A stretch of 64,000 bases of DNA from NCBI RefSeq assembly GCF_013128195.2, contig NZ_CP053452.2, positions 7,750,001 through 7,814,000 on the forward strand. Direction: 5' to 3'. The translations under genes were made by a program, and so were the position numbers. A model generated the notes under the pieces. The model made no database searches, was not told the origin of the DNA, and saw only the letters and a program-made list of their open reading frames with translations. This document shows, in pieces, positions 1 through 64,000 of the stretch. Position 1 is the stretch's first letter. Each line of letters opens with the position of its first letter. The DNA is from Frigoriglobus tundricola (GTDB taxonomy: Bacteria > Planctomycetota > Planctomycetia > Gemmatales > Gemmataceae).

Positions 1-1335
1 CGCGAACTCGAAGGCCGGCTCACTGTCGGACAGCATCCGCCCCTGGAACCACTCGGGCGTGAGTTCTTTCGCCCCGAAGTGCTTCGTGATCGCGTCCGCG
101 GCGAACTTGTGGCCGTGCTGCGTTTCGAGGAGCTGCCCCCAGGCGTCGAGCCCGACGCCGGTGCGCGGGTCCTTCTCGCCGAGCAGGTCGCGCGCGAGCT
201 TGCGGACCTCGTCGTTGTCGTTGTTCGCGAGCCGGACGAGTTCGCGGACGGGCAGGTCGCGGGCGTGCGTGCGCGCGTAGTTCGCGGCGTACTTCCGGGC
301 CTCGGCGGAGGGCGAATCGAACAGCTTCAGCACCGCGTCGTGCAGGCCGAGCGTGCGGAACGCGGACTGCTCGAATTTCGGGACGTTCTGGAGCAGCCAC
401 ACCACGAAGTCGTCGATCGCGCGGCTCTGCACGCCGACGAGCCGGACCACCCAGGCCGGGTCCGTGTCGCGGAGGATCTGGCGGAAGTCGGTCTTCAGCG
501 CGCTCGTAGCGTAGTCGCGGACGGTGTCGGACTTGGCGCGTTCGAGGAGCGAGAACAGCGGCCGGTGGCTGCGCTTCCACAGGTCGCCGTAGGCGCGCTT
601 CTTGAGGTCGGCGGGGTCTTGCTTGTCGCCGTACCCGAAGTGGAAGTTTGCCCGCCCGTACTTCTTCGTTTCGTGGAAGAAGATGTGGTTGAACACCCAC
701 GACCGGTGCGAGTGGAAGTTGTCCGTGTAGTTGACGAGGAAATCGCAGGCCGCATCGGGGTAGGTCGCAGGGAGGTGCAGCCCGACCCGACGCAGGTACC
801 GCCACGCGCGGCGCACGAGATAGGCGATGGTGGCGCCGCTCACCTGTCGGCCGGGAGCGCTGCCGGCGTGGGCCATATCGAGGCGCGCCGAGATCGCCCC
901 GTAGATCTCGGTGTCGTTCTTCGCCTCCGCTTCCTTGAAGATCTTCTTGATTGCTTTCCAGGGGCCGTACACGAGCGGCACCCGCGCGATGATCCGCAGC
1001 AGGTAATCGCGGGCGAGCGCGTCGTTCGACTGCCAGAGGGTGGAGATGACCTCGTGGACCTTCAACTTGTCCGCGAGCGGCACCTCGGCGTCGGGCGCCT
1101 CGAGCGCCTTGAGCGTCTCGATCCGGAAGTGGGCCTGTTCCTCGCGGGTCTTCTGGCGGTAGCGCCAGTCGCGCAGTTGGGCGAGGAACTTGTCGAACGT
1201 GAGCGCACCGGCGCGGATCGGCGTGTCCGGTGCGGGGACCGGCTGGTTGCAGAGCTGTTCGAGGAGCGTAATGAGCCGCGGGTCGCGCGCGTCCCAGGCC
1301 GTGCGCACGTCGTCCAGGGTGAGAACGGCCGCCAT
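1..1335 (-). CDS. Large helical-repeat protein, N-terminal part (cut by window edge)
   Basis: The frame is open from an ATG at 1335 to the window edge, giving 445 residues with no stop. A GGAG lies about 10 nt upstream of the ATG. I do not recognise a named family. The product is helix-rich, soluble, with no signal peptide or membrane segment. The later part has paired amphipathic helices typical of HEAT-like repeats (residues about 355-410, with 'EARKYAANYA' and 'DEVRKLARDLL'). Such proteins are usually protein-interaction scaffolds; that is inference. Large proteins of this style in planctomycetes sometimes carry a WGR or further HEAT domain downstream, which cannot be seen here. Confidence 0.75.
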   Translation of the reverse strand, partial: MAAVLTLDDVRTAWDARDPRLITLLEQLCNQPVPAPDTPIRAGALTFDKFLAQLRDWRYRQKTREEQAHFRIETLKALEAPDAEVPLADKLKVHEVISTLWQSNDALARDYLLRIIARVPLVYGPWKAIKKIFKEAEAKNDTEIYGAISARLDMAHAGSAPGRQVSGATIAYLVRRAWRYLRRVGLHLPATYPDAACDFLVNYTDNFHSHRSWVFNHIFFHETKKYGRANFHFGYGDKQDPADLKKRAYGDLWKRSHRPLFSLLERAKSDTVRDYATSALKTDFRQILRDTDPAWVVRLVGVQSRAIDDFVVWLLQNVPKFEQSAFRTLGLHDAVLKLFDSPSAEARKYAANYARTHARDLPVRELVRLANNDNDEVRKLARDLLGEKDPRTGVGLDAWGQLLETQHGHKFAADAITKHFGAKELTPEWFQGRMLSDSEPAFEFA

Positions 1336-1429
1336 CGGAGAGGCTCCGGTGATCGCGATGTCGCCCACACAGTTGGAGGGGTGTGGGCGTTGTGGCTGTG
1401 TGTCAGGTGGGCCGGCTGGCCGCAACTTC

Positions 1430-1689
1430 CGAGATCAGACGAGGGAGCGTTTACTACTCGACCTGGGGCGCGGAAGGCTCACGGCACCGCCGGCCCCGGG
1501 TGACCTGGCCGGATTCGGGAACCGTGATCCGCACGGTTGCTCCAGACCCGAATCCGGCCAGGTCACCCGGGGCCGAAAGCGGTGCTGGAACAGCCTTCCT
1601 CGCGGGGAGTTGCAAGGCAGGCGCTCGGGTGACGCAACATCACCCTGTCGCAGAGCGACGAGCTAACCGATCTCCCTCGTCTGATCTCG
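1430..1689. repeat. Nested perfect inverted repeats (MITE-like)
   Basis: An outer 18-bp perfect inverted repeat (1430-1447 with 1672-1689, starting CGAGATCAGACGAGG) encloses an inner 28-bp perfect inverted repeat (1492-1519 with 1547-1574). The 27-nt inner loop itself holds a 7-bp hairpin (1520-1526 with 1532-1538). The 260-bp structure lies between the stop of the SMP-30-like gene and the start of the first gene and contains no convincing gene. It could be a non-autonomous mobile element or a very strong transcription barrier. I see no clear target-site duplication. Confidence 0.7.
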
Positions 1690-1911
1690 TTACGCGCGGT
1701 TGAGGTGATCGCCCGCGTGGGAAGTGAGGAGGTTGTAAACCACCGGAGGGCCGTTCGCAAGCGGCGTAGCTCACATTTTATTCGCTTTCCCGAGGTCGTG
1801 TCGCGGTTTGAGCGAGCCGTTCCGGGCGCTTTGATGTGGGGCCGCAACCCCGTGGCCGCTGCGAGGTCGGGAGCGGCCTCGGATGTCACAGACGAGATGT
1901 CTGTAAACGCA

Positions 1912-2889
1912 TCACACCGGGACCCGGACTGCTTCTTGCGGCGGGCAATCGGTGAACTGCGTGTCGGCGATGAACAGGCAGCCGGCGTTCGGGCACTTCG
2001 CGCGCATGTCGGCCGGCATCCCCTCGGTCGCGGTGGTGAGGATGAGTTTCACGCCCGTCGGGCGCTTCACCAACAGCGGACACGTCACCCGTGGCGAACC
2101 CGGCGTCAGCCACTCCTCGATCGCTTCACCGGTCGTGAGGTTGAACCGCACGGCCCGTCCCGCCTCCGCGAACTCCGGGTTGTAGAAGGCGACGATCGCC
2201 GTCCCGTCGCCGCAGCCGCGCATCCCGTCGGGGGAGCCGACCTGGTTCGCGAGGTCCACCGCCACGCCGTCGAGCGTCGCGGTCCGGGCGGCCACGTCGA
2301 GCCGGTAGCGGACGATTTTTCGGGTCGGCGTGTCGATGTCGTAGAGGATCAGCCCGAGCGCGTCCGAAACGAACACCTTGCCGTTCGAGCAGACCTGCTT
2401 GTCCGCGAGGACCGAGATGCGGTTGTCGTCCACGGTGTACAGGTACAACTGTGCGAGCCGCGCCTCGGTGTCGAACTTCGTGTCTTTTGTGCCGAATACC
2501 ACGGCCTTCCCGCCGGGCACGATCTCCGCGTCGTTGATGATCGTGCGGGGGTTGTCGTCGGGGACGGTGGCGAGCGGGTCGGTCCAGGCGCCTTCCGCGA
2601 GATCGCATAGCCGCAGGGCCTTATCCACCCCGGCGAGCACCTGATCTTCGCCCTCGAGCGGGAGGACGAACCCCGGGCGGCCGGGGCAGGGCTGCCCCGT
2701 GTCGCCGCTGCCGTCCGTGCCCGGGAAGTGGACGTTGATCTCGCCCTCGGTCGCGGTCGCGCTCAGTTGGATGTTGACCCACACGAGGGCCGGGCGCTCC
2801 TGCACCGTGAGCCACCGCGGCCCTTCGGGCAGGAACCGGTCGGACTCGTCGGTACACTCGATGTAAACGCTGGCGACGGTGGTGCGCAT
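1912..2889 (-). CDS. SMP-30/gluconolactonase-like beta-propeller protein
   Basis: The 325-residue product fits the SMP-30/gluconolactonase/LRE family of six-bladed propellers that bind a divalent metal and often hydrolyse sugar lactones. Expected metal ligands are present in order: Glu22 in 'LPEGP', Asn169 in 'CSNGKVF' and Asp221 in 'SPDGM'. A substrate-side Asn-Asp pair lies near 119-120. No signal peptide is seen, so it is probably cytoplasmic. It is divergent from an SDR oxidoreductase 89 bp away, a common pairing in sugar oxidation (dehydrogenase makes the lactone, this enzyme opens it). That pathway link is inference. A small hairpin (ACAGAC/GTCTGT, 1888-1904) follows the stop. Confidence 0.8.
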   Translation of the reverse strand: MRTTVASVYIECTDESDRFLPEGPRWLTVQERPALVWVNIQLSATATEGEINVHFPGTDGSGDTGQPCPGRPGFVLPLEGEDQVLAGVDKALRLCDLAEGAWTDPLATVPDDNPRTIINDAEIVPGGKAVVFGTKDTKFDTEARLAQLYLYTVDDNRISVLADKQVCSNGKVFVSDALGLILYDIDTPTRKIVRYRLDVAARTATLDGVAVDLANQVGSPDGMRGCGDGTAIVAFYNPEFAEAGRAVRFNLTTGEAIEEWLTPGSPRVTCPLLVKRPTGVKLILTTATEGMPADMRAKCPNAGCLFIADTQFTDCPPQEAVRVPV

Positions 2890-2978
2890 CGTGGTTCTCC
2901 TGGTGCCCTCCGCGTAACTTATTCGGTGACCCCCGCCCGCACCAGCCGGCCCGCGCCGGTCGCTCGCCAGGATCGCAC

Positions 2979-3770
2979 ATGTTGATGGGTAAGACCGCGC
3001 TCGTCACCGGGAGCAGCCAGGGCATCGGGCTGGGCGTCGCGCAGGCGTTCGCCGCGAGCGGGGCCAGGGTGGTCGTCACGTCCGAGAAGCCGCTCGCCAA
3101 CTGCCCCGAGGTGCAGCGGCTCCTCAGCGACTACGAGCACACGCGGTACGTTCGGGCCGATCTGCTCGCGGAGGGCGCGCCGGAACAGCTCGTCGCGGAC
3201 GCCTGGGCCCAGTTCGGGTCGATCGACGTGCTGGTGAACAACCTCGGGACGTACAGGGAACCGCCGCTGGACCGGATCACCCGCGACCACTTCGACTTCA
3301 TTTTCCGGCTCAACGTCTGGGTGCCGGTGGCGGTCACGCGGGAGGTGGTGCGCCGCGCGCGGGCGGCGAAGCGCGGCGGCCGCATCCTGTTCAGCACGTC
3401 GCTCAACGCGACGCGGTCCGAGCCGCTCCACACGCTGTACGATGCCAGCAAGGGGGCCGTGAACGCGCTCACGCGGCAGCTCGCGGTCGAACTCGCCCCG
3501 CTCGGGTTCACCACCGCCGCCGTCGCGCCGGGCCTGGTGGAAACGCCGCTCACCGACTTCGGGTTGAAGTCGTCGCCCGCCGAGCGCGACGCGATCACCG
3601 CCCAGATCCCGCTCCGCAAGATCGCGACCGTCGAGGACGTCGCGTGGTGGTACGTGTTCCTCGCGTCCGACCGCGCGAGCTACAGCACCGGGAGCGTGTT
3701 CACCGTGGACGGCGGACTGGACGCGCAGCAGATGGCCACGCGCCCCGTGACGGACGCGGAACGGGTGTGA
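2979..3770 (+). CDS. SDR family NAD(P)-dependent oxidoreductase
   Basis: A classical short-chain dehydrogenase of 263 residues. It has the Rossmann motif TGSSQGIG (10-17), NNLG (87-90), catalytic Ser around 139-141, and the YxxxK pair Tyr154/Lys158 in 'YDASK', followed by 'PGLVETPL' and the C-terminal 'VDGG' of the family. The substrate cannot be told from sequence. ATGs at 2979 and 2985 are both possible starts. Divergence from the SMP-30-like gene suggests a shared promoter region (2890-2978) and a joint role in sugar or polyol oxidation, which is inferred. Confidence 0.9.
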   Translation: MLMGKTALVTGSSQGIGLGVAQAFAASGARVVVTSEKPLANCPEVQRLLSDYEHTRYVRADLLAEGAPEQLVADAWAQFGSIDVLVNNLGTYREPPLDRITRDHFDFIFRLNVWVPVAVTREVVRRARAAKRGGRILFSTSLNATRSEPLHTLYDASKGAVNALTRQLAVELAPLGFTTAAVAPGLVETPLTDFGLKSSPAERDAITAQIPLRKIATVEDVAWWYVFLASDRASYSTGSVFTVDGGLDAQQMATRPVTDAERV

Positions 3771-4161
3771 CCGCTCGCCGAACTCCACCTGCTCCAATGA
3801 CCCCCGGGTATGTCGCTTCGACCAACAGTGATCTGTGTTGCCGGCCGGGGCTTTCGATGGTCCAACCGCCAAAACGCCCCGCTCCGGCAACACAGTCACT
3901 CGCCCGGCTCGAAGACTCGCCGACCGCGCCCCGCTCCGAGGGGCGCGACTGAGGCGAAGGTGGAAATTCTGGCCCTCGCTCCTTGCGGGTGAGTGGTCCG
4001 CTACGCGTCTCAATGTCGCTCCGCGTTCTTCGTGTCCCTCAGTGCCCCCTCACCCGGCTCGCAAAGCCTCGCCCCCTACTCCCGCGAGGGGAGTGGGAGC
4101 GGACAAAACAAGCACTTCGCGACACTACAGAAGTCACCCCGAACGGTCGGCGCTCCGGCAA
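3771..4161. other. Intergenic region, nothing recognised
   Basis: 391 bp between the convergent SDR and esterase-like genes. The short open frames here have no domain signature and atypical composition. The region holds direct and inverted scraps of C/T-rich sequence like the dispersed repeats elsewhere in the window, but no strong terminator hairpin was found. Confidence 0.5.
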
Positions 4162-6681
4162 TCAGCGGTTGCGAACGTCGAGCTCCAGCTTGTTCAGGAA
4201 CAGCGTCCGGCGGTCGCCACGTTCGTAATAGTCCTCGAGCAGAATCTCGAGGTTCGGCTCGAGTTTGCGCCCGACGCGCGGGTACCCGTCCGGGAGGCTG
4301 CCGTTGATCTGCACGCGGATCGGCTTCGTCCAGTCGATCATCTCACTCGACAGCCAGATCGTGACGTGTTTCACCTTCTCCGCGCGCAGGTCCACGAGGT
4401 TGTTCCCCCTGACGTCGCCGATCATGGTCGCGGGGACGACCGCGCCGCCCAGCCGGCCCGGCTCGATGCCCTGGGCCTGGAGCCAGTAGAACCGCGTGTC
4501 CGTGTCGCGGAGCATCGCCCACGCCTGGCGCGCGGCGGCGCCGTTGCCCAGCGCGAGCGTCGCGGTACCGTTCACGCGGGTCTTGCGGCCCATCCAGTCG
4601 AACACCGACGGCACCTCGCCGGCGAACCACTCGACGCCGCGGCCCTTGTACACGCTCATCAGGGACGGGTACCCGCGCGGCATCCACTTCTCGTAGATGA
4701 GCCGCAGGTTGCTGATGCCCTCGCCGGTTTGTTCGCCGGTCACGACGTAAAACGGCAGCTTCTGGGCGTTCTGCCAGTAGGCGATGAACAGGTTCCGCCA
4801 GTCGGGGATCGGCCCCATCGGGATCACGCCGGCGAACAGGTCCGGGTGCGACATGCCCACGTCCATCGCCATGTTCGCCCCGTCGCCCACGCCGGTCATG
4901 AACACCCGGTCGTTGTCCACGGTGAAGTGGCGGACCACGTCGCGGAGCACCGCGGTCACCCACACGTGGTCCTCGCCCTTCCACTCCCAGCCCTTGCCGA
5001 ACTGCCCGGTCCACTCGGGGACGACCAGGATGTAGCCGTTCTTGTCCGCCTGGGGGATGAGTGAGGCGATCATGTCCTCGTTCCGGATCCCCGGCGTCGA
5101 GAGCACAATGAGGACCGGGTACTGGCGGCCGTGGTGGTACTCGGGGGGGACGCGGACGAGGTAGTCGAGCCCGAGCGCGTGGCCGAAAACGGGCAGGGTG
5201 GTGCGCCGGTAGATGCCGGTGTCCTTCGTGGCCCCCAACTCGACCGGGGTACCGGTGCGGTGGTCGAGGTCCTCGGCGTTGGCCGGGGGCAGGAGCGAGA
5301 TCATCTGGGCGATCTCGTCGATCGAGAGCGAGATGTTCTTCTTGTACGCGCCCAGGACCGCGGTGCGGTCGTTCAGGGCCTCCGCGCGCTGGTAGGCCAG
5401 CACCGCCTCGCGGGTGCGCCACAGGGTCATCGCGTTTTCCGGCTTCGGCGTGGCCCCGTTCTTCCCCTTCGCCCACCCGCTCACCGCGCTGGCGAGCAGT
5501 TGGTCGGGCGTCTTGGTCCGCGCGGCGCCGTCCCGCCGCTGCCGCTCGTCCTGGAGCCCGAGCGTGATGAAGGTCTCGATCCGGAGGGCCGAGTCGGGGT
5601 GCAGTTCCGCGGCCACCTGCTCGGCGGCCGCGGCGAGGTCGAGCGTCAGGCCGGGGGTGTTCTTGGGCGGCTGCCACGTCGCCAGCGCCGGCCCGCCGGC
5701 CGCCGCGATACGGGCGTTGAGCGCCGGGAGCCCGGTGGCCTCGTCGATGAGCCCGCGGAGGAGCCGGCGGGCCGTGTCGTACCGCTCCTGGCTGGCCTTC
5801 AGGTCGGCCGCCACGCGCGCGAGCCGCGCGACCTCTTTCGGGCCGGCCGTTTTCTCCGGGAACGCCGCCAGCAGCTCCGCCGCGTACTTGTACCGCCCGG
5901 CGGCGAGCGCCAGTTCGGCCTCGCGGACGACCAGCTCGGCCGTCTGCTGGTCGATCTCCTTCAAGAGCTTCTCGTGCTGCTCCTTCGTGTCCTTGCCCAT
6001 CTCGCCGGTGAAGTCCTTCTTGAGCCGGTCCACCTCGTCCTTGGCGATCTGGAGCCAGCCGGCGTCGAGCATGAACTTGGCGAGCGCGACGCGCTTGGCC
6101 GGGTCGCACCGGCCGTCGGGCTCGGCGATGTCCGGGTGCATCAGCAGGAGCTTGCGCACCAGTTTCGGGTCCCATTCGGCCGTGCGGTACGTCAGGCGCC
6201 ACAGGTGCGTGGCGGACACCATGTAGATGAAGTACGGGTCCATGTACGTGATCTGCTGGTCGACCCGTTCGGGGGCCGCACCGGACACCGCGACGGTCAG
6301 CGTGCGGATCCACTTCGCGTTGTACTCGCCGGTCTTGATGGTCGCGCCGGCCGGCAGCGGGTTGTTCGCCTTGCGCCCGGGGAAGGGCATCTCGTAGGCC
6401 TTCATCGCGGGCCGCAGCTTGACGTCCGGCGAGATCGCGCCGAGCTGCTTCGCGTGGGTGCTGAAGATCGTGAGCTTCGCGCCCTCGTCGATCATGTCGA
6501 ACCCGTTGGCCTTGACCATCGGGATGTCGCGGCCGGTCGCCTTGTCGAAGGTCGAGGTCATCTCCTTCCGCACGTTCCCCTGGATGACGAAGCCGTCTTT
6601 GAGGATTACGACGTCGGCGCCGAGCGCCGCGGCGGCGCAGCCGGCGAGCGTGGCGGCGGCGAGGGTGAGGCGGGCGGTCAT
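4162..6681 (-). CDS. Secreted alpha/beta-hydrolase-fold protein lacking the nucleophile serine
   Basis: The 839-residue product starts with a signal peptide (hydrophobic about 3-20, ending near 'ALGAD'). An unassigned N-terminal region is followed by a helical segment (about 190-350, repeat-like). The C-terminal half resembles polyhydroxybutyrate-depolymerase/esterase domains: 'LDYLVRVPPEYHHGRQYPV', then 'GYILVVPEW', then 'RVFMTGVGDGANMA'. In active relatives the nucleophile elbow reads TG-V-S-x-G-G. Here the serine position is Gly599 (codon 4885-4887), so classical ester hydrolysis is unlikely unless the neighbouring Asp600 serves. It is probably periplasmic. A role as a binding protein or pseudoenzyme is inference. 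It is monocistronic, and the next upstream gene is divergent. Confidence 0.8.
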   Translation of the reverse strand: MTARLTLAAATLAGCAAAALGADVVILKDGFVIQGNVRKEMTSTFDKATGRDIPMVKANGFDMIDEGAKLTIFSTHAKQLGAISPDVKLRPAMKAYEMPFPGRKANNPLPAGATIKTGEYNAKWIRTLTVAVSGAAPERVDQQITYMDPYFIYMVSATHLWRLTYRTAEWDPKLVRKLLLMHPDIAEPDGRCDPAKRVALAKFMLDAGWLQIAKDEVDRLKKDFTGEMGKDTKEQHEKLLKEIDQQTAELVVREAELALAAGRYKYAAELLAAFPEKTAGPKEVARLARVAADLKASQERYDTARRLLRGLIDEATGLPALNARIAAAGGPALATWQPPKNTPGLTLDLAAAAEQVAAELHPDSALRIETFITLGLQDERQRRDGAARTKTPDQLLASAVSGWAKGKNGATPKPENAMTLWRTREAVLAYQRAEALNDRTAVLGAYKKNISLSIDEIAQMISLLPPANAEDLDHRTGTPVELGATKDTGIYRRTTLPVFGHALGLDYLVRVPPEYHHGRQYPVLIVLSTPGIRNEDMIASLIPQADKNGYILVVPEWTGQFGKGWEWKGEDHVWVTAVLRDVVRHFTVDNDRVFMTGVGDGANMAMDVGMSHPDLFAGVIPMGPIPDWRNLFIAYWQNAQKLPFYVVTGEQTGEGISNLRLIYEKWMPRGYPSLMSVYKGRGVEWFAGEVPSVFDWMGRKTRVNGTATLALGNGAAARQAWAMLRDTDTRFYWLQAQGIEPGRLGGAVVPATMIGDVRGNNLVDLRAEKVKHVTIWLSSEMIDWTKPIRVQINGSLPDGYPRVGRKLEPNLEILLEDYYERGDRRTLFLNKLELDVRNR

Positions 6682-6851
6682 CGGTAACTCCCGGAGGCGT
6701 GAGCGGCGACCCGTTCATTGTTTCGTGTCGCGCGCGGCGGATCAAGCACCGGTCTGGAGGTTGCTGGCGGTGCCGGATGGCGGCCGCCGGGCCGCGCGGC
6801 TATACTGGACTAAACCGCACCCTCAGCCCGCCGTTGGTCGGAGTCCTGGGA

Positions 6852-7378
6852 ATGCCCATCCGGTTCCGATGCTCCTTCTGTAACCGCCTGCTGGGCATCG
6901 CCACCCGCAAGGCCGGCACCGCAACCACGTGCCCGCATTGCGGGTGCCCGCTCACCGTGCCCCTGCCACAGGACGACGGCCGCACCGAGCGCGTCGGTCT
7001 CGAAGAGATCGACGCGCTGCTCGGCAACACGAGCACCGAAGCGGCCCCGCAAGCGGTCGCCGCGCCCCGCCCCGCCGAAGCCCCCACCGCTCCCGCGTTC
7101 GAACGCGCCCAGGTGCCGCCGCCGCCGCCGGTCCCGGCCGCGCGGCCCGATGATCGGCCGCTGTTCGAGGGCGATGTGGACGCGCTCCTCGGCGCGAGCC
7201 CCGCGCCCCCGAACCGGACCGGGCGAAGCCGGCCCCGGTGTCCGGGGCGGACGCCATGAGCCTGGACGCGCCGGCCGGTCACATCGTCCTCAGCGCCCAG
7301 AAGGCGACCTTGCTGATGCTGCTCGTGGTGGTGCTCATGGCGCTGTCGTTCGCCGCCGGGTTCGTGCTGAAGGGCTGA
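6852..7378 (+). CDS. Zinc-ribbon membrane protein, apparently frameshifted
   Basis: The N-terminal frame (6852-7259) encodes a zinc ribbon with CxxC pairs ('FRCSFCNR' and 'TTCPHCG'), then an Ala/Pro-rich linker with two similar 'DALLG' peptides. The frame stops at 7259. A -1 shift at the C5 run (7206-7210) continues into an acidic/proline linker and, from the Met at 7256-7258, a short C-terminal membrane helix ('MLLVVVLMALSFAAGFVL') with a stop at 7376-7378. Planctomycete proteins of this type typically join the ribbon and a terminal membrane helix in one chain, so one C is probably missing from the sequence or the gene is newly broken. The intact product would be about 175 residues. Its function is unknown. 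Confidence 0.7.
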
Positions 7379-7486
7379 GCCCGGCGCTCTCATTTCGTTC
7401 TCGCGTGACATTGCGGCCGGTATCGGGTTTAATGGCGCGTGAGGCTCTTCCCTCGCCCGCTCCTTTCCCGCCCGGAGTGCAGCTCC

Positions 7487-8521
7487 ATGCAGCCCGCCGA
7501 CACACTCACTTCTTGCCCCTCCTGCGAGTCCGGAATCCCGCTGGGCCGGCGCGACTTCATCCGCGTTCTGGGCACCGCCGCGGCCGCGGCCGCCGTCGGC
7601 CTGACGCCGCTCCAGAAGGCCCGCGCCGCCCGTGCCGAGAAGCAGGCCGCGGCCGAGGCCCTGGTGTTCGAACTGTTCCAGACGATGACCGCCGAGCAGA
7701 AGAAGAAGCTGCTGCGCCCGTGGGACCACAAGCCGACGGCCAAAGACAAGGTGCCGACCCGCTTCGCGACCGGCAACGCCGCCGTGGAGAAGCTGTACAT
7801 CGGCACCGAGTACAAGAAGACGCAGGTCGAGCTGCTGGACAAGATCTTCCGCGCCCTCGGCAACGGCGAAGAGGGGTACCGGGAACTCAGCCGGGGCGGG
7901 CGGTTCGACGCGAGCGGCGACTTCGAGAGCATCAGCGCTCTGATTTATGGCGAACCGGTGGAGGGGAAGAAGTTCTCGCTGGTGTTCACCGGCCACCACC
8001 TCACGGTGCGGTGCGACGGTAACTCGGAAGAGGCGACGGCGTTCGGCGGCCCGCTGTACTACGGCCACACCCCCAACGGCTACGCGACCACGAACGTCTT
8101 CTACAAGCAGACCAGAGCCGCGACGGAACTGTACTCCGCGCTCGACGCGGACGCAAAGAAGGTCGCCGTCAAGTCCGGCACCTGGCACGACGAACACGGC
8201 GGCGTGAAGGTGCCGAAGAAGGGGGCGAAGGTTCCCGGGCTGTGCTACAAGGACATGACAAAGGACCAGAAGGAGCAAACCGAGAAGCTGATGAAGCAAC
8301 TCGTCTCCCCGTACCGCAAAGAGGACGGCGACGAGGTGATGGAACTCATCAAGGCCACGGGCGGGATGGAGAAGCTGTCGATGGCCTTCTACGAGGAGGA
8401 CAAAACGAGCGAGAAGGAGCCGTGGAGCTTCTGGCGGCTGGAAGGTCCGGGGTTCGTGTGGAGCTTCCGCGCGCTGCCGCACATCCACACCTTCGTTCAC
8501 GTCAAGGGCGAACTGGTCTAG
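7487..8521 (+). CDS. DUF3500 protein with Tat signal
   Basis: I prefer the ATG at 7487 (344 residues) over an in-frame start 16 codons upstream, because it places the twin-arginine motif 'GRRDFIRVLG' near the N terminus, followed by an Ala-rich hydrophobic stretch and an 'ARA' cleavage region. The mature part matches DUF3500: 'FTGHHLTVRCDG', 'FGGPLYYGHTPNGYA', and a C-terminal 'PHIHTFVHVKG'. The biochemical function of the family is not established. The His-rich motifs look like metal ligands, which is inference. Tat export suggests a folded, perhaps metal-loaded, periplasmic protein. A short Cys pair ('CPSCE') precedes the Tat motif, which is unusual. Confidence 0.85.
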   Translation: MQPADTLTSCPSCESGIPLGRRDFIRVLGTAAAAAAVGLTPLQKARAARAEKQAAAEALVFELFQTMTAEQKKKLLRPWDHKPTAKDKVPTRFATGNAAVEKLYIGTEYKKTQVELLDKIFRALGNGEEGYRELSRGGRFDASGDFESISALIYGEPVEGKKFSLVFTGHHLTVRCDGNSEEATAFGGPLYYGHTPNGYATTNVFYKQTRAATELYSALDADAKKVAVKSGTWHDEHGGVKVPKKGAKVPGLCYKDMTKDQKEQTEKLMKQLVSPYRKEDGDEVMELIKATGGMEKLSMAFYEEDKTSEKEPWSFWRLEGPGFVWSFRALPHIHTFVHVKGELV

Positions 8522-8887
8522 TGACGTCGCCAGTTAACCGGCCGCACGTCGTAAAATGAAAGACCTGAGCAGGGCCGGGGTTTCGACTTCACGACGAGCG
8601 GCCTTCTGACTTGAGGCCCCCTTCATGCGTGGGAACTTGTAGAGCGAAGACGCACGTTACGGGCCCTGTCTTCGCTCCGCGACCGAGTGACTGGCTCAAT
8701 GACGCAAAATCGACCGAGTGGGCCGGTCGGGGACCGACCCTACCGCGTACGAGTGGAGTTGCGAAAAGCATCGAAGATGGGAATACTGGGTAACGTTGTT
8801 ACTCGCGCCCGTGGCCGCCGCGGTGGTGCTGGGCTATTTTAAATAGTGCCCACCCTCTCTCCCTGGCCGTTCGGTCGATCGGTTCCG
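8522..8887. other. Intergenic region, nothing recognised
   Basis: 366 bp after the DUF3500 gene. It is less GC-rich than the genes, with an AT-rich patch near 8838-8847 (TTTTAAATAG) that could belong to a promoter for the small downstream frame. No gene, RNA or strong hairpin was found. Confidence 0.4.
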
Positions 8888-9109
8888 ATGAACGATACCG
8901 CAACGCATCCTGTTCCGACGCTCCTGTGTGCTCCGGCTCTTCTTCCGACCCCGGAGCCCAATCCGGAGCCGGTTCCACCAACACGCCGGCGCGCCCTGTA
9001 CACGTCCCTCACCGACGCCGCGGCGCGCCTCGACGAACTGGAGCAACAGGGCCGAACAGGCCGGCTGATCATCCTCGGCCAGGCGCTGTTCGCGGTCGAG
9101 TGGGTGTGA
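8888..9109 (+). CDS. Small hypothetical protein
   Basis: A 73-residue frame from ATG 8888. The N-terminal half is Pro/Thr-rich; the C-terminal half has a plausible amphipathic helix and strand ('SLTDAAARLDELEQQGRTGR'). No ribosome binding site is evident and I recognise no family. It may be a real small gene or a remnant of one. Confidence 0.3.
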   Translation: MNDTATHPVPTLLCAPALLPTPEPNPEPVPPTRRRALYTSLTDAAARLDELEQQGRTGRLIILGQALFAVEWV

Positions 9110-9350
9110 GTGACCGTACGAAACTCTCGAGTTCGTTGGCCTTGATGACGATGGGGACCGGCCGCTGATCCAGACGAAGGCCCGAATCTCGACCCGCTCG
9201 GCCATTCAATCCATTACCCCTACTCGGGGGCGTCGTCGTGTCGCCAACTTCACGCCGCCATTTTCACATCTGTGATCGAACACGGAATGGGCTTGCTGCG
9301 GGTAAACATCTTAGCCATGGGCGGAGAAATAATGTCCCCGCTTGCTCGCG

Positions 9351-9410
9351 TTGTGGTGAAGGCGTCCCGCCTGCTTCGACAAAGGCAGCAGGCGTCCGCC
9401 TGCACCACAA
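9351..9410. terminator. Imperfect hairpin from a dispersed repeat
   Basis: The arms (about 9351-9375 and 9387-9410) begin TTGTGGTG and end CACCACAA and pair over about 24 bp with a few mismatches. It lies just past the 3' end of the minus-strand GntR gene, where a terminator is expected. The G/C-rich core (GGCGTCCCGCCTGC) is of the kind dispersed in planctomycete intergenic DNA. Confidence 0.5.
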
Positions 9411-9446
9411 GAAAAGCAACTGGTCGATCACCTTCCCGATTCTGCC

Positions 9447-10100
9447 TTACTCCGTGGTGCGTTGGACCTCTGGCTCCAGTAGCGGAGGGGCGAAGGCTTC
9501 CGCGTGTGTGCGCAGGAGATCGCCGGCGAGGACGCCGTTTCCGCTTCCCAGAGCGGCGAGGATGCGCTCGTAGGAGCTCTCTGCCAGCGCGCGGTTGATC
9601 TCCCCCCACCCGAGTCGGATGCGCACCCACGTCTCGAACGCCAGCGATTCCCACAACCGAAGTAACGTGGCGTTTCCGGACGCCGCCACGATCGTCCGGT
9701 GAAGAGAGTAGACGCGCGCGGCTTGCTCGGGGTAGTCCCTCAGGTCCGCCGCTCGGAGAATCGCGACCACGTCCTTCCGAAGACCCTCCCCTTTGCCTTT
9801 TAGCGCGGCAGCCGCCGCTGGCGCAGCGGCTTGTTCGAGCAGCCCCCGTGCGAAATACGCCTCGCGGATCTCCGTTACGCCCACCATTCGGACGCGCGTT
9901 CCACGGTGGGGGGTCGTCTCGACGAGCCGTGTTGCTTCCAATTCACGCAGCGCTTCCCGCACGGAACCCTGGCTCGTGCCCAGTTCGTGGGCAAGTTGCA
10001 ATTCAATCAGTCGCTCGCCGGGTTGGTACTGCCCTGTCAGGATGCGTTCGGTTAGCGTGCGCCGGATCTGAGCCCGAACGCTGCCCTTATTTACCGACAT
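9447..10100 (-). CDS. GntR family transcriptional regulator (FadR/FCD type)
   Basis: A winged-helix domain occupies about residues 8-70 ('ILTGQYQPGERLIELQLAHELGTS', 'SVREALRELEATRLV'), followed by an all-helical C-terminal domain of FCD type that normally binds a small carboxylate, often through a metal. I chose the ATG at 10100 (217 residues); a GTG at 10124 is the alternative. It is divergent from an RND pump operon, with an AT-rich palindrome in between, so it is likely the pump's local regulator and may repress itself. The effector is unknown. Confidence 0.85.
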   Translation of the reverse strand: MSVNKGSVRAQIRRTLTERILTGQYQPGERLIELQLAHELGTSQGSVREALRELEATRLVETTPHRGTRVRMVGVTEIREAYFARGLLEQAAAPAAAAALKGKGEGLRKDVVAILRAADLRDYPEQAARVYSLHRTIVAASGNATLLRLWESLAFETWVRIRLGWGEINRALAESSYERILAALGSGNGVLAGDLLRTHAEAFAPPLLEPEVQRTTE

Positions 10101-10182
10101 GACGGAACCCCGGAGAGGCAACACGAACCACTCTATTATCCGCTCTGCTTTGCAGTTACGCCAGCTCCGCCTTGGATTATCG

Positions 10183-10194
10183 ATTATCGATAAT
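10183..10194. promoter_or_regulatory. Candidate operator palindrome ATTATCGATAAT
   Basis: A perfect 12-bp palindrome. An overlapping ATTATCGAT copy starts 8 bp earlier, so the stretch reads as two phased ATCGAT cores. It is strikingly AT-rich against the background and sits between the GntR gene and the RND pump start. Binding by the GntR protein is inference. Confidence 0.45.
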
Positions 10195-10293
10195 TTCTGT
10201 CAGCCCTCATGCGATCCGCGGTATCCTGAACTGACCCGAAACCCAGACCGTATTTCGAGCCGGGTTTCAGGACGCTCGCTGGCGGGATACCCC

Positions 10294-13200
10294 ATGTGGA
10301 TCGTTCGGCTCGCCCTCGATCGCTCGTACACATTTATCGTTGTTTCGCTGCTCATTCTCGTGGTGGGCGTGGTCGCCATCCGCAAGATGCCGGTGGACAA
10401 CTTTCCCAACATCGACATCCCCGTTGTCACGGTCGTTTACCTGTATTCCGGGATGCCCGCGGACGACATCGAAAAGCGCATCCTCCTCGTCACCGAACGC
10501 GTGCTGACGGCCTCCGTGAACGACATCGAGCACATGGAGAGTACGGCCTACACCGGGACCGGGGTGATCCGCATCTACTTTCAGCCGAGGGCCAAGATCG
10601 AGGCCGCGACCGCGCAGGTCACCGCGACCTGCCAGACGGTGCTCAACAATATGCCGCAGGGCACGACGCCGCCCTACATCGTCCGGTACAGTGCGACAAG
10701 CGTGCCGGTGGCGCAGATCGCGGTTTCCAGCGACACCCTCACCGAGGCCCAGCTCTACGACTACGCCGCCAACTTCATCATTCAGCGGCTGGGTACGGTG
10801 CAGGGCGCGCGCGTGCCGCAGCCTTACGGTGGGAAGCCACGTCAGATCATGGTCGACCTGGACCCGGAGCAACTCTACGCCCGCGGCCTGTCCGCTTCTG
10901 ACGTGAGTAACGCGGTCAACGCACAGAACCTGATCCTCCCCGCTGGCACGGCGAAGATCGGCGCGACCGAGTACAACATCAAGGTCAACAGCAGCCCCGA
11001 AGTCGTGGCCGCGTTCAACGAGATGCCGGTCAAGACGGTGAACGGCGCGCCGGTCTACCTGCGCGACGTCGCCCAGGTGCGCGACGGCTTCGCCGTCCAG
11101 ACCAACGTCGTCCGCCGCGACGGCAAGCGGGCCGTGCTGCTGCCCATTCTGAAGGGCGAGGGCGCGTCCACACTGGACGTCGTGAAACGCGTCCGCGAGG
11201 CGCTGCCCGGCATTCAGGCGCAGATGCCGCCCGAACTGAAACTGGAGATCATGTTCGACCAGTCGGTGTTCGTCCGCGAGTCCGTTGAGGGCGTGTTGAA
11301 GGAAGGGGCGATCGCGGCCGGGCTGACCGCACTGCTGATCCTCGTCTTCATCGGGTCGTGGCGCTCGACGCTCATCGTCATCATCTCCATCCCGCTCTCC
11401 GTGCTGTGTTCGATCCTGTCCCTCTGGGTGATGGGCGAAACGCTCAACGTGATGACGCTCGGCGGGCTGGCGCTGGCGGTCGGTATCCTGGTGGACGACG
11501 CGACAGTGGAAATCGAGAACGTCCACCGCAACCTGGCGATGAAGAAGGAGCTCCGCCACGCGATCCTCGACGGGGCCGCCCAGATCGCGGTGCCGGCCCT
11601 CGTCTCGACGCTGGCCATCTGCATCGTGTTCGTGCCGGTCGTGTTCCTGACCGGTCCGGCGGCGTACCTGTTCGTGCCGCTGGCCCTGGCCGTCATCTTC
11701 GCCATGCTGGCGAGCTACTTCCTGTCGCGGACGATCGTCCCGACGCTCATGCAGGCCCTGCTGGGGAGCGAGGCCGCGAGCTACGCCCACGGGCACCACG
11801 ACGACCCGAGCGGCGTGTTCGGTCGGCTGCACGCACGGTTCGAGCACGCCTTCGAACGGGTCCGACAGATGTACCGCGGGCTCCTGGCCTTCGCGCTGGC
11901 CAACCGCGCGGTGACGGTCGCGTTCATGCTGACGTTCGCCATCGGGTCGTTCGCGCTGTTCCCGCTCATCGGCCGCGACTTCTTCCCAGCGGTGGACGCG
12001 GGCCAGATCCGGCTCCACGTCCGGGCGCCGCTGGGCACGCGGATCGAGGAGACGGAGAAGATCTTTGGCCAGATCGAGGACGTGATCCGCGAGAACGCCC
12101 CGGCCGAGGAGCGCGACACGATTCTCGACAACATAGGCGTGTCCCCGTTCTACACGAACACGGCGTACATCAACAACGAGCTGGTCAGCCCCTACGACGG
12201 CGAGATCCTCGTCTCGCTCAAGCACGACCACAAGCCGACGGCCGAACACATTCGGAAGCTTCGGCAGGAGCTGCCGAAGCGGTTCCCGGGCTGCACCTTC
12301 GACTTCCTCCCGGCCGACGTGACCGGGCAGGTGCTCACGTTCGGCAAGTCCGCCCCGATCAACGTGCAGGTGGTCGGCGTGCGGCGGGAGGAGAACCTCG
12401 CGGTGGCGAAGCAGATGCTCAAGCGCCTCGCGGCCATATCGGGGGTGGTGGACGTCCGCTTGCGGCAGATCCCGGACGCCCCGGAACTGCGGGTGGACGT
12501 GGACCGGGTGCTGGCGAACGGGCTGAACGTCACGCAACAGGAGGCGGCCCGGTCGCTGCTCGTGTCGCTGAGTTCGTCCTTCCAGGGCACGCCGAACTTC
12601 TGGGTGAACCCGAAGAACGGCGTGAACTACCGGGTGGCCGTGCAGACCCCGCAGGGCAAGATCGACACGGTGGACGCCCTCATGAGCACGCCGGTCACCG
12701 CTGGCGGGACCGGCGAACCGCAGCTCCTGACGAACATGGCGTCGCTGCGGCGGTCGGAATCGGCCGGCCTCATCAGCCACTACAACGTGCAGACCGTGTA
12801 CGAGATCACGGCCTCGGTCCAGGACCGCGACCTGGGCGGCGCGTCCGCGGACATCCGCGCGGTCGTGGAGGACACCCGCGGGACGCTCCCGAAGGGGAGC
12901 ACGCTGGCGATCCGCGGACAGATCGAGAGCATGGACGAATCGTTCGCCGGCCTCGCCTTCGGCCTGCTGTTCGCGGTGCTGCTGGTCTACATGCTGATGG
13001 TCGTCAACTTCCAGTCGTGGATCGACCCGCTGGTCATCCTCACGGCGCTGCCCGGGGCCGCCGCCGGCATCCTCTGGGCGCTGTTCGCCACCGGCACCAC
13101 GGTGAGCGTCCCGGCCCTCATGGGCGGCATCATGACCGTCGGCGTGGCGACCTCGAACAGCATCCTCATGGTGACGTTCGCGAACGACCGCCGCGCCGCG

Positions 13201-13497
13201 GGGCGGAACGGGCTCCAGGCGGCCCTTGAAGCCGGCTCGACCCGGTTGCGGCCGGTGCTGATGACCGCGATGGCGATGGTCGCCGGGATGCTGCCCATGT
13301 CCCTCGGGTTCGGCGAGGGCGGCGAGCAGAACGCCCCGCTCGGCCGGGCGGTCATCGGCGGCCTGACGGTCGCGACCGTGTACACCCTGTTCTTCGTGCC
13401 CGTCGCGTACAGCCTCCTCCGCCGCACCGCGGGATCGGGAGAGGGGGCGACGGGCACCGGCCATACGGATCATCACGCTGAAGGGAGCCAGGCATGA
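10294..13497 (+). CDS. RND efflux pump, inner-membrane permease (HAE1/AcrB-like)
   Basis: An in-frame start lies 65 codons upstream, but the ATG at 10294 gives the standard RND N terminus (cytoplasmic stub, TM1 'TFIVVSLLILVVGVVAIRKM') and a usual length of 1067 residues. Twelve-TM architecture is apparent: TM1, a large porter loop, TM2-6, a second porter loop, TM7-12. The TM4 proton-relay pair is present in 'AVGILVDDATVEIENVHRN'. It exports substrates from periplasm or membrane using the proton gradient. The next gene overlaps by 4 bp (ATGA) and encodes the adaptor. No outer-membrane channel gene is adjacent, so one encoded elsewhere is presumably shared. The substrate is unknown. Confidence 0.93.
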   Translation: MWIVRLALDRSYTFIVVSLLILVVGVVAIRKMPVDNFPNIDIPVVTVVYLYSGMPADDIEKRILLVTERVLTASVNDIEHMESTAYTGTGVIRIYFQPRAKIEAATAQVTATCQTVLNNMPQGTTPPYIVRYSATSVPVAQIAVSSDTLTEAQLYDYAANFIIQRLGTVQGARVPQPYGGKPRQIMVDLDPEQLYARGLSASDVSNAVNAQNLILPAGTAKIGATEYNIKVNSSPEVVAAFNEMPVKTVNGAPVYLRDVAQVRDGFAVQTNVVRRDGKRAVLLPILKGEGASTLDVVKRVREALPGIQAQMPPELKLEIMFDQSVFVRESVEGVLKEGAIAAGLTALLILVFIGSWRSTLIVIISIPLSVLCSILSLWVMGETLNVMTLGGLALAVGILVDDATVEIENVHRNLAMKKELRHAILDGAAQIAVPALVSTLAICIVFVPVVFLTGPAAYLFVPLALAVIFAMLASYFLSRTIVPTLMQALLGSEAASYAHGHHDDPSGVFGRLHARFEHAFERVRQMYRGLLAFALANRAVTVAFMLTFAIGSFALFPLIGRDFFPAVDAGQIRLHVRAPLGTRIEETEKIFGQIEDVIRENAPAEERDTILDNIGVSPFYTNTAYINNELVSPYDGEILVSLKHDHKPTAEHIRKLRQELPKRFPGCTFDFLPADVTGQVLTFGKSAPINVQVVGVRREENLAVAKQMLKRLAAISGVVDVRLRQIPDAPELRVDVDRVLANGLNVTQQEAARSLLVSLSSSFQGTPNFWVNPKNGVNYRVAVQTPQGKIDTVDALMSTPVTAGGTGEPQLLTNMASLRRSESAGLISHYNVQTVYEITASVQDRDLGGASADIRAVVEDTRGTLPKGSTLAIRGQIESMDESFAGLAFGLLFAVLLVYMLMVVNFQSWIDPLVILTALPGAAAGILWALFATGTTVSVPALMGGIMTVGVATSNSILMVTFANDRRAAGRNGLQAALEAGSTRLRPVLMTAMAMVAGMLPMSLGFGEGGEQNAPLGRAVIGGLTVATVYTLFFVPVAYSLLRRTAGSGEGATGTGHTDHHAEGSQA

Positions 13498-14756
13498 GCG
13501 CGACGACACCGCCCCCCGCACCGGCCGGCCACGGCCACGACCCGCACGACGCTCCCGAAGCGGTTCCGGCCCGGCCGTCGTCCCTGCGGCTCGCGATCAT
13601 CGCCGTGTTGACGCTCGGCGCGGTCGGCGCGCTCGGTGTGGCGGGGGTGCGGGCGCGGAACCAGCAGTTGGCCGAACGGACCGAGGCGGCGACGGCGATG
13701 CACTCGGACCGGCCGCGGGTGCTGACCGCGACGGCCGAGCGGGCGCCGGCCCGCGTGGAGCAGGTCCTGCCCGCGTCGGCGGCCCCGTGGCGCGAGTCGC
13801 CCCTGTACGCCCGGACGAGCGGCTATCTGAAGGGGTGGAAGGTGGACCGCGGGGACGTGGTGACGGAGGGGCAGTTGCTGGCCGAGATCGAAACGCCCGA
13901 GGTGGACGCCCAACTGCTCCAGGCGCGGGCGACCCTCGCGGAATCTCGTGCGACGCTGCTGCGGAACAAGGCGAGCGCCGAACTGGCCCGGGTGAACCTG
14001 GACCGGCTCCGGCAGTCGTACGAGCGCGGCGTGAGCTCGCGGCAGGACTTCGACGAATCGGACGCGGCCCTCAAGGTGGCACTGGCCACGGTGCAGGTGT
14101 CCGACGCGACGATCCAGGCGAGCGAGGCGAACGTCAACCGCCTGGAGACCCTCCAGAAGTTCCAGAAGGTGACCGCCCCGTTCGCGGGGGTCATCACCGC
14201 CCGCAACTACGATTCGGGCGCGCTGGTGATCGCCGACAGCTCGGGCGGCCGGGAGATCTTCCACATCGCCGCGATCGACACGCTGCGGGTGCAGGCGGAC
14301 GTGCCCCAGACGTACGCGACCTCGGTAAAGGTCGGTCAGCTCGCGCCGGTGTCGCGCCGCGAGGTGCCGGGGAAGGAGTTCCCCGGCACAGTCGGCCGGA
14401 CCTTGCAGTCGGTCAACGTCCAGACGCGCACCCTCCGGGTCGAGGTAGACGTGCCGAACCACGACCACGCGCTGCTGCCGGGCATGTACCTTCAGGTGCG
14501 GTTCCAGTTCGAGCCCCAGAGCGCCATCGTGCGGGTGCCGGGCGCCGCGGTCGTGATCCGGGCGGAGGGCGCGAAGGTCGCGGTCATCGACGCCGACGGG
14601 CGGGTCACCTACCAGGTGGTGAAACTGGGCCGCGATTACGGCACGGTGGTCGAGGTGACGGAAGGACTGAAGGGCGGGGAACGGCTGGTCGTGCGGCCGG
14701 GCGACGACCTGGCGCCGGGCACGCTCGTGGAGCCAGTTGCGGCCACCGACAAGTAG
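13494..14756 (+). CDS. RND periplasmic adaptor (membrane fusion protein)
   Basis: A 420-residue adaptor. A cytoplasmic Pro/His-rich tail is followed by one membrane helix (about 33-52, 'LAIIAVLTLGAVGALGVAG'), then half-lipoyl segments ('SGYLKGWKVDRGDVVTEGQLL' region and 'VTAPFAGVITARNYDSGALV'), a helical hairpin between them, and beta-barrel and membrane-proximal domains ('LLPGMYLQVRF'). It overlaps the pump gene by 4 bp, indicating translational coupling. The His-rich N terminus ('HGHDPHD') is a small oddity. It bridges the inner-membrane pump to an outer-membrane channel. Confidence 0.92.
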   Translation: MSATTPPPAPAGHGHDPHDAPEAVPARPSSLRLAIIAVLTLGAVGALGVAGVRARNQQLAERTEAATAMHSDRPRVLTATAERAPARVEQVLPASAAPWRESPLYARTSGYLKGWKVDRGDVVTEGQLLAEIETPEVDAQLLQARATLAESRATLLRNKASAELARVNLDRLRQSYERGVSSRQDFDESDAALKVALATVQVSDATIQASEANVNRLETLQKFQKVTAPFAGVITARNYDSGALVIADSSGGREIFHIAAIDTLRVQADVPQTYATSVKVGQLAPVSRREVPGKEFPGTVGRTLQSVNVQTRTLRVEVDVPNHDHALLPGMYLQVRFQFEPQSAIVRVPGAAVVIRAEGAKVAVIDADGRVTYQVVKLGRDYGTVVEVTEGLKGGERLVVRPGDDLAPGTLVEPVAATDK

Positions 14757-14862
14757 GCGTTGGTTGGCGTCTGGCGGACTGGTTGCTGTCGCCGGACTGA
14801 CACAGGTGCTGGCGACCGGGCTCTCATTCACGGTCTGATTAAGTGCGCCGGATGCTTTGTGG

Positions 14863-14882
14863 CACAGGCTCTCCAGCCTGTG
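14863..14882. repeat. Short perfect hairpin (REP-like)
   Basis: CACAGGCT / AGCCTGTG with a 4-nt loop, 106 bp after the adaptor stop. Its form matches dispersed palindromes common in planctomycete intergenic DNA. It may also terminate the pump operon, although no T-run follows. Confidence 0.5.
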
Positions 14883-14966
14883 TGTCTGAACGCAGCGGTG
14901 ACAGCAACTGACCGCGGAGAGTCTGTATTGGCGGCCCATCGCAATCGGCCCAATGACATCGGAATC

Positions 14967-15150
14967 TCACGAGTCGAACACGTCCACGCGCGCCAGCCAC
15001 TCGGCCTCGGCTCTCGTCCGGAGTGATGGCACGGTAGTAGTCGAACGGAGTTCCTATGCGCAGGCCTTCGCCGGTCACGGAGGCCGCCCAGTCGAGGAGG
15101 GCGTGCCCACCTCTCGAGGCCTCCGGAGTGCCCCCGTTGCGCTCGCTCAC
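14967..15150 (-). pseudogene. Possible gene remnant with one frameshift
   Basis: On the minus strand a frame reading '..TGEGLRIGTPFDYYRAITPDES' breaks, and skipping one base continues as 'EAEWLARVDVFDS' to a stop at 14967. The joined peptide is far more protein-like than either frame alone. It may be the tail of a decayed gene or a small broken gene. No family is recognised. Confidence 0.3.
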
Positions 15151-15162
15151 CTCTTGCGGTTG

Positions 15163-15414
15163 ATGACCCGGCCGGATTTCCGCGGGAGTGGTTTCGTGAA
15201 AAGTTACACGCCCGGGTGGGTGCTTCTCCTCGGCGGGCTGAACCTCGGTACCGGCTGCCCCTTCGTACTCGTTTTCCCCCTAGACAAGTGGTGGTGGCTC
15301 GGAGTCATTCCCTGGCTGGTGTGTTTGGGCGGCGTGTGCGTCGTCCTCGGTGCGGTGCAGCTGTTCCTCCGTGCCCTTCACGCTTTCACCGAGACCATCG
15401 ATTCCGGATCGTAA
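15163..15414 (+). CDS. Small two-helix membrane protein
   Basis: From ATG 15163 the frame encodes 83 residues: a short charged N terminus, two hydrophobic helices ('GWVLLLGGLNLGTGCPFVLV' and 'LGVIPWLVCLGGVCVVLGAV') joined by a Trp-rich turn ('DKWWW'), and a short tail. An upstream in-frame start would add 70 residues of low-complexity, remnant-like sequence and is less likely. No family is recognised. It is convergent with the NtrC-type regulator, with only 6 bp between stops. Confidence 0.55.
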   Translation: MTRPDFRGSGFVKSYTPGWVLLLGGLNLGTGCPFVLVFPLDKWWWLGVIPWLVCLGGVCVVLGAVQLFLRALHAFTETIDSGS

Positions 15415-15420
15415 GGCCGG

Positions 15421-16839
15421 TCAATCCGCGGACAGCTTGTCCGTGGTGAGGCCCGTGTCCCGCAGCTTGTAGCGGAGCGTCGAACGGTTCAGCCCGAGCC
15501 GCTCGGCCGCCCGGCCGAGGTGCCCGCCGGTGGCGCGCAGCACGCGGTCGAACAGCACCCGCTCGACGGACCGCATGACCTGCGCGTGCAGGTCGTTCTC
15601 CCCGCGCGCCAGAAGCTCGTCGATCAGGGCCGGTACGTTCAGCTCGCCGGGCTCGGCCGCCGGCGCGGGGCCGGTGTCGGCGCGGCCCCGCACGGCGGGC
15701 GGCAGGAACTCGGGCAGCAGCAGCCCGCCGGTCGCGCGGAGCAGCGCCTCCTTCAACACGCCCTGCAACTCGCGGACGTTCCCGGGCCACCGGTAGGCGC
15801 GCAGGCACGCCAGGGCCTCGGGGTCGAAGCCCTGCACGTTCAGCCCCAGTTCGCGGTTGAACACGAACAGGAAGTGGTGGGCCAGTTCGGCGATGTCGTC
15901 CGCCCGGTCGCGCAGCGCCGGCAGCGTGATCGTGACCCCCTGGAGCCGGTAGAACAGGTCCGCGCGGAAGTGCCCGGTCGCGATCCGGCGCCCGAGGTCC
16001 TGGTTCGTCGCCGCGATCACCCGGACGCGGGTCCGGATCGTCTCGCGCCCGCCGATCCGCTCGAACGTCTGGTCCTGGAGCAGGCGCAGCACCTTCGCCT
16101 GCGCGGCCATCGGCATGTCGCCGATCTCGTCCAGGAAGATCGTCCCGTCCTGGCACTGCTCGAACTTGCCGATCCGCTGCCGGTCGGCGCCGGTGAAGGC
16201 GCCCCGCTCGTGGCCGAACAGCTCGCTCTCGATGAGCTGTTCGGGGAGCGCGGCGCAGTTGATCGCCAGGAACGGCCGGTCCGCGCGCTTACTGTGGTGG
16301 TAGACGGCGCGGGCGATCAGCTCTTTGCCGGTGCCGCTCTCGCCCATGATGAGGACGTTCACGTCCTGCGGCGCGGCCCGGCCGATCTGCTTGCACACCT
16401 CCTGCATCACCGGCGTCCGGCCGACGAGCTGTTCCCGCGGCTCCAGTGCGTGGACCACCGGCGGCACGCGCATCAGGTGCGCCGCTTCAAAGGCCCGCCG
16501 CAGGATGTTCGCCACACGGGTGAAGTCCAGCGGCTTGATGAGGTAGTCGAACGCGCCGCGCTTCATCGCCTCGATGGCCGTCGTCGCCGTGCCGTGGGCG
16601 GTGATGAAGATGACCGGTTGTTTGGGGGACACGCCGCGGATGGCCTCGAACGCCTGGAGCCCGGAGCCGTCGGGCAGGAGCAGGTCGAGTACGACCACGT
16701 CCGGCTTCTCGGCTTCGAAGACGCGCACGCCCTCGGCCACCGTGCCCGCGGAGAGGACGCGCGTCGTCTCGTCGCCGAAGAGGCGGGCGATCGAGTAACA
16801 CACACTCGGCTCGTCATCGACCACGAGAAGGGTCGGCAT
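15421..16839 (-). CDS. Sigma-54-dependent response regulator (NtrC family)
   Basis: A 472-residue three-domain activator. The receiver (about 1-120) has the acidic pair Asp8/Asp9, phospho-acceptor Asp52 in 'VVLDLLLPDG', and Lys in 'YLIKPLD'. The AAA+ domain (about 140-375) has Walker A 'GESGTGKE' and the sigma-54-contacting loop 'GAFTGA'. A C-terminal Fis-type helix-turn-helix lies at about 443-465 ('AAERLGLNRSTLRYKLRD'). It follows the histidine kinase on the same strand and ends the RND cluster, so it probably controls that cluster through sigma-54. A sigma-54-like site lies upstream of the first gene of the cluster (28357-28372). Confidence 0.95.
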   Translation of the reverse strand: MPTLLVVDDEPSVCYSIARLFGDETTRVLSAGTVAEGVRVFEAEKPDVVVLDLLLPDGSGLQAFEAIRGVSPKQPVIFITAHGTATTAIEAMKRGAFDYLIKPLDFTRVANILRRAFEAAHLMRVPPVVHALEPREQLVGRTPVMQEVCKQIGRAAPQDVNVLIMGESGTGKELIARAVYHHSKRADRPFLAINCAALPEQLIESELFGHERGAFTGADRQRIGKFEQCQDGTIFLDEIGDMPMAAQAKVLRLLQDQTFERIGGRETIRTRVRVIAATNQDLGRRIATGHFRADLFYRLQGVTITLPALRDRADDIAELAHHFLFVFNRELGLNVQGFDPEALACLRAYRWPGNVRELQGVLKEALLRATGGLLLPEFLPPAVRGRADTGPAPAAEPGELNVPALIDELLARGENDLHAQVMRSVERVLFDRVLRATGGHLGRAAERLGLNRSTLRYKLRDTGLTTDKLSAD

Positions 16840-16883
16840 CGTTGTGGTTCTCCCGCACCCTCTCCATCATACGCGAAGAAGCG

Positions 16884-17060
16884 ACCTGCCCCCCCGCCCC
16901 TCCTCCCTGAAGGGAGGGGGAGTAAAGGCAACCCACCCCCCGGCCCCTCCCTGAAGGGAGGGGGGAGCAAAACCTTCGGAAAGCCGGTGCATTCGGAGAG
17001 GCAGAGGAGGCTCTGCGTGCGTTCACCCCCTCCCTTCAGGGAGGGGGCCGGGGGGGTGGG
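16884..17060. repeat. Three copies of a dispersed palindromic repeat
   Basis: Two direct copies of CCTCCCTGAAGGGAGG (16902-16917 and 16946-16961) and one inverted copy (17029-17044) fill the gap between the kinase and regulator genes. The outer copies can pair into a long hairpin. Related copies occur inside thiL (55572-55796). This probably weakens or tunes read-through from kinase to regulator. Confidence 0.75.
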
Positions 17061-17073
17061 TCCTTCTTCCGCC

Positions 17074-18618
17074 TCACGCCGACAGAGAGGGGTTCGGCGG
17101 CGAGTTGTTCGCGTTCGCGTCCGGCTGCGGGACGTGCCGACTGGACCCGGGAAGCGTGATCGTGAAGCAGGCGCCGCCTGCGGCGCGGTTGGCCGCGGTC
17201 AGTGTCCCGCCGTGCGCCTGAACGATCCGCCGGGAGACACTCAGCCCCAGCCCGGTTCCGGTCGGCTTGGTGCTGAAGAACGGAGTGAACAGCCGTTCGG
17301 CCACGCGGGCGTCGATCCCCGGTCCGGTGTCCGCTACCGTCAGCAGCACGGATCCGCCCGGCGCCCGCGCGAGCCGGACGTCCAGACAGCCGCCGGCGGG
17401 CATGGTGTCGAGGGCGTTCAGAATCAGGTTCATCAGCACGCCCTTGAACTGGTCGGCGTCGAGTTCCGCGACCACCGGCCCGGCGGGCAGGTCGAGCGCG
17501 AGCCGCACGGACTGCCGGTTGAGCTGTTCGCGGAGCAGGTCAAGGACCTGGTGGACGACGCCGGCGATGTCCTGGGGCTCGGGACCGATTTCCAGCGGCC
17601 GGGCGAAATCGAGCAGCGACTGAACCTTTCGCTCCAGCCGCCCGACCTCGTCGTGGATCACTTGGAGATCGGTTTCGGACAGCCCCCGTGGGAAGCGCCC
17701 GTTCAGGGCCGCCCCGACCAGGAGCTTGATGCTCGTGAGCGGGTTGCGGACCTCGTGGGCGATGCTCGCGGCCAGTTGCCCCACCGCGGCCAGTTGTTCG
17801 GCCCGGAGCGCTTCGCACTCCTGCCGCTGGAGCTGCCCGACCACCTCGCGGACCCGTTCCAGGATCGCGCCGACCTGCCGCTCCATGCCCGACAGGTCGC
17901 CGCCCTCGGCCGTCAGCCTGAGCGAGCCGACTTCTTGATCCAGGTGCTCGTGAACGTCGCGGAGCCGGACGCTCAGGCGCGTGATGGACCGGCTCAGCCC
18001 CCACGCGACGCCGAACCCGCCGATCAGGCCGCCGGCGCCGCCGAGGATGCCGAGTACGATCATCCACACGCTGGCCCGGCGGCCCCGCTTCGCGCTCTCC
18101 TCGACGGTCTCCTGCATCGACCTGCGGTTCAACTTGAGCAGCTCCTCACAGGGGGTCACGATGTGTCGGATGGGGTGGGCGTCCGCCCAGGCGAGGTAGT
18201 CTTTGGCGGTCGGGCCGACCGGCGCCCGGGCGACGGCTTCGAGTTCGCGCAGGTACAGTTTGTATCCGGTCTCGATCTCGTTCAGCACCTTGTTCTGTTC
18301 CGGGTCGGTGCCGGCCCGGGCGCGGATCTCACCGAGAATGCGTTCGAATTCGTTCTGATCGCGCGTCACCTTCCCCCTGCGGACCGGGTTGTCCGGCCCC
18401 ATGACGTACACGAAACTGTGGAACCGGATGTGGCGCAGTTCGGTTTCCAGGTCCTGGGCCGCTTCCAGGCTCCGGACGTGTTCGCCGACGATCTTGTCCT
18501 GGTCGGCCTGGAGGTGGTTGATCGAGCGGATGCCGAGCAGGCTGGTGCCGAGCATCGCCAGCGCGACGAGCAGTGCCGGCATGGTGACCTGGAAGAGCAC
18601 CTGGCGGTTCAGTGTCAT
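17074..18618 (-). CDS. Membrane sensor histidine kinase
   Basis: A 514-residue kinase. TM1 (about 9-30), a periplasmic four-helix-bundle-like sensor (about 31-182), TM2 (about 183-207), a HAMP-like linker and coiled coil, then a dimerisation domain with phospho-acceptor His288 in 'SIAHEVRNPLTS' and an ATPase domain with N box 'NLILNALD', 'DTGPGID' and 'GTGLGLS'. It has the NtrB-like layout that pairs with NtrC regulators, one of which follows directly. The sensor type often responds to envelope or small-molecule signals. The link to efflux is contextual. Confidence 0.93.
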   Translation of the reverse strand: MTLNRQVLFQVTMPALLVALAMLGTSLLGIRSINHLQADQDKIVGEHVRSLEAAQDLETELRHIRFHSFVYVMGPDNPVRRGKVTRDQNEFERILGEIRARAGTDPEQNKVLNEIETGYKLYLRELEAVARAPVGPTAKDYLAWADAHPIRHIVTPCEELLKLNRRSMQETVEESAKRGRRASVWMIVLGILGGAGGLIGGFGVAWGLSRSITRLSVRLRDVHEHLDQEVGSLRLTAEGGDLSGMERQVGAILERVREVVGQLQRQECEALRAEQLAAVGQLAASIAHEVRNPLTSIKLLVGAALNGRFPRGLSETDLQVIHDEVGRLERKVQSLLDFARPLEIGPEPQDIAGVVHQVLDLLREQLNRQSVRLALDLPAGPVVAELDADQFKGVLMNLILNALDTMPAGGCLDVRLARAPGGSVLLTVADTGPGIDARVAERLFTPFFSTKPTGTGLGLSVSRRIVQAHGGTLTAANRAAGGACFTITLPGSSRHVPQPDANANNSPPNPSLSA

Positions 18619-18827
18619 GGCCGTCGCCCCTGCTCGGTGGAGTCGTTGGCACGTTCCGCGGATGCGTCAACCGCGCCGGTGCCCGTGGTCTCGAATTGCG
18701 TCCGACGGACCGCGTTCTTCAGCCCGAAGGGCTGGGACCGCACGGCCCGGGGCAGCGCCCCGAGTCGGGCGGTGGGTTCCCGCCAGCCCGAAGGGCCGCG
18801 ACCCGTGGGCCGTCACCCACCCGCCTT
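18619..18827. repeat. Spacer with palindromic repeats between pump and kinase genes
   Basis: A perfect hairpin CAGCCC-GAA-GGGCTG (18720-18734), a partial second copy near 18783, and CGGCCCGGGGC-type palindromes lie between the stop of the second pump gene and the kinase start. They may attenuate transcription into the two-component genes. Confidence 0.5.
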
Positions 18828-21800
18828 CTACTCGTGGGCCGCGCCGTCCGGTTCGGGCGCCCCGGTCGCGGCCAGGTGCCCGTTCACTGCGACGTGTCCG
18901 TTCTGCGCGGCGTGCCCGTTGGCTTCCGCGGGGTGCCCGGCGGTGCTCGACTCGCTCCCTTCGGTCGCGCGGGCGACGGCCGGGGCACCGGAGCCGAACC
19001 ACTGGAGGACGTAGTAGAAGACCGGGGTGAGGAAGATCCCGAACAGCGTCACCCCGAGCATCCCGCTGAACACCGCGACCCCCAGCGAGCCGCGCATTTC
19101 GGCCCCGGCCCCGTGCGCGTACACCAGCGGCAGCACGCCGAAGATGAACGCGAAGCTGGTCATCACGATCGGCCGCAGGCGCTGCTTGGACGCCTCCAGC
19201 GTGGCCGCGCGGAGGGGCTCGCCCGCGTCCTGGCGCTGGCGGGCGAATTCGACAATGAGGATGGCGTTCTTGCACGCCAGCCCGACCAGCACCACGAACC
19301 CGATCTGCGTGAACACCGTCACCTCGATCCCGGCCACCTGCACGCCGATGATCGAACACAGCAGGCACATGGGCACCACGAGGATCACCGCCAGCGGGAG
19401 CTTCCAGCTCTCGTACTGGGCCGCCAGCACCAGGAACACGAACACCACCGCGAGCAGGAAGAACCACATCGCCGAGTTCCCGGCCTGGCTCTGGAGGTAC
19501 GCCAGTTCCGTCCACTCGACCTTCATCCCCCGGGCCAGTTCCTCGTCGGCGATGCGGCGCATGAGGCCCATCGCCTGGCTGGACCCCGTCCCCTCGGCCG
19601 GGTTCCCGGTCACCGCCGCCGCCGAGTACATGTTGTACCGCACCACCACCACCGGCCCGCTCGTGTGCCGGACCGTCAGGACCGTCCCGAGCCGGAGCAT
19701 CTGGTTCTGCGAGTTCCGCACCTGGTACTCCAAAATGCGCGAGGCGTCGTCGCGGAACTGCGGGTCGGCCTGGACGTTCACCTGCCAGGTGCGGCCGAAC
19801 TCGTTGAAGTTGTTCACGTAGTACGAACCGAGGTACACCTCGAGCGTGTTGAAGATGTCGCTCACCTGGACGCCCAGCGACCGGCACTTGTCGCGGTCGA
19901 TGTCCAGGTACAGCCAGGGCGTGTCCGCCCCGGCGCTCGTGAACATCCCCTTGAGCTCCGGCGCCTCGCTGCCGCGCGCGACGACCCGCCCCGCCGCCCG
20001 ATCGAGCTGCTCCAGGTCCGTGGTCCCGCGCACCTCGACCATGAGCGTGAACCCGCCGGTCGTGCCCAGGCCGTCCACCGGCGGCGCCCCGAACGCCGCC
20101 ACGACCGCGTCGCTCACCTCGGTCCGGCACCGCCTCTGGATCGCCTGCGCGATCGCGTCCGCGGTCCGGTCCGCGTCCCCCCGCTGGTCGAACCCGTCGA
20201 GCATCACGTACATCGAGCCCAGGTTCGGGGCGTTCGCGTTCAGGATGATCGAGCGGCCGGAGATCCCGAGCGTGTGCTTCACCCCGGGCGTGTTCCGCGC
20301 GATGTCCTCGATGTCGGCCATCACCGCCTCGGTCCGCTCCACCGAGGCCGAGTCGGGGAGCTGCACGTTGAGGATCAGGTAGCCCTTGTCCTGCTGCGGG
20401 ATGAACCCGGTCGGCGTGCTGAGGAACTCGGTGTACGTCAGCACCAGCAGGCCGCCGTAAGCGAGCAGGACGATGGCGCTCAGCCGCAGCACCCGGCTCA
20501 CGACCGCGCCGTAGAGGTCGGTGACTGTGTCGAACACCCGGTTGAACGCCCGGAACCCCACCCCGAGTACGGCGTTCACCGGCCGGATGATGACCCGGCC
20601 GACGCCGCCGCCCACGAGGACCCCCGGCGGCACCAGCCACGCGACCTTCAGCGCCCACGCCCCCCACGACTCGCCGCCCGGCTCGCCGTCCGGGGCGGGC
20701 GGCGGGAGCGCGACGAACGGGCCGAACAGCTCCGGGCCGAACTCGTAGGTGAGGACGCCGCCCAGCACGGCGAAGATCCACCAGGGCAGCGCCTCGCGCG
20801 TGTGCCCGTGCCCGTGCTTGGTGTCGTTCTTGAAGATCTGCACGGCCCGCGACGGCGTCATGGTGAGGGCGTTCACCGCCGAGATGAGCGTGGACACGGC
20901 GATGGTGACGGCGAACTGGCGGAAGAACGAGCCGGTGATCCCGCCCAGGAAGCAGCACGGGACGAACACCGCGGCGAGCACCAGCGTGATCGCCAGCACC
21001 GGCCCCGTGATCTCCTCCATCGCCCGGATCGTGGCCGTCCGGGCGTCGAGGCCCGTCGCCATCTGGCGCTCGATGTTCTCCAGCACCACGATGGCGTCGT
21101 CCACCACGATGCCGATCGCCAGCACCAGCCCGAACAGCGTGAGGCTGTTGAGCGTGAACCCCATCTGCGACATGATCGCGAACGTGCCGATCAGCGACAC
21201 GGGCACGTCGATCATCGGCAGGATCATGGCCCGCCAGTCCTGGAGGAACAGCAGCACCACGATCGCGACCAGGACGACCGCGTCGCGGAGCGTGTGGAAC
21301 ACCTCGTTCACCGACTCGCGCACGAACGGCGTGGTGTCGTACACGATCTTGTAGTCCAGCCCGTCCGGGAACCGGGTCTTCAGCTCCTTCATCTTGCCGT
21401 ACACGTTGTCGGCCGTCTCCAGCGCGTTCGACCCGGGCAACTGGTAGATGCACAGCGCCACCGTCGGCTTGCCGTTCAGGGTGCAGGACTGGTCGTACTG
21501 CTGCGCGCCGCGCTCCACGCGGGCGACGTCGCGGAGCCGGACCACGGCCGTCGCCGGCCCCGCGGACATGGCGCCCTGGCCGGTCGTGCCCGTGGCGGCG
21601 GCGGCCGCGGGCGCGCCGGTGGCGCTCATCGTCGCCCCGGCGAGGTCCGACCCGCCCTTGAGGATGATGTTGGCGAACTGCTCCGGCTCCACCAGCCGGC
21701 CCAGGGTGTTCACGGTGAGCTGGAACTGTTGCCCCTTCGGCACCGGCCGCTGGCCGATCTGCCCGGCCGCCACCTGCACGTTCTGCGCGGCCACGGCGGC

Positions 21801-22421
21801 GACCACGTCGATGCCGCTGATGCCCTTCGCCGCCAGCTTGTTGGGGTCGACCCACACCCGCAGGCTGTAGTCCCGCTGGCCCAGGTACGAGACGCCGGCG
21901 ACGCCGGGCAGGCGGCCCAGCTCGTCCTTCACGTTGATCGTCGCGTAGTTGCTGAGGAACAGGTTGTCGTAGTCGGACCCGTCTTTGGCAACGAGGTTCA
22001 CGATCATCAGCGTGCTGGCCGACTGCTTCTTGACGCTGATGCCCTCGTTCTGGACGAGGGCCGGGATCACCGGCAGCGCCAGGCTCACCCGGTTCTGGAC
22101 GAGCACCTGGGCCATGTCCGAGTCGGTGCCGGGCTTGAACGTGACGGTCAGCGCGTAGGCCCCGTCGTTGGTGCACCGCGAGGACATGTACATCATGCCC
22201 TCGACGCCGCTCACCTGCTCCTCGATCGGCGCGGCCACCGTGTCCCGGACGGTGCCGGCGTTCGCCCCGGGGTACACCGCCGTCACCTGGACGGTCGCGG
22301 GCGTCACGTCGGGGTAGAGCGCGACGGGGAGGGTGAACACCGAGACCCCGCCCGCCAGCATGATGACGAGCGAGATGACGGTCGCGAAGATCGGCCGGTC
22401 CACGAAAAAGCGCGCGATCAC
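18828..22421 (-). CDS. RND efflux pump permease, second of a tandem pair
   Basis: It starts at a GTG (22421) overlapping the stop of the preceding pump gene by 4 bp, giving 'MIARFFVDRPIFATVISLVIM', the usual RND start. At 1197 residues it is longer than typical (about 1050). The TM4 relay is present in 'AIGIVVDDAIVVLENIERQM'. Extra material includes an Ala/Thr/Gly-rich linker in the first porter loop, an insertion of about 90 residues with a His-rich stretch ('KHGHGHTRE') and two additional hydrophobic segments near the loop between TM6 and TM7, and a C-terminal tail with NGH repeats. It could form homotrimers or mixed trimers with its tandem partner, as MdtB/MdtC do; this is inferred. Confidence 0.92.
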   Translation of the reverse strand: MIARFFVDRPIFATVISLVIMLAGGVSVFTLPVALYPDVTPATVQVTAVYPGANAGTVRDTVAAPIEEQVSGVEGMMYMSSRCTNDGAYALTVTFKPGTDSDMAQVLVQNRVSLALPVIPALVQNEGISVKKQSASTLMIVNLVAKDGSDYDNLFLSNYATINVKDELGRLPGVAGVSYLGQRDYSLRVWVDPNKLAAKGISGIDVVAAVAAQNVQVAAGQIGQRPVPKGQQFQLTVNTLGRLVEPEQFANIILKGGSDLAGATMSATGAPAAAAATGTTGQGAMSAGPATAVVRLRDVARVERGAQQYDQSCTLNGKPTVALCIYQLPGSNALETADNVYGKMKELKTRFPDGLDYKIVYDTTPFVRESVNEVFHTLRDAVVLVAIVVLLFLQDWRAMILPMIDVPVSLIGTFAIMSQMGFTLNSLTLFGLVLAIGIVVDDAIVVLENIERQMATGLDARTATIRAMEEITGPVLAITLVLAAVFVPCCFLGGITGSFFRQFAVTIAVSTLISAVNALTMTPSRAVQIFKNDTKHGHGHTREALPWWIFAVLGGVLTYEFGPELFGPFVALPPPAPDGEPGGESWGAWALKVAWLVPPGVLVGGGVGRVIIRPVNAVLGVGFRAFNRVFDTVTDLYGAVVSRVLRLSAIVLLAYGGLLVLTYTEFLSTPTGFIPQQDKGYLILNVQLPDSASVERTEAVMADIEDIARNTPGVKHTLGISGRSIILNANAPNLGSMYVMLDGFDQRGDADRTADAIAQAIQRRCRTEVSDAVVAAFGAPPVDGLGTTGGFTLMVEVRGTTDLEQLDRAAGRVVARGSEAPELKGMFTSAGADTPWLYLDIDRDKCRSLGVQVSDIFNTLEVYLGSYYVNNFNEFGRTWQVNVQADPQFRDDASRILEYQVRNSQNQMLRLGTVLTVRHTSGPVVVVRYNMYSAAAVTGNPAEGTGSSQAMGLMRRIADEELARGMKVEWTELAYLQSQAGNSAMWFFLLAVVFVFLVLAAQYESWKLPLAVILVVPMCLLCSIIGVQVAGIEVTVFTQIGFVVLVGLACKNAILIVEFARQRQDAGEPLRAATLEASKQRLRPIVMTSFAFIFGVLPLVYAHGAGAEMRGSLGVAVFSGMLGVTLFGIFLTPVFYYVLQWFGSGAPAVARATEGSESSTAGHPAEANGHAAQNGHVAVNGHLAATGAPEPDGAAHE

Positions 22422-25400
22422 GGGTTCGGTTCTCCGGTCCGGGAGAGGGGCGCGGGGGCGGTCCCTTCGACCGTTCCGCCGGTCACCAGGTGGGTGTCGC
22501 CGGCGGCCGCCGGGGGCGCGACCCGGGCGCCGCGCCCGAACCGCGGTTTTCGGGCGAAGGGCATGAGGGTTCGGGGGAGCGCGGCGATGCGGGCCTGGAA
22601 CCCGCGGATGCCGCGGATCAGGAGGAGGCCCGCACAGCCGCCCACGATCGGCCCCCAGGGCATGGGGACCGCTCCGAGGCGCGCCAGGAGGAAGCCGAGC
22701 ACGGCGCCGAGCCCCGCGCCGGCGGCGTGCGACAGCGCCCACCGGAGCCGCGGCGAGCGGAACTGCCGGGCCTCGCTCACGCCCTGGATCACGTGGAAGA
22801 AGACCGGGGTGAGGAAGATGCCGAACAGCGTCACCCCGAGCATCCCGCTGAACACCGCGACCCCCAGCGAGCGCCGCATCTCGGCCCCGGCCCCGTGCGC
22901 GTACATCAGCGGCAGCACGCCGAAGATGAACGCGAAGCTGGTCATCACGATCGGCCGCAGGCGCAGGCGGCTCGCCTCGCGGGTCGCCTCGAAACAAGTC
23001 ATCCCTTCCGTGTGGAGGTGCTTGGCGAACTCGACGATGAGGATGGCGTTCTTGCACGCCAGCCCCACCAGCACCACGAGCCCGATCTGCACGAAGATGT
23101 TCACGTCCTTGCCCGCGTACAGCACCCCGGCCACGGAACACAACAGGCACAGGGGCACGACGAGGATCACCGCCAGCGGCAGCGTCCAGCTCTCGTACAG
23201 CGCGGCCAGCGCGAGGAACACGCTCACGACCGAGAGCATGAAGACGTAGATCGCCGTGTTCCCGGCCCGGAGCTGCATGTACATGAGTTCCGTCCACTCG
23301 ACCCGCATCGAGAGCGGGAGCGAGCTGTCGGCCTCGGCGTTGATGGCCTTGATCGCGTCGCCGTCGCTCACCCCGGGCAGGACGTTCCCGTTGATCGGCG
23401 CGGCGGTGTACAGGTTGTACCGGGTCACGGTGATCGGCCCGGCGAGGTCCCGCACCTTGACCAGTGTGCTGAGCGGGATCATCTGCCCCGAGCTGTTGCG
23501 GACCTGGAACAGGTGGATCTGTTCGGGGCGGGCGCGGAAGGCGCCCGCCGCCTGGGCGGTCACCTGCCAGTGGCGGCCGAAGTCGTTGTAACTGTTCACG
23601 TACAGCGACCCGAGATACATGCTGACGGTCTGGTTCAGGTCGCCGAGCGACACGCCCATCGAGGCGGCCTTGATCCGGTCCACCTCCAGGTACAACTGCG
23701 GGATGCGGGACCGGAACTGGGTCTTGGCGTCGGCCAGGATGGGCGCGTTCTCGGCGGCGTCCAGGATCAGCCTCTGGAACTGCTTCTCGTCCTTATCGAG
23801 GAGCTTGCCCACGGCCTCCTCCAGCCCCTGCCACGTGTACATGTGGTCCTTCAGCGCCGCGAGCTTCAGCAGGACCGTCTCGGGCACCTTCTCCTTGCGC
23901 AACTGCGGGAGCGTGCCGTCCTCGGTGATCTTGAACGTGCCCAGCTTCTTGAACCCGAGGACCAGGTCGTCCATGCGCTGTTCGAGCGACCGCACGCCCA
24001 GGCCGCCGCGGTCCTCGACCATGAACTTGAACCCGCCCGCGGACCCGAGCCCCGGCACCGGCGCGGCCCCGAACACCGTCACCTGGGCCTCCGGCACCTC
24101 GCGCGCCCAGCGCCGCCGGAGTTCGGCCATGATCGCCGTGTCCTTCAGTTCCAGGCGGGCACGTTTCAGAACGATCTCGTGGTACTTCTCCATCTCGTCC
24201 GGGGCGAGGAGCCGTGCGAGTTCGGCCATGAACTCGTCTCGGAACAGTGGCTTCCCCTTCCCGAGCGGCTTGAGTTTCGCGAGCACCTCTTCGGGCACGG
24301 GCTCGTCCCGGCCGGCCAGGTCCACGAGCGCCCGCCCCAGGCGCGTCTGTGCGAGGACCGCTTCCGTGGGCGTCGGCTCCGGGGCGCCGAGCTGGGCGAG
24401 CGCCTTCGGCGTGACCTTGAACCGCTCCTTGTTCCGCTCCTCGAAGGAGTCGAGAACGATGAACATGGAGGCGAAGTTGGAGCTGTTCGACTGGAGCAGG
24501 AACGACATGCCCGAGTTGGTGACGGTGTGCCCGACGCCCGGCGTCTCGCGCGCGATCCGCTCGATCTCGAGCGCGCACTCGTGGGTCCGGTCGAGGGAGG
24601 CCGCGTCGGGCAACTGGATGTTGACGATCAGCCGGCCCTGGTCCTGTTGGGGGATGAAGCCCTTGGGCGCCTGGTCGAACGTCCACCCCGTCAGCCCGAG
24701 CAGGCCGACGTAGACGGCGAGGACGATGACGGCCAGCCGCATCATCCACCCGGTCGCCCAGGCGTAGACCGCGGTGCCGGCGCCGGACGCCCGGTTGAAG
24801 ACCCAGAACAGCCACCCGAATGTGAGGTTGAGCAGCCGGCCGAGCGGGTCCGGCCGCTCGTGCCGCGGGCGGAGGAAGATCGCCGCCATCGCCGGGCTGA
24901 ACGTGAGCGAGTTGACGGTCGAGATGATCGTGGACACGGCAATGGTGACGGCGAACTGGCGGAAGAACTGGCCGGTGATCCCGCGGATGAAGGCGCACGG
25001 GACGAACACGGCGCACAGGACGAGGGCGACGGCGACGATGGGGCCGGTCACCTCGTCCATCGCCTTATAGGTGGCCGCGCGGGCGGCGAGCCCGCGGTCC
25101 ATCCACCGCTCGACGTTCTCCACGACCACGATGGCGTCGTCCACCACGATGCCGATCGCCAGCACCAGCCCGAACAGCGAGATGTTGTTCAGGCTGAACC
25201 CCAGTCCCGCCATGACCACGAACGTGCCGAGTACGGCGACCGGGACCGCCAGGAGGGGGATGAGCGCCGCGCGCCAGCTCTGGAGGAACACGAGGACCAC
25301 GATCGCGACGAGCCCGATGGCCTCGATGAGCGTCCGCACCACGTCGCGGACCGAGTCGCGAATGTAGGGGGTGATGTCGTACGCGATCTGGTACTCCACA

Positions 25401-26754
25401 CCGTCCGGGAAGCCGGCCTTCAGTTCTTCCATTTTGGCCCGCACCCGGTCGCCGACGTCGAGGGCGTTGGTGCCCGGGAGCTGGTACAGGCCCAGGCCGA
25501 CCGAGGGGCGGCCGTCGAACGAGCAGATCGTGTTGTAGTTCTGGGCGCCGAGTTCGATCCGGGCGACGTCCCGGAGCCGGACGAGGCCGGTCGCGGGCGA
25601 CGGCCCGCCGCTCTCCAGCCGCCCCGCCGTTCAGCGCGCCGCTGCCCACGGTCCCGCCGGCGGTCGGCCCGTTGGCCGTCACCAGCGCGGCCGATGCGCC
25701 CGTCGCGCGGGCGCGGCCGCCGTCAGGGTCCCGGCAACGGCGCCGCCGGTCGCGTCGGTCGTGGCCGTCGGGTCCGTGGGCCGCGCCGCCGAATCCGGGT
25801 CCGTTTCGGGCAGCGCCCCCGTTGAGGACGGGGGCAGCGTGAGCGGGACGGCGCCGGCCGCGCTGTCGCGGGAGACCGTCGCGGGCGCCGGCGTGTCCGG
25901 GAGCGGGACGAACTGGGGCGATCGGGGCGGCGCGCGGCGGGGCGCTCGATCACCCGGCCGTCGGCCGAGAGCAGGACCGGCGCGCCGCCGGTCTTGACGA
26001 CCATGTCGCCGAACTGGTCGGTCCCGGCCAGGCGGCCGATCGTGTCGAGCGGCAACTGGAACGCCAGCCCGCCGTTCGCGGGCGGCTGACCGATCCGGCC
26101 GGCCGGGGCGTCCACGTTCTGGGTGCGGATCGCGCTCGCCACGTCGAGCGGCGTCATGTTCCGGGCCGCGAGCTGTTGCGGGTCGAGCCACACGCGCATG
26201 CTGTAGTCGCGCTGGCCCTGGATGTTGATGTCCGAGATGCCCTCCACCCGGAGCAGCTCGTCCTTCACGTTGATCGTGGCGTAGTTGCTGAGGTACTTGT
26301 CGTCGTACCGGCCGTCCGGGGACACGAAGTTCACGATCATCAGCATGTCCGGCGTCCGCTTCCGGATCGTGATCCCCTGGTTCTGGACCGCGCTCGGCAG
26401 CTGCGGCATCGCGAGGGCGACGCGGTTCTGGACCAGCACGAGCGCCGAGTTGATGTCGGTCCCGATGTCGAACGTCACGGTGAGGGTGTAGCTGCCGTCG
26501 TTGCCGGACTGCGAGGACATGTAGAGCATGCCCTCGACGCCGTTCACCTGCTGCTCGATCGGGGCGCCGACGGAGTCGGCGACCTCCTGGGCGCTGGCGC
26601 CGGGGTAGCTGATGGAGATGGCCACACCGGGCGGCGTGATGCGCGGGTACTGCGCCACCGGCAGGTACAGCAGCGAGATCGTGCCCGTGAGGGTGATCGC
26701 GATGGACAGCACGGTGGCGAAGATCGGCCGGTCGATAAAGTAGCGCGAGATCAC
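22418..26754 (-). CDS. RND efflux pump permease, first of a tandem pair, with apparent frameshifts
   Basis: It starts at GTG 26754 ('MISRYFIDRPIFATVL') with GAGGAG 6 nt upstream (26761-26766). The N-terminal frame runs to about 25950. A Pro/Ala/Thr-rich linker follows in a second frame to about 25715, a third frame to about 25615, and back to the second frame, which stays open to the stop at 22418. Shifts coincide with C- or G-runs (for example one extra G in 'GGCGGGGCGG' near 25620). Beyond the linker all RND features are intact: 'VRLRDVARIELG', TM4 relay 'AIGIVVDDAIVVVENVERWM', TM7-12. The total is about 1440 residues, lengthened by a charged helical insertion in the second porter loop. Either the linker is mis-sequenced or the pump is inactivated. 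Confidence 0.8.
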
Positions 26755-26791
26755 TACGGGCTCCTCACACGCGCTCCGGTTCAGTGCCCCT

Positions 26792-26896
26792 GGGACCGCG
26801 GGCATCTGGCCCGCACGTTTCACCCGCGTAACCGTTCTGACTCACTTCACGCCGCGACACCCGCCGCAGAGCAGCGGGCGGGACGCCCGCGGTCCC
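26792..26896. repeat. Inverted repeat between adaptor and pump genes
   Basis: GGGACCGCGGGC (26792-26803) pairs perfectly with 26885-26896. The flanks resemble dispersed GGGACGCCCGCGG elements. The structure spans most of the 166-bp gap and could tune adaptor-to-pump expression ratio. Confidence 0.6.
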
Positions 26897-26920
26897 GGGA
26901 GTCGTCACCCCGATCCGGCC

Positions 26921-28276
26921 TCACGGCTTCTTGCCCCGGTTCGTGTCGGGTCCGGAGGTCGCCGTGGGCATGGGCGTCAGGTCCGGTTTGACTTCCATCT
27001 TCGGGCGCAACTGGGGGAGCCCGCCGACGACGACCCGCTCGTCCGCCTTCACGCCAGTGGGCAGGTCGGTGGGGGACCGGCCCGGCTTGTACGGCCGGAT
27101 CACGCGCAGCCCGTCTTCTTGCAGCGGCCCGATGTCCACCCGGCGGTACTGCACCTTGTTTTCGGCGTCGACCACGTAGACGTACTTCAGCCCCTGGTCG
27201 GAGCCGATCGCCTTGTCGCTGACCAGCGCGGAGCGGTACGGTTCGCCCAGGTCGATCCGCACCCGGACGAACATGCCGGGCAACAGCTTCCACATCCCGC
27301 CGTAGGTCCGCCGGTTCTCGAAGACGGCCCGCACGGCCACGGTGCCGGTGGACGGGTTGACCTGGTTGTTGATGAAGTTGAGCTTGCCGACGAACACGTT
27401 GGGGTCGCTCTTCGGTTCGGGCTTCGCGTCGCCCCTGGCGGCCCCTTTGCCGCTGCCGCCCTTGGAATCGCCTTTTCCTTCGGGTCGGGTCTCGGGTTTC
27501 GTGTCGCCCTCGATGGTCATGCGCACCGCGAAGCCCGGCAGCCCCCCCTTCGCCCCGTCGAGGAGCCGCTGGTAGGTGCGCTCCTCGACGTCGAAGTAGG
27601 CGTACATCCGCTCCATCGAAACGATCGTGGTGAGGAGCGTTTGGTTCTCACTCACCTGGTTCCCGGGCGTGTAGAAGTACCGGCTGATGCGCCCGCTGAC
27701 CGGGGCGTGGATCTCGGTCAGGGACAGGTTGTACTTCGCGGCCTTGAGGGCGCCCTCGGCGCTGCGGAGCTTCCCGTCGGCCGCGTCCAGGATCGCTTTG
27801 TCCAGGGCCACCGTCATCCCGCTGCCCGAGCCGCTCTCGAAGAGCTGCTTATCGGACTCGTAGGTGAGCTGGGCTTGCGCCCGCTGGCCCTTGCACTGGA
27901 GGAGCTGACCCTCCGCCTGGTCCACGATCGCCTGGTACGGTTCGGGATCGATCTTGAAGAGCAGGTCGCCCGCTGACATCTTGAGCCAGGCGAATTTGAC
28001 CGGCCCACGCACCTCGGTGCCTTCCCCGAACGGCATCGACTTGAGTTCGCCGGTGACCCGCGCCCGGACGCTGACCGATTCGACCGCATCCGTTCGGCCG
28101 GTGTACTCGGCGAAGTCGGTGACCTCGCGCTCGACCGGGGTACTGACCGGGATGGTGAGCGGCGGCGTTTTCTGGACTTCCGCCTGCTTCCGCTGGCACG
28201 CGGCGAACGTTCCGCTCACGAAAGTGACGGCGATCAGGAGGGCGAGACGGGGAGGGCGGGGCAGCAGGGTGGGCAT
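26921..28276 (-). CDS. RND periplasmic adaptor, predicted lipoprotein
   Basis: I chose ATG 28276 (451 residues) because it gives a compact signal peptide ('LALLIAVTFVSGTFAAC') with a lipobox ending in Cys. An in-frame start 8 codons upstream is possible. Barrel-sandwich segments flank a long helical hairpin. 'APVSGRISRYFYTPGNQVSENQ' is the second half-lipoyl motif, and 'LLPGMFVRVRIDLG' marks the barrel domain. An unusual Lys/Gly/Asp-rich low-complexity insert ('GKGDSKGGSGKG') interrupts the beta-barrel region. It is the first gene of the adaptor/pump/pump/kinase/regulator cluster. Confidence 0.9.
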   Translation of the reverse strand: MPTLLPRPPRLALLIAVTFVSGTFAACQRKQAEVQKTPPLTIPVSTPVEREVTDFAEYTGRTDAVESVSVRARVTGELKSMPFGEGTEVRGPVKFAWLKMSAGDLLFKIDPEPYQAIVDQAEGQLLQCKGQRAQAQLTYESDKQLFESGSGSGMTVALDKAILDAADGKLRSAEGALKAAKYNLSLTEIHAPVSGRISRYFYTPGNQVSENQTLLTTIVSMERMYAYFDVEERTYQRLLDGAKGGLPGFAVRMTIEGDTKPETRPEGKGDSKGGSGKGAARGDAKPEPKSDPNVFVGKLNFINNQVNPSTGTVAVRAVFENRRTYGGMWKLLPGMFVRVRIDLGEPYRSALVSDKAIGSDQGLKYVYVVDAENKVQYRRVDIGPLQEDGLRVIRPYKPGRSPTDLPTGVKADERVVVGGLPQLRPKMEVKPDLTPMPTATSGPDTNRGKKP

Positions 28277-28356
28277 CGCAATGTCCTTCGGTCGGGCCAA
28301 TCAGATGCGGCACGAGGTCGCAGGAGCACGGTCGGCAAAAGCGTAACCGAATTCCA

Positions 28357-28372
28357 GGCAATACCTGCGCCG
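28357..28372 (-). promoter_or_regulatory. Candidate sigma-54 promoter
   Basis: Read on the minus strand the site is CGGCGCAGGTATTGCC, against consensus TGGCACRNNNNTTGCW. The invariant GG (-24) and GC (-12) are 10 nt apart as required. It lies about 80 nt upstream of the adaptor start. An NtrC-type activator is encoded at the end of the same cluster. This is motif evidence only. Confidence 0.45.
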
Positions 28373-28374
28373 GA

Positions 28375-28390
28375 ATTGATCGCAATCAAT
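28375..28390. promoter_or_regulatory. AT-rich dyad ATTGAT-N4-ATCAAT
   Basis: A perfect 6-bp dyad next to the -24 region of the candidate sigma-54 promoter, in an AT-rich island. It could be an operator for either divergent gene. Confidence 0.35.
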
Positions 28391-28470
28391 AATTACAACG
28401 TAAGTCGCGATTAAATAAGGGTTAACGCCAACGGAGTGTGTGAAAAACGTTCCGGCAATGCGACGAGTGA

Positions 28471-28515
28471 TTTTCACCTTTCGGCGTATTTTCGCGACTT
28501 GGTGAAAAATACGCC
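28471..28515. promoter_or_regulatory. Overlapping inverted repeats upstream of both divergent genes
   Basis: GGCGTATTTT (28483-28492) pairs with AAAATACGCC (28506-28515), and TTTTCACC (28471-28478) pairs with GGTGAAAA (28501-28508). The right arms overlap, so the structures are mutually exclusive. The first dyad lies about 110-145 bp upstream of the candidate sigma-54 site, a normal distance for an NtrC-type enhancer. It is also just before the PaiB-like gene, where it may act in the leader RNA. Confidence 0.45.
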
Positions 28516-28548
28516 AAGTATTCTTATCTACTACCCGAGTGGCTCACG

Positions 28549-29175
28549 ATGTACGTCCCGCCGCACTTCGCCGAATCCCATCTCCCGACGCTTCACGATT
28601 TCATCGAGCGGCACAGTTTCGGCTTGCTCGTGTCGCAACTCGCGGGTCTGCCGTTCGCCACGCACCTCCCGTTTTTGCTCGACCGCACCCGGGAACCGTA
28701 TGGGACTCTGGTCGGGCACGTCGCTCGGGCCAATCCGCAGTGGCAGGAACTCGCCGATCGCCCCGCTTTGGCCGTGTTCAGCGGCCCGCACGCGTACATC
28801 TCGCCAGCGTGGTACGAGGCCACGAACGTGGTCCCGACGTGGAACTACACCGCGGTCCACGCCACCGGCCGCGTGGAGTTGGTCGAAGAGCATTCGGCGC
28901 TACTGGAGATCGTCCAGAGGAGCGTAACCCTCTATGAGTCGGCCATGCCGAACCCCTGGGCGCTCGACACGACCGGGCGGTTTGTCGAACGCCTACTCGA
29001 TCAGATCGTCGGCTTCCGCATCGAGATCGACATGATCGAGGGCAAGTGGAAGATGAGTCAGAATCACCCGGTCGAGCGACGCGAAAAGGTGATCCGGGCG
29101 TTATCGACACAAAACAACGCGGAAGCACACGCCGTTGCTGAAATCATGAGGCAGCGATTCCCAGCAAACGATTGA
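28549..29175 (+). CDS. FMN-binding PaiB-family protein
   Basis: A 208-residue protein matching the PaiB family of split-barrel flavin-binding proteins, annotated as negative transcriptional regulators after Bacillus PaiB. It starts 'MYVPPHFAES' and contains 'ATHLPFLLDR', 'GHVARANPQW', 'VFSGPHAYISPAWY', 'VPTWNYTAVHATG' and, near the C terminus, 'KMSQNHP', all hallmarks of the family. It is cytosolic. It lies between the RND cluster (divergent) and the TetR-led exporter operon (same strand, 117 bp gap). In vivo activity, as oxidoreductase or regulator, is not settled for most members. Confidence 0.9.
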   Translation: MYVPPHFAESHLPTLHDFIERHSFGLLVSQLAGLPFATHLPFLLDRTREPYGTLVGHVARANPQWQELADRPALAVFSGPHAYISPAWYEATNVVPTWNYTAVHATGRVELVEEHSALLEIVQRSVTLYESAMPNPWALDTTGRFVERLLDQIVGFRIEIDMIEGKWKMSQNHPVERREKVIRALSTQNNAEAHAVAEIMRQRFPAND

Positions 29176-29219
29176 GATGTGCGAAACCCAAACGGGCTTC
29201 CGAATTCATACATTTCGAG

Positions 29220-29247
29220 TTGACACAAAACAAACGTTTGATATGTT
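29220..29247 (+). promoter_or_regulatory. Sigma-70 promoter of the TetR gene
   Basis: TTGACA (29220-29225), a 16-bp spacer and TATGTT (29242-29247), 45 nt before the TetR start codon. The -35 box is perfect. A CAAACGTTTG palindrome fills the spacer. Confidence 0.6.
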
Positions 29248-29275
29248 TCAAGCGGGCGATTAAAACAAGCGTTTG
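29231..29275. promoter_or_regulatory. Paired operator palindromes over the TetR promoter
   Basis: CAAACGTTTG (29231-29240), a perfect 10-bp palindrome, lies between the -35 and -10 boxes. CAAGCGTTTG (29266-29275), one mismatch, lies near the expected transcription start. Spacing is 35 bp centre to centre. This placement is classical for TetR autorepression. Confidence 0.6.
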
Positions 29276-29292
29276 CTTTCTGTCGGATACCG

Positions 29293-29997
29293 ATGACACG
29301 CAACTCGAAGTCCTCACCCCCGGCTGAAGAGGCCGACGCACGCGAACGGCTCCTGGCCGCAGCGCTCCAAACGTTTGCCCATTATGGGTTCGAGGGGGCG
29401 ACCGTGCGCGACATCTGCCGGGCGGCCGGGGTCAACATCGCCTCCGTCAACTATTACTTTGGCGATAAGGAGCATTTGTACATCGAGGCCGTGAAGCGGG
29501 CGCACACCTGCACCGGTCGGATGGAGAACCTTCCGTTGCCGTCGGCCGACACGCCGCCGGTCGAAAAGCTCCGCGCCTTCGTTCGCGAGATGGCGAGTCG
29601 GATGCACGCCCCGACCAGCGCGTCGGCCATGAAACTGATGATGCGCGAGATGGCCGATCCCGGCAAAGCGGCCCACGTCGTCGTCACCGAGTTCATTCAG
29701 CCGGCCGCGTTCGCGCTGCGTGCGATCCTCCGCGAGCTGCTCCCGCAACTGGACGAACAGCAGCTCCTGATGACCGGGTTCAGCGTGATCGGTCAGTGCC
29801 TCTTCTATCGCCAGAACCGAATGGTCGCCGAGATGATCTTCGGCAAGGACACGGTGGCCGGGCTCGACACGGCCACGGTCGCCGACCACGTGGTCCGCTT
29901 CACCCTCGCGGCGCTGGGGCACGCGGCCCCAATCGGTCAGGTCGTCGAAGGTCAAAAGGTCGAAAGTCGTCAGGTCGAAAACCGGCCGGCGACCTGA
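29293..29997 (+). CDS. TetR family regulator (CecR/YbiH-like)
   Basis: 234 residues. An N-terminal TetR helix-turn-helix (about 17-62: 'RERLLAAALQTFAHYGFEGATVRDI', 'SVNYYFGDKEHLY') is followed by a C-terminal ligand domain resembling the DUF1956/CecR type ('MKLMMREMADPG', 'VVTEFIQP'). It heads an operon with an ABC permease, ATPase and HlyD adaptor, the gene set controlled by CecR in enterobacteria. It is likely a repressor released by an exported compound. The last about 17 residues ('VVEGQKVESRQVENRPAT') are encoded by a repeat element rather than family sequence. Confidence 0.9.
   Translation: MTRNSKSSPPAEEADARERLLAAALQTFAHYGFEGATVRDICRAAGVNIASVNYYFGDKEHLYIEAVKRAHTCTGRMENLPLPSADTPPVEKLRAFVREMASRMHAPTSASAMKLMMREMADPGKAAHVVVTEFIQPAAFALRAILRELLPQLDEQQLLMTGFSVIGQCLFYRQNRMVAEMIFGKDTVAGLDTATVADHVVRFTLAALGHAAPIGQVVEGQKVESRQVENRPAT
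29368..29377. promoter_or_regulatory. Third CAAACGTTTG palindrome, inside the TetR gene
   Basis: An exact copy of the promoter palindrome about 130 bp downstream, in the helix-turn-helix coding region ('QTFA'). It could be an auxiliary operator for looping or roadblock repression, or chance. Confidence 0.4.
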
Positions 29998-30019
29998 CGG
30001 ACCGACGTTACGACTTTCG
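29961..30019. repeat. GTCGAAAG-type repeat with nested hairpins at the TetR 3' end
   Basis: CGTCAGGTCG (29968-29977) pairs with 29990-29999, spanning the stop codon, and CGAAAGTCG (29961-29969) pairs with 30011-30019. The same vocabulary (GTCGAAAGTCGAAAAGTCGA) recurs at 54863-54937, so this is a dispersed element that has extended the coding sequence. Confidence 0.6.
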
Positions 30020-30046
30020 ACGTGGGGACTTTCGATTGGAGCAGTT

Positions 30047-31204
30047 ATGAACTGGGTCGCCCTGAAGATGCTGACCGGGGACAAGGCGAAGTACCTGGGC
30101 ATCGTGTTCGGCGTGAGTTTCGCCGCCTTGCTCATGGCCCAGCAGAGCGCCATCTTCTGCGGGCTGATGCGGAACACCACCAGCCAGATCCGCGACATCC
30201 AGGGCGGCGACGTCTGGGTGATGGACAAGAACGTTCAGTTCGTGGACGACACCAAGCCGCTGTCGGAGAACGCCCTCTACCGGGTCCGGGGGGTCGAGGG
30301 CGTGCGGTGGGCCGTGCGACTCTACAAGGGGCAGGGGCGCGCCCGGCTCGAGGACGGCAACTTCCAGCAGCTCATCGTCATCGGTGTGGACGACGCGACG
30401 CTCGTGGGCGCGCCGGCCGTCGAACAGGGCAAGTTGCTCCAGGGCAAGCTCGAGGACCTGCGCCGGCCGGACGCGGTCATCATGGACGAGTTCGGCTGGC
30501 GCTACCTCTACGGCAAGGAGCCGTTCGCGCCGGGGAAGACGATCGAGATGAACGACAAGCGGGCGGTGATCGTCGGGCTGGCAAAGTGCAACCCGACGTT
30601 CCAGACGTTCCCGATCATCTACTGCACGTACTCGCAGGCCGTGAAGTACATCCCGCAGGAGCGGAAGACGCTCACCTTCATCCTCGCGAAGGCCGACGAC
30701 GGGGTGGCGCTCCCGCAACTGTGCCAGCGGATCGAGGAGCAGACCGGTAACCTGCGGGCGCTGACCGAGGACGCGTTCATCTGGACGACCATCGGGTACT
30801 ACGCGAAGCGGACCGGCATCCCGATCAACTTCGGCATCACGGTCGCGCTCGGGTTCTTCGTCGGCTGCGCGATCGCCGGGCAGACGTTTTACCTGTTCAC
30901 CATCGAGAACCTGAAGCAGTTCGGGTCGCTGAAGGCGATGGGCGTGAGCAACGCCCGGCTGGTGCGGATGGTGATGCTCCAGGCCCTGGTGGTGGGCGTC
31001 ATCGGCTACGGGTTGGGTGTGGGCGGGGCGGCGCTGTTCGGTTTCGTTTTCGAGCGGGCGGTGACGAACGCGCCGCCGGCGTTCTTCTTCCCCTGGCAGA
31101 TCCTGGCTATCACCGCCGCTGCGGTGGCGGTCATCATCACGCTTTCGGCCGCCGTGAGTCTGCGCCGGGTGCTGTTCCTCGAACCGGCCGTCGTGTTCCG
31201 GTGA
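30047..31204 (+). CDS. ABC exporter permease (DevC/FtsX-like)
   Basis: 385 residues. One N-terminal membrane helix, a large periplasmic domain of MacB-PCD type (about 45-255, 'QIRDIQGGDVWVMD'), then three C-terminal helices ('FGITVALGFFVGCAIAGQTF', 'LVVGVIGYGLGVGGAALFGF', 'ILAITAAAVAVIITLSAAVS') with the FtsX-like coupling motif 'LKAMGVSN'. It resembles DevC-type permeases that work with a DevA ATPase and DevB/HlyD adaptor, both of which follow. Start ATG 30047. It exports an unknown substrate across the envelope. Confidence 0.9.
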   Translation: MNWVALKMLTGDKAKYLGIVFGVSFAALLMAQQSAIFCGLMRNTTSQIRDIQGGDVWVMDKNVQFVDDTKPLSENALYRVRGVEGVRWAVRLYKGQGRARLEDGNFQQLIVIGVDDATLVGAPAVEQGKLLQGKLEDLRRPDAVIMDEFGWRYLYGKEPFAPGKTIEMNDKRAVIVGLAKCNPTFQTFPIIYCTYSQAVKYIPQERKTLTFILAKADDGVALPQLCQRIEEQTGNLRALTEDAFIWTTIGYYAKRTGIPINFGITVALGFFVGCAIAGQTFYLFTIENLKQFGSLKAMGVSNARLVRMVMLQALVVGVIGYGLGVGGAALFGFVFERAVTNAPPAFFFPWQILAITAAAVAVIITLSAAVSLRRVLFLEPAVVFR

Positions 31205-31261
31205 TCGGCCGGGTCGCGCCGCACGATTCGTGAATCGCTGGGTCGGGTACTGGAGAACCTC

Positions 31262-32014
31262 ATGACCGCGACTGCGACCGAAGCCGCCATCGCTCTGCGC
31301 GGCGTGACCAAGGAGTTCGGCACCGGCGACACCAAGGTGGCCGCGCTGTCGGACATCAACCTGGAACTGCCCTACGGCGAGCTGGTGCTGCTGGTCGGGC
31401 CGTCCGGGTGCGGGAAAACGACGCTCATCTCGATCGTGGCGGGGCTCCTCGACGCGACCCGGGGTGAGGTGGACGTCCTCGGGCGGAGCCTGAACCGGAT
31501 GGGCGGCGGGCGGAAGGTGCGGTTCCGGGGCGACAACATCGGGTTCGTGTTCCAGCAGTACAACCTGCTGCCGGCGCTCACCGCCGCGGAGAACGCCTGC
31601 GTCCCGCTGCTCATCTCCGGGTGGCGGCGCTCGAAAGCGGTGGCCCGGGCGGCCGAGTTGCTCACCGAGGTGGGGCTGGGCTCGCGGCTGAACTCGTACC
31701 CGAACCAGCTCTCCGGCGGGCAGCAGCAGCGGGTCGCCATCGCCCGCGCGCTGGTTCACCACCCGCGGCTCCTCGTGTGCGACGAGCCGACCGCGGCCCT
31801 CGACGCGTCCAGCGGCCGGACCGTGATGGGGCTGATCCGGAAGGTGGCCGTGCAGGCCGACCGCGCGGTCGTGGTCGTCACCCACGACAGCCGCGTGTAC
31901 GACTTCGGCGACCGCATCGTATCGATGGCCGACGGCCGCGTGGAGAAGGTCGAGGTTCAAATGAAAAGTCGAAGAGAAGAGGCTGATCCGCAGATAGACG
32001 CAGATCAAGGATAA
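31262..32014 (+). CDS. ABC exporter ATPase (DevA/MacB/LolD-like)
   Basis: 250 residues with Walker A 'GPSGCGKTT', Q-loop '[13 protein letters not shown]', signature 'LSGGQQQR', Walker B '[12 protein letters not shown]' and H-loop 'VVVTHDSRV'. It energises the adjacent DevC-like permease. The final about 17 residues ('[17 protein letters not shown]') come from a dispersed repeat that continues as a hairpin beyond the stop, so the ancestral protein probably ended near 'GRVEKVE'. Confidence 0.93.
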
Positions 32015-32083
32015 TTATTTAATTGATTTTTAATCTGCGTCTATCTGCGTAATCTGCGGATCAGCATCTTCTCTTCGACTTTC
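31963..32083. repeat. Large imperfect inverted repeat at the ATPase 3' end
   Basis: Left arm from GAAAAGTCGAAGAGAAGA (31963-31980) through GCTGATCCGCAGAT; right arm mirrors it, ending GACTTTC at 32083. The loop is AT-rich (ATAATTATTTAATTGA). The arms contain the ATCTGCGTCTATCTGCG motif common in dispersed bacterial repeats. It lies between the ATPase and HlyD genes and may act as a partial terminator. Confidence 0.7.
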
Positions 32084-32129
32084 AACTTGCCGTTTACCGT
32101 TCTGCGGCTCTCTTGCTTCGGAGGGTTCC

Positions 32130-33230
32130 GTGCTCACGCGATACCTGTTGCCCGCGCTCGCGGGGCTGTCGTTCTCGTTCGCGGTTCTCCAGATGACCAG
32201 GGCGCAGCAGACGCCCCCGCCGGTCAGCCCGCCGGTCGATCCCGGAAAGTCGCCGTTTGGGAAGCAGGTGGCCGGTGCCGGCATTGTCGAGCCCGAGACG
32301 GAGAACATCACCGTCGGCTCGCACGTGGCGGGCGTGGTGAAGGCCGTTCACGTCCGCGTGGACGACCGGATCAAGGCCGGCGACCTGCTCTTCGACCTGG
32401 ACGACCGGCAGATGGCGGCCGAACTCGCCGTGCGTGTGGCGGCCCGTGACAGCGCCGCCGCCCAACTGGCCAAACAGGACGCGATGCCGCGGCCCGAGGA
32501 GCTGCCGCCGCTGGAGGCGAAAGTCGCCGAGGCCAGGGCCAACGTGATCGACAAGGAGACCCTGTTCGACCGGGCGCGGCGCGAGACCGAGAGCGGGATC
32601 GGGGCCGGTGAGACGTTCGACTCGCGGAAGATCGCGGTGGCCGTGGCCCGCGCCCAGCTCCGCCAGGCCGAGGCGAACCTCGAACTGACCCGCGCCGGGG
32701 CCTGGAAGTTCGACGCGGCGGTGACGCGGGCCGCGCTCGCGCAGGCCCAGTCGCAGTGCGACCAGACCCGCACCGAACTGGAGCGGTTGCGGGTCACGGC
32801 GCCGCGGGTGCGCCGGCCGGGCGCCGACCGCACCCGCGACCCGATCCCGCCGGCGGATTTGGTCCAGTTCCGGGTGCTCCAGGTGAGTGTGCGGCCGGGC
32901 GAGTACGTGTCGGCGGCGGCGGGCCAGGCGATTATCGTGCTCGGCACCGTGGGCCGGTTGCACGTGCGGGTGGATGTGGACGAGAACGACATCGCCCGGT
33001 TCAAGCCGGGGATGCCGGGCGTGGCGACCCCGCGGGGCGAGGCGCAGACGCGGTTCCCCCTGAAGTTCGTGCGCGTCGAGCCGTACGTGATCCCGAAGAA
33101 GTCGCTGACGGGTGGGAACACCGAGCGCGTGGACACGCGGGTGCTCCAGGTGATCTACGCGATCGACGCCGTGGACGCGCCGCTGTACGTCGGGCAGCAG
33201 CTCGACGTCTCGCTGGACGCGGCCCCGTGA
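32130..33230 (+). CDS. HlyD-family adaptor of the ABC exporter (DevB/YbhG-like)
   Basis: 366 residues. An N-terminal signal or membrane helix ('YLLPALAGLSFSFAVL') precedes the first half-lipoyl motif ('GSHVAGVVKAVHVRVDDRIKAGDLLFDLDDR'-like region at about 63-92), a long coiled-coil hairpin (about 95-225), then 'LRVTAPRV' and 'VLQVSVRPGEYV'. A 20-residue insertion rich in Arg/Pro/Asp splits the second half-lipoyl motif, which is unusual. It links the ABC transporter to the outer membrane and completes the TetR/permease/ATPase/adaptor operon. Confidence 0.9.
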   Translation: MLTRYLLPALAGLSFSFAVLQMTRAQQTPPPVSPPVDPGKSPFGKQVAGAGIVEPETENITVGSHVAGVVKAVHVRVDDRIKAGDLLFDLDDRQMAAELAVRVAARDSAAAQLAKQDAMPRPEELPPLEAKVAEARANVIDKETLFDRARRETESGIGAGETFDSRKIAVAVARAQLRQAEANLELTRAGAWKFDAAVTRAALAQAQSQCDQTRTELERLRVTAPRVRRPGADRTRDPIPPADLVQFRVLQVSVRPGEYVSAAAGQAIIVLGTVGRLHVRVDVDENDIARFKPGMPGVATPRGEAQTRFPLKFVRVEPYVIPKKSLTGGNTERVDTRVLQVIYAIDAVDAPLYVGQQLDVSLDAAP

Positions 33231-33302
33231 GCGCGGCGGGCGGGGCGTGACAAGCGCGTTGGTTGGTGCTCGTTTGGCGAGCGAGGAGGGGCGATTTAGC
33301 CC

Positions 33303-33367
33303 TAGCCGGCCCCAGTGCGGCCGGTGCGATGAGCCTTGTATCGCACCGGCCGCACTGGGGCCGGCTA
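33303..33367. terminator. 28-bp perfect inverted repeat, bidirectional terminator
   Basis: Arms 33303-33330 and 33340-33367 pair without mismatch around a 9-nt loop (GAGCCTTGT). It lies between the convergent exporter and phosphate-uptake genes, the expected place for a shared terminator. There is no T-run, as is common for high-GC genomes. Confidence 0.7.
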
Positions 33368-33393
33368 CAGACGGAAATTAACGCGAGTGTATG

Positions 33394-35250
33394 TCAGTCC
33401 GCGCGGGCGGCGGCCACGACCCGCTTGCCGGATATGAGCCGGACGCCGACGTTCAGCATCACGACGACCGCCACGAGCACGAACGCGGCGGTCCAGGCGA
33501 GTTGGATCTCCGGCGACCCCGGGGCGTACGACGCGAACCGGTAGATGTAGAACGGCAGGAACGGCGTCGGGTCGGACGGGGTCCGCGGCATGAACTGCGA
33601 GCCGCGGGCCGTCAGGATGAGCGGCGCGGTTTCGCCCGCGATCCGGCCCAGCGCCAGGAACACCCCCGTGATGATCGCCGGCAGGGCCGCCGGTAGGACC
33701 ACCTTCAGCACCGTTTGTCGGCGGCTCGCGCCGAGCGCGTAACTCGCTTCGCGCAAGCTGTTCGGGACGAGGCGCATCGCCTCTTCGGCCGCCCGGATCA
33801 CCACCGGCAGCATCATCACCGCGAGCGCGAACGCCCCCGCCCACGCGGAGAACATCCCGCGCTTCACGTCCATCCACACCGGGTAGACCAGGAGCGCGTA
33901 GCCGAAGATGCCGATGACGATGGACGGCACCCCGCCGAGCAGTTCCGCCACGAACCGGATCGGGGCGACCAGCCGGTTGGTCCGGTACTCGGCCAGGAAC
34001 ACGGCCGCCAGTACGCCGAGCGGAACCGCGAACGCCGTCGCCATCCCGACGAGCATCGCGCTCCCGTAGATCGCGTGCTTCAGCCCGCGGCCGTCGCGGT
34101 CGTTGGGCAGTTTGGTGAAAAAGTCCCAGTTGAGCCCCCCGACCCCGCGGACGGCGATGTACCCGAGGATGAGGAACAGCGGCACCACCGTGAGGAACTG
34201 GCACAGCGCCAGGGCGAACCGCATCACCCGGTCGGTGCGCTTCGCCCGCGCCTGGCCGGCTGCGGTCTCGGCCGCGGGGCGGGGCGGCTCGGGGGCGGGC
34301 GGGGTATCGTCGAGGCGGACGGGCCGGCCGCGCCGCGCCCGCGGCTTCCCCACCCACCGCACGAGCAGTCGGGCCGCGACGTTCATGACGAGCGTGATGA
34401 CGAGCAGCAGCACGCCGAGCGCGACGAGCGCCGCTTGCTTGTCGCCGCTGGCCTCGAACAGCTCCTTCGCGATCACGCTCGGGATGGTGTCGCCGGTGCC
34501 GTTGATGCGGAAGTCGAGGTACTGGGAGTTGGCGATGACCATCGTGACGGCCATCGTCTCGCCGATGGCGCGCCCCAGGGCGAGGAAGCACGCCGCCAGA
34601 ATGCCGGGGCGGGCGTAGGGCAGCACCACGCGCCAGATCGTCTGCCAGCGGGTCGAACCGAGCGCGAGCGAGCCCTCGCGCTGCGACCGCGGGACCGCCT
34701 GCATGACGTCGAAGCTCACGGCCGTGATGTACGGCAGGATCATCACCGACAGAACCAGGCCCGCGGCGAGCAGCCCCTGACCGGCCGCCACGTTGGACAG
34801 CCCCATCGCCTCGAAGATCGGGGCGAGCCCCTGCTTCGCGAGGAACTCGACGCCCCAGAAGCCGAAAACCACGCTCGGGATCGCCGCCAGCATTTCCAGC
34901 AGGAACGCGCACACCTTCCGGACCCACGGCGGGGCGAGTTCCGACAGATACGCGGCCGACCCGACCCCGAGCGGGACCGCGATCAGCATCGCGATGAGCG
35001 AGGTGACGACGGTGCCGTACACGAACACCAGTGCCCCGTACTCGTCGTCGTCCGGGTACCACTTCTTGCTCGTCAGGAGGTGGTACTTCCCCGGTTCGGA
35101 GAGCACCGGCCACGCCTTAAACACGAGAACGGCGACGAGCGCCGCGGCGATGGCGAGTACGAACATGCCGGCCGACTGGCACAGCCAGCGGAACGCGAAA
35201 TCGCCCCACGACGGCGGTCCGGATCTCGAGGCGGGCGCGGGTGTGGTCAT
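33394..35250 (-). CDS. pstCA: Phosphate ABC transporter permease, PstC-PstA fusion
   Basis: 618 residues from ATG 35250 (a GTG 11 codons upstream is possible). The N-terminal half is PstC-like: six-helix unit with the EAA-type loop 'EGSLALGSTRWQTIWRVVLP'. A Pro/Arg/Ala-rich cytoplasmic linker (about 300-335) joins the PstA-like half, with 'EASYALGASRRQTVLKVVLP'. PstC and PstA are usually separate chains that heterodimerise, so the fusion fixes a 1:1 ratio. It transports phosphate across the inner membrane with PstS and PstB, both nearby. Confidence 0.93.
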   Translation of the reverse strand: MTTPAPASRSGPPSWGDFAFRWLCQSAGMFVLAIAAALVAVLVFKAWPVLSEPGKYHLLTSKKWYPDDDEYGALVFVYGTVVTSLIAMLIAVPLGVGSAAYLSELAPPWVRKVCAFLLEMLAAIPSVVFGFWGVEFLAKQGLAPIFEAMGLSNVAAGQGLLAAGLVLSVMILPYITAVSFDVMQAVPRSQREGSLALGSTRWQTIWRVVLPYARPGILAACFLALGRAIGETMAVTMVIANSQYLDFRINGTGDTIPSVIAKELFEASGDKQAALVALGVLLLVITLVMNVAARLLVRWVGKPRARRGRPVRLDDTPPAPEPPRPAAETAAGQARAKRTDRVMRFALALCQFLTVVPLFLILGYIAVRGVGGLNWDFFTKLPNDRDGRGLKHAIYGSAMLVGMATAFAVPLGVLAAVFLAEYRTNRLVAPIRFVAELLGGVPSIVIGIFGYALLVYPVWMDVKRGMFSAWAGAFALAVMMLPVVIRAAEEAMRLVPNSLREASYALGASRRQTVLKVVLPAALPAIITGVFLALGRIAGETAPLILTARGSQFMPRTPSDPTPFLPFYIYRFASYAPGSPEIQLAWTAAFVLVAVVVMLNVGVRLISGKRVVAAARAD

Positions 35251-35364
35251 GAGGCGTGATCGGGCTGATGTGGGTTCAGGCACAGACGCTCCCCGGCGGC
35301 GCGCCGCCCCGGACCGTCAGTGTATCGACGGCCCGGGGCGGGCGACCACAGGAGCGGGGTGGCG

Positions 35365-36447
35365 CTACTCGAACGTCACCAGAGCCAGCTTCTCTTTGAT
35401 CTTGGCGCGGAGTTCGTCCGGCAGCGGAGCGTAACTGAGTTCGGTGGTGAACGACTGGCCCTCGGTGGTGGCCCACTTCAGGAACTCGACCAGCGCCGGC
35501 CCCTTGTCCTTCGGCTGCTTCGCGAACAGAACGGCGTAGGTGAGGCCGCTGATCGGGTACGACTTGGCCCCGTCCGCGTCCGTGAGCGAGTACGTGAGGT
35601 CGTGGAGCGAGTACGGTTCTTTGTCCTGCTTGGTTTTCAGCGCCTCCTCGGCCGCGGCGGTCACCGCGGCGGCCTCCGGTCCGACCCACGCGCCCTTCTT
35701 GTTCTTCAGCAGGGCCGTCGCCAGGCCGTTCTTCTTGGCGAACTCCACTTCCACGTAGCAGATCGCGTACGAGTTGCCTTTGACGAAGCCGGAGACGCCG
35801 TCGCTACCCTGCTGCCCGGTGACGCCCTGCACCCAGTCCGGTTTCGTGCTGGCCTTAAACTTCCCCTTGCTCGCCTTCGAGAGGTACTCGGAGAAGATGT
35901 TGGACGTGCCGCTCTTCTCGGCGCGAGCGACGACCACGATGTCCTTGTCCGGCAGCGCGAGGCCCGGGTTCAGATCCGCGATCCGCTTGGCGTTCCACTT
36001 CTTCACGCTCTCGTCGCGGAGGTAAATGTCAGTGAGGACTTCGCCGGTCAGCTTCAGCTCCTTGCCCGCGATCTCGGGCACGTTGTACGCCACCGCGACG
36101 GCGCCCATCGTCAGTGGGATGTGGTACACGTCGCCGCCCGCCTCTTTCGCCTTGGCGAGCTGGTCCTTGTTCATCGGGGCGTCGGTGCAGCCGAAGTCGA
36201 TCGTCTTCTTCGTGGTCTGCTCGATGCCGTAGCCGGAGCCCTGCGAGACGTAGTCGATTTCGGCGTTCTTATTTTGCTTGTACTCGCTCGACCACTTCTG
36301 CATGAGCGGGTTGATGAACGTCGAGCCGCCGGCGCTGATCCGCGCGGGGGGGCCGGAGGTCGTGCCATCGGGGTTCTTTTTGTCGCCACACCCCCCGACG
36401 ATCGGCAGTGCGGATACGAAGAAAACGAATGTGAGGAATCGCGTCAC
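35365..36447 (-). CDS. pstS: Phosphate-binding lipoprotein PstS
   Basis: I prefer the GTG at 36447, with GGAGGGGG just upstream (about 36450-36457), over a longer frame; it gives 360 residues starting with a lipoprotein signal ('[17 protein letters not shown]'). Phosphate-ligand motifs are visible: '[13 protein letters not shown]', 'QGSGYGIEQ', 'FGCTDAPM' and '[15 protein letters not shown]'. It captures phosphate in the periplasm. It is transcribed ahead of the PstC-PstA fusion and divergently from pstB. The 206-bp divergent gap should hold the phosphate-responsive promoters, but I could not identify a clear Pho box. Confidence 0.95.
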
Positions 36448-36653
36448 GGGACCCCCTCCGAGGGAAAGTAAATACAAGAACGGACAACTTATCGGTCCCG
36501 GTAAGCCCGAACAGTCCACGGATCGTGAAGCTTTGGTGTGGTGTCACCGCCGCGAGGCCACTCATTTCCTTCATTTCCTCTTCTTCTAGGCTTCACAATA
36601 TTTGGATACAACATCGGGGCCGGATTTCGTTCGTACCCGAAGCGAGAACGCGC

Positions 36654-37484
<831 letters not shown>

Positions 37485-37504
37485 GCGTCGAGAAGCGGAC
37501 CCAC

Positions 37505-37527
37505 GCAAGGACAATGACTGTCCTTGC
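37505..37527. terminator. Hairpin after pstB
   Basis: GCAAGGACA (37505-37513) pairs with 37519-37527 around ATGAC, 20 nt after the stop. The remaining sequence to 37745 shows no gene. Confidence 0.55.
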
Positions 37528-37745
37528 TGGGTGTGTGAAACCGGAACGGCTTGTCGCCGCGTTTGCGTGAGTCGGAACGGCACGGCCGCTCGTTCCTGCG
37601 GCGTGCCCTTGCACGCGATTGTGGGAGCGGTACCGACGCTTTCAGGCGCGCCCCGGCATCGGTCGAGTTGTCTTGACAGTCAGCGAGACCCGCAAGGAGC
37701 GGCTGTTCTTTTCGTTGGGTGGTTCGCGGTGTGTAGAGGAAGGGC

Positions 37746-39575
37746 TCATTTCTTACGGATCTCGATCGATCCGTTACTGGTGTGCAGTTTCACATCCGCC
37801 GCGGGCTTCGCACCGATGGTGGCGTCCAGACTGCCCCGCTCGGCCGATTCCTTCGAGCCTCCAGAGAAATCGCTGACAACGCGGCCGTGACTTGTTCGGG
37901 CCTCGAGTCGGAATTGGGCACTCGCCGGCAAGGTGAGGACAATATTGCCGTTGCTGGTTTCCAGCGCGTGTTTGCCGTCGATCAGGCTGCCAGTGAACCG
38001 GATCGAGCCGTTGGACGTCTGGGCCTTAACGAGCGCCTTCTCGGCTTGCACGTCGATGGGGCCGTTGGTCGCTTTCAGTTCGACCCCCCCGCTCGCTCCG
38101 GTGACGAAGATGCCACCGTTGGTGGTGACCAGGTTCAAAGAGCCCTTGCTGTCCTTGACGTGGACCGTGCCGTTGGACGTGTGAACGGTGACCCGGCCCG
38201 ACCCACCGGCCAGCTTGACAACGCCGTTGCTCGTTCGCAGGTTCAGAGCGGCCCCCGGCGGTACACGGATCTCGGCCGAGGCCCCTTCCGAACGGTGCCA
38301 ACTTTTCTGCTCCAGGCGGCGGGCGGTGATGCTGACGGTGTCCTTCTCCTGGATCATCGCGACCTCGATGTTCTTCATCGCTTCCTCGGCTTCGGCCCGA
38401 GTGTCGGCCTGACTCTCTTTGGTCACACGGGCGTTCACGGAGCCGTCCGCGTCGGCAACAACGTCGATGCTGCCGTTGAACAGTTCGAGGACGAGGGTCG
38501 GCGCCTTGCCCGTTTTGAACGACTTCGTGACCACTTCCTCCAACTTCGGACGCGTCTCCTTCTTGTCCTTCTTGTCGTCCTTGTTTTTCTTGTCCTCCTC
38601 GGGCATTGCGGCCACCCGACCGACCGTCGGGTCGTCACCGGCCCGCGCCGGGCGGGCCGCCGCGGGTTCCGATTTCGGAGGCGCGGCGTCCGCCGCCAGT
38701 GTTTGGTAGACGAACAGCGCCGACCCGGCGCCAACCAGGCACAGGGCCAACACCACCGCGCCGACCGATTTCAAATGATTCAGCATCATGGTGCGCAACG
38801 CTCCTTTGGTGAGTAGGGCGACTCGTGCCGGGACCGCGGCCGCCGCGGTCTGTCCGCCGGCGTAGAACCGGGCGGCCCGGACAGTGGATTGCACGAAGGT
38901 GAAAGTGGCCGAGGTGGCACCCGGCAAGGAGAGCGCGGCGGCCAGGGCTGCGGGCGCGACCCCCGCGCCGCGCCGTGCGAGCCGCGCCCGCAGCCGTTTC
39001 CGGGCGCGGGCCAGTCGCGTGACCACGGTTCCGGTCGGACAGCCGACCAGCCGGGCCGCTTCCTCGTTGCTTTTGCCTTCCATGTAGCACAGAACCACCA
39101 GCGCTCGATATTTTTCGGGCAACCGGCTGACCTCTTCGTCGACGATGGACCGGAGGTCCTCGCGAACCGCTCGGAGCGCGGGATCGGGCGAGTGGTGGAC
39201 GCACTGTTCCCCGGCTTGTTTTTCCTGGCTCCCGCGCCGGACGGCATCGACCTGGACGCGGAGCGCGATCCGGTACGCCACCTTGTACAGCCAGCCACTC
39301 AGGGCCTGGCGCCGGCCGATGGCGCCGGCCTTACAAGCCAGGGTCAGGAAGGTCGCCTGGCAGGCGTCCTCGACGTCCTGCTCCGCGCGCAGCAAGCGGC
39401 GGCAGACGCCGCGCACGAGCCGCTCGTGCCGCCACAACAGCAGCTCGAACGCCGACTCGTCGCGCCGGGTGAGGAAGCGCTCCAGCAGGTCGGCGTCGGA
39501 TTCAGTTGGGGCGGTTTGTCGATCTTCGCCCGCGCGCACGCGACCGGCCAGTTGAGCCAGAGGACTCCGTGCCAT
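37746..39575 (-). CDS. ECF sigma factor fused through a membrane helix to a DUF4097-like domain
   Basis: 609 residues in one frame. Sigma region 2 (about 40-105, 'DVEDACQATFLTLA', 'LSGWLYKVAYRIAL') and region 4 (about 150-200, 'LPEKYRALVVLCYMEGKSNEEAARLVGCPTG'-like). One membrane helix follows (about 270-290, 'VGAVVLALCLVGAGSALFVY'), then a Lys/Asp-rich linker and about 260 residues of DUF4097-type beta-helix rungs with recurring 'TSNG' turns. The topology puts sigma in the cytoplasm and DUF4097 outside the inner membrane. Release by proteolysis on envelope stress is an attractive inference. An IS1595-type element sits 97 bp upstream and may have displaced its promoter. Confidence 0.9.
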   Translation of the reverse strand: MARSPLAQLAGRVRAGEDRQTAPTESDADLLERFLTRRDESAFELLLWRHERLVRGVCRRLLRAEQDVEDACQATFLTLACKAGAIGRRQALSGWLYKVAYRIALRVQVDAVRRGSQEKQAGEQCVHHSPDPALRAVREDLRSIVDEEVSRLPEKYRALVVLCYMEGKSNEEAARLVGCPTGTVVTRLARARKRLRARLARRGAGVAPAALAAALSLPGATSATFTFVQSTVRAARFYAGGQTAAAAVPARVALLTKGALRTMMLNHLKSVGAVVLALCLVGAGSALFVYQTLAADAAPPKSEPAAARPARAGDDPTVGRVAAMPEEDKKNKDDKKDKKETRPKLEEVVTKSFKTGKAPTLVLELFNGSIDVVADADGSVNARVTKESQADTRAEAEEAMKNIEVAMIQEKDTVSITARRLEQKSWHRSEGASAEIRVPPGAALNLRTSNGVVKLAGGSGRVTVHTSNGTVHVKDSKGSLNLVTTNGGIFVTGASGGVELKATNGPIDVQAEKALVKAQTSNGSIRFTGSLIDGKHALETSNGNIVLTLPASAQFRLEARTSHGRVVSDFSGGSKESAERGSLDATIGAKPAADVKLHTSNGSIEIRKK

Positions 39576-39671
39576 AATTCTGCCTTTCCCCGACGATCAG
39601 CCGTCTCTCCTCCTGTAAGAGGCACAAGACAGCGGAACCCTGTCACTTTTTTCGTGAGAACAAAACAAAGA

Positions 39672-40725
39672 GGCTCATGAGGCCGTCGGGGTGGAACTGG
39701 TCTTTTCCCATTCCCCGGTCGAGCGTTAGAGTACGCCGGTGTTGGGTAGCCGTGGTTTTGGAGGCCGGGAGATGGACTTCCCGATCGTGGACCTGATGGA
39801 CCCAGGCGCGTGCTACCGGTATCTGGTCGATTTGCTGCACCCCGACGGTCTGTCGTGCCCGCGGTGCCACCGGTCCGATGGGATGGGGGTTCAGGCCCGG
39901 CATCGGGCACCGGTCCTGGACTACCGATGCACCCATTGCGGTCGGGTGTTCAATGCGTACACCGGAACCCCGCTCCACGGCACCCGTCGGCCCCCGGCCC
40001 AGTGGGTTCTGATCTTCCGCGGGTTCGCGCAAGGAACCCCGACCGCTCAACTGGCGCGAGAACTGGGGTGCGATCGGATGCACCTGCTGGATCTGCGGCA
40101 CCGGTTCCAGGAACGCGCCGCGGGAGCCGCCACGCAGGTCGGCGCGATCCCCGGCTCGGAGACCGAAGCGGACGAGATGTTCCAGAATGCGGGGGAAAAA
40201 AGGGGTCCGGCACCCGAACCCGGACGACCCGCCCCGACGCCGGGCCAACAAGCGGCGCGGGCACGGGAACTTCGCCAACGACCGCCCGCCGGTGGTCGGG
40301 GTGGTGAGCCGGGACACCGGGGCCATCGTCCTGGAGGTCGTCGAACGAACGGACCAGGAGACCCTGATCGCGTTCGTGACCGAACATACCGATGATGGCG
40401 CGACCGTATACACGGATGAGTGGTCGGGGTACGCGCGGCTGTCCGCGGAGGGCCGCGGGCATGCCACGGTGAACCACACCCCGGGCCAACGGGAGTGGGC
40501 TCGGGATGACGACGGGGACGGGATCCGCGAGGTCCACGATAACACGCTCGAGGGCCTGTGGGCGGCCCTCCGCACGTTCCTGCGACCGTTCCGCGGGATC
40601 AGCAAGCACTACCTCCACCAGTACGTTGCCGTCTTCCAATGGGCATACAACAAGGTCGGCGTTGCGGGCATGGTCCGCACACTACTGGGCCTGCCCCTGT
40701 CCACCCCGACGGCCTCATGAGCCAA
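39672..40725 (+). mobile_element. IS1595-family insertion sequence, complete
   Basis: 24-bp perfect terminal inverted repeats (39672-39695 and 40702-40725, beginning GGCTCATGAGGCC) flank one transposase gene. The 8-bp target AACAAAGA is duplicated exactly on both sides (39664-39671 and 40726-40733), the duplication length expected for IS1595. Perfect ends and target copies mean recent insertion. Total 1054 bp. Confidence 0.93.
39772..40720 (+). CDS. IS1595-family transposase, two frames joined at an A6 run
   Basis: ATG 39772 follows GGAGG. The N terminus carries a zinc ribbon ('CPRCH', 'YRCTHCGRVF') and 'WVLIFRGFAQG'. The catalytic core starts at 'EADEMFQNAGEK', where the frame must shift +1 in GGGGGAAAAAAGGGG (about 40192-40206) to continue 'GVRHPNPDDPPRRRANKRRG', 'YTDEWSGYARL' and 'HDNTLEGLWAALR'. 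Without the shift the first frame degenerates. Slippage on A6 could be functional, or the extra A may be an error or inactivating mutation. The stop lies inside the right terminal repeat. Confidence 0.88.
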
Positions 40726-40936
40726 CAAAGATTGGGGCGCGACTCGCGGGCGTGAGAACCAATACGATCAGATCGCAGTAATGCGTTATCAAGTCTTGGC
40801 TTAGGCGCTGCAAGCCTGCGGTCTTTGTTAAGAAGAAGTGGAGGCCGTCCGAGCTTCAAGAGCGGGCACGCTCGTTCTCGCTCGCCTCCCTGGAGCTGAT
40901 TCGTTGGTCGGCGCTTGGCAAATCGCGCCGCTCCAC

Positions 40937-41812
40937 TCAGGCTTTACCGAGGAGTACCTGAAGCACCCACACACCGTCGATGTCCGGATCACCGGTGCGG
41001 CATGAGTCGAGCAGGTCGGCGTTGGTGCAGCCGGCGTCCTGAAGTGCGTCGGCCAGAACTGGGAACGCGTCGATCCGGCCGTGATCTCGGATCGATCGGG
41101 CGAGATCGCGGACGGTGTGGTTGTTCCACGCCAGCCAGAGGGTAACCTCAACTGGTACCGGCGGGTCCTTCCGGGCGTGGAAATCAGTGCGGCGAACATA
41201 ATCAATTGGTTTAGGGTCCAATGAATCCGGTTTATAGACGAAGGCGAATTCGAACGGCTCAGGCTCCTCATCGTGTTCGAAACGGTACCGTTCACCAATC
41301 GTCAACAACCATGCATCGAAAGAGTCGGCGATTATCGTCGCGTTGCTTGAGCGATCGATGTCGTAGATGCGGTATTCTCGTAGTTCCGGATCACGCATAT
41401 CGGCGGAATCGAACGCCCAGTCGTGGTAGCCCGAGTCTTCTGCAAAGATGACGAGGCGTCGGAAAAAGTCTGCGGCCGGAACCCCTTCGTCCCAGTCACT
41501 GTGTTGTGTCCAGTCGTTAGTCCGGTAAAAATGTGTTTCCGATAAAACGCAACTCAATCGACCTTCGCTGCCAGTCCAGCTCGGGCGTTCCAAAGGCATG
41601 ATGAGGGGCAGGCTGTCGTTGATATCGCCGTCGAGTCCAAATGCTTCAGCGAACGCTCGGTAGCTGAATGGGAATTTAAAGCCGAGCTTATCTTCTGCAG
41701 CGTCTAAATCTGCCGACGACGGCTTCGGTGGGTACTTTCGGTCCGGCGAATACACTCCACGTACTCGCCGAAACGCCGTGTCCCACGGCTGTACTTTCTT
41801 CTGTTTGGCCAC
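40937..41812 (-). CDS. SMI1/KNR4 (SUKH) domain protein
   Basis: 291 residues. The N-terminal half matches SUKH folds: 'DLDAAEDKLGFKFPFSYRAFAEAFG', with the usual Pro-x-x-Tyr/Phe pattern, and 'SFDAWLLTIGERY'. The C-terminal about 70 residues ('LWLAWNNHTVRDLARSIRDHG', 'ALQDAGCTNADLLDSCR') form a helical module that I believe recurs in Gemmata proteins. SUKH proteins often neutralise polymorphic toxins; no toxin gene is adjacent, so an orphan immunity or general binding role is possible. Cytosolic. Confidence 0.8.
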   Translation of the reverse strand: MAKQKKVQPWDTAFRRVRGVYSPDRKYPPKPSSADLDAAEDKLGFKFPFSYRAFAEAFGLDGDINDSLPLIMPLERPSWTGSEGRLSCVLSETHFYRTNDWTQHSDWDEGVPAADFFRRLVIFAEDSGYHDWAFDSADMRDPELREYRIYDIDRSSNATIIADSFDAWLLTIGERYRFEHDEEPEPFEFAFVYKPDSLDPKPIDYVRRTDFHARKDPPVPVEVTLWLAWNNHTVRDLARSIRDHGRIDAFPVLADALQDAGCTNADLLDSCRTGDPDIDGVWVLQVLLGKA

Positions 41813-41835
41813 GGGCGATCGCTCCGGGGTGACGC

Positions 41836-42696
41836 TCAGTACAGCAGCGCCTGGAGCCGGCGGCGGTAGTCGCCGGCCTGTTCGCTTTGCGGGCCGATCA
41901 CCTCGAAGATCTTCAGCATCAGTTCGCGGACCGTGGTGCGACCCAACTGCCGGTCGTCGTCCGCCGCGGCCAGGAGCGCGTCGAGCGCTGCGGGATAGTC
42001 GCCGCGGGCCGCCAGAACCTTCGCCAGAGCCAATTTCCCCTCCGCCCCGACCACGCGCTGCGCGGCGGTCAGGTCGGCGTCGGCGTGCGGCACATCCCGG
42101 AGGGTGACGAGGGTGTGCAGGCGCTGGGCTTCCGGTGCGAAATCGCCGAACTCGAGGCCCGTGAGGAGCGGGGCGGCTTCTTGTTCGCGGCCGGGCGTCG
42201 CGAGCAGGACGCGGGCCAGCCCGACGCGGGCGGCCGGGTCGTCAGGCGTCGCCGCGAGCATGGCCCGATACGACTCCGCGGCGGCAGACGGGTCGCGGCC
42301 TTCCAGTTCGAGCGCGCGGTCCAGCGGTGACGGCTCGGCGTCGGCCGCGGGTGCCGCTGGGCCGAGGCTATCGATGAACTCGCGGAGCTGCTCTTCCGGC
42401 AGGACGCCTGTGAACTGGTCCGCGATTTTGCCGTCGCGGATGGCGAACACGGCGGGGATGCCCTCGACCTGGAACGATTGCGCCAGCTCCTGGTTTTCGT
42501 CGGTGTTCACTTTGGCGAGCAGGAACCCGCCGTCTTTTTCGACCGCGAGCCGTTCCAGCATGGGAGCCAGGCGTCGGCACGGGCCGCACCACGGCGCCCA
42601 GAAGTCGATTACCACGGGGCGCTCGCGCGACCCGTCCACGACGATCTGGTGGAAGTTCTCTGCCGAGACATTGACAACCCACGGCGAATCGGCCAC
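41836..42696 (-). CDS. Thioredoxin-TPR protein (CnoX/YbbN-like)
   Basis: 286 residues. The thioredoxin domain (about 1-110) has the intact WCGPC site ('DFWAPWCGPCRRLAP') and cis-Pro in 'VEGIPAVFAI'. The C-terminal part (about 120-286) is TPR-like and ends 'PQSEQAGDYRRRLQALLY', the typical CnoX tail. CnoX proteins are chaperedoxins that protect proteins from oxidative aggregation. Because CxxC is intact, classical disulfide reduction is also possible. The SUKH gene follows 23 bp downstream on the same strand. Confidence 0.92.
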   Translation of the reverse strand: MADSPWVVNVSAENFHQIVVDGSRERPVVIDFWAPWCGPCRRLAPMLERLAVEKDGGFLLAKVNTDENQELAQSFQVEGIPAVFAIRDGKIADQFTGVLPEEQLREFIDSLGPAAPAADAEPSPLDRALELEGRDPSAAAESYRAMLAATPDDPAARVGLARVLLATPGREQEAAPLLTGLEFGDFAPEAQRLHTLVTLRDVPHADADLTAAQRVVGAEGKLALAKVLAARGDYPAALDALLAAADDDRQLGRTTVRELMLKIFEVIGPQSEQAGDYRRRLQALLY

Positions 42697-42945
42697 TGCA
42701 CACCCTCCTGAGAGACAGTGTCAACCTACAACCGTGCGCGGCCGAATGGAAGAATCCGGTGGGCAAGCGAGCGGCGCGCCCGCTCCACACCCCGGTGGTT
42801 TCTTGACGTGGGCCGTCCGGGTGTTCCCTTCAAATCGATGTCGTGGGTGTTCGGTCGCGGGTAGGGCAAAAACGGGTTGCGAGTAAGCTAGTTATTTAAT
42901 TGCACATATGAATTTATTATTGAAAATTATTATATAATTTCGATG
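42697..42945. other. Intergenic region with an AT-rich island
   Basis: Positions about 42888-42940 are almost pure A/T (TAGTTATTTAATTGCACATA and onward), extreme for this genome. It lies 3' of the kinase gene and upstream of the thioredoxin gene, so it probably contains the latter's promoter. No gene seen. Confidence 0.5.
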
Positions 42946-45249
42946 TCACGGAATATCCCAGAGCCGTGCGGTCCGGTCGTCGCTACCGGTCAAGAACTGT
43001 TTGCCGTTGGGGGAAACGGCGAGCGTACGGACGCCGCGCCGGTGACCCGTCCACTGGGCGAGCGGGTGGCCCGTCTCAATGTCCCACATCCGGACCGCTA
43101 CGTCAGACGTAATCAGTTGTTGGCCATCCTGTTGCAACTGACCGCCCCCGACGGACAGGGCGCGCCGGCCGTCCGGTAGAACGGCGACCCGTTCCACAAA
43201 AGCCGTGTGAGCGAGAATCGTGCGGCGTTCTTTCCCGGCTACCACGTCCCACATGCGCACGGCGCCGTCGAACCCGCCGGAAACGACCGTGCGGCTGTCG
43301 GGGGTGAACGCGAGTTGCCGCACATCGCCCGTGTGGCCCGTCAGTTCGTGAACCTGCCGGCCCGTCGCCAGATCCCAGATGCGCACGGCGTAGTCCCACG
43401 ACTGCGCGCGCAACGCGCCGCCGCCGCCCGTCGCCACCCACCGCCCGTCGGGCGAAACCGCCGCCGTCCAGACCGCCTGCTTCCCGCAGGAAAATGTTCG
43501 CACGACCGCACCCGAGGCCAGATCCCAGAGCCGCGCCGTTCCGTCCAGGGAGGCGAGCAGAGCGGTCGTCCCGCCGGGCACATACGACACCTGCCAGACT
43601 TCGTCCGTGCTGGGGAGCGCGAGCTGGGCCGTTACGGTTTCGGCCTTCAGATCGTAGACGAGCGCCCGTTTCGAGCCACCAATGAGTGCCTGTGAACCGT
43701 CCCGAGCGATGGCCACCGAGAGCAACCGCGCGTTCGGCGTCACGAGGTGCTTGGCAACCGGCCGCCCGGTCGTGGTGTCCCAAATAGACAGCGTGCCGAC
43801 CGTGTCCACGGTCACCGCCCGATCGTCCGACAGGTACACGATGTCGTTGACGGGGTTCTGAATGCCCTCGAGTTGCAGCACCTCCTGGGTCATCGTCGGC
43901 ACGTCGCCCGGCGTGCTTCCCGGCCCGTTCGGTGTGCGACGACCGAAGGCACCAAGAACCCAGGCCGCACCCCCAAGAGTGACCGTCGCTGCCACCGCCG
44001 TGCCGATGACGATCGACCGCCGGTGCCAGCGCCGGGGACGCGACCGGCCCGGCGTCGCGCGCGGCCTCTCCGACGGTTCGATCCGGGCCAGTTCTTGTTC
44101 CACCTGCCGGGCCGATGCGGGACGGGCCACCGGTGATTCCGCGAGCATCCGCTCGATGAGCGCGGCCATTTCGGGCGGCACGTCCGGCGCGTGTGAGCGG
44201 ACCGGGCACAGCGGGGGCCGGTCCGCGGCGCGGGCGTGCTTCAGGTACGGCAGGTGTCCGGTGCAGAGTTCGTAAAGAACGCAACCCAAGCCGAAGAGAT
44301 CGGACCGGGCATCGGCAGGGGCGCCGGCCAGTTGCTCCGGGGCCATGTAAGCGAGTGTGCCGATGATCTCGCCGGCGCCTTCCGCCCGCGGGACCGCCAG
44401 CCCGAAGTCCAGCACCTTGACGCGGGCGACGGCCGGCAGCAGTTGGCGCGTTTCGGTCGGGTCGTGTGACCACCCCGGCGGCGCTTCGAGCCACAGGTTC
44501 GCGGGCTTCACGTCGCGGTGAACGAGCCCGGCGGCGTGGGCCGCCGCGAGCCCCGCGGCGGCCTGGCGCCCGATCCGGGCGACCCACTCCGGCGGGGTCC
44601 GCGCGACCCGGTGCAACCAGCCGTCGAGCCCTTCGCCGGTCAGCAGTTCCATCGCCAGAAACGGGACCGGTCGGCCGTCCTGGCCGGCCTCTTCACCGAC
44701 CTGGTGGACGACGACGATGTGGTCGTGCCGTACCCCGGCCATCGCCCGCGCTTCGCGCAGGAACCACGCCCGGCCGGCCGCGTCCCGACCGGGCCGGGGG
44801 CGCATCACCTTCAGCGCCACGTCCCGGCGAAGTGTCGTGTCTTCGGCCCGGAAGACGACGCCCATCCCGCCGACCCCGATCACCTCGAGGACGCGGTAGT
44901 GAGCCAGCCGCCCGAGTTCTCCGGCCCCGCGGGCGGGGGCCAGGTTCCGCACGACATCGTCCACTCCGCCGGGTGGGGTGGCACCCAACCGCCCCGATGT
45001 GAGCGTCGGATACAGGCTGCTGAGGCGTGCGATAAGTGGGGCGAGTTCGTTCGGGACCGGAGCAGCCCGGGGCAACCCGCACCGGATCTCCCGCACGAGC
45101 GGGTTCTCGACCGGGAGGCCGGCCGCCCGCGCCAGACACACCGGGCACCCCTCGACGTGTGCCTCCACCGCATCGGCCCGGTCTGGGGGCAAATGGCCGG
45201 AGAGCAGGGCGAGGAGGTCAACGGTTTGCGGACAGGTGGGATCGGTCAT
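42946..45249 (-). CDS. Ser/Thr protein kinase with anti-sigma-like zinc motif and WD40 repeats
   Basis: 767 residues. The N terminus (1-45) carries H-x3-C-x2-C in 'AHVEGCPVC', the signature of zinc-binding anti-sigma domains. A Hanks-type kinase domain follows (about 115-390): 'GVGGMGVVFRAED', 'VALKVM', 'HRDVKPANLW', 'DFGLAV' and 'GTLAYMAPEQL'. One membrane helix (about 412-435) leads to at least seven WD40 repeats (about 455-767) ending 'DDRTARLWDIP'. The start overlaps the stop of an ECF sigma gene by 4 bp. The kinase likely holds and releases that sigma factor; this is inference from gene order and the zinc motif. Confidence 0.93.
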   Translation of the reverse strand: MTDPTCPQTVDLLALLSGHLPPDRADAVEAHVEGCPVCLARAAGLPVENPLVREIRCGLPRAAPVPNELAPLIARLSSLYPTLTSGRLGATPPGGVDDVVRNLAPARGAGELGRLAHYRVLEVIGVGGMGVVFRAEDTTLRRDVALKVMRPRPGRDAAGRAWFLREARAMAGVRHDHIVVVHQVGEEAGQDGRPVPFLAMELLTGEGLDGWLHRVARTPPEWVARIGRQAAAGLAAAHAAGLVHRDVKPANLWLEAPPGWSHDPTETRQLLPAVARVKVLDFGLAVPRAEGAGEIIGTLAYMAPEQLAGAPADARSDLFGLGCVLYELCTGHLPYLKHARAADRPPLCPVRSHAPDVPPEMAALIERMLAESPVARPASARQVEQELARIEPSERPRATPGRSRPRRWHRRSIVIGTAVAATVTLGGAAWVLGAFGRRTPNGPGSTPGDVPTMTQEVLQLEGIQNPVNDIVYLSDDRAVTVDTVGTLSIWDTTTGRPVAKHLVTPNARLLSVAIARDGSQALIGGSKRALVYDLKAETVTAQLALPSTDEVWQVSYVPGGTTALLASLDGTARLWDLASGAVVRTFSCGKQAVWTAAVSPDGRWVATGGGGALRAQSWDYAVRIWDLATGRQVHELTGHTGDVRQLAFTPDSRTVVSGGFDGAVRMWDVVAGKERRTILAHTAFVERVAVLPDGRRALSVGGGQLQQDGQQLITSDVAVRMWDIETGHPLAQWTGHRRGVRTLAVSPNGKQFLTGSDDRTARLWDIP

Positions 45250-45830
45250 GGGGCATCGGCCCGGGGGTGATCGTCGCTAACGAGGTCACCCAGTTCCTTA
45301 TGGAGTCGGGCCAGCACTCGAATTTTGGATTTGTACACCGCCGTCTCGGACACGCCGAGTTCGGCCGCGACATCGGGGGCGGTCCGACCGGCCACGACGT
45401 GTTCCCAGAACGCTCGCCAGGTGGACGGCTGGAACTGTCCCTCGATGGCCGGCAGCACCTGGGCCATCAGGTGCCGGCCCAGGTCGATCTCCTCGAGTGA
45501 GGTCGGAACGGGATCGGCCACGTCGTCCGGCTCGCGCGCGCCGTCCACCGGGAGGCGCTTGCGGCGGGTCCGCTCGCGCCACTTGTTGCGCGCGATCGTC
45601 CACAGCCACCCGCGGAACCGCAAGGTCCGGTCGTAGCGAAATTCGGGCAGCTTCTGGACCAAGACGGTGAACACGTCCTGAACGAGATCGATGGCGTCCG
45701 CGTCCTGGAGCCCCAGGCGGCGGGCCCAGGCGTAAAGGGCCGGGGTGTACAAGCGGACGAATTCCGGCCACGCGTCCGGTCGGGCTTCTCCTTGGAGGCT
45801 CCGAATCAGGTCCGTGGACGTGGTGAGCAT
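45246..45830 (-). CDS. ECF sigma factor, coupled to the kinase gene
   Basis: I chose ATG 45830 (194 residues); an in-frame start 10 codons upstream is possible. Region 2 is clear ('DAIDLVQDVFTVLVQKLPEFRYDRTLRFRGWLWTIARN'-like segment), and region 4 has 'TAPDVAAELGVSETAVYKSKIRVLARL'. It belongs with planctomycete ECF groups genetically linked to Ser/Thr kinases. The 4-bp overlap with the kinase indicates translational coupling. Confidence 0.93.
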   Translation of the reverse strand: MLTTSTDLIRSLQGEARPDAWPEFVRLYTPALYAWARRLGLQDADAIDLVQDVFTVLVQKLPEFRYDRTLRFRGWLWTIARNKWRERTRRKRLPVDGAREPDDVADPVPTSLEEIDLGRHLMAQVLPAIEGQFQPSTWRAFWEHVVAGRTAPDVAAELGVSETAVYKSKIRVLARLHKELGDLVSDDHPRADAP

Positions 45831-46264
45831 TCCGATCAACTCCGTACCCTCGGTCCGCACCCGCTTCCGTTCCGTGCAGATTCCGAGGACGTTACCTCAT
45901 CTCAGAATAAGGGGTTTCACGCCCGCGGTCCCCTCGGCTCTATGATTTCTCGCCTCAGAATTTTGACACAAGTGCAATGGTTGTTGGTTATTGCTTCGCT
46001 CCCAGACGTAAATCGAAACTCGATACCAGTTGCGTGAAAATTCGGCGCACGGCGATTGATAGTCGCGCTCGGCGTTTTCGTGATGAGGGATCGGTGTTCT
46101 TTGCGCGATTTCTCTGGGAGACGAACAGTTTGCGCGCTGATGGCGCCGCAGAAGTGTGGGAGCAACGTTCGCGAACCGTTCCGCGGAACACCCCCGTGGG
46201 AATGGCCGGCTCACGCCGGCCGTTCGCCTCATCGACTCGGGCCGAGGTTACGGGTTCCGAGCGC
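45831..46264. other. Intergenic region, upstream of the ECF sigma gene
   Basis: 434 bp, lower in GC than the genes. It separates two same-strand regulatory genes and presumably contains the sigma/kinase promoter, but I see no confident promoter motif, RNA or hairpin. Confidence 0.4.
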
Positions 46265-49200
46265 TCATCGATTTGCGGGGCGCTTCAGTCGCGCGGTCGC
46301 GGCTGTGGCTTCGCGGGTTACGTAAGCGTCTGGCGCTCCGGCCGCCCACTCCTCCAGCAACTTGCGCGCTTCGGCGGTCCCGATATGCTCCAGGATCGCG
46401 ACGGCCCGCACTTCCCGGAGGGGGTCACCGGCCGGGACGATCGGAGCGTTCGTCGCTGCCAAAAGTCGCCTGAGCCGATCATCTTGCTCCGCCGAGAGGT
46501 CTCCCCTGAGAGCGGCGCGCAGCGCCGGCGCGGCAGCGGACCCGAGTAATTGAAGTGCCTTCGTGGCCGCTTCCCGGTCGGCAAACTCCGGGGCGTCCAG
46601 TTTCGCGATGAGTGCTTTCACGGCCGTCTCGTCCGCCGTCCGCGCCGGTTTTAGTTTTTCACGGAGCAGCGCAACGGTTTCCGCGGGTCTGTCTACCAGT
46701 TCCCAGGCGGCCTTGTGCGCTGCGGCGGCGTTCGCACCGGCGAGCGCGTCCCACAACCGGGTCGGTGCCTCAGTACCCGGCTTCGGCAGGCCCGCCGACG
46801 CGGTCAGATCCCACACCAACCCGGTGCCGTCCGCGAGTGACGTGAGCGCGCGGGTTTCGCCGGGCAGAAGCAGTTCGGTCGCCGGTGCCGGTAACGACCG
46901 TTGCAGGCGCTGGGCTCCGGTCGCCGTGTCGAACACCTCGACGGAACTGCTGCCGGCCGTAACCAGTGTCCGGCCGTTCGCCGCCAGGGCGAGGTGATCG
47001 AGTGGACCGGTCTTCACCACCGCTGCAACCGCACCGGTTGCGGTTTCAACGACGATCACCACACTCTCTTTCAGCTCCTTGTCCTGTGTCTTCTGAGCTG
47101 CCAACAACCGACCGTCCGCGGAAAAGGCGAGCCGAGCATTGGCGCCCACTCCGGGAACAGTGAACCGGGTTCGGGACGGATCATTCCCGTCAGCGACTAT
47201 CAGCCCATCCGAGGTAGAAAACGCGACGGCCGATCCGTCTCCCGTCCACGCCCAGTGGCGGTGAGCCGGCGGGAGTGATCGTCGGCCTTTCACTGCGCCC
47301 GAAGCAACGTCCCACACCACCAGGTTGGTCGATTCCGGGGTCGTCCACACCCGATCGAGTGCGGCCGCGGTCTTCCCGTTTGACGAAACGCGTATCCGGT
47401 ACAGGTAGTCGGGTCTCGGCACGTTATGGCTCGGGACATCCAGTTTGACCGCCCGTGTCTCCTTGCCGGTCGGCCAGTCCCACCACTGGACGAAGCCTTG
47501 ATAACTCCCGGCCCAGAGGGTACGACCGTCGGGGGAGAAACTCAGATCGCGCACGTAGCGCCCCTCCTCTCCACGGAAGGGCAGCGTCCGCAGCAGTCGG
47601 CCGTCGGTCAGATCCCATATTGAAACGCCTCGGTCCACCCAATCGGCTGAGGCGAGCCACCGGCCGTCCGGGGAGGCGGCTAACACCGGTAGTTGTCCCA
47701 AGTTCCCCGGCCGGTCGAACACTTCTTTCCCGTCAGCGACGGTCCAAACCCGCAACTTCTGTCCGGTCGTCGCCACCACATGCTTACCGTCGCGTGTGAA
47801 AACAGCTCCGAGCGGCCGGCCGAGTAACTCGTGAAGGACGCGGCCGGTCCGTAAGTCGATCGAGCAGCTCTCGTTCGAAAAGCTGCACGCGAGGGTTTTG
47901 CTGTCCGGTGAGACGTCGAGCGAATGGTAGGAATATCTCGCCTTCAGGTCGAACCGAGCTGTCTCTTTGCCTGTGGTGAGGTCGAACGTCGCGAGTTCAG
48001 ACCCCTTTTGGCCGTTCGGCTTCCAGAGCGAGGCAACCAGTGTCTTACCATCCGGGGCCACGGTGGAATGACTCGGATCACACTCCAGGTGATACTTTTC
48101 GGTGCCTGTTGCCACGTCGAACACGCAGAGTGCTTTCCACTGCCCGCAACCGGCCACCAGCCACTTCCCGTCTGGCGAGAAATAACCATGAAAAGAGCTG
48201 TCCACCATGAGCGCACCTGCCGGGAGCGAAAGCTCGCGCGTCACATTGGTCTGCCATTGGACGAGTGTGAGCCGCGGCTCGCTGGTGAGCACCGCGAGTG
48301 TATTGCCATCGGGTGAGAAGAATGTCGAATGGAAGTTTGTGCCGGGCGCCGGGAATGAGGTCTTCTCTTTCCCGGTTTCGGTGTCAAAAACAGTCAGGTT
48401 CATTCCGGCGAATCCGGTGCCGTACCGGCCGTCGGGCGATAGTGCGCCTCGCCACTGGACGTTTGCGGCCTCCGGAATTTTTCGAGTCTCGCGGCCCGTG
48501 GTCAGATCCCAGGTGCGAAGTTGGTGATCCGAGCCGGACGTGAGGACCGACTTGCCATCGGGTAGGAGGACAAAGTCGCGCACCCCGTCGTGCCGGAACA
48601 GTACGCTGCCCAGCCGCATAACCGCGCCCTCCGGCAACGGATCACCGAACGCGTCGGATCTCGCCTTCGTGTCGGCGGTCTCTTCTTTCGGCGGGGTGGA
48701 CTTCGTCGGGCCGTCTGACATGACCAGCCCCGCCCCGGCAGCGAGCCCGCCCGCCAGGAGGACAACCGACATGGCCGCTTTCCAGCCCGTGAGCAGCGAC
48801 GAACTCAGGCCCGGCGTCATCGCCCGCGTGCCGGATGCGGCGACCACACGCGCGGTGAGTGGCGCGGACACCTGCGCGGCTAACCTCCGCCCGTCGAGTG
48901 CGGCCAGGGCCAGCCCGCCACCGACGACACCGCGGCGGCGGAGCCGCCGGTTGAGCCGCTCCAGGCCGTCCGCGATTCGCCGTTTGAGGGTGCTGAGCGA
49001 CACGCCGATCGCTCGCGCCGCGTCGTCTCGGGTTCTGCCGTCCAGGAAGCACAGGACCAGCGGCGCGCGGAGCCGTTCGGGGAGCGCGTTCAGCTCCTCG
49101 TCGAGCATCGCCCGCACTTCCTTCCACGAGAGATCGGCGAGCGGGTCCGGTTCGATTGTCGGGTCGGGGGCGTGAGTGAGGGCGGGCTTTCGCGCCCGGA

Positions 49201-49495
49201 TCTTCACCGCCGCGCGACACGCGGTTTGGTGCAACCACGCGGGCAGGGCGGTCGGGGTGCGAACGCTTTGGGCGTGTTGGAGTAACGAGAGGAAAGTGGT
49301 TTGGAACGCGTCGTCGGCATCGGCACTCGGGCCGAGCACCCGCCGGCACACGCCCAGTACCATCGGCCCGTGTCGGCGGACCAGCTCCGCGAACGCGGTT
49401 TCATCGCCGCCCGCGGCCGTGGTCAGCAGGACGGTGTCGTCGAGGTCCGGACGGCCCGTGCGGCTCAGCGATCGGATCACAACGGTCGCGGACAT
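46265..49495 (-). CDS. ECF sigma factor fused to WD40 repeats and a HEAT-like C terminus
   Basis: 1076 residues. Sigma region 2 (about 35-105, 'DADDAFQTTFLSLLQHA', 'ALPAWLHQTACRAAV') and region 4 (about 135-185, 'LPERLRAPLVLCFLDGRTRDDAARAIG'-like). A membrane helix (about 232-258, 'AAMSVVLLAGGLAAGAGLVM') leads to a WD40-type propeller (about 295-885, many 'SPDGRW' turns). The C terminus (about 900-1060) has alpha-solenoid signatures ('ALIAKLDAPEFADREAATKALQ', 'AVAILEHIGTAEARKLLEEWA') common in planctomycete ECF-WD40 proteins. The sensor portion is predicted outside the membrane. Signal unknown. Confidence 0.93.
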   Translation of the reverse strand: MSATVVIRSLSRTGRPDLDDTVLLTTAAGGDETAFAELVRRHGPMVLGVCRRVLGPSADADDAFQTTFLSLLQHAQSVRTPTALPAWLHQTACRAAVKIRARKPALTHAPDPTIEPDPLADLSWKEVRAMLDEELNALPERLRAPLVLCFLDGRTRDDAARAIGVSLSTLKRRIADGLERLNRRLRRRGVVGGGLALAALDGRRLAAQVSAPLTARVVAASGTRAMTPGLSSSLLTGWKAAMSVVLLAGGLAAGAGLVMSDGPTKSTPPKEETADTKARSDAFGDPLPEGAVMRLGSVLFRHDGVRDFVLLPDGKSVLTSGSDHQLRTWDLTTGRETRKIPEAANVQWRGALSPDGRYGTGFAGMNLTVFDTETGKEKTSFPAPGTNFHSTFFSPDGNTLAVLTSEPRLTLVQWQTNVTRELSLPAGALMVDSSFHGYFSPDGKWLVAGCGQWKALCVFDVATGTEKYHLECDPSHSTVAPDGKTLVASLWKPNGQKGSELATFDLTTGKETARFDLKARYSYHSLDVSPDSKTLACSFSNESCSIDLRTGRVLHELLGRPLGAVFTRDGKHVVATTGQKLRVWTVADGKEVFDRPGNLGQLPVLAASPDGRWLASADWVDRGVSIWDLTDGRLLRTLPFRGEEGRYVRDLSFSPDGRTLWAGSYQGFVQWWDWPTGKETRAVKLDVPSHNVPRPDYLYRIRVSSNGKTAAALDRVWTTPESTNLVVWDVASGAVKGRRSLPPAHRHWAWTGDGSAVAFSTSDGLIVADGNDPSRTRFTVPGVGANARLAFSADGRLLAAQKTQDKELKESVVIVVETATGAVAAVVKTGPLDHLALAANGRTLVTAGSSSVEVFDTATGAQRLQRSLPAPATELLLPGETRALTSLADGTGLVWDLTASAGLPKPGTEAPTRLWDALAGANAAAAHKAAWELVDRPAETVALLREKLKPARTADETAVKALIAKLDAPEFADREAATKALQLLGSAAAPALRAALRGDLSAEQDDRLRRLLAATNAPIVPAGDPLREVRAVAILEHIGTAEARKLLEEWAAGAPDAYVTREATAATARLKRPANR

Positions 49496-49605
49496 GACCT
49501 CGCCCCCCGTGCCTGTGGTTGCTCATTATGAGCCGCCCGAACACTCCAGAGGGTCAACATTTCTTCCGCGCCGGGACTCGCTTCCTAGCGGCGGATGGTT
49601 TCAGG

Positions 49606-49623
49606 CTGTTACGGGGGTAACAG
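49606..49623. promoter_or_regulatory. Palindrome CTGTTAC-GGGG-GTAACAG
   Basis: A perfect 7-bp dyad about 110 bp upstream of the ECF-WD40 start codon. It could be an operator or leader hairpin. Confidence 0.35.
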
Positions 49624-49736
49624 TGGAAACGGCTGTGTGAGGCTGCGAATCGAAGGGGATGACTGAGACCATCACGCAGAATGCCCGGTCAGGGTTGGTC
49701 GTGCCGCAACTGTCTCGGACCGCTTTCGCTGTGAGA

Positions 49737-49831
49737 ACAAAGTGCCACGGATGAACACAGCGAGCGCAGATCAGAAGAAAATGAATTCTTGTTCTGATCT
49801 GCGCTCGCTGTGTTCATCCGTGGCACTTTGT
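49737..49831. repeat. 40-bp perfect inverted repeat
   Basis: Arms 49737-49776 and 49792-49831 are perfectly complementary around a 15-nt AT-rich loop. The arms contain GTGCCACGGATGAACACAG, a phrase typical of dispersed repeats. It ends 16 bp before the TA duplication of the IS630 element. Confidence 0.8.
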
Positions 49832-49849
49832 ACTTTTCCTTCGCAACTA

Positions 49850-51233
49850 GATCACGCTGGCTGAATTGGCCTTCCATCACGACGGGAATTTCGTCACCCT
49901 CGCGGGGTATCCCAGATTGACACCCGAGCGGAGCCGGTCATGCCAGGGAAGGCAGCCAAGGTGGTCATCACCGAGCGGCAGCAAGAGATCCTCCAACGGT
50001 GGGTTCGGTCTCGCTCCTGCCCGCGGGGGTTGGCCCAGCGAGCCGAGATCATCTTGCTCGCCTTCGACCGCCTGCAGAACGGACCGATCGCCAACCACCT
50101 CGGGTGCGAGCGGCACGCCGTCGGGATTTGGCGACGACGTTGGGCGGCCGCCTTCGACACCCTGGTTCGCATCGAGTGCCTCGAAGGTCTCTCGACCCTG
50201 GAGAGGGCAATCGAAGATGTCCTGAGTGATAACCCCAGGTCCGGTTGTCCGGGGACTTTTGCTCCCGACCAGATCGCCCGGATCATCGCCGTCGCCTGTG
50301 AGCCGCCGGAGGATTCGGGCCGACCCGTGACGCACTGGACCCCGACCGCGTTGGCCGAGGAAGTGGTGGCACGCCGGATCGTCCCCTCGATCTCCGTCCG
50401 CCACGTCGGACGCCTTTTAAAAGTGCCGAACTCCAGCCCCATCGGAGTCGGTATTGGCTGAACGCGAACCCCAAGGATCCCGAGGCATTCGCCCAACAAG
50501 TCCGGGACGTGTGCGACTGCTACCAAGCTGCTCCAACGGGGTTGAAGAGCGGGGTTCACACGGTGTGCGTGGACGAGATGACGGGGGTCCAGGCGAAGGA
50601 GCGGATCGCCCCGACCAAGCCGATGCGGCCGGGTCAGGTCGAGAAAGTTGAGTTCGAGTACAAGCGGCATGGGACGCAGTGCTTGATCGGGAACTTCGAG
50701 GTCGCAACGGGTCAGGTGATCGCCCCGACGGTTCAGGCGACGCGGGGCGAGAAGGACTTCGCCACCCACATTGAGCGAACGGTGGCGACGGACCCGCAGG
50801 CGGGTTGGATCTTCGTGGCGGACAACCTGACGACGCACACCTCGGCGACGTTGGTGCTGTGGGTGGCGTCGCTGTGCGGGGTGGCGGCCGAGTCGCTGGG
50901 CCAGAAGGGGAAGAGCGGGGTGCTGAAGTCGGTCGCGACGCGGAAGGCGTTCCTGACGGACCCCCGTCATCGGGTGCGGTTCGTGTATGTGCCCAAGCAC
51001 ACGTCGTGGCTGAACCAAGTGGAGATCTGGTTCAGCGTGTTGGCGAGGCGTGTGGTGCGCCGTGGGAACTTCCGATCGGTGGCGGACCTGCGGGAGAAGA
51101 TCCTGGCGTACATCGCGTACCACAACCGGACGCGAGCCAAGCCCTACAAGTGGACGTACACCGGCCGCCCGCTCAACGTGTGACACCAGGAAACCCTCTG
51201 CCTTGGTGGCAGCCGAATTCAGCCAACGTGATC
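49850..51233 (+). mobile_element. IS630-family insertion sequence, complete
   Basis: Imperfect terminal repeats start GATCACG(C/T)TGGCTGAATT at each end (one mismatch in the first 18). The element is bordered by TA at 49848-49849 and 51234-51235, the hallmark TA target duplication of IS630/Tc1-mariner elements. Length 1384 bp. It encodes one transposase in two overlapping frames. Confidence 0.9.
49940..51183 (+). CDS. IS630-family transposase with -1 frameshift
   Basis: The first frame (49940-50463) encodes a helix-turn-helix DNA-binding region ('[22 protein letters not shown]', '[13 protein letters not shown]'). At 50416-50422 the zero frame reads T TTA AAA, a canonical -1 slippery heptamer. 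Slipping there joins 'RLLK' to '[20 protein letters not shown]' in the second frame, which carries the catalytic triad: Asp in 'CVDEMTG', Asp in '[10 protein letters not shown]', Glu in '[11 protein letters not shown]'. It ends at 51183 with about 414 residues in all. IS630 elements are known to use such frameshifts, which limit transposition. Confidence 0.92.
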
Positions 51234-51254
51234 TAGCTCGCCCGCACGGTCGGC

Positions 51255-52610
51255 TCACACCCGGCTGAACGCGGGCTTTCGTTCTTCGCTCACGGGAACC
51301 TCCGCGGGCGTATCTTCCACTGGTTCCTCGGTCTTCGGCGGCGGGGGCGCTGCCATCAGACGTGAGACGAACGCGGCCATGCGGGTCAGCCCTTCGCGGA
51401 GGCGACCGTCGTCGGCCGCGAAGCTCACGCGAACGTGTCCCGCGCCGCTCGGTCCGAACGCCACCCCGGGTCCGACCAGCACGCGCTCTTCCTTGAGCAG
51501 CCGCTCCGCGAACGTGCGGCCGTCGAGCCCGAGGGGCGAAACCGGCACCCACGCCGAGTACCCGCCGCCGGGCAACTCCGGTTCGAGGCCCATCGCGCGG
51601 AGCCGGTCCACGGTGTACTGCCGCTTCGCACGGAAACGCGACAGAGTTTCCGCCGCGGGCGGGTCGGAGAGGAGCCGCGCCGCCGCCTGTTGGCACACGG
51701 GCGGAACGTAAGGAGCGTTCAGGTTCGCCGTGAGCTGGCACGCGCGGACGAGGTGCCGCGGTCCCGCGAGCCACCCGACGCGAACCCCCGGTTGTCCGAA
51801 CTCCTGCGACACCGACCCGGCCGTGAGCGTGACCCGGTCCGCGCCGGGCATCGTCGCCAGTAACCGTCGCGACTCTCCGGGCGCCTGAGACAGATATCGG
51901 AACGCGGTGAACGCTTCGTCCAGGTAAACAAGCACGCCGTAGCCGCCGGCGATCCACGCGATGTGTTCGAGGTCTTCGTTCGAGAGGCACCCGCCGGCCG
52001 GGCTGCCGGGGTCGCTGATGACGAGGACTTTCGCGCCGCGCATGGCGCGCTCGAAGTCGGTCGCGATGTACCGGCACCGGCCGTCCTCGGTCCAGGTCGG
52101 CACCCACCGCACCTTGGCGTGTCGCGACTTGGAACCCAGCGCGAACAGCGGCGAACACGGGTCGAACAGCACGACGCGGTCGTTCGGGTTCACGAAGGCG
52201 TCGAGGGCTGCGAAGTAGGCAGACGTCGCCCCGTGCGTCGCCAGTACGTCGGCGTCGGCATTGAGGGGTCGGCCGTCGCGTTGGTAGCGCTCTGTGATGG
52301 CGGTGCGGAGTTCGGGCAGGGTCGCGGGCACTCGGCCGGGTGCGGAGAGTGCGTCTGTGCGCCCGACGCTGATCCCGCCGCGGGCCGGCGGAGCGTCGGG
52401 GGTCGGCTGGTTCAGATCAAGTACATCCGGTCCGGGTGTGTGCGGAACGAACGCACTGTCGAGGAGTTCGTCCACGGGTGCGGAGAGGACGCGATCGGAG
52501 TAATACTTGAGGTACGCGGACCCGCCATCGGTGAACCGCCGCGCCCGGCGGGTGAACCCCGCGAGCCGGGTGCGGACCAGCAGCTTCGTCAACCAGAAGG
52601 GAATCGCCAC
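51255..52610 (-). CDS. Aminotransferase class I/II-fold protein lacking the PLP lysine
   Basis: A GTG at 52610 with GGAGG 7 nt upstream gives 451 residues; longer in-frame starts are less likely. Fold-type I features are present: 'NQPTPDAPP', 'ATHGATSAYFAALDAF', 'VYLDEAFTAFRY', and Arg in 'HVRVSFA'. The lysine that binds pyridoxal phosphate should lie in S-x-S-K-x-F-G-x-P-G-x-R-x-G. Here the motif reads 'SVSQEFGQPGVRVGW', with Gln269 (CAG, 51804-51806). The usual N-P-x-N-P-T-G is replaced by 'DPGSPAGG'. It is therefore probably not a transaminase and may be a regulatory or binding pseudoenzyme. It ends 21 bp from the IS630 copy. Confidence 0.85.
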   Translation of the reverse strand: MAIPFWLTKLLVRTRLAGFTRRARRFTDGGSAYLKYYSDRVLSAPVDELLDSAFVPHTPGPDVLDLNQPTPDAPPARGGISVGRTDALSAPGRVPATLPELRTAITERYQRDGRPLNADADVLATHGATSAYFAALDAFVNPNDRVVLFDPCSPLFALGSKSRHAKVRWVPTWTEDGRCRYIATDFERAMRGAKVLVISDPGSPAGGCLSNEDLEHIAWIAGGYGVLVYLDEAFTAFRYLSQAPGESRRLLATMPGADRVTLTAGSVSQEFGQPGVRVGWLAGPRHLVRACQLTANLNAPYVPPVCQQAAARLLSDPPAAETLSRFRAKRQYTVDRLRAMGLEPELPGGGYSAWVPVSPLGLDGRTFAERLLKEERVLVGPGVAFGPSGAGHVRVSFAADDGRLREGLTRMAAFVSRLMAAPPPPKTEEPVEDTPAEVPVSEERKPAFSRV

Positions 52611-52907
52611 GGTGGAGCCTCCGTACCGGATGATGGCGGAGGATTGTGACCGAACATGCCGGTCGGTGTAAAGGTCGCTTGCCGTCCGAAATTGGTGTTG
52701 GGTAGAGAAGGGCTGACCTACCATCCCGGAAACCGACGGAGCAGTTCTGGCAGACCCCGAACTATAACCCAGTTCCTCTGCCGTTTGGTGCTTTTGGAGA
52801 ACTGGGTAACTGGCGATGACAGGCGGACTGGCTATTGGCAGAATGCGGTGGTTGGCTTCTCTATGCCAGCATCGTGGGCGATCCTCCCTCCATGCGGGTG
52901 GAACAAA

Positions 52908-53546
52908 ATGCGCAAAAACTGTTCCCTTCTGGCGATGACGGCTTTGCTGTCCTTCATTGCCATTGAATCCTCATTTCCAGTCCTCTTCTGCATCACTGTA
53001 GCGACTCGCCCAACTGGTGCCGAATGGCGATACGGCCCCGAAGTCTGCATTCCCAAGAGAGATGAGAAGCAAAATCCAATCTGCGTTCGAGATGTCACAA
53101 ACGATAAAGATTTGGGGCAATTTCCTCGTGAGGCTGAACTGCGGTATTGTTGGTTTTTTGCCGTCACGCCTGACAACCGGACTCTGGCATCTGCCGGCTG
53201 GTATGTGAGATTATGGGATTTATCAGCCGGCAAAGAGTTGCCACTTGAGCAGACCGATTGGGAAGGCGGATCCTCATCAGATGATTATTGTCATTTCCTC
53301 GCTTTCACTTCGGGTGGCAAGACCCTCGCCGGTACCAACGATGTACGGATCGCATTGTGGGATGCGAGAACCGGGAAATACATCATCGGCTTTGATCGTT
53401 CTCGGGTCACTGCACAGATCGTCCTCCTCTGGCTGTTCGTAACTCTGTCATTCTTCGCAGTCGGCGTCGGGATGAGGCTCTGCCTGTCTTGCCTCCGCGA
53501 GTACCTTTCGGCTCTTCATTCTGAACCATTGCAGACAGACGGGTGA
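52908..53546 (+). CDS. Small WD40-like membrane protein
   Basis: From ATG 52908 the product has 212 residues: an N-terminal hydrophobic segment (about 6-32), two WD40-like blades ('NRTLASAGWYVRLWDLSAG', 'GKTLAGTNDVRIALWDARTG'), and a strongly hydrophobic C-terminal helix ('IVLLWLFVTLSFFAVGVGM'). Two blades cannot close a propeller, so this may be a fragment of a larger WD40 protein or work as an oligomer. Its GC content and codon use are visibly lower than neighbours, suggesting different origin or decay. Confidence 0.55.
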   Translation: MRKNCSLLAMTALLSFIAIESSFPVLFCITVATRPTGAEWRYGPEVCIPKRDEKQNPICVRDVTNDKDLGQFPREAELRYCWFFAVTPDNRTLASAGWYVRLWDLSAGKELPLEQTDWEGGSSSDDYCHFLAFTSGGKTLAGTNDVRIALWDARTGKYIIGFDRSRVTAQIVLLWLFVTLSFFAVGVGMRLCLSCLREYLSALHSEPLQTDG

Positions 53547-53839
53547 ATACGTTCGGGGGTGCTGTGCGTTAGATTTGGTACTGGGCAAGTCGTAGCAGAA
53601 GGGACGCACAGGGCGTCAGCAATCTGCGAGCACTTGGCGATCCGCCGCGCGCCGAGAGAAACGGAACGTGTGGTACAATCCTTTTGGTTCGCGCCTCGTC
53701 TGAATTACGGCAGGCGTGGCGCCTTTCCGCCGCGGACCGAAATCCGCACTATGGTGTTAGTTGAGTCGCCGTAAGTCGTCCTACAGAACCTCCATCGGCG
53801 GACCCGTACCGCCGTCGTTCCATTCACCGAGGCACTCTC
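53547..53839. other. Intergenic region, upstream of the five-repeat gene
   Basis: 293 bp with no convincing gene. It contains TACAAT (about 53674) with no good -35 partner. It presumably carries the promoter of the downstream gene. Confidence 0.35.
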
Positions 53840-54862
53840 ATGCGGAAGCGGATCGCGGTCGGTCTGGCGATCGTAGCGGCCGGGCTCGTGTCCCTGTACG
53901 GCGACGCGCCGAGCCGCGCCAACGCGCAGGACAAATCCAGGAGCGTCCCGCCCAAGCACCTGTACGGGCACGACCTCCGGGTCCGTCCCGGCGGTGAGCG
54001 CGAGTTCGCGAAGGCCCTCAAAATCGGTGTGGAACTCTTCTATGACGAAGGGGCCAAGGCCATTATCGCGATCAGCGAGACCGGCGCGCTGACCGTCGCC
54101 CCGGCCCCGGTCGGTGGCGGCGTGGGAACGGACAAGACGTGCAAGTGGCTCACCGCCCACGACCTCAACTGCCGGAAAGCGGGCGAGACCGATTTCACCC
54201 AAAAGACCAAGAAGTGGGGCGTGGAACTGTTCCAGGACCGTGCGACCAACCGGCTCCTGTACGCCTGCGAGTCGGGTTCCATCGCGCTCGCTCCGGTACC
54301 GGGCGGCCTCGTGACCGAGCGGGGGCCGAAGTGGCACCACGCTCTGGAACCGCGGGTCCGCGCGCCGGGCCAGAACGAATTCAGCAACGCCAAGAAGATC
54401 GGGATCGAGGTGTTCAAGGACGAGAACACGGGCGGGTTGATCTACATCACCGAGACCGGGGCCATTTCCACCGCTGCCGCCCCCACCACGCCGCCCGACC
54501 CGAAAAAGCCGCAGCCGCCTAAAGCGGTGTACGGGTTGCAACTGCGTGTGCGCGGGGCCGATGAGACGGAGTTCACCGAGAAGGCCAAGTCGGCGAGCCT
54601 GGAGATCTTCGAAGACCCGAACTCGGGCGCGCTGCTCTACCTGACGCTGGAAGGGTACGTGGCGACTGTTCCGGCGGCCAAGATCGACCCCGGAGCGACG
54701 GGCGTGACCTGGAAGACCGGGATGGCCCTCCGCGCCCGCAAAGTCGGTGAGCCGGAGTTCGCGAAGGCCCGGCGCTTCAGCGTCGAGGTGTTTGAAGACA
54801 ACCGCACCGGGAACCAGATTTTCATCTCCGAAACCGGTTCGATCGCGGTACTGCCGAAGTAA
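53840..54862 (+). CDS. Secreted protein made of five repeats of a short domain
   Basis: 340 residues. A signal peptide (about 1-29, 'VGLAIVAAGLVSLYGDAPSRANA') is followed by five tandem units of about 50 residues (roughly 42-88, 102-152, 163-213, 228-278, 289-340). Each unit follows the pattern L-x-R-x-R..G-E-x-E-F-x-K-A-x-x-x-x-V-E-[VL]-F-x-D-x-x-[TG]-G-x-[IL]-[IL]-[YF]-I-[ST]-E-T-G-[SA]-I-A. For example 'EVFEDNRTGNQIFISETGSI' in unit five. The alternating strands suggest a five-bladed propeller or beta-trefoil-like toroid; that is inference. I do not recognise a family. Probably periplasmic. Confidence 0.8.
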   Translation: MRKRIAVGLAIVAAGLVSLYGDAPSRANAQDKSRSVPPKHLYGHDLRVRPGGEREFAKALKIGVELFYDEGAKAIIAISETGALTVAPAPVGGGVGTDKTCKWLTAHDLNCRKAGETDFTQKTKKWGVELFQDRATNRLLYACESGSIALAPVPGGLVTERGPKWHHALEPRVRAPGQNEFSNAKKIGIEVFKDENTGGLIYITETGAISTAAAPTTPPDPKKPQPPKAVYGLQLRVRGADETEFTEKAKSASLEIFEDPNSGALLYLTLEGYVATVPAAKIDPGATGVTWKTGMALRARKVGEPEFAKARRFSVEVFEDNRTGNQIFISETGSIAVLPK

Positions 54863-54937
54863 GTCATAAGGTCGAAAGTCGAAAAGTCGAAGACCTCCGG
54901 TGTTGGGGCCTTCGACTTTTCGACTTTATGACTTGAG
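54863..54937. terminator. Repeat-derived bidirectional terminator
   Basis: AAGTCGAAAAGTCGAAG and its complement, extended by AAGTCATA/TATGACTT, form a long hairpin between the convergent five-repeat gene and thiL. One arm has an 8-nt insertion. It shares its sequence vocabulary with the repeat at the TetR gene end. Confidence 0.7.
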
Positions 54938-54938
54938 T

Positions 54939-56075
54939 CTAGAGATCGTGGACCCATCCGGTCGGGGTGAGCGGTTTCCGGACGCCGCCCTCTTCCAGCC
55001 ACAGCCCCGATTCGACACACTCGCCGATCTTGGTCAATCCGGGAACCGGCGGTTCGTTCAGTAACCTCTGCCCGACTTCTGGCGACACCGCGAACACCAG
55101 TTCGAAATCCTCCCCGTCGCCCAGCGCGTGCATGAGCGGCGTTCGGCCCGATGTTGCGCTCAGCGTGCGTGCGGCGTCCGCAATGGGAATTCGCTCGGCC
55201 ACCAGAACCGCCCCACAGGCACTCTCCGCGCAGATGTGGTTGACATCGGCGGCGAGGCCGTCGCTGATATCGATCATCGCGTGAATTTCGACGGTCGCGT
55301 GGAGACAGAGCGCTTCGCGCACACGCGGCGTGAAGTCGAGGTGGTGGCCGAGGATGCTCCCGCCGAGCGGACCGGTAACGAACAACCAGTCGCCCGGTTT
55401 GGCGCCGTTGCGGCGCACCGGGCCGCGCGCGGTCGCTTCGCCGAGCGCCGTGACCGAGATCGCGAGCTTGCCGTCCCAACTGTTCGTGTCGCCCCCCACA
55501 AGCGCCACGCCGAACGCGTCTGCCACGTCGCGGAGACCGAGGTACAGTTCTCGGGCGAGATCGATCCCGTGCGGGGAACCTACCCCCCCAGTCCCCGAAG
55601 CCCCCCCCCCCCAGCCCCCATCCTGAAGGGAGGGGGAGGAAGAGGAAGAACCTAACCCCCCAACCTCCTTCCCTGAGAGGGAAGGTGGAGAAAGAACTGG
55701 GCGCTCTTCGGTTTTAAGCCCCTCTCCCCTTGGGGAAGGGGTTGGGGAGGGTGCTTCCTGTTGCTCCCCTCCCTTCAGGGCGGGGCTGGGGGTGGGGCCT
55801 TTCGGCAATGCCACACTCACCACAGCGGCGGTCGGTACGCCGGCCATTGCCGCAATGTCGCTCAAGTTGACGGACATGGCCTTCCGGCCCGCGCGGCGCG
55901 GGCCAACGCTCGCGAGCACGAAGTCGGTGCCGTCCATCAGCATGTCGGTCGTGACTAACAGCGGGCGGGAGCCGGGCAGAAGCGCGGCACAGTCGTCACC
56001 GGGACCGATCACGACGCGCGGGTCGTCAGGCGTTTGCGATCGGAGCCAGGCGATGTACTCGAACTCACCGGCCAT
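54939..56075 (-). CDS. thiL: Thiamine-monophosphate kinase with repeat-derived insertion
   Basis: 378 residues. ThiL phosphorylates thiamine monophosphate to thiamine pyrophosphate with ATP. Motifs visible: 'IGPGDDCAAL', 'VTTDMLMDGTDF', 'NLSDIAAMAGVP', 'GVALVGGDTNS', 'GAKPGDWLFVTGPLGGS', 'MIDISDGLAADVNHI' and 'LGDGEDFELVF'. Residues 94-168 are a Pro/Ser/Gly/Glu-rich block absent from normal ThiL, encoded by palindromic intergenic-type repeats. It lies between the 'VVSVALP' strand and the 'HGIDLARELYLGL' helix, a surface position compatible with function. The next gene downstream is convergent. Confidence 0.94.
   Translation of the reverse strand: MAGEFEYIAWLRSQTPDDPRVVIGPGDDCAALLPGSRPLLVTTDMLMDGTDFVLASVGPRRAGRKAMSVNLSDIAAMAGVPTAAVVSVALPKGPTPSPALKGGEQQEAPSPTPSPRGEGLKTEERPVLSPPSLSGKEVGGLGSSSSSPSLQDGGWGGGASGTGGVGSPHGIDLARELYLGLRDVADAFGVALVGGDTNSWDGKLAISVTALGEATARGPVRRNGAKPGDWLFVTGPLGGSILGHHLDFTPRVREALCLHATVEIHAMIDISDGLAADVNHICAESACGAVLVAERIPIADAARTLSATSGRTPLMHALGDGEDFELVFAVSPEVGQRLLNEPPVPGLTKIGECVESGLWLEEGGVRKPLTPTGWVHDL
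55572..55796. repeat. Palindromic repeats inserted in frame within thiL
   Basis: 225 bp (75 codons exactly) containing several palindromes: CCCTCCCTTCAGGGCGGGG-type, CCCCTTGGGGAAGGGG, CCTTCCCTGAGAGGGAAGG and TCCTGAAGGGAGG. They match the intergenic repeats at 16884-17060. Keeping the frame implies selection for the enzyme. Confidence 0.85.
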
Positions 56076-56123
56076 TGTGGTGCCCCCGGTCCGAAGTTGT
56101 TACCGGGCGACGACTGGGTGCGG

Positions 56124-56888
56124 TCACGCGGCCACGCTCCGCGCTGGCGTGGTCAGTTCCGCCACGATGTCCGTTCGCAGGTACGTTTCCATTTCGGCCA
56201 GCGCCCGCGCGACCGGCATCCCGTCGAGAACCCGGTGATCGAAGTGCATCCGCACGTCCACCGTGCCGTCGTCCCGCACCACGCCGGTGTTCAGAGCGAC
56301 GGTGAGAGGGCCGATCAGGTTGAGGGCCGTCGCCCCGGCACTCCCGGTCAGGCTGAGACCGAACGTGCCGAAGTTCTGCGCCTTCTTCTTACCGGACCAC
56401 TCGGTTCCGATCCACCAGAAGAACCGCCGCAGCGGCCACGGGTAGCGCGTGTAGTGGACCTGTCGGCAGAACGGTCGCACCTCTTCGACGGGCCGGGTCT
56501 TCCACTCCTCCAACACCGCGGTCATTTCCGCGAGCGGTCGTTTGTCGGGCGCCTTCACGAACCCGAAGAAGACGGCCGATTCGCCCTCAAACTCGCGCTC
56601 GATGGCGATCGAAGCGACGCTCTCGTCCGCTTCCCACAGATGCGGCCACGGACGGGAGAGGTAGGTTCGACGGAACTCCGGGCGGCGCGCGGCGACGGCG
56701 GCAAACGCCTTGGCGAACAGCAGCACCCATGCCGGCGGGCGCGCGACCGTTCGCCGCGCCGCCACGACCGCGGCCAGTTCCATCCGCCGCTCGAACGTAA
56801 CGATCGGGACGCGCTGGGCGGCGCGGAGCAGGTCGCACACGAACCGCCGGGGGACCGACAACCCGAGGCGATGACCGGTGGTTGACAT
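56124..56888 (-). CDS. 2-oxoacid dehydrogenase acyltransferase (E2)-like protein
   Basis: From ATG 56888 (254 residues; a longer start is less likely) the product resembles the catalytic domain of E2 acyltransferases and chloramphenicol acetyltransferase, with the active-site motif HxxxD in 'FDHRVLDGMPVARAL'. Before it come 'FGTFGLSLTGSAGATALN' and 'VVRDDGTVDVRMHFDHR'. There is no lipoyl or peripheral-subunit-binding domain, so it does not look like part of a dehydrogenase complex. A stand-alone acyltransferase with an unknown acceptor is likely. It is 49 bp upstream of thiL on the same strand. Confidence 0.8.
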   Translation of the reverse strand: MSTTGHRLGLSVPRRFVCDLLRAAQRVPIVTFERRMELAAVVAARRTVARPPAWVLLFAKAFAAVAARRPEFRRTYLSRPWPHLWEADESVASIAIEREFEGESAVFFGFVKAPDKRPLAEMTAVLEEWKTRPVEEVRPFCRQVHYTRYPWPLRRFFWWIGTEWSGKKKAQNFGTFGLSLTGSAGATALNLIGPLTVALNTGVVRDDGTVDVRMHFDHRVLDGMPVARALAEMETYLRTDIVAELTTPARSVAA

Positions 56889-57273
56889 CACACGTTCTCC
56901 CGTTCTATGGGGGGCGTATGATGCGGAATTTGACACCGCCACACAACTGGAAATACGGTCGGGTTGAGGTGAACCGCGAATCCGAACCGGCCGCTTCAAT
57001 CCGATCGCAGTCTTGGATGCCGATGTTCAACCGACCGGTGCGCCGTCCGCGGCTGTTCGGTGGGCACGCCCGGCACAGACGCGAGCCTCGGATGTCGCGC
57101 ACGCGACGATTCCGGATTTGCTCGACGGGCGGCGTGGAGTATTCTGGCGCGCGAACACGCCCGCGCCAGAAAACTCGCAACACCCGCCTCTCTCCCGACA
57201 GGCGCAGCAAGTACCATAGAAGTGTCGGCGGCGCGCCCGACCCGACCCGACACACGGACGGAGTTCGTAGACG
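56889..57273. other. Divergent intergenic region, nothing recognised
   Basis: 385 bp between the acyltransferase and cyclase genes. Open frames here lack domain signals. It should hold both promoters, but no confident motif was found. Confidence 0.4.
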
Positions 57274-59181
57274 ATGGCCGAGCTTGAAGCGATCACCGAG
57301 GTGCAGGCCGATCCGCGAAAGTCGGCGATTCAGGCCCGGCAGTACGGGCGCCGGTTTCCCCTCGCGGCCGGCAAGCCGATCCACCTCGGTCGCGACGAGG
57401 GGAAGATGGACATCGCCATCCCGGAGGACGACCAAATCTCCCGGTTCCAGGCGATCCTCGCCTGGGAACCCGGCAAGGAGCGGCTCACGGTCCAGACGCG
57501 CCCGCCCATGCCGCCCCACTACCCCACACCGCCGGCCAACCAGACGCTCATCTTCGACGATAAGTTGAAGAAGCTCGTTGAGGCGCCCGGCGGCAAGTGC
57601 GTCGTCGCCCGCGGCGAGTCGTTCTGGATCGGCCAGACCCGGTTCACCCTGCACAACGACGGCGATCAGGAACCGGACAGCCCGGTCGATCAGACCGTCG
57701 CGCCGCGGCAGGAGGAGCGGACCCGCGCGCAACTGGAGGACATTCCGTTCGCCAACCCCGGCGCCGCGCTGCGGGCGATGGAGCAACTGCCGGCCACCAT
57801 CCGGGCGGTGAACAGCGAGCAGGGGCTGTTCCGCCAGATGCTCAAAGTGGTGATGGACGCGATGCCCCGGGCCGACGCGGCGGCCATCGTGCGCATCCCG
57901 GCCGACGCCCCGGCGAACGACCGCCGGCTCGTGATGATGGAGTCGAACGTCCGGCCGAACTCGTCCCACGGGCAGGCCGGGTTCCTGCCGTCCAAGCGCC
58001 TCGCGCACCGCGCCATCGTGGAGCGGCGGCGCAGTTGCCTGCACTGCTGGTCGCCGGACACCGCGGGCACCGGGGCCGAGCTGACGATGGCCGACACCCA
58101 CGTTCACGGCGTCACCCCATGGGCCGTGTGTACGCCGTTCCAGGACGGCTCCCGGTACGCCCTGTACGTCGCCGGACAGACGGGCGGGCAGTGGAACCTG
58201 CTGGAGAAGGCCGCCCAGGACAAGATCGTCAACGACCTCACCCAGTACCAGAAGATCGCCGAGCTGCTCGTCGGCATGATCGAGACGACGCTCCGCGTCA
58301 GCCGCCTGACGCAACAGAACAAGGTGATCCGCCGGGCGTGGCCGCAGAGCCTCTGGAAGTACCTGGACGACCCGGACGAACTGGAGCGGATGCTCGCGCC
58401 CAAGGAACACGAGATCACGACGCTGTTCTGCGACCTGCGGAACTATTCGCTGTTCGCGTCCCAGAACGCGAGCCAGTTGCTCCAGGCCCAGCGCGAGGTG
58501 AGTACCGCCCTCTCCACCATGTCCGGGGCGATCACCGACCGGGACGGGGTCGTGGCCGGGTTCCGCGGCGACGCGGTCCTCGGGTTCTGGGGCTGGCCGA
58601 AGGCCCACGAGAAGCAGGTGGAGATGGCCGCACGGGCGGCGCTAGCGATCCAGGGCCGGCTGACCGGCTGGACGCAGGCCGGGCGGTGCGGCCTCGGGCT
58701 GACGCACGGGACCGCGGTCGCCGGGCGGCTCGGCGCGCACGACCTGGCGGTCGTGGACCTGTATGGCCCCGTGGTCAACCTGACGTTCCGGCTGGAAGCG
58801 ATGACCAAGGCGTTCGGGGTCCCGATCATCGTGTCGCAGCAAGTGGCCGAGCTGCTCACGGCGGCCGACCCCTACGGCACCGAGATGCGCACGCGCCCGC
58901 TCGGCAAGGTACGGGCGAAGGGGTTTCCCGAGCCGCTCTGGGCGCACGAGCTGTATTCGACCCAGACCCAGCGGTTCAACGACTGGCAGCAGGAAGAGTG
59001 GGCCGCCGCCCTCGAATCGTTCACCTCCGGCCAATGGGCAGACGCCGCCGACCGCCTGACGGCCGTGTTCCCCGACGACCCCGTGGCGCACTGCCTCTTG
59101 CGCGTCATGGACAAGACCAAGCGCCGCCCGCCAAGCGACTGGGACGGCTCGTTCGCCCCGCCCGGTCCCGATGGGGGCTGA
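57274..59181 (+). CDS. FHA-GAF-class III nucleotidyl cyclase
   Basis: 635 residues, no membrane segment. An FHA domain (about 30-130, 'IHLGRDEGKMDIAIPEDDQISRFQ' region) reads phosphothreonine. A GAF-like domain (about 165-340) follows. The class III cyclase domain (about 395-570) shows 'TTLFCDLRNYSLF' with the first metal Asp and 'FRGDAVLGFWGWP' with the second. The tail resembles the C-terminal region of cyclase/TPR proteins. It would couple phosphorylation by Ser/Thr kinases to cyclic nucleotide synthesis. Whether it makes cAMP or cGMP cannot be decided here. Confidence 0.92.
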   Translation: MAELEAITEVQADPRKSAIQARQYGRRFPLAAGKPIHLGRDEGKMDIAIPEDDQISRFQAILAWEPGKERLTVQTRPPMPPHYPTPPANQTLIFDDKLKKLVEAPGGKCVVARGESFWIGQTRFTLHNDGDQEPDSPVDQTVAPRQEERTRAQLEDIPFANPGAALRAMEQLPATIRAVNSEQGLFRQMLKVVMDAMPRADAAAIVRIPADAPANDRRLVMMESNVRPNSSHGQAGFLPSKRLAHRAIVERRRSCLHCWSPDTAGTGAELTMADTHVHGVTPWAVCTPFQDGSRYALYVAGQTGGQWNLLEKAAQDKIVNDLTQYQKIAELLVGMIETTLRVSRLTQQNKVIRRAWPQSLWKYLDDPDELERMLAPKEHEITTLFCDLRNYSLFASQNASQLLQAQREVSTALSTMSGAITDRDGVVAGFRGDAVLGFWGWPKAHEKQVEMAARAALAIQGRLTGWTQAGRCGLGLTHGTAVAGRLGAHDLAVVDLYGPVVNLTFRLEAMTKAFGVPIIVSQQVAELLTAADPYGTEMRTRPLGKVRAKGFPEPLWAHELYSTQTQRFNDWQQEEWAAALESFTSGQWADAADRLTAVFPDDPVAHCLLRVMDKTKRRPPSDWDGSFAPPGPDGG

Positions 59182-59456
59182 TACCGCGGTAGTGGCGAGC
59201 CCGGGACCGAGCAGCAGGGCGTCGTTCGTTGTTACATTTGGTCTGAAGCCACCGTCGATAGGTGCCGATACCGTCCTCGTCGGCCTCACAAGAGCGGCTT
59301 TTGAGGGGAAACTGCGGGTCGGTATGTTGTGGCGCATGACCCGCTGAAACGCCGGCGCCATACAATAAGACGACTGTTCCGGTCGTCCGAAGAGTCTACG
59401 CTGGGCGACCCGGTGCCGGCGGGTCTGTTCAGCAGCCAATCGTCCGGGAGATCCAA

Positions 59457-59984
59457 ATGACGCGATACCTACTGCCCCTGCTCGGCGTTTTGCTGTTCGC
59501 TCCAAGCGGGTATGTCGCGTTCGGCCGGCCCCCGGTGGTGAGCCTGACGGAGGATGTTCGGCCGACGCCTCCGCAGTCGAAGACCCACGAGCGGTTCCCG
59601 ATCCGCCTTGCGGCAGGGGCCGAGTTGGCGATCGGGTACTTCGACTCGGAGACACAGACGTATTACGCCTGGCGGGGAGTTAAGGAGCTGCCCCCGGAAG
59701 ACTTCCCCGAGACGTTCGGCGCGTTCGCACGCGGGCTGCCGCTGGACCTCGACAAGGTCCGGGTCGCCGAAGTCGATCTGCCGGTGGTCTACCTGCGCGG
59801 GGGCGACGGCAAACACACCCCAGGGTATTACGAACCGGTCTACAAGCGGTTTTTCGCCTGGAAGACGGACCAGACGTTGCCGGCCGCGGCACTGCCGGCT
59901 CGCAGCCGGGTACTGGTAACGCGGGACGTGGTCCGGGTCGTTCCAATCGAAATTCCCGCGCACCTGTCCAAAAAGCCCGGCTAA
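59457..59984 (+). CDS. Secreted hypothetical protein
   Basis: 175 residues. Signal peptide (about 4-22, 'YLLPLLGVLLFAPSGYVAFG'). The mature part contains two related segments: 'GYFDSETQTYYAWRGVKELPPEDFP' and 'GYYEPVYKRFFAWKTDQTLP', each with Tyr/Trp clusters and an Asp/Glu-Pro turn, suggesting an internal duplication. No family recognised. Monocistronic. Confidence 0.65.
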   Translation: MTRYLLPLLGVLLFAPSGYVAFGRPPVVSLTEDVRPTPPQSKTHERFPIRLAAGAELAIGYFDSETQTYYAWRGVKELPPEDFPETFGAFARGLPLDLDKVRVAEVDLPVVYLRGGDGKHTPGYYEPVYKRFFAWKTDQTLPAAALPARSRVLVTRDVVRVVPIEIPAHLSKKPG

Positions 59985-60092
59985 CGCCGCGTGGTACGGG
60001 CCGAGAGATCGATGTTGCGCGGTCCGACCGCGCCTCCGGAGCCGCTCTTGATGATTCAGTTTCCGCGCCGGACAGTTGGGCGGGCAATCCGG

Positions 60093-61055
60093 TCAGCGAA
60101 ACCGTTTCCTGTACTCGGCCGGTGTCACGCCGACGTGTCGCCGGAACGCCCGGCGAAAGACGTTCACATCAGCGAACCCGCACCGCTTGGCGACCTGCTT
60201 GGGACTTTCCGCGGACGCTTCCAGTAACCCGCGGGCCGCTTCGACTCGGGCCGCCTCCACCCAGGCCGCTGGCGAAACACCCATCTCGGACCGGAACAGG
60301 CGGGCGAAGTGCCGCGTGCTGAGGCCGACCCGTTCAGCCAGGCGTGGCACCGCCAGGTTTTCCGACGGGTGCGCGGCCACCCACCGTTGCAATTCCTGAA
60401 ACGCCGACCGACCGGCCGGGCCGGCTGTACCACCCCGGCTGAACTGGAGCTGGCCCCCGGGGCGCTTGAAGAACATGACCAGTTGACTGGCGACCTTCAC
60501 CCCCACTTCCCGTCCCACATCCTCTTCGACCAGGGCCAGCGCGAGGTCGATCCCGGCCGTCACCCCGGCCGCGGTCCGGACCGGTCCGTCGCGTACGTAC
60601 AGCGCGTCTTTGTCCACTGAGAGGGAGGGGTATTCCCGCGCCAGACGGTCGGCCACGGCCCAGTGGGTCGTTACCCGGCGGTCGACGAGAGCCCCTGACG
60701 CGGCGAGCAAGAAGGCGCCGCTACAGACCGATCCGAAGCGCCGCGCCTTCTTTGTCTCGGTCAGGAGCCAGTTCAGCAGCACCGGCGCGGGACGGTATTC
60801 CGTCAACCCTGGCGCTCCGGCTACCAGGAGCGTGTGGGGCCGAACGGGCGTGGGCGCTCCGGCGATTCTGTCAGGAACGAGCCGCACGCCGGACGAACTC
60901 CGGATCGGACCGGCTACCGTTCCGACCACCTCCAACTGGTAGACCTCCCGGCCGAGCTGCACGTTGGCCTCGGCGAACACGTCCAGTGGTCCTGACACAT
61001 CGGTCAACTGGACCCCGGGTGGGGCGACGACAGAAATCATTTTTGGTCCGAGCAT
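60093..61055 (-). CDS. GlxA-type AraC regulator with DJ-1/PfpI domain
   Basis: I chose ATG 61055 (320 residues); an ATG at 61040 and longer starts are possible. The N-terminal DJ-1/PfpI-like domain (about 5-185) includes 'DVSGPLDVFAEANVQL' and a nucleophile-elbow-like 'FGSVCSGAFLLAASG' with a Cys. The AraC helix-turn-helix pair follows (about 215-320, 'LAERVGLSTRHFARLFRSEMG', 'RCGFADVNVFRRAFRRHVG'). Such regulators are related to isonitrile hydratases and often govern nitrogen-compound metabolism. It is divergent from an HD hydrolase resembling cyanamide hydratase, its probable target. Confidence 0.9.
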   Translation of the reverse strand: MLGPKMISVVAPPGVQLTDVSGPLDVFAEANVQLGREVYQLEVVGTVAGPIRSSSGVRLVPDRIAGAPTPVRPHTLLVAGAPGLTEYRPAPVLLNWLLTETKKARRFGSVCSGAFLLAASGALVDRRVTTHWAVADRLAREYPSLSVDKDALYVRDGPVRTAAGVTAGIDLALALVEEDVGREVGVKVASQLVMFFKRPGGQLQFSRGGTAGPAGRSAFQELQRWVAAHPSENLAVPRLAERVGLSTRHFARLFRSEMGVSPAAWVEAARVEAARGLLEASAESPKQVAKRCGFADVNVFRRAFRRHVGVTPAEYRKRFR

Positions 61056-61163
61056 CTCGTCAGGTCCGAAAAGCGCACGGGATGGCCGAAAATGGAGCGC
61101 CACGCCACTTGCTGCCATGTTCGACGGTCCGGTATCGTTTGACAAGGGCGGATTCAACTGGGA

Positions 61164-61312
61164 GCGGCCGTGAAGCCCGGCCTTGCGGGCGACAGGTCGC
61201 GAGGTTCGAGGTGTGCGGCCGTGAAGCCCGGCCTTGCGGGCGACAGGTCGCGAGGTTCGAGGTGTGCGGCCGTGAAGCCCGGTATTGCGGGCGACAGGTC
61301 GCGAGGTTCAAG
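61164..61312. repeat. Three tandem 51-bp repeats
   Basis: Units start at 61164, 61215 and 61266; the first two are identical and the third has a few changes and is slightly shorter. Each contains GCCCG-N6-CGGGC, able to form a hairpin. They lie in the leader of the HD gene and encode 'KPGLAGDRSRGSR' peptides in its frame, although the real start is probably downstream. Confidence 0.9.
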
Positions 61313-61325
61313 GGGAGAGCCGATC

Positions 61326-61973
61326 ATGAACGACGAAGGACTGGTGGCGGGGGTGGGGGTTCCTGATAGCCGTCTGGCCGCGGAGGTGACGGAGTTTGTG
61401 CGGGACACCGCCCCGCCGCTCCTGTTCCACCACTCCCGGCGGGTGTACTACTTCGGGGCACTCGCGGGCAAGCGGCGCGGGCTGACGTACGATCCCGAGT
61501 TGCTGTACACCGGTGCAATGTTCCACGATATCGGCCTGGTCCCGGCACACAGCAGCCCCGACGAACGGTTCGAGGTGGACGGGGCCAACGCCGCTCGCGA
61601 TTTCTTGCGCCAGCGGGGCATCTCCCGCCAGGACATCGAAACGGTGTGGACGGCCATCGCCCTTCACACCACGCCGGGCATCCCGCAACACATGGCTCCT
61701 GTGGTGGCCCTCGTGACGGCCGGTGTGGAGATGGACGTCCTCGGTCTGGGCTATTCAGAGTTCGGTGGGGACGAACGCGAGGCGGTGGCTCGCGCACATC
61801 CGCGGGGCGAGCGTTTCAAAGATGACATCGTCACGGCCTTCTACGACGGCATCAAACACAAGCCGCAGACTGCGTTCGGCAATGTGAAAGCCGACGTGCT
61901 GGAACTCAAGGACCCGGGGTTCCGGCGCGAGAACTTTTGCCGCGTGATCCTCAACTCGCCGTGGCGCAGTTAA
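61326..61973 (+). CDS. HD-domain hydrolase (cyanamide hydratase-like)
   Basis: ATG 61326 with GGAGAG 8 nt upstream gives 215 residues. The in-frame extension upstream is only tandem repeat. Metal-binding HD motif 'GAMFHDIGLV' plus an earlier His in 'FHHSRRVYYFG' and a later one in 'ALHTTPGIP' fit HD phosphohydrolase-fold proteins of the cyanamide hydratase (DDI2/DDI3) group, which convert cyanamide to urea. The specific substrate is inferred. The adjacent divergent GlxA-type regulator supports a nitrile- or isonitrile-type detoxification unit. Confidence 0.85.
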   Translation: MNDEGLVAGVGVPDSRLAAEVTEFVRDTAPPLLFHHSRRVYYFGALAGKRRGLTYDPELLYTGAMFHDIGLVPAHSSPDERFEVDGANAARDFLRQRGISRQDIETVWTAIALHTTPGIPQHMAPVVALVTAGVEMDVLGLGYSEFGGDEREAVARAHPRGERFKDDIVTAFYDGIKHKPQTAFGNVKADVLELKDPGFRRENFCRVILNSPWRS

Positions 61974-62088
61974 ACAACGCGCAAAGGCGCAGCTTCGCTT
62001 CCGAATCCGCACTTGCATCTTTTCGTTGCCCTGGATAAAGGCCGCCCCTAATTGTTTCGGTCGCGCATTGCTGTTCGGGGGAGTAGCC

Positions 62089-63273
62089 ATGACGCCAGGG
62101 CGTTTACTTGTCGGGCTCGGAATACTGATAGCGGTTGTGGGGACCGCGACCGCACAGCCGGCGTTTCCGGTCAGTTCGGGCAGCTCGCCCGGGCCGAACG
62201 GGAGCGGGTTCCCCGCGCCGGCACTGGGGCTGCCACCCGTGGCACCACCGGGCGAGTCCAGCATTCAGACGCTTTCCGCGCTGGTGGACGACCACCCGCC
62301 GGTGAAAGAGCTCCCCTCGGGGCTGCCCGAACTCGTCCCGCCGCCGGACAAGCACCACAGTGACCACGAGATCCCCGGTGCCATGACCCCGTTCTACCCG
62401 GGCCGCAGCGGCTGGTACACGAGCGGCGAGTTCCTCCTGATGCGGCCCCGGACGACCAACCTGGATTACGCGGTCCTCGGCACCAGCAACGGTCTGGGTA
62501 CGGTCGGGCCGGTCGAATCGCTCGGGTACAAAGTGGGCACCGGGTTGCGGGCCGAGGCCGGGTACCGGTTCGGCGAGGGGAAGTGGGAAGCGGCGTTCGC
62601 GTACACGTACCTCGAAGCCACCGGCGCCAGCAGCATCGTCGCCCTACCCGGCGAGGTCCTGTACCCCACGTCGACCCGCCACGGGCTGACCGACCGGGCG
62701 ACCAGCGCGGGCGGGAACACCGACCTGGACTACATGCTGTTCGACATGCTCGTCGCCCGGCGCATGCTGATCGACGACCACTTCGCCCTCCGGTGGCTGG
62801 GCGGCGGTCGGTTCGCGGACATCCGGCAGGTCGATAACACGTACTTCAACGGCGGCGACGCCCGCGGCGCCGCGGTCCTCACCCGGTCGCGGTTCCAGGG
62901 CTTCGGACCGATCATCGGGGTCGAGGGGATATTCGGCTCGTGGCACGGCTTCCACCTGTACTCGCGGGCGACTATCGGTTTGGTCTCCGGGCGGAACACG
63001 AACCGTCTGGTCGAAACCAATGACAGCGGGGCCACCACGTACGTGAACACGAGCTACGACCTGTGGAAGGTCGTGCCCACGGGGAGCCTCGCGATCGGGT
63101 TCGGGTGGCAGTACAAGAACCTGTCGCTCCGGGCCGGGTACGAGATCCAGCAGTGGCAGGGGATCTTCGAACGGGTCCAGTACACCGACGACGTGGCCCA
63201 GGGCAGCTTCAACGCCCGTTCGACGAACTTGAGCATCCAAGGGCTCTTCCTGCAATCCGTTCTCAATTTCTGA
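62089..63273 (+). CDS. Outer-membrane beta-barrel protein (Lpg1974-like)
   Basis: ATG 62089 with GGGGGAG upstream gives 394 residues. A signal peptide ('LLVGLGILIAVVGTATAQP') is followed by a Pro-rich linker (about 24-100) and a barrel-forming domain from 'GWYTSGEFLLMRPRTTNLDYAV', with alternating aromatic strands and a C-terminal Phe ('LQSVLNF') typical of outer-membrane proteins. It resembles the planctomycete Lpg1974-type pore-forming family. Monocistronic. Role: porin or structural barrel, uncertain. Confidence 0.8.
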   Translation: MTPGRLLVGLGILIAVVGTATAQPAFPVSSGSSPGPNGSGFPAPALGLPPVAPPGESSIQTLSALVDDHPPVKELPSGLPELVPPPDKHHSDHEIPGAMTPFYPGRSGWYTSGEFLLMRPRTTNLDYAVLGTSNGLGTVGPVESLGYKVGTGLRAEAGYRFGEGKWEAAFAYTYLEATGASSIVALPGEVLYPTSTRHGLTDRATSAGGNTDLDYMLFDMLVARRMLIDDHFALRWLGGGRFADIRQVDNTYFNGGDARGAAVLTRSRFQGFGPIIGVEGIFGSWHGFHLYSRATIGLVSGRNTNRLVETNDSGATTYVNTSYDLWKVVPTGSLAIGFGWQYKNLSLRAGYEIQQWQGIFERVQYTDDVAQGSFNARSTNLSIQGLFLQSVLNF

Positions 63274-63479
63274 CGCCGCGGCGGGCAAACGGTCCGGGTG
63301 CTGGGGGCGAAGTCCCCGGCCCCCGCAGACGCTCACGTGATGGACGCGCCGCCAAAGGGTTTCAACACTCCCGCTCGCCGATCCCTCTCTTCTCGCTCGT
63401 TCGTTCGGCCGTTGCATATCGCCTGCGCGCGGACTAAAAACACCATTGGTCCTCGCTCCGCCCCATCACTGAGCCTGCA

Positions 63480-64000
63480 ATGCCCGTCGAAGGACCCGAC
63501 CCGAACGTGCCACGCGCTGCCGGTTCGCCCGGTACCACCGGTGGCGGGCCGGACGAGTCCGTCTCCCTCGGCGGGACCATCGAACAGGTCGCGCCGCCCT
63601 CGTGGGCGCTGTCCGGGGGTACGCCCGCCTCCGGCTCCTCACAGTCGGGAAAGGCGGTCTACGACCTCGACCGCGAGATCGCGCAGGGCGCGGCCGACGT
63701 GGCCGACGGGTACACGCTCGTCAAGAAGCTCGGGACCGGCTCGTTCGGCACCGTCTGGGAGGCCGAGGACCGGCTCACCGGCGAGCGGGTGGCGATCAAG
63801 TTCTTTACCGCCGGGGACGCCGACTGGGCGAAGCTGCTCGGCGAGGTGGGACTGCTCCAGGCGGTCGAGGGGTGTCGCGGGATCGTGATGGTGAAGCAGG
63901 TCCGCACCGGTGGTCCCGGCTGCCGGCCCCACTACGTGATGCAACTCGCCAACAGCGGGTCGCTGGCCGACTGGCTCAAGGGCGCGTCAACTCTTCCCCC
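63480..64000 (+). CDS. Ser/Thr protein kinase, N-terminal part (cut by window edge)
   Basis: 173 codons are visible. A Pro/Gly/Ser-rich N-terminal tail (about 1-65) is followed by the kinase glycine loop 'LGTGSFGTVWEAED', the catalytic lysine in 'VAIKFF', and hinge-like 'YVMQLANSGSLADWL'. This is a Hanks-type kinase; accessory domains downstream are outside the window. Confidence 0.9.
   Translation, partial: MPVEGPDPNVPRAAGSPGTTGGGPDESVSLGGTIEQVAPPSWALSGGTPASGSSQSGKAVYDLDREIAQGAADVADGYTLVKKLGTGSFGTVWEAEDRLTGERVAIKFFTAGDADWAKLLGEVGLLQAVEGCRGIVMVKQVRTGGPGCRPHYVMQLANSGSLADWLKGASTLP

Follow-up and report, generated by a model that had tools for sequence, protein, structure and literature searches.

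ECF57 sigma factors have WD40-like extensions and two conserved cysteines, which link sigma-2 and sigma-4. The model protein of this group is WP_015250107.1 from Singulisphaera acidiphila, a member of the Planctomycetes, and the passages that deal with ECF57 file it under activation by protein interaction, not under proteolysis (PMC8999054). For fused membrane ECFs, the relevant passages of the same paper give proteolytic activation as shown for IutY and as proposed for ECF48, ECF52 and ECF53 (PMC8999054). ECF52 has been described as confined to Actinobacteria. In Tuwongella immobilis, a species of the Gemmataceae, five ECF sigma factors were recovered in Triton- or SDS-soluble membrane-type fractions, for three of the five in just one experiment, and the passages concerned propose no membrane helix for these proteins (PMC8567305).

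The DUF4097 or toastrack domain is tied to envelope-stress systems, and published accounts differ on the side of the membrane where it lies. The DUF4097 domain of Bacillus subtilis LiaG is called extracellular (PMC9239133), whereas one survey, in the part that treats the question, makes the case for an intracellular location of toastrack domains (PMC11237479). No description of a fusion between a sigma factor and DUF4097 was found in the literature searched.

Here we describe such a fusion from Frigoriglobus tundricola. Positions refer to the window, which is the whole stretch of 64,000 nucleotides that was analysed. The gene occupies 37746-39575 on the minus strand and is a single open frame of 609 codons from ATG to stop, with a Shine-Dalgarno-like GGAAAGG directly 5' of the ATG. 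Sigma region 2 (residues 49-106, 39258-39431) includes a conserved Cys58 and matches PF04542 (Sigma70_r2) with an E-value of 1.3e-7. Sigma region 4 (residues 145-195, 38991-39143) includes a conserved Cys163 and matches PF08281 (Sigma70_r4_2, E 1.4e-14). Regions 2 and 4 are matched and no other sigma-70 region, such as 1.1 or 3, is (Pfam, NCBIfam), as defines an ECF sigma factor, and the NCBIfam sigma70-ECF superfamily model is exceeded with an E-value of 1.3e-19. The linker that follows (residues 201-270, 38766-38975) is weakly conserved in the alignment of paralogues, and in residues 200-270 no zf-HC2 domain, other Pfam match or conserved anti-sigma-like domain was found. It leads to a single predicted membrane helix (residues 271-289, 38709-38765), beyond which lies a Lys/Asp-rich stretch read from the sequence as EEDKKNKDDKKDKKETRPK (residues 326-344, 38544-38600). 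The C-terminus is a DUF4097 toastrack beta-helix domain (residues 379-607, 37755-38441), which matches PF13349 over nearly the whole profile (10-247 of 247, E 9.7e-13, 48.5 bits against a gathering score of 22.9) and was also matched in the genome search. All three Pfam domains score above their curated cut-offs. The LiaG-family model of NCBIfam is matched with an E-value of 2.6e-11 but far under its own cut-off.

The three homologies are independent of one another and lie within one frame, which rules out a chance open frame. The original prediction of sigma regions 2 and 4, one membrane helix, a charged linker and a DUF4097-type beta-helix in one open frame is borne out in every part, the helix as a predicted one. 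PADLOC gave no matches for an anti-phage element, and Rfam gave none for an RNA element in the window. Sequence relatives in the Protein Data Bank cover the sigma part only (25 distinct sequences at E <= 0.01). An AlphaFold2 model built from a three-row alignment was poor (mean pLDDT 49.5) and carries no weight as evidence.

The predicted helix is a 19-mer with a mean Kyte-Doolittle (KD) value of 2.46, which was attained by 12 of 10,000 shuffles of the same 150-residue region. It is the sole strong hydrophobic 19-mer of the protein; the best KD is 0.89 in the sigma part and 1.01 in the remaining tail. With only one hydrophobic segment, an inserted helix would set sigma and toastrack on opposite sides of the membrane. 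There are three Lys and Arg residues before the helix and one after it. Membrane tethering is supported by these features, and single-pass anchoring with the toastrack outside is highly probable. That DUF4097 acts as a sensor on the extracytoplasmic side is plausible.

The sigma part and helix belong to a large family in the same genome. With residues 1-300 as query there were at least 139 match rows among the best 150 of 236 candidates, some of them two pieces of one gene, and the best other relatives are 45-49% identical. From the 30 best rows and 51 further rows we extracted 81 frames, including the sigma-toastrack gene; rows with internal stops, split rows and weak rows were excluded. At least 150 amino acids follow sigma-4 in 76 of the 81. 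A hydrophobic 19-mer with KD of at least 1.6 occurs within 150 amino acids after sigma-4 in 75 of these 76 long-tailed relatives, a threshold at which the control is weak, as the regions are Ala/Val-rich and 43% of shuffles also reach it. At KD of at least 2.0, 59 of the 76 qualify, compared with 837 of 7,600 shuffles, and at 2.2 it is 35 of 76, against 305 of 7,600. The best helix window begins 46-72 amino acids past sigma-4 in 74 of the 76. Lys plus Arg is higher before the helix than after it in 51 of 75 relatives, lower in 8 and equal in 16, and a further hydrophobic segment occurs in the sigma part of none of the 81 frames and in the rest of the tail of two. From these counts, the fixed place of the helix, the charge bias and the lack of a second segment, the family is predicted to be single-pass with sigma inside.

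Cys58 is kept in 90% and Cys163 in 98% of the 81 frames. Among 73 tails with at least 100 amino acids after the helix (Pfam, E <= 1e-4), the matches listed include a beta-propeller (PF25174) in at least 23, WD40 in at least 20 and PD40 in at least 21. Since the architecture is common to about 75 other proteins of the genome, the membrane-anchored, ECF57-like sigma scaffold is family-wide and the novelty is confined to the outer domain. The genome has at least 150 region-4 matches (best 150 of 374 candidates). A second member of the scaffold family is present in the window at 46265-49495 on the minus strand, a protein of 1076 amino acids with a sigma part and a beta-propeller tail. Some words are enriched upstream of the 81 genes, among them GAAGTGAA (6 against 0.2 in shuffles) and CGCGCCGG (14 against 2.5). 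We claim no common promoter motif upstream of them, the looser A[AG]GTGA[AC] being found in 13 of the 81 at scattered places.

A tree built on 105 sigma parts and 262 columns places the sigma-toastrack protein with proteins from six congeners (L072-L077), with a support of 0.85; deeper nodes have 0.74 and the branches are long, at least 1.18. By plain identity another relative, L079, is slightly closer (0.489 against at most 0.483 for the six). These six proteins bear a different, unrelated tail, in which no Pfam domain scored above its cut-off for the three proteins L072, L073 and L076. As the nearest sigma relatives carry this unrelated tail, the outer domain was likely exchanged in this lineage, in either direction. 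No orthologue of the sigma part was found at E <= 1e-75 in 94 other genomes of the family (at most the best 24 candidates per genome), and the one relative that a contig scan with the full-length protein yielded is 41% identical over residues 6-308 and has another tail.

The toastrack domain is rare among close relatives of this bacterium. A profile search of its own genome found one DUF4097 match, the sigma-toastrack gene. Of 95 genomes of the same family, two match the Pfam model at E <= 0.001 and this one alone passes the cut-off; the other match (G010, 21.1 bits) is a 251-residue protein without sigma. A search with the tail found matches in 9 of 119 relatives' genomes, its own included, and none of the others comes from a congener or family member. 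The tail has no match at E <= 10 in the other own-genome frames of the 81 or in 28 congener frames. In a phylum sample of 392 genomes DUF4097 is present in 60, in 55 of them above the cut-off. Sigma was found within the DUF4097 frame at none of 39 loci from other genomes, although a fusion may be missed where a frame is truncated by the edge of a locus; the 39 comprise nine loci from the tail query, one from the family and 29 from the phylum sample (about 90 match rows).

A separate sigma-like frame lies near the DUF4097 gene at two loci, L128 and L107. In L128 a toastrack gene that is PspC-like by eye (about 616-2203) is followed by a separate ECF-like frame of 170 residues from 2266; sigma and toastrack are neighbours here, not one chain. 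Three relatives of the same order (L033, L034 and L035) have DUF4097 frames of 307 amino acids without sigma. L034 conforms to a strict lipoprotein rule, and L033 and L035 are lipoprotein-like by eye only. Under the strict rule 14 of 35 phylum frames have a lipoprotein signal, against 0.24 in shuffles, which is a lower bound because the 35 include at least five frames other than the DUF4097 one. Toastrack fusions were seen by eye in phylum genomes, with Ser/Thr kinases in L101 and L117 and with a BlaR1/M56-like sensor in L109. As far as motifs can be judged by eye, fusions of this domain with signalling proteins recur in Planctomycetota.

On the 3' side of the sigma-toastrack gene are two genes which, from their sequence, we take to be pstB (36525-37484, plus strand, convergent) and pstS (35365-36519, minus strand). 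On the 5' side are an IS1595-type element and an SMI1/KNR4 gene. No separate anti-sigma gene adjoins, in agreement with the original prediction. At least six zf-HC2 matches were found in the genome (best 150 of 217 candidates), the nearest of those listed falling within a kinase gene at a distance of about 5.5 kb. This gene (42946-45249, minus strand) encodes a Ser/Thr kinase that has a zf-HC2-like motif at its N-terminus and also a WD40 propeller. It overlaps an ECF-type gene at 45246-45860 on the minus strand, in which Pfam matches sigma region 2 alone, and the two are likely a kinase/anti-sigma-sigma pair.

The IS1595-type element (39672-40723) has perfect 24-bp inverted ends, an 8-bp target duplication AACAAAGA at 39664-39671 and 40724-40731, and a transposase in two overlapping frames. 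It lies 88 bp upstream of the sigma-toastrack ATG and may have changed the promoter of this gene. No sigma-70-type promoter was found in 37450-39800, where terminator-like sites number two, against 2.7 expected. A relative of the sigma-toastrack gene beside pstB was found at none of 14 congener loci, with flanks that reach no more than 1.5 kb to either side and in some cases end with the contig.

We propose, with roughly even confidence, that the protein is a one-piece ECF57-like membrane sigma factor that has its toastrack outside, is inhibited while tethered and is freed by proteolysis. Support comes from the domain order, the family-wide place of the helix, the lipoprotein signals of phylum relatives, the extracellular domain described for LiaG, the Tuwongella immobilis fractions and the proteolysis of other fused membrane ECFs. 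Against it stand the intracellular placement in PMC11237479, the arrangement in L117, the weak helix control at KD 1.6, the absence of an anti-sigma-like match in the linker and the filing of ECF57 under protein interaction. In the mechanism that we infer, sigma domains 2 and 4 would be cytoplasmic and joined by a short linker to the one membrane helix, and a charged stalk would carry the toastrack beta-helix on the outer side. The tethered sigma part would be withheld from RNA polymerase. The signal might be an envelope change sensed by the toastrack, or a protein bound to it. Cleavage in or near the helix, by a site-1 protease and then a site-2 protease of M50/RseP type, would free the sigma part, and transcription would start. 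Given single-pass anchoring with the toastrack outside, proteolytic release is somewhat probable. M50 proteases are encoded by five frames in the genome, but all 14 control genomes also match them, which makes their presence a poor indicator of release.

The main rival to proteolytic release is a conformational switch that involves the cysteine pair. The same anchored protein would not be cleaved; the toastrack signal would cross the helix and open a clamp between sigma-2 and sigma-4, held by Cys58 and Cys163 as a pair or by a metal, and sigma would work at the membrane. The retention of both cysteines among the 81 relatives argues for this, as does the strong conformational change via cysteines that is proposed for ECF57 in the passages on that group (PMC8999054). 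If it stayed in the membrane, however, the sigma factor would have to capture RNA polymerase and promoter there, and the one characterised fused membrane ECF, IutY, is described as acting through cleavage. We regard the switch as possible but rather doubtful.

It is unlikely that the toastrack is cytoplasmic, with the helix either uninserted or passing in and out, and helps to build a signalling complex beneath the membrane, the role proposed for toastracks linked to PSP. The intracellular placement argued in the relevant part of PMC11237479 would agree with this, as would the L117 protein, where by eye the toastrack sits between the kinase and the membrane helices. Against it, the single hydrophobic segment puts the two parts on opposite sides if the helix is inserted, many DUF4097 relatives in the phylum are lipoprotein-like, and the LiaG domain is called extracellular where PMC9239133 deals with it. 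The least probable reading is that the domains were fused recently and the product has evolved no function, the promoter perhaps broken after the IS insertion, as the element just upstream with its duplication, the 14 congener loci and the lack of a relative of the same architecture among 95 family genomes might suggest, but the 609 codons are intact, the domains complete and the sigma motifs conserved.

Beyond the single gene, we consider it an evenly balanced proposition that about 75 proteins of this genome are one-piece membrane sigma receptors with one scaffold and swappable outer domains, that the WD40 propellers of ECF57 are located beyond the cytoplasmic membrane, and that this gene arose by a recent exchange of the sensor in which a toastrack lipoprotein domain was captured. 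If so, dozens of planctomycete sigma factors would be membrane receptors in which a single chain serves as sensor, tether and transcription switch, and the outer domain would be the exchangeable part of the scaffold. The propeller domains of ECF57 would be placed outside the cytoplasmic membrane, and the control of many ECFs without anti-sigma genes, a long-open question, would become testable. The toastrack member connects the sigma scaffold to the PSP/Lia envelope-stress systems.

Among known systems, ECF57 resembles the sigma-toastrack protein in its C-terminal extension and in one cysteine in each of sigma-2 and sigma-4, and many relatives in the same genome have WD40-like tails. The conservation of Cys58 and Cys163 fits ECF57, and the protein is called ECF57-like from such described features. 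The extension is WD40 in ECF57 and toastrack here, and a helix is predicted in nearly all long-tailed relatives here, whereas the passages of PMC8999054 on ECF57 mention none. What that paper says of the reducing cytoplasm applies to the sigma domains and still holds; the helix would put the propellers outside.

ECF52 (SCO4117, Streptomyces) and ECF48/ECF53 are described as single chains that join sigma to a membrane helix and an extracytoplasmic domain, like the arrangement predicted here, and their truncated form retains activity. They differ in a zinc-finger anti-sigma-like domain that is described between sigma and helix, where none was found in the sigma-toastrack protein. The IutY group is fused to a FecR-like anti-sigma and siderophore receptor system. 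IutY (ECF243, Pseudomonas putida) likewise combines an ECF and a membrane regulator in one chain and is described as cleaved by Prc/RseP, but it is without a toastrack. LiaG and the PSP-linked proteins share a toastrack beyond a membrane anchor and, as described, belong to envelope-stress modules. In those systems the toastrack is apart from the transcription regulator, whereas in the sigma-toastrack protein it is in one chain with sigma.
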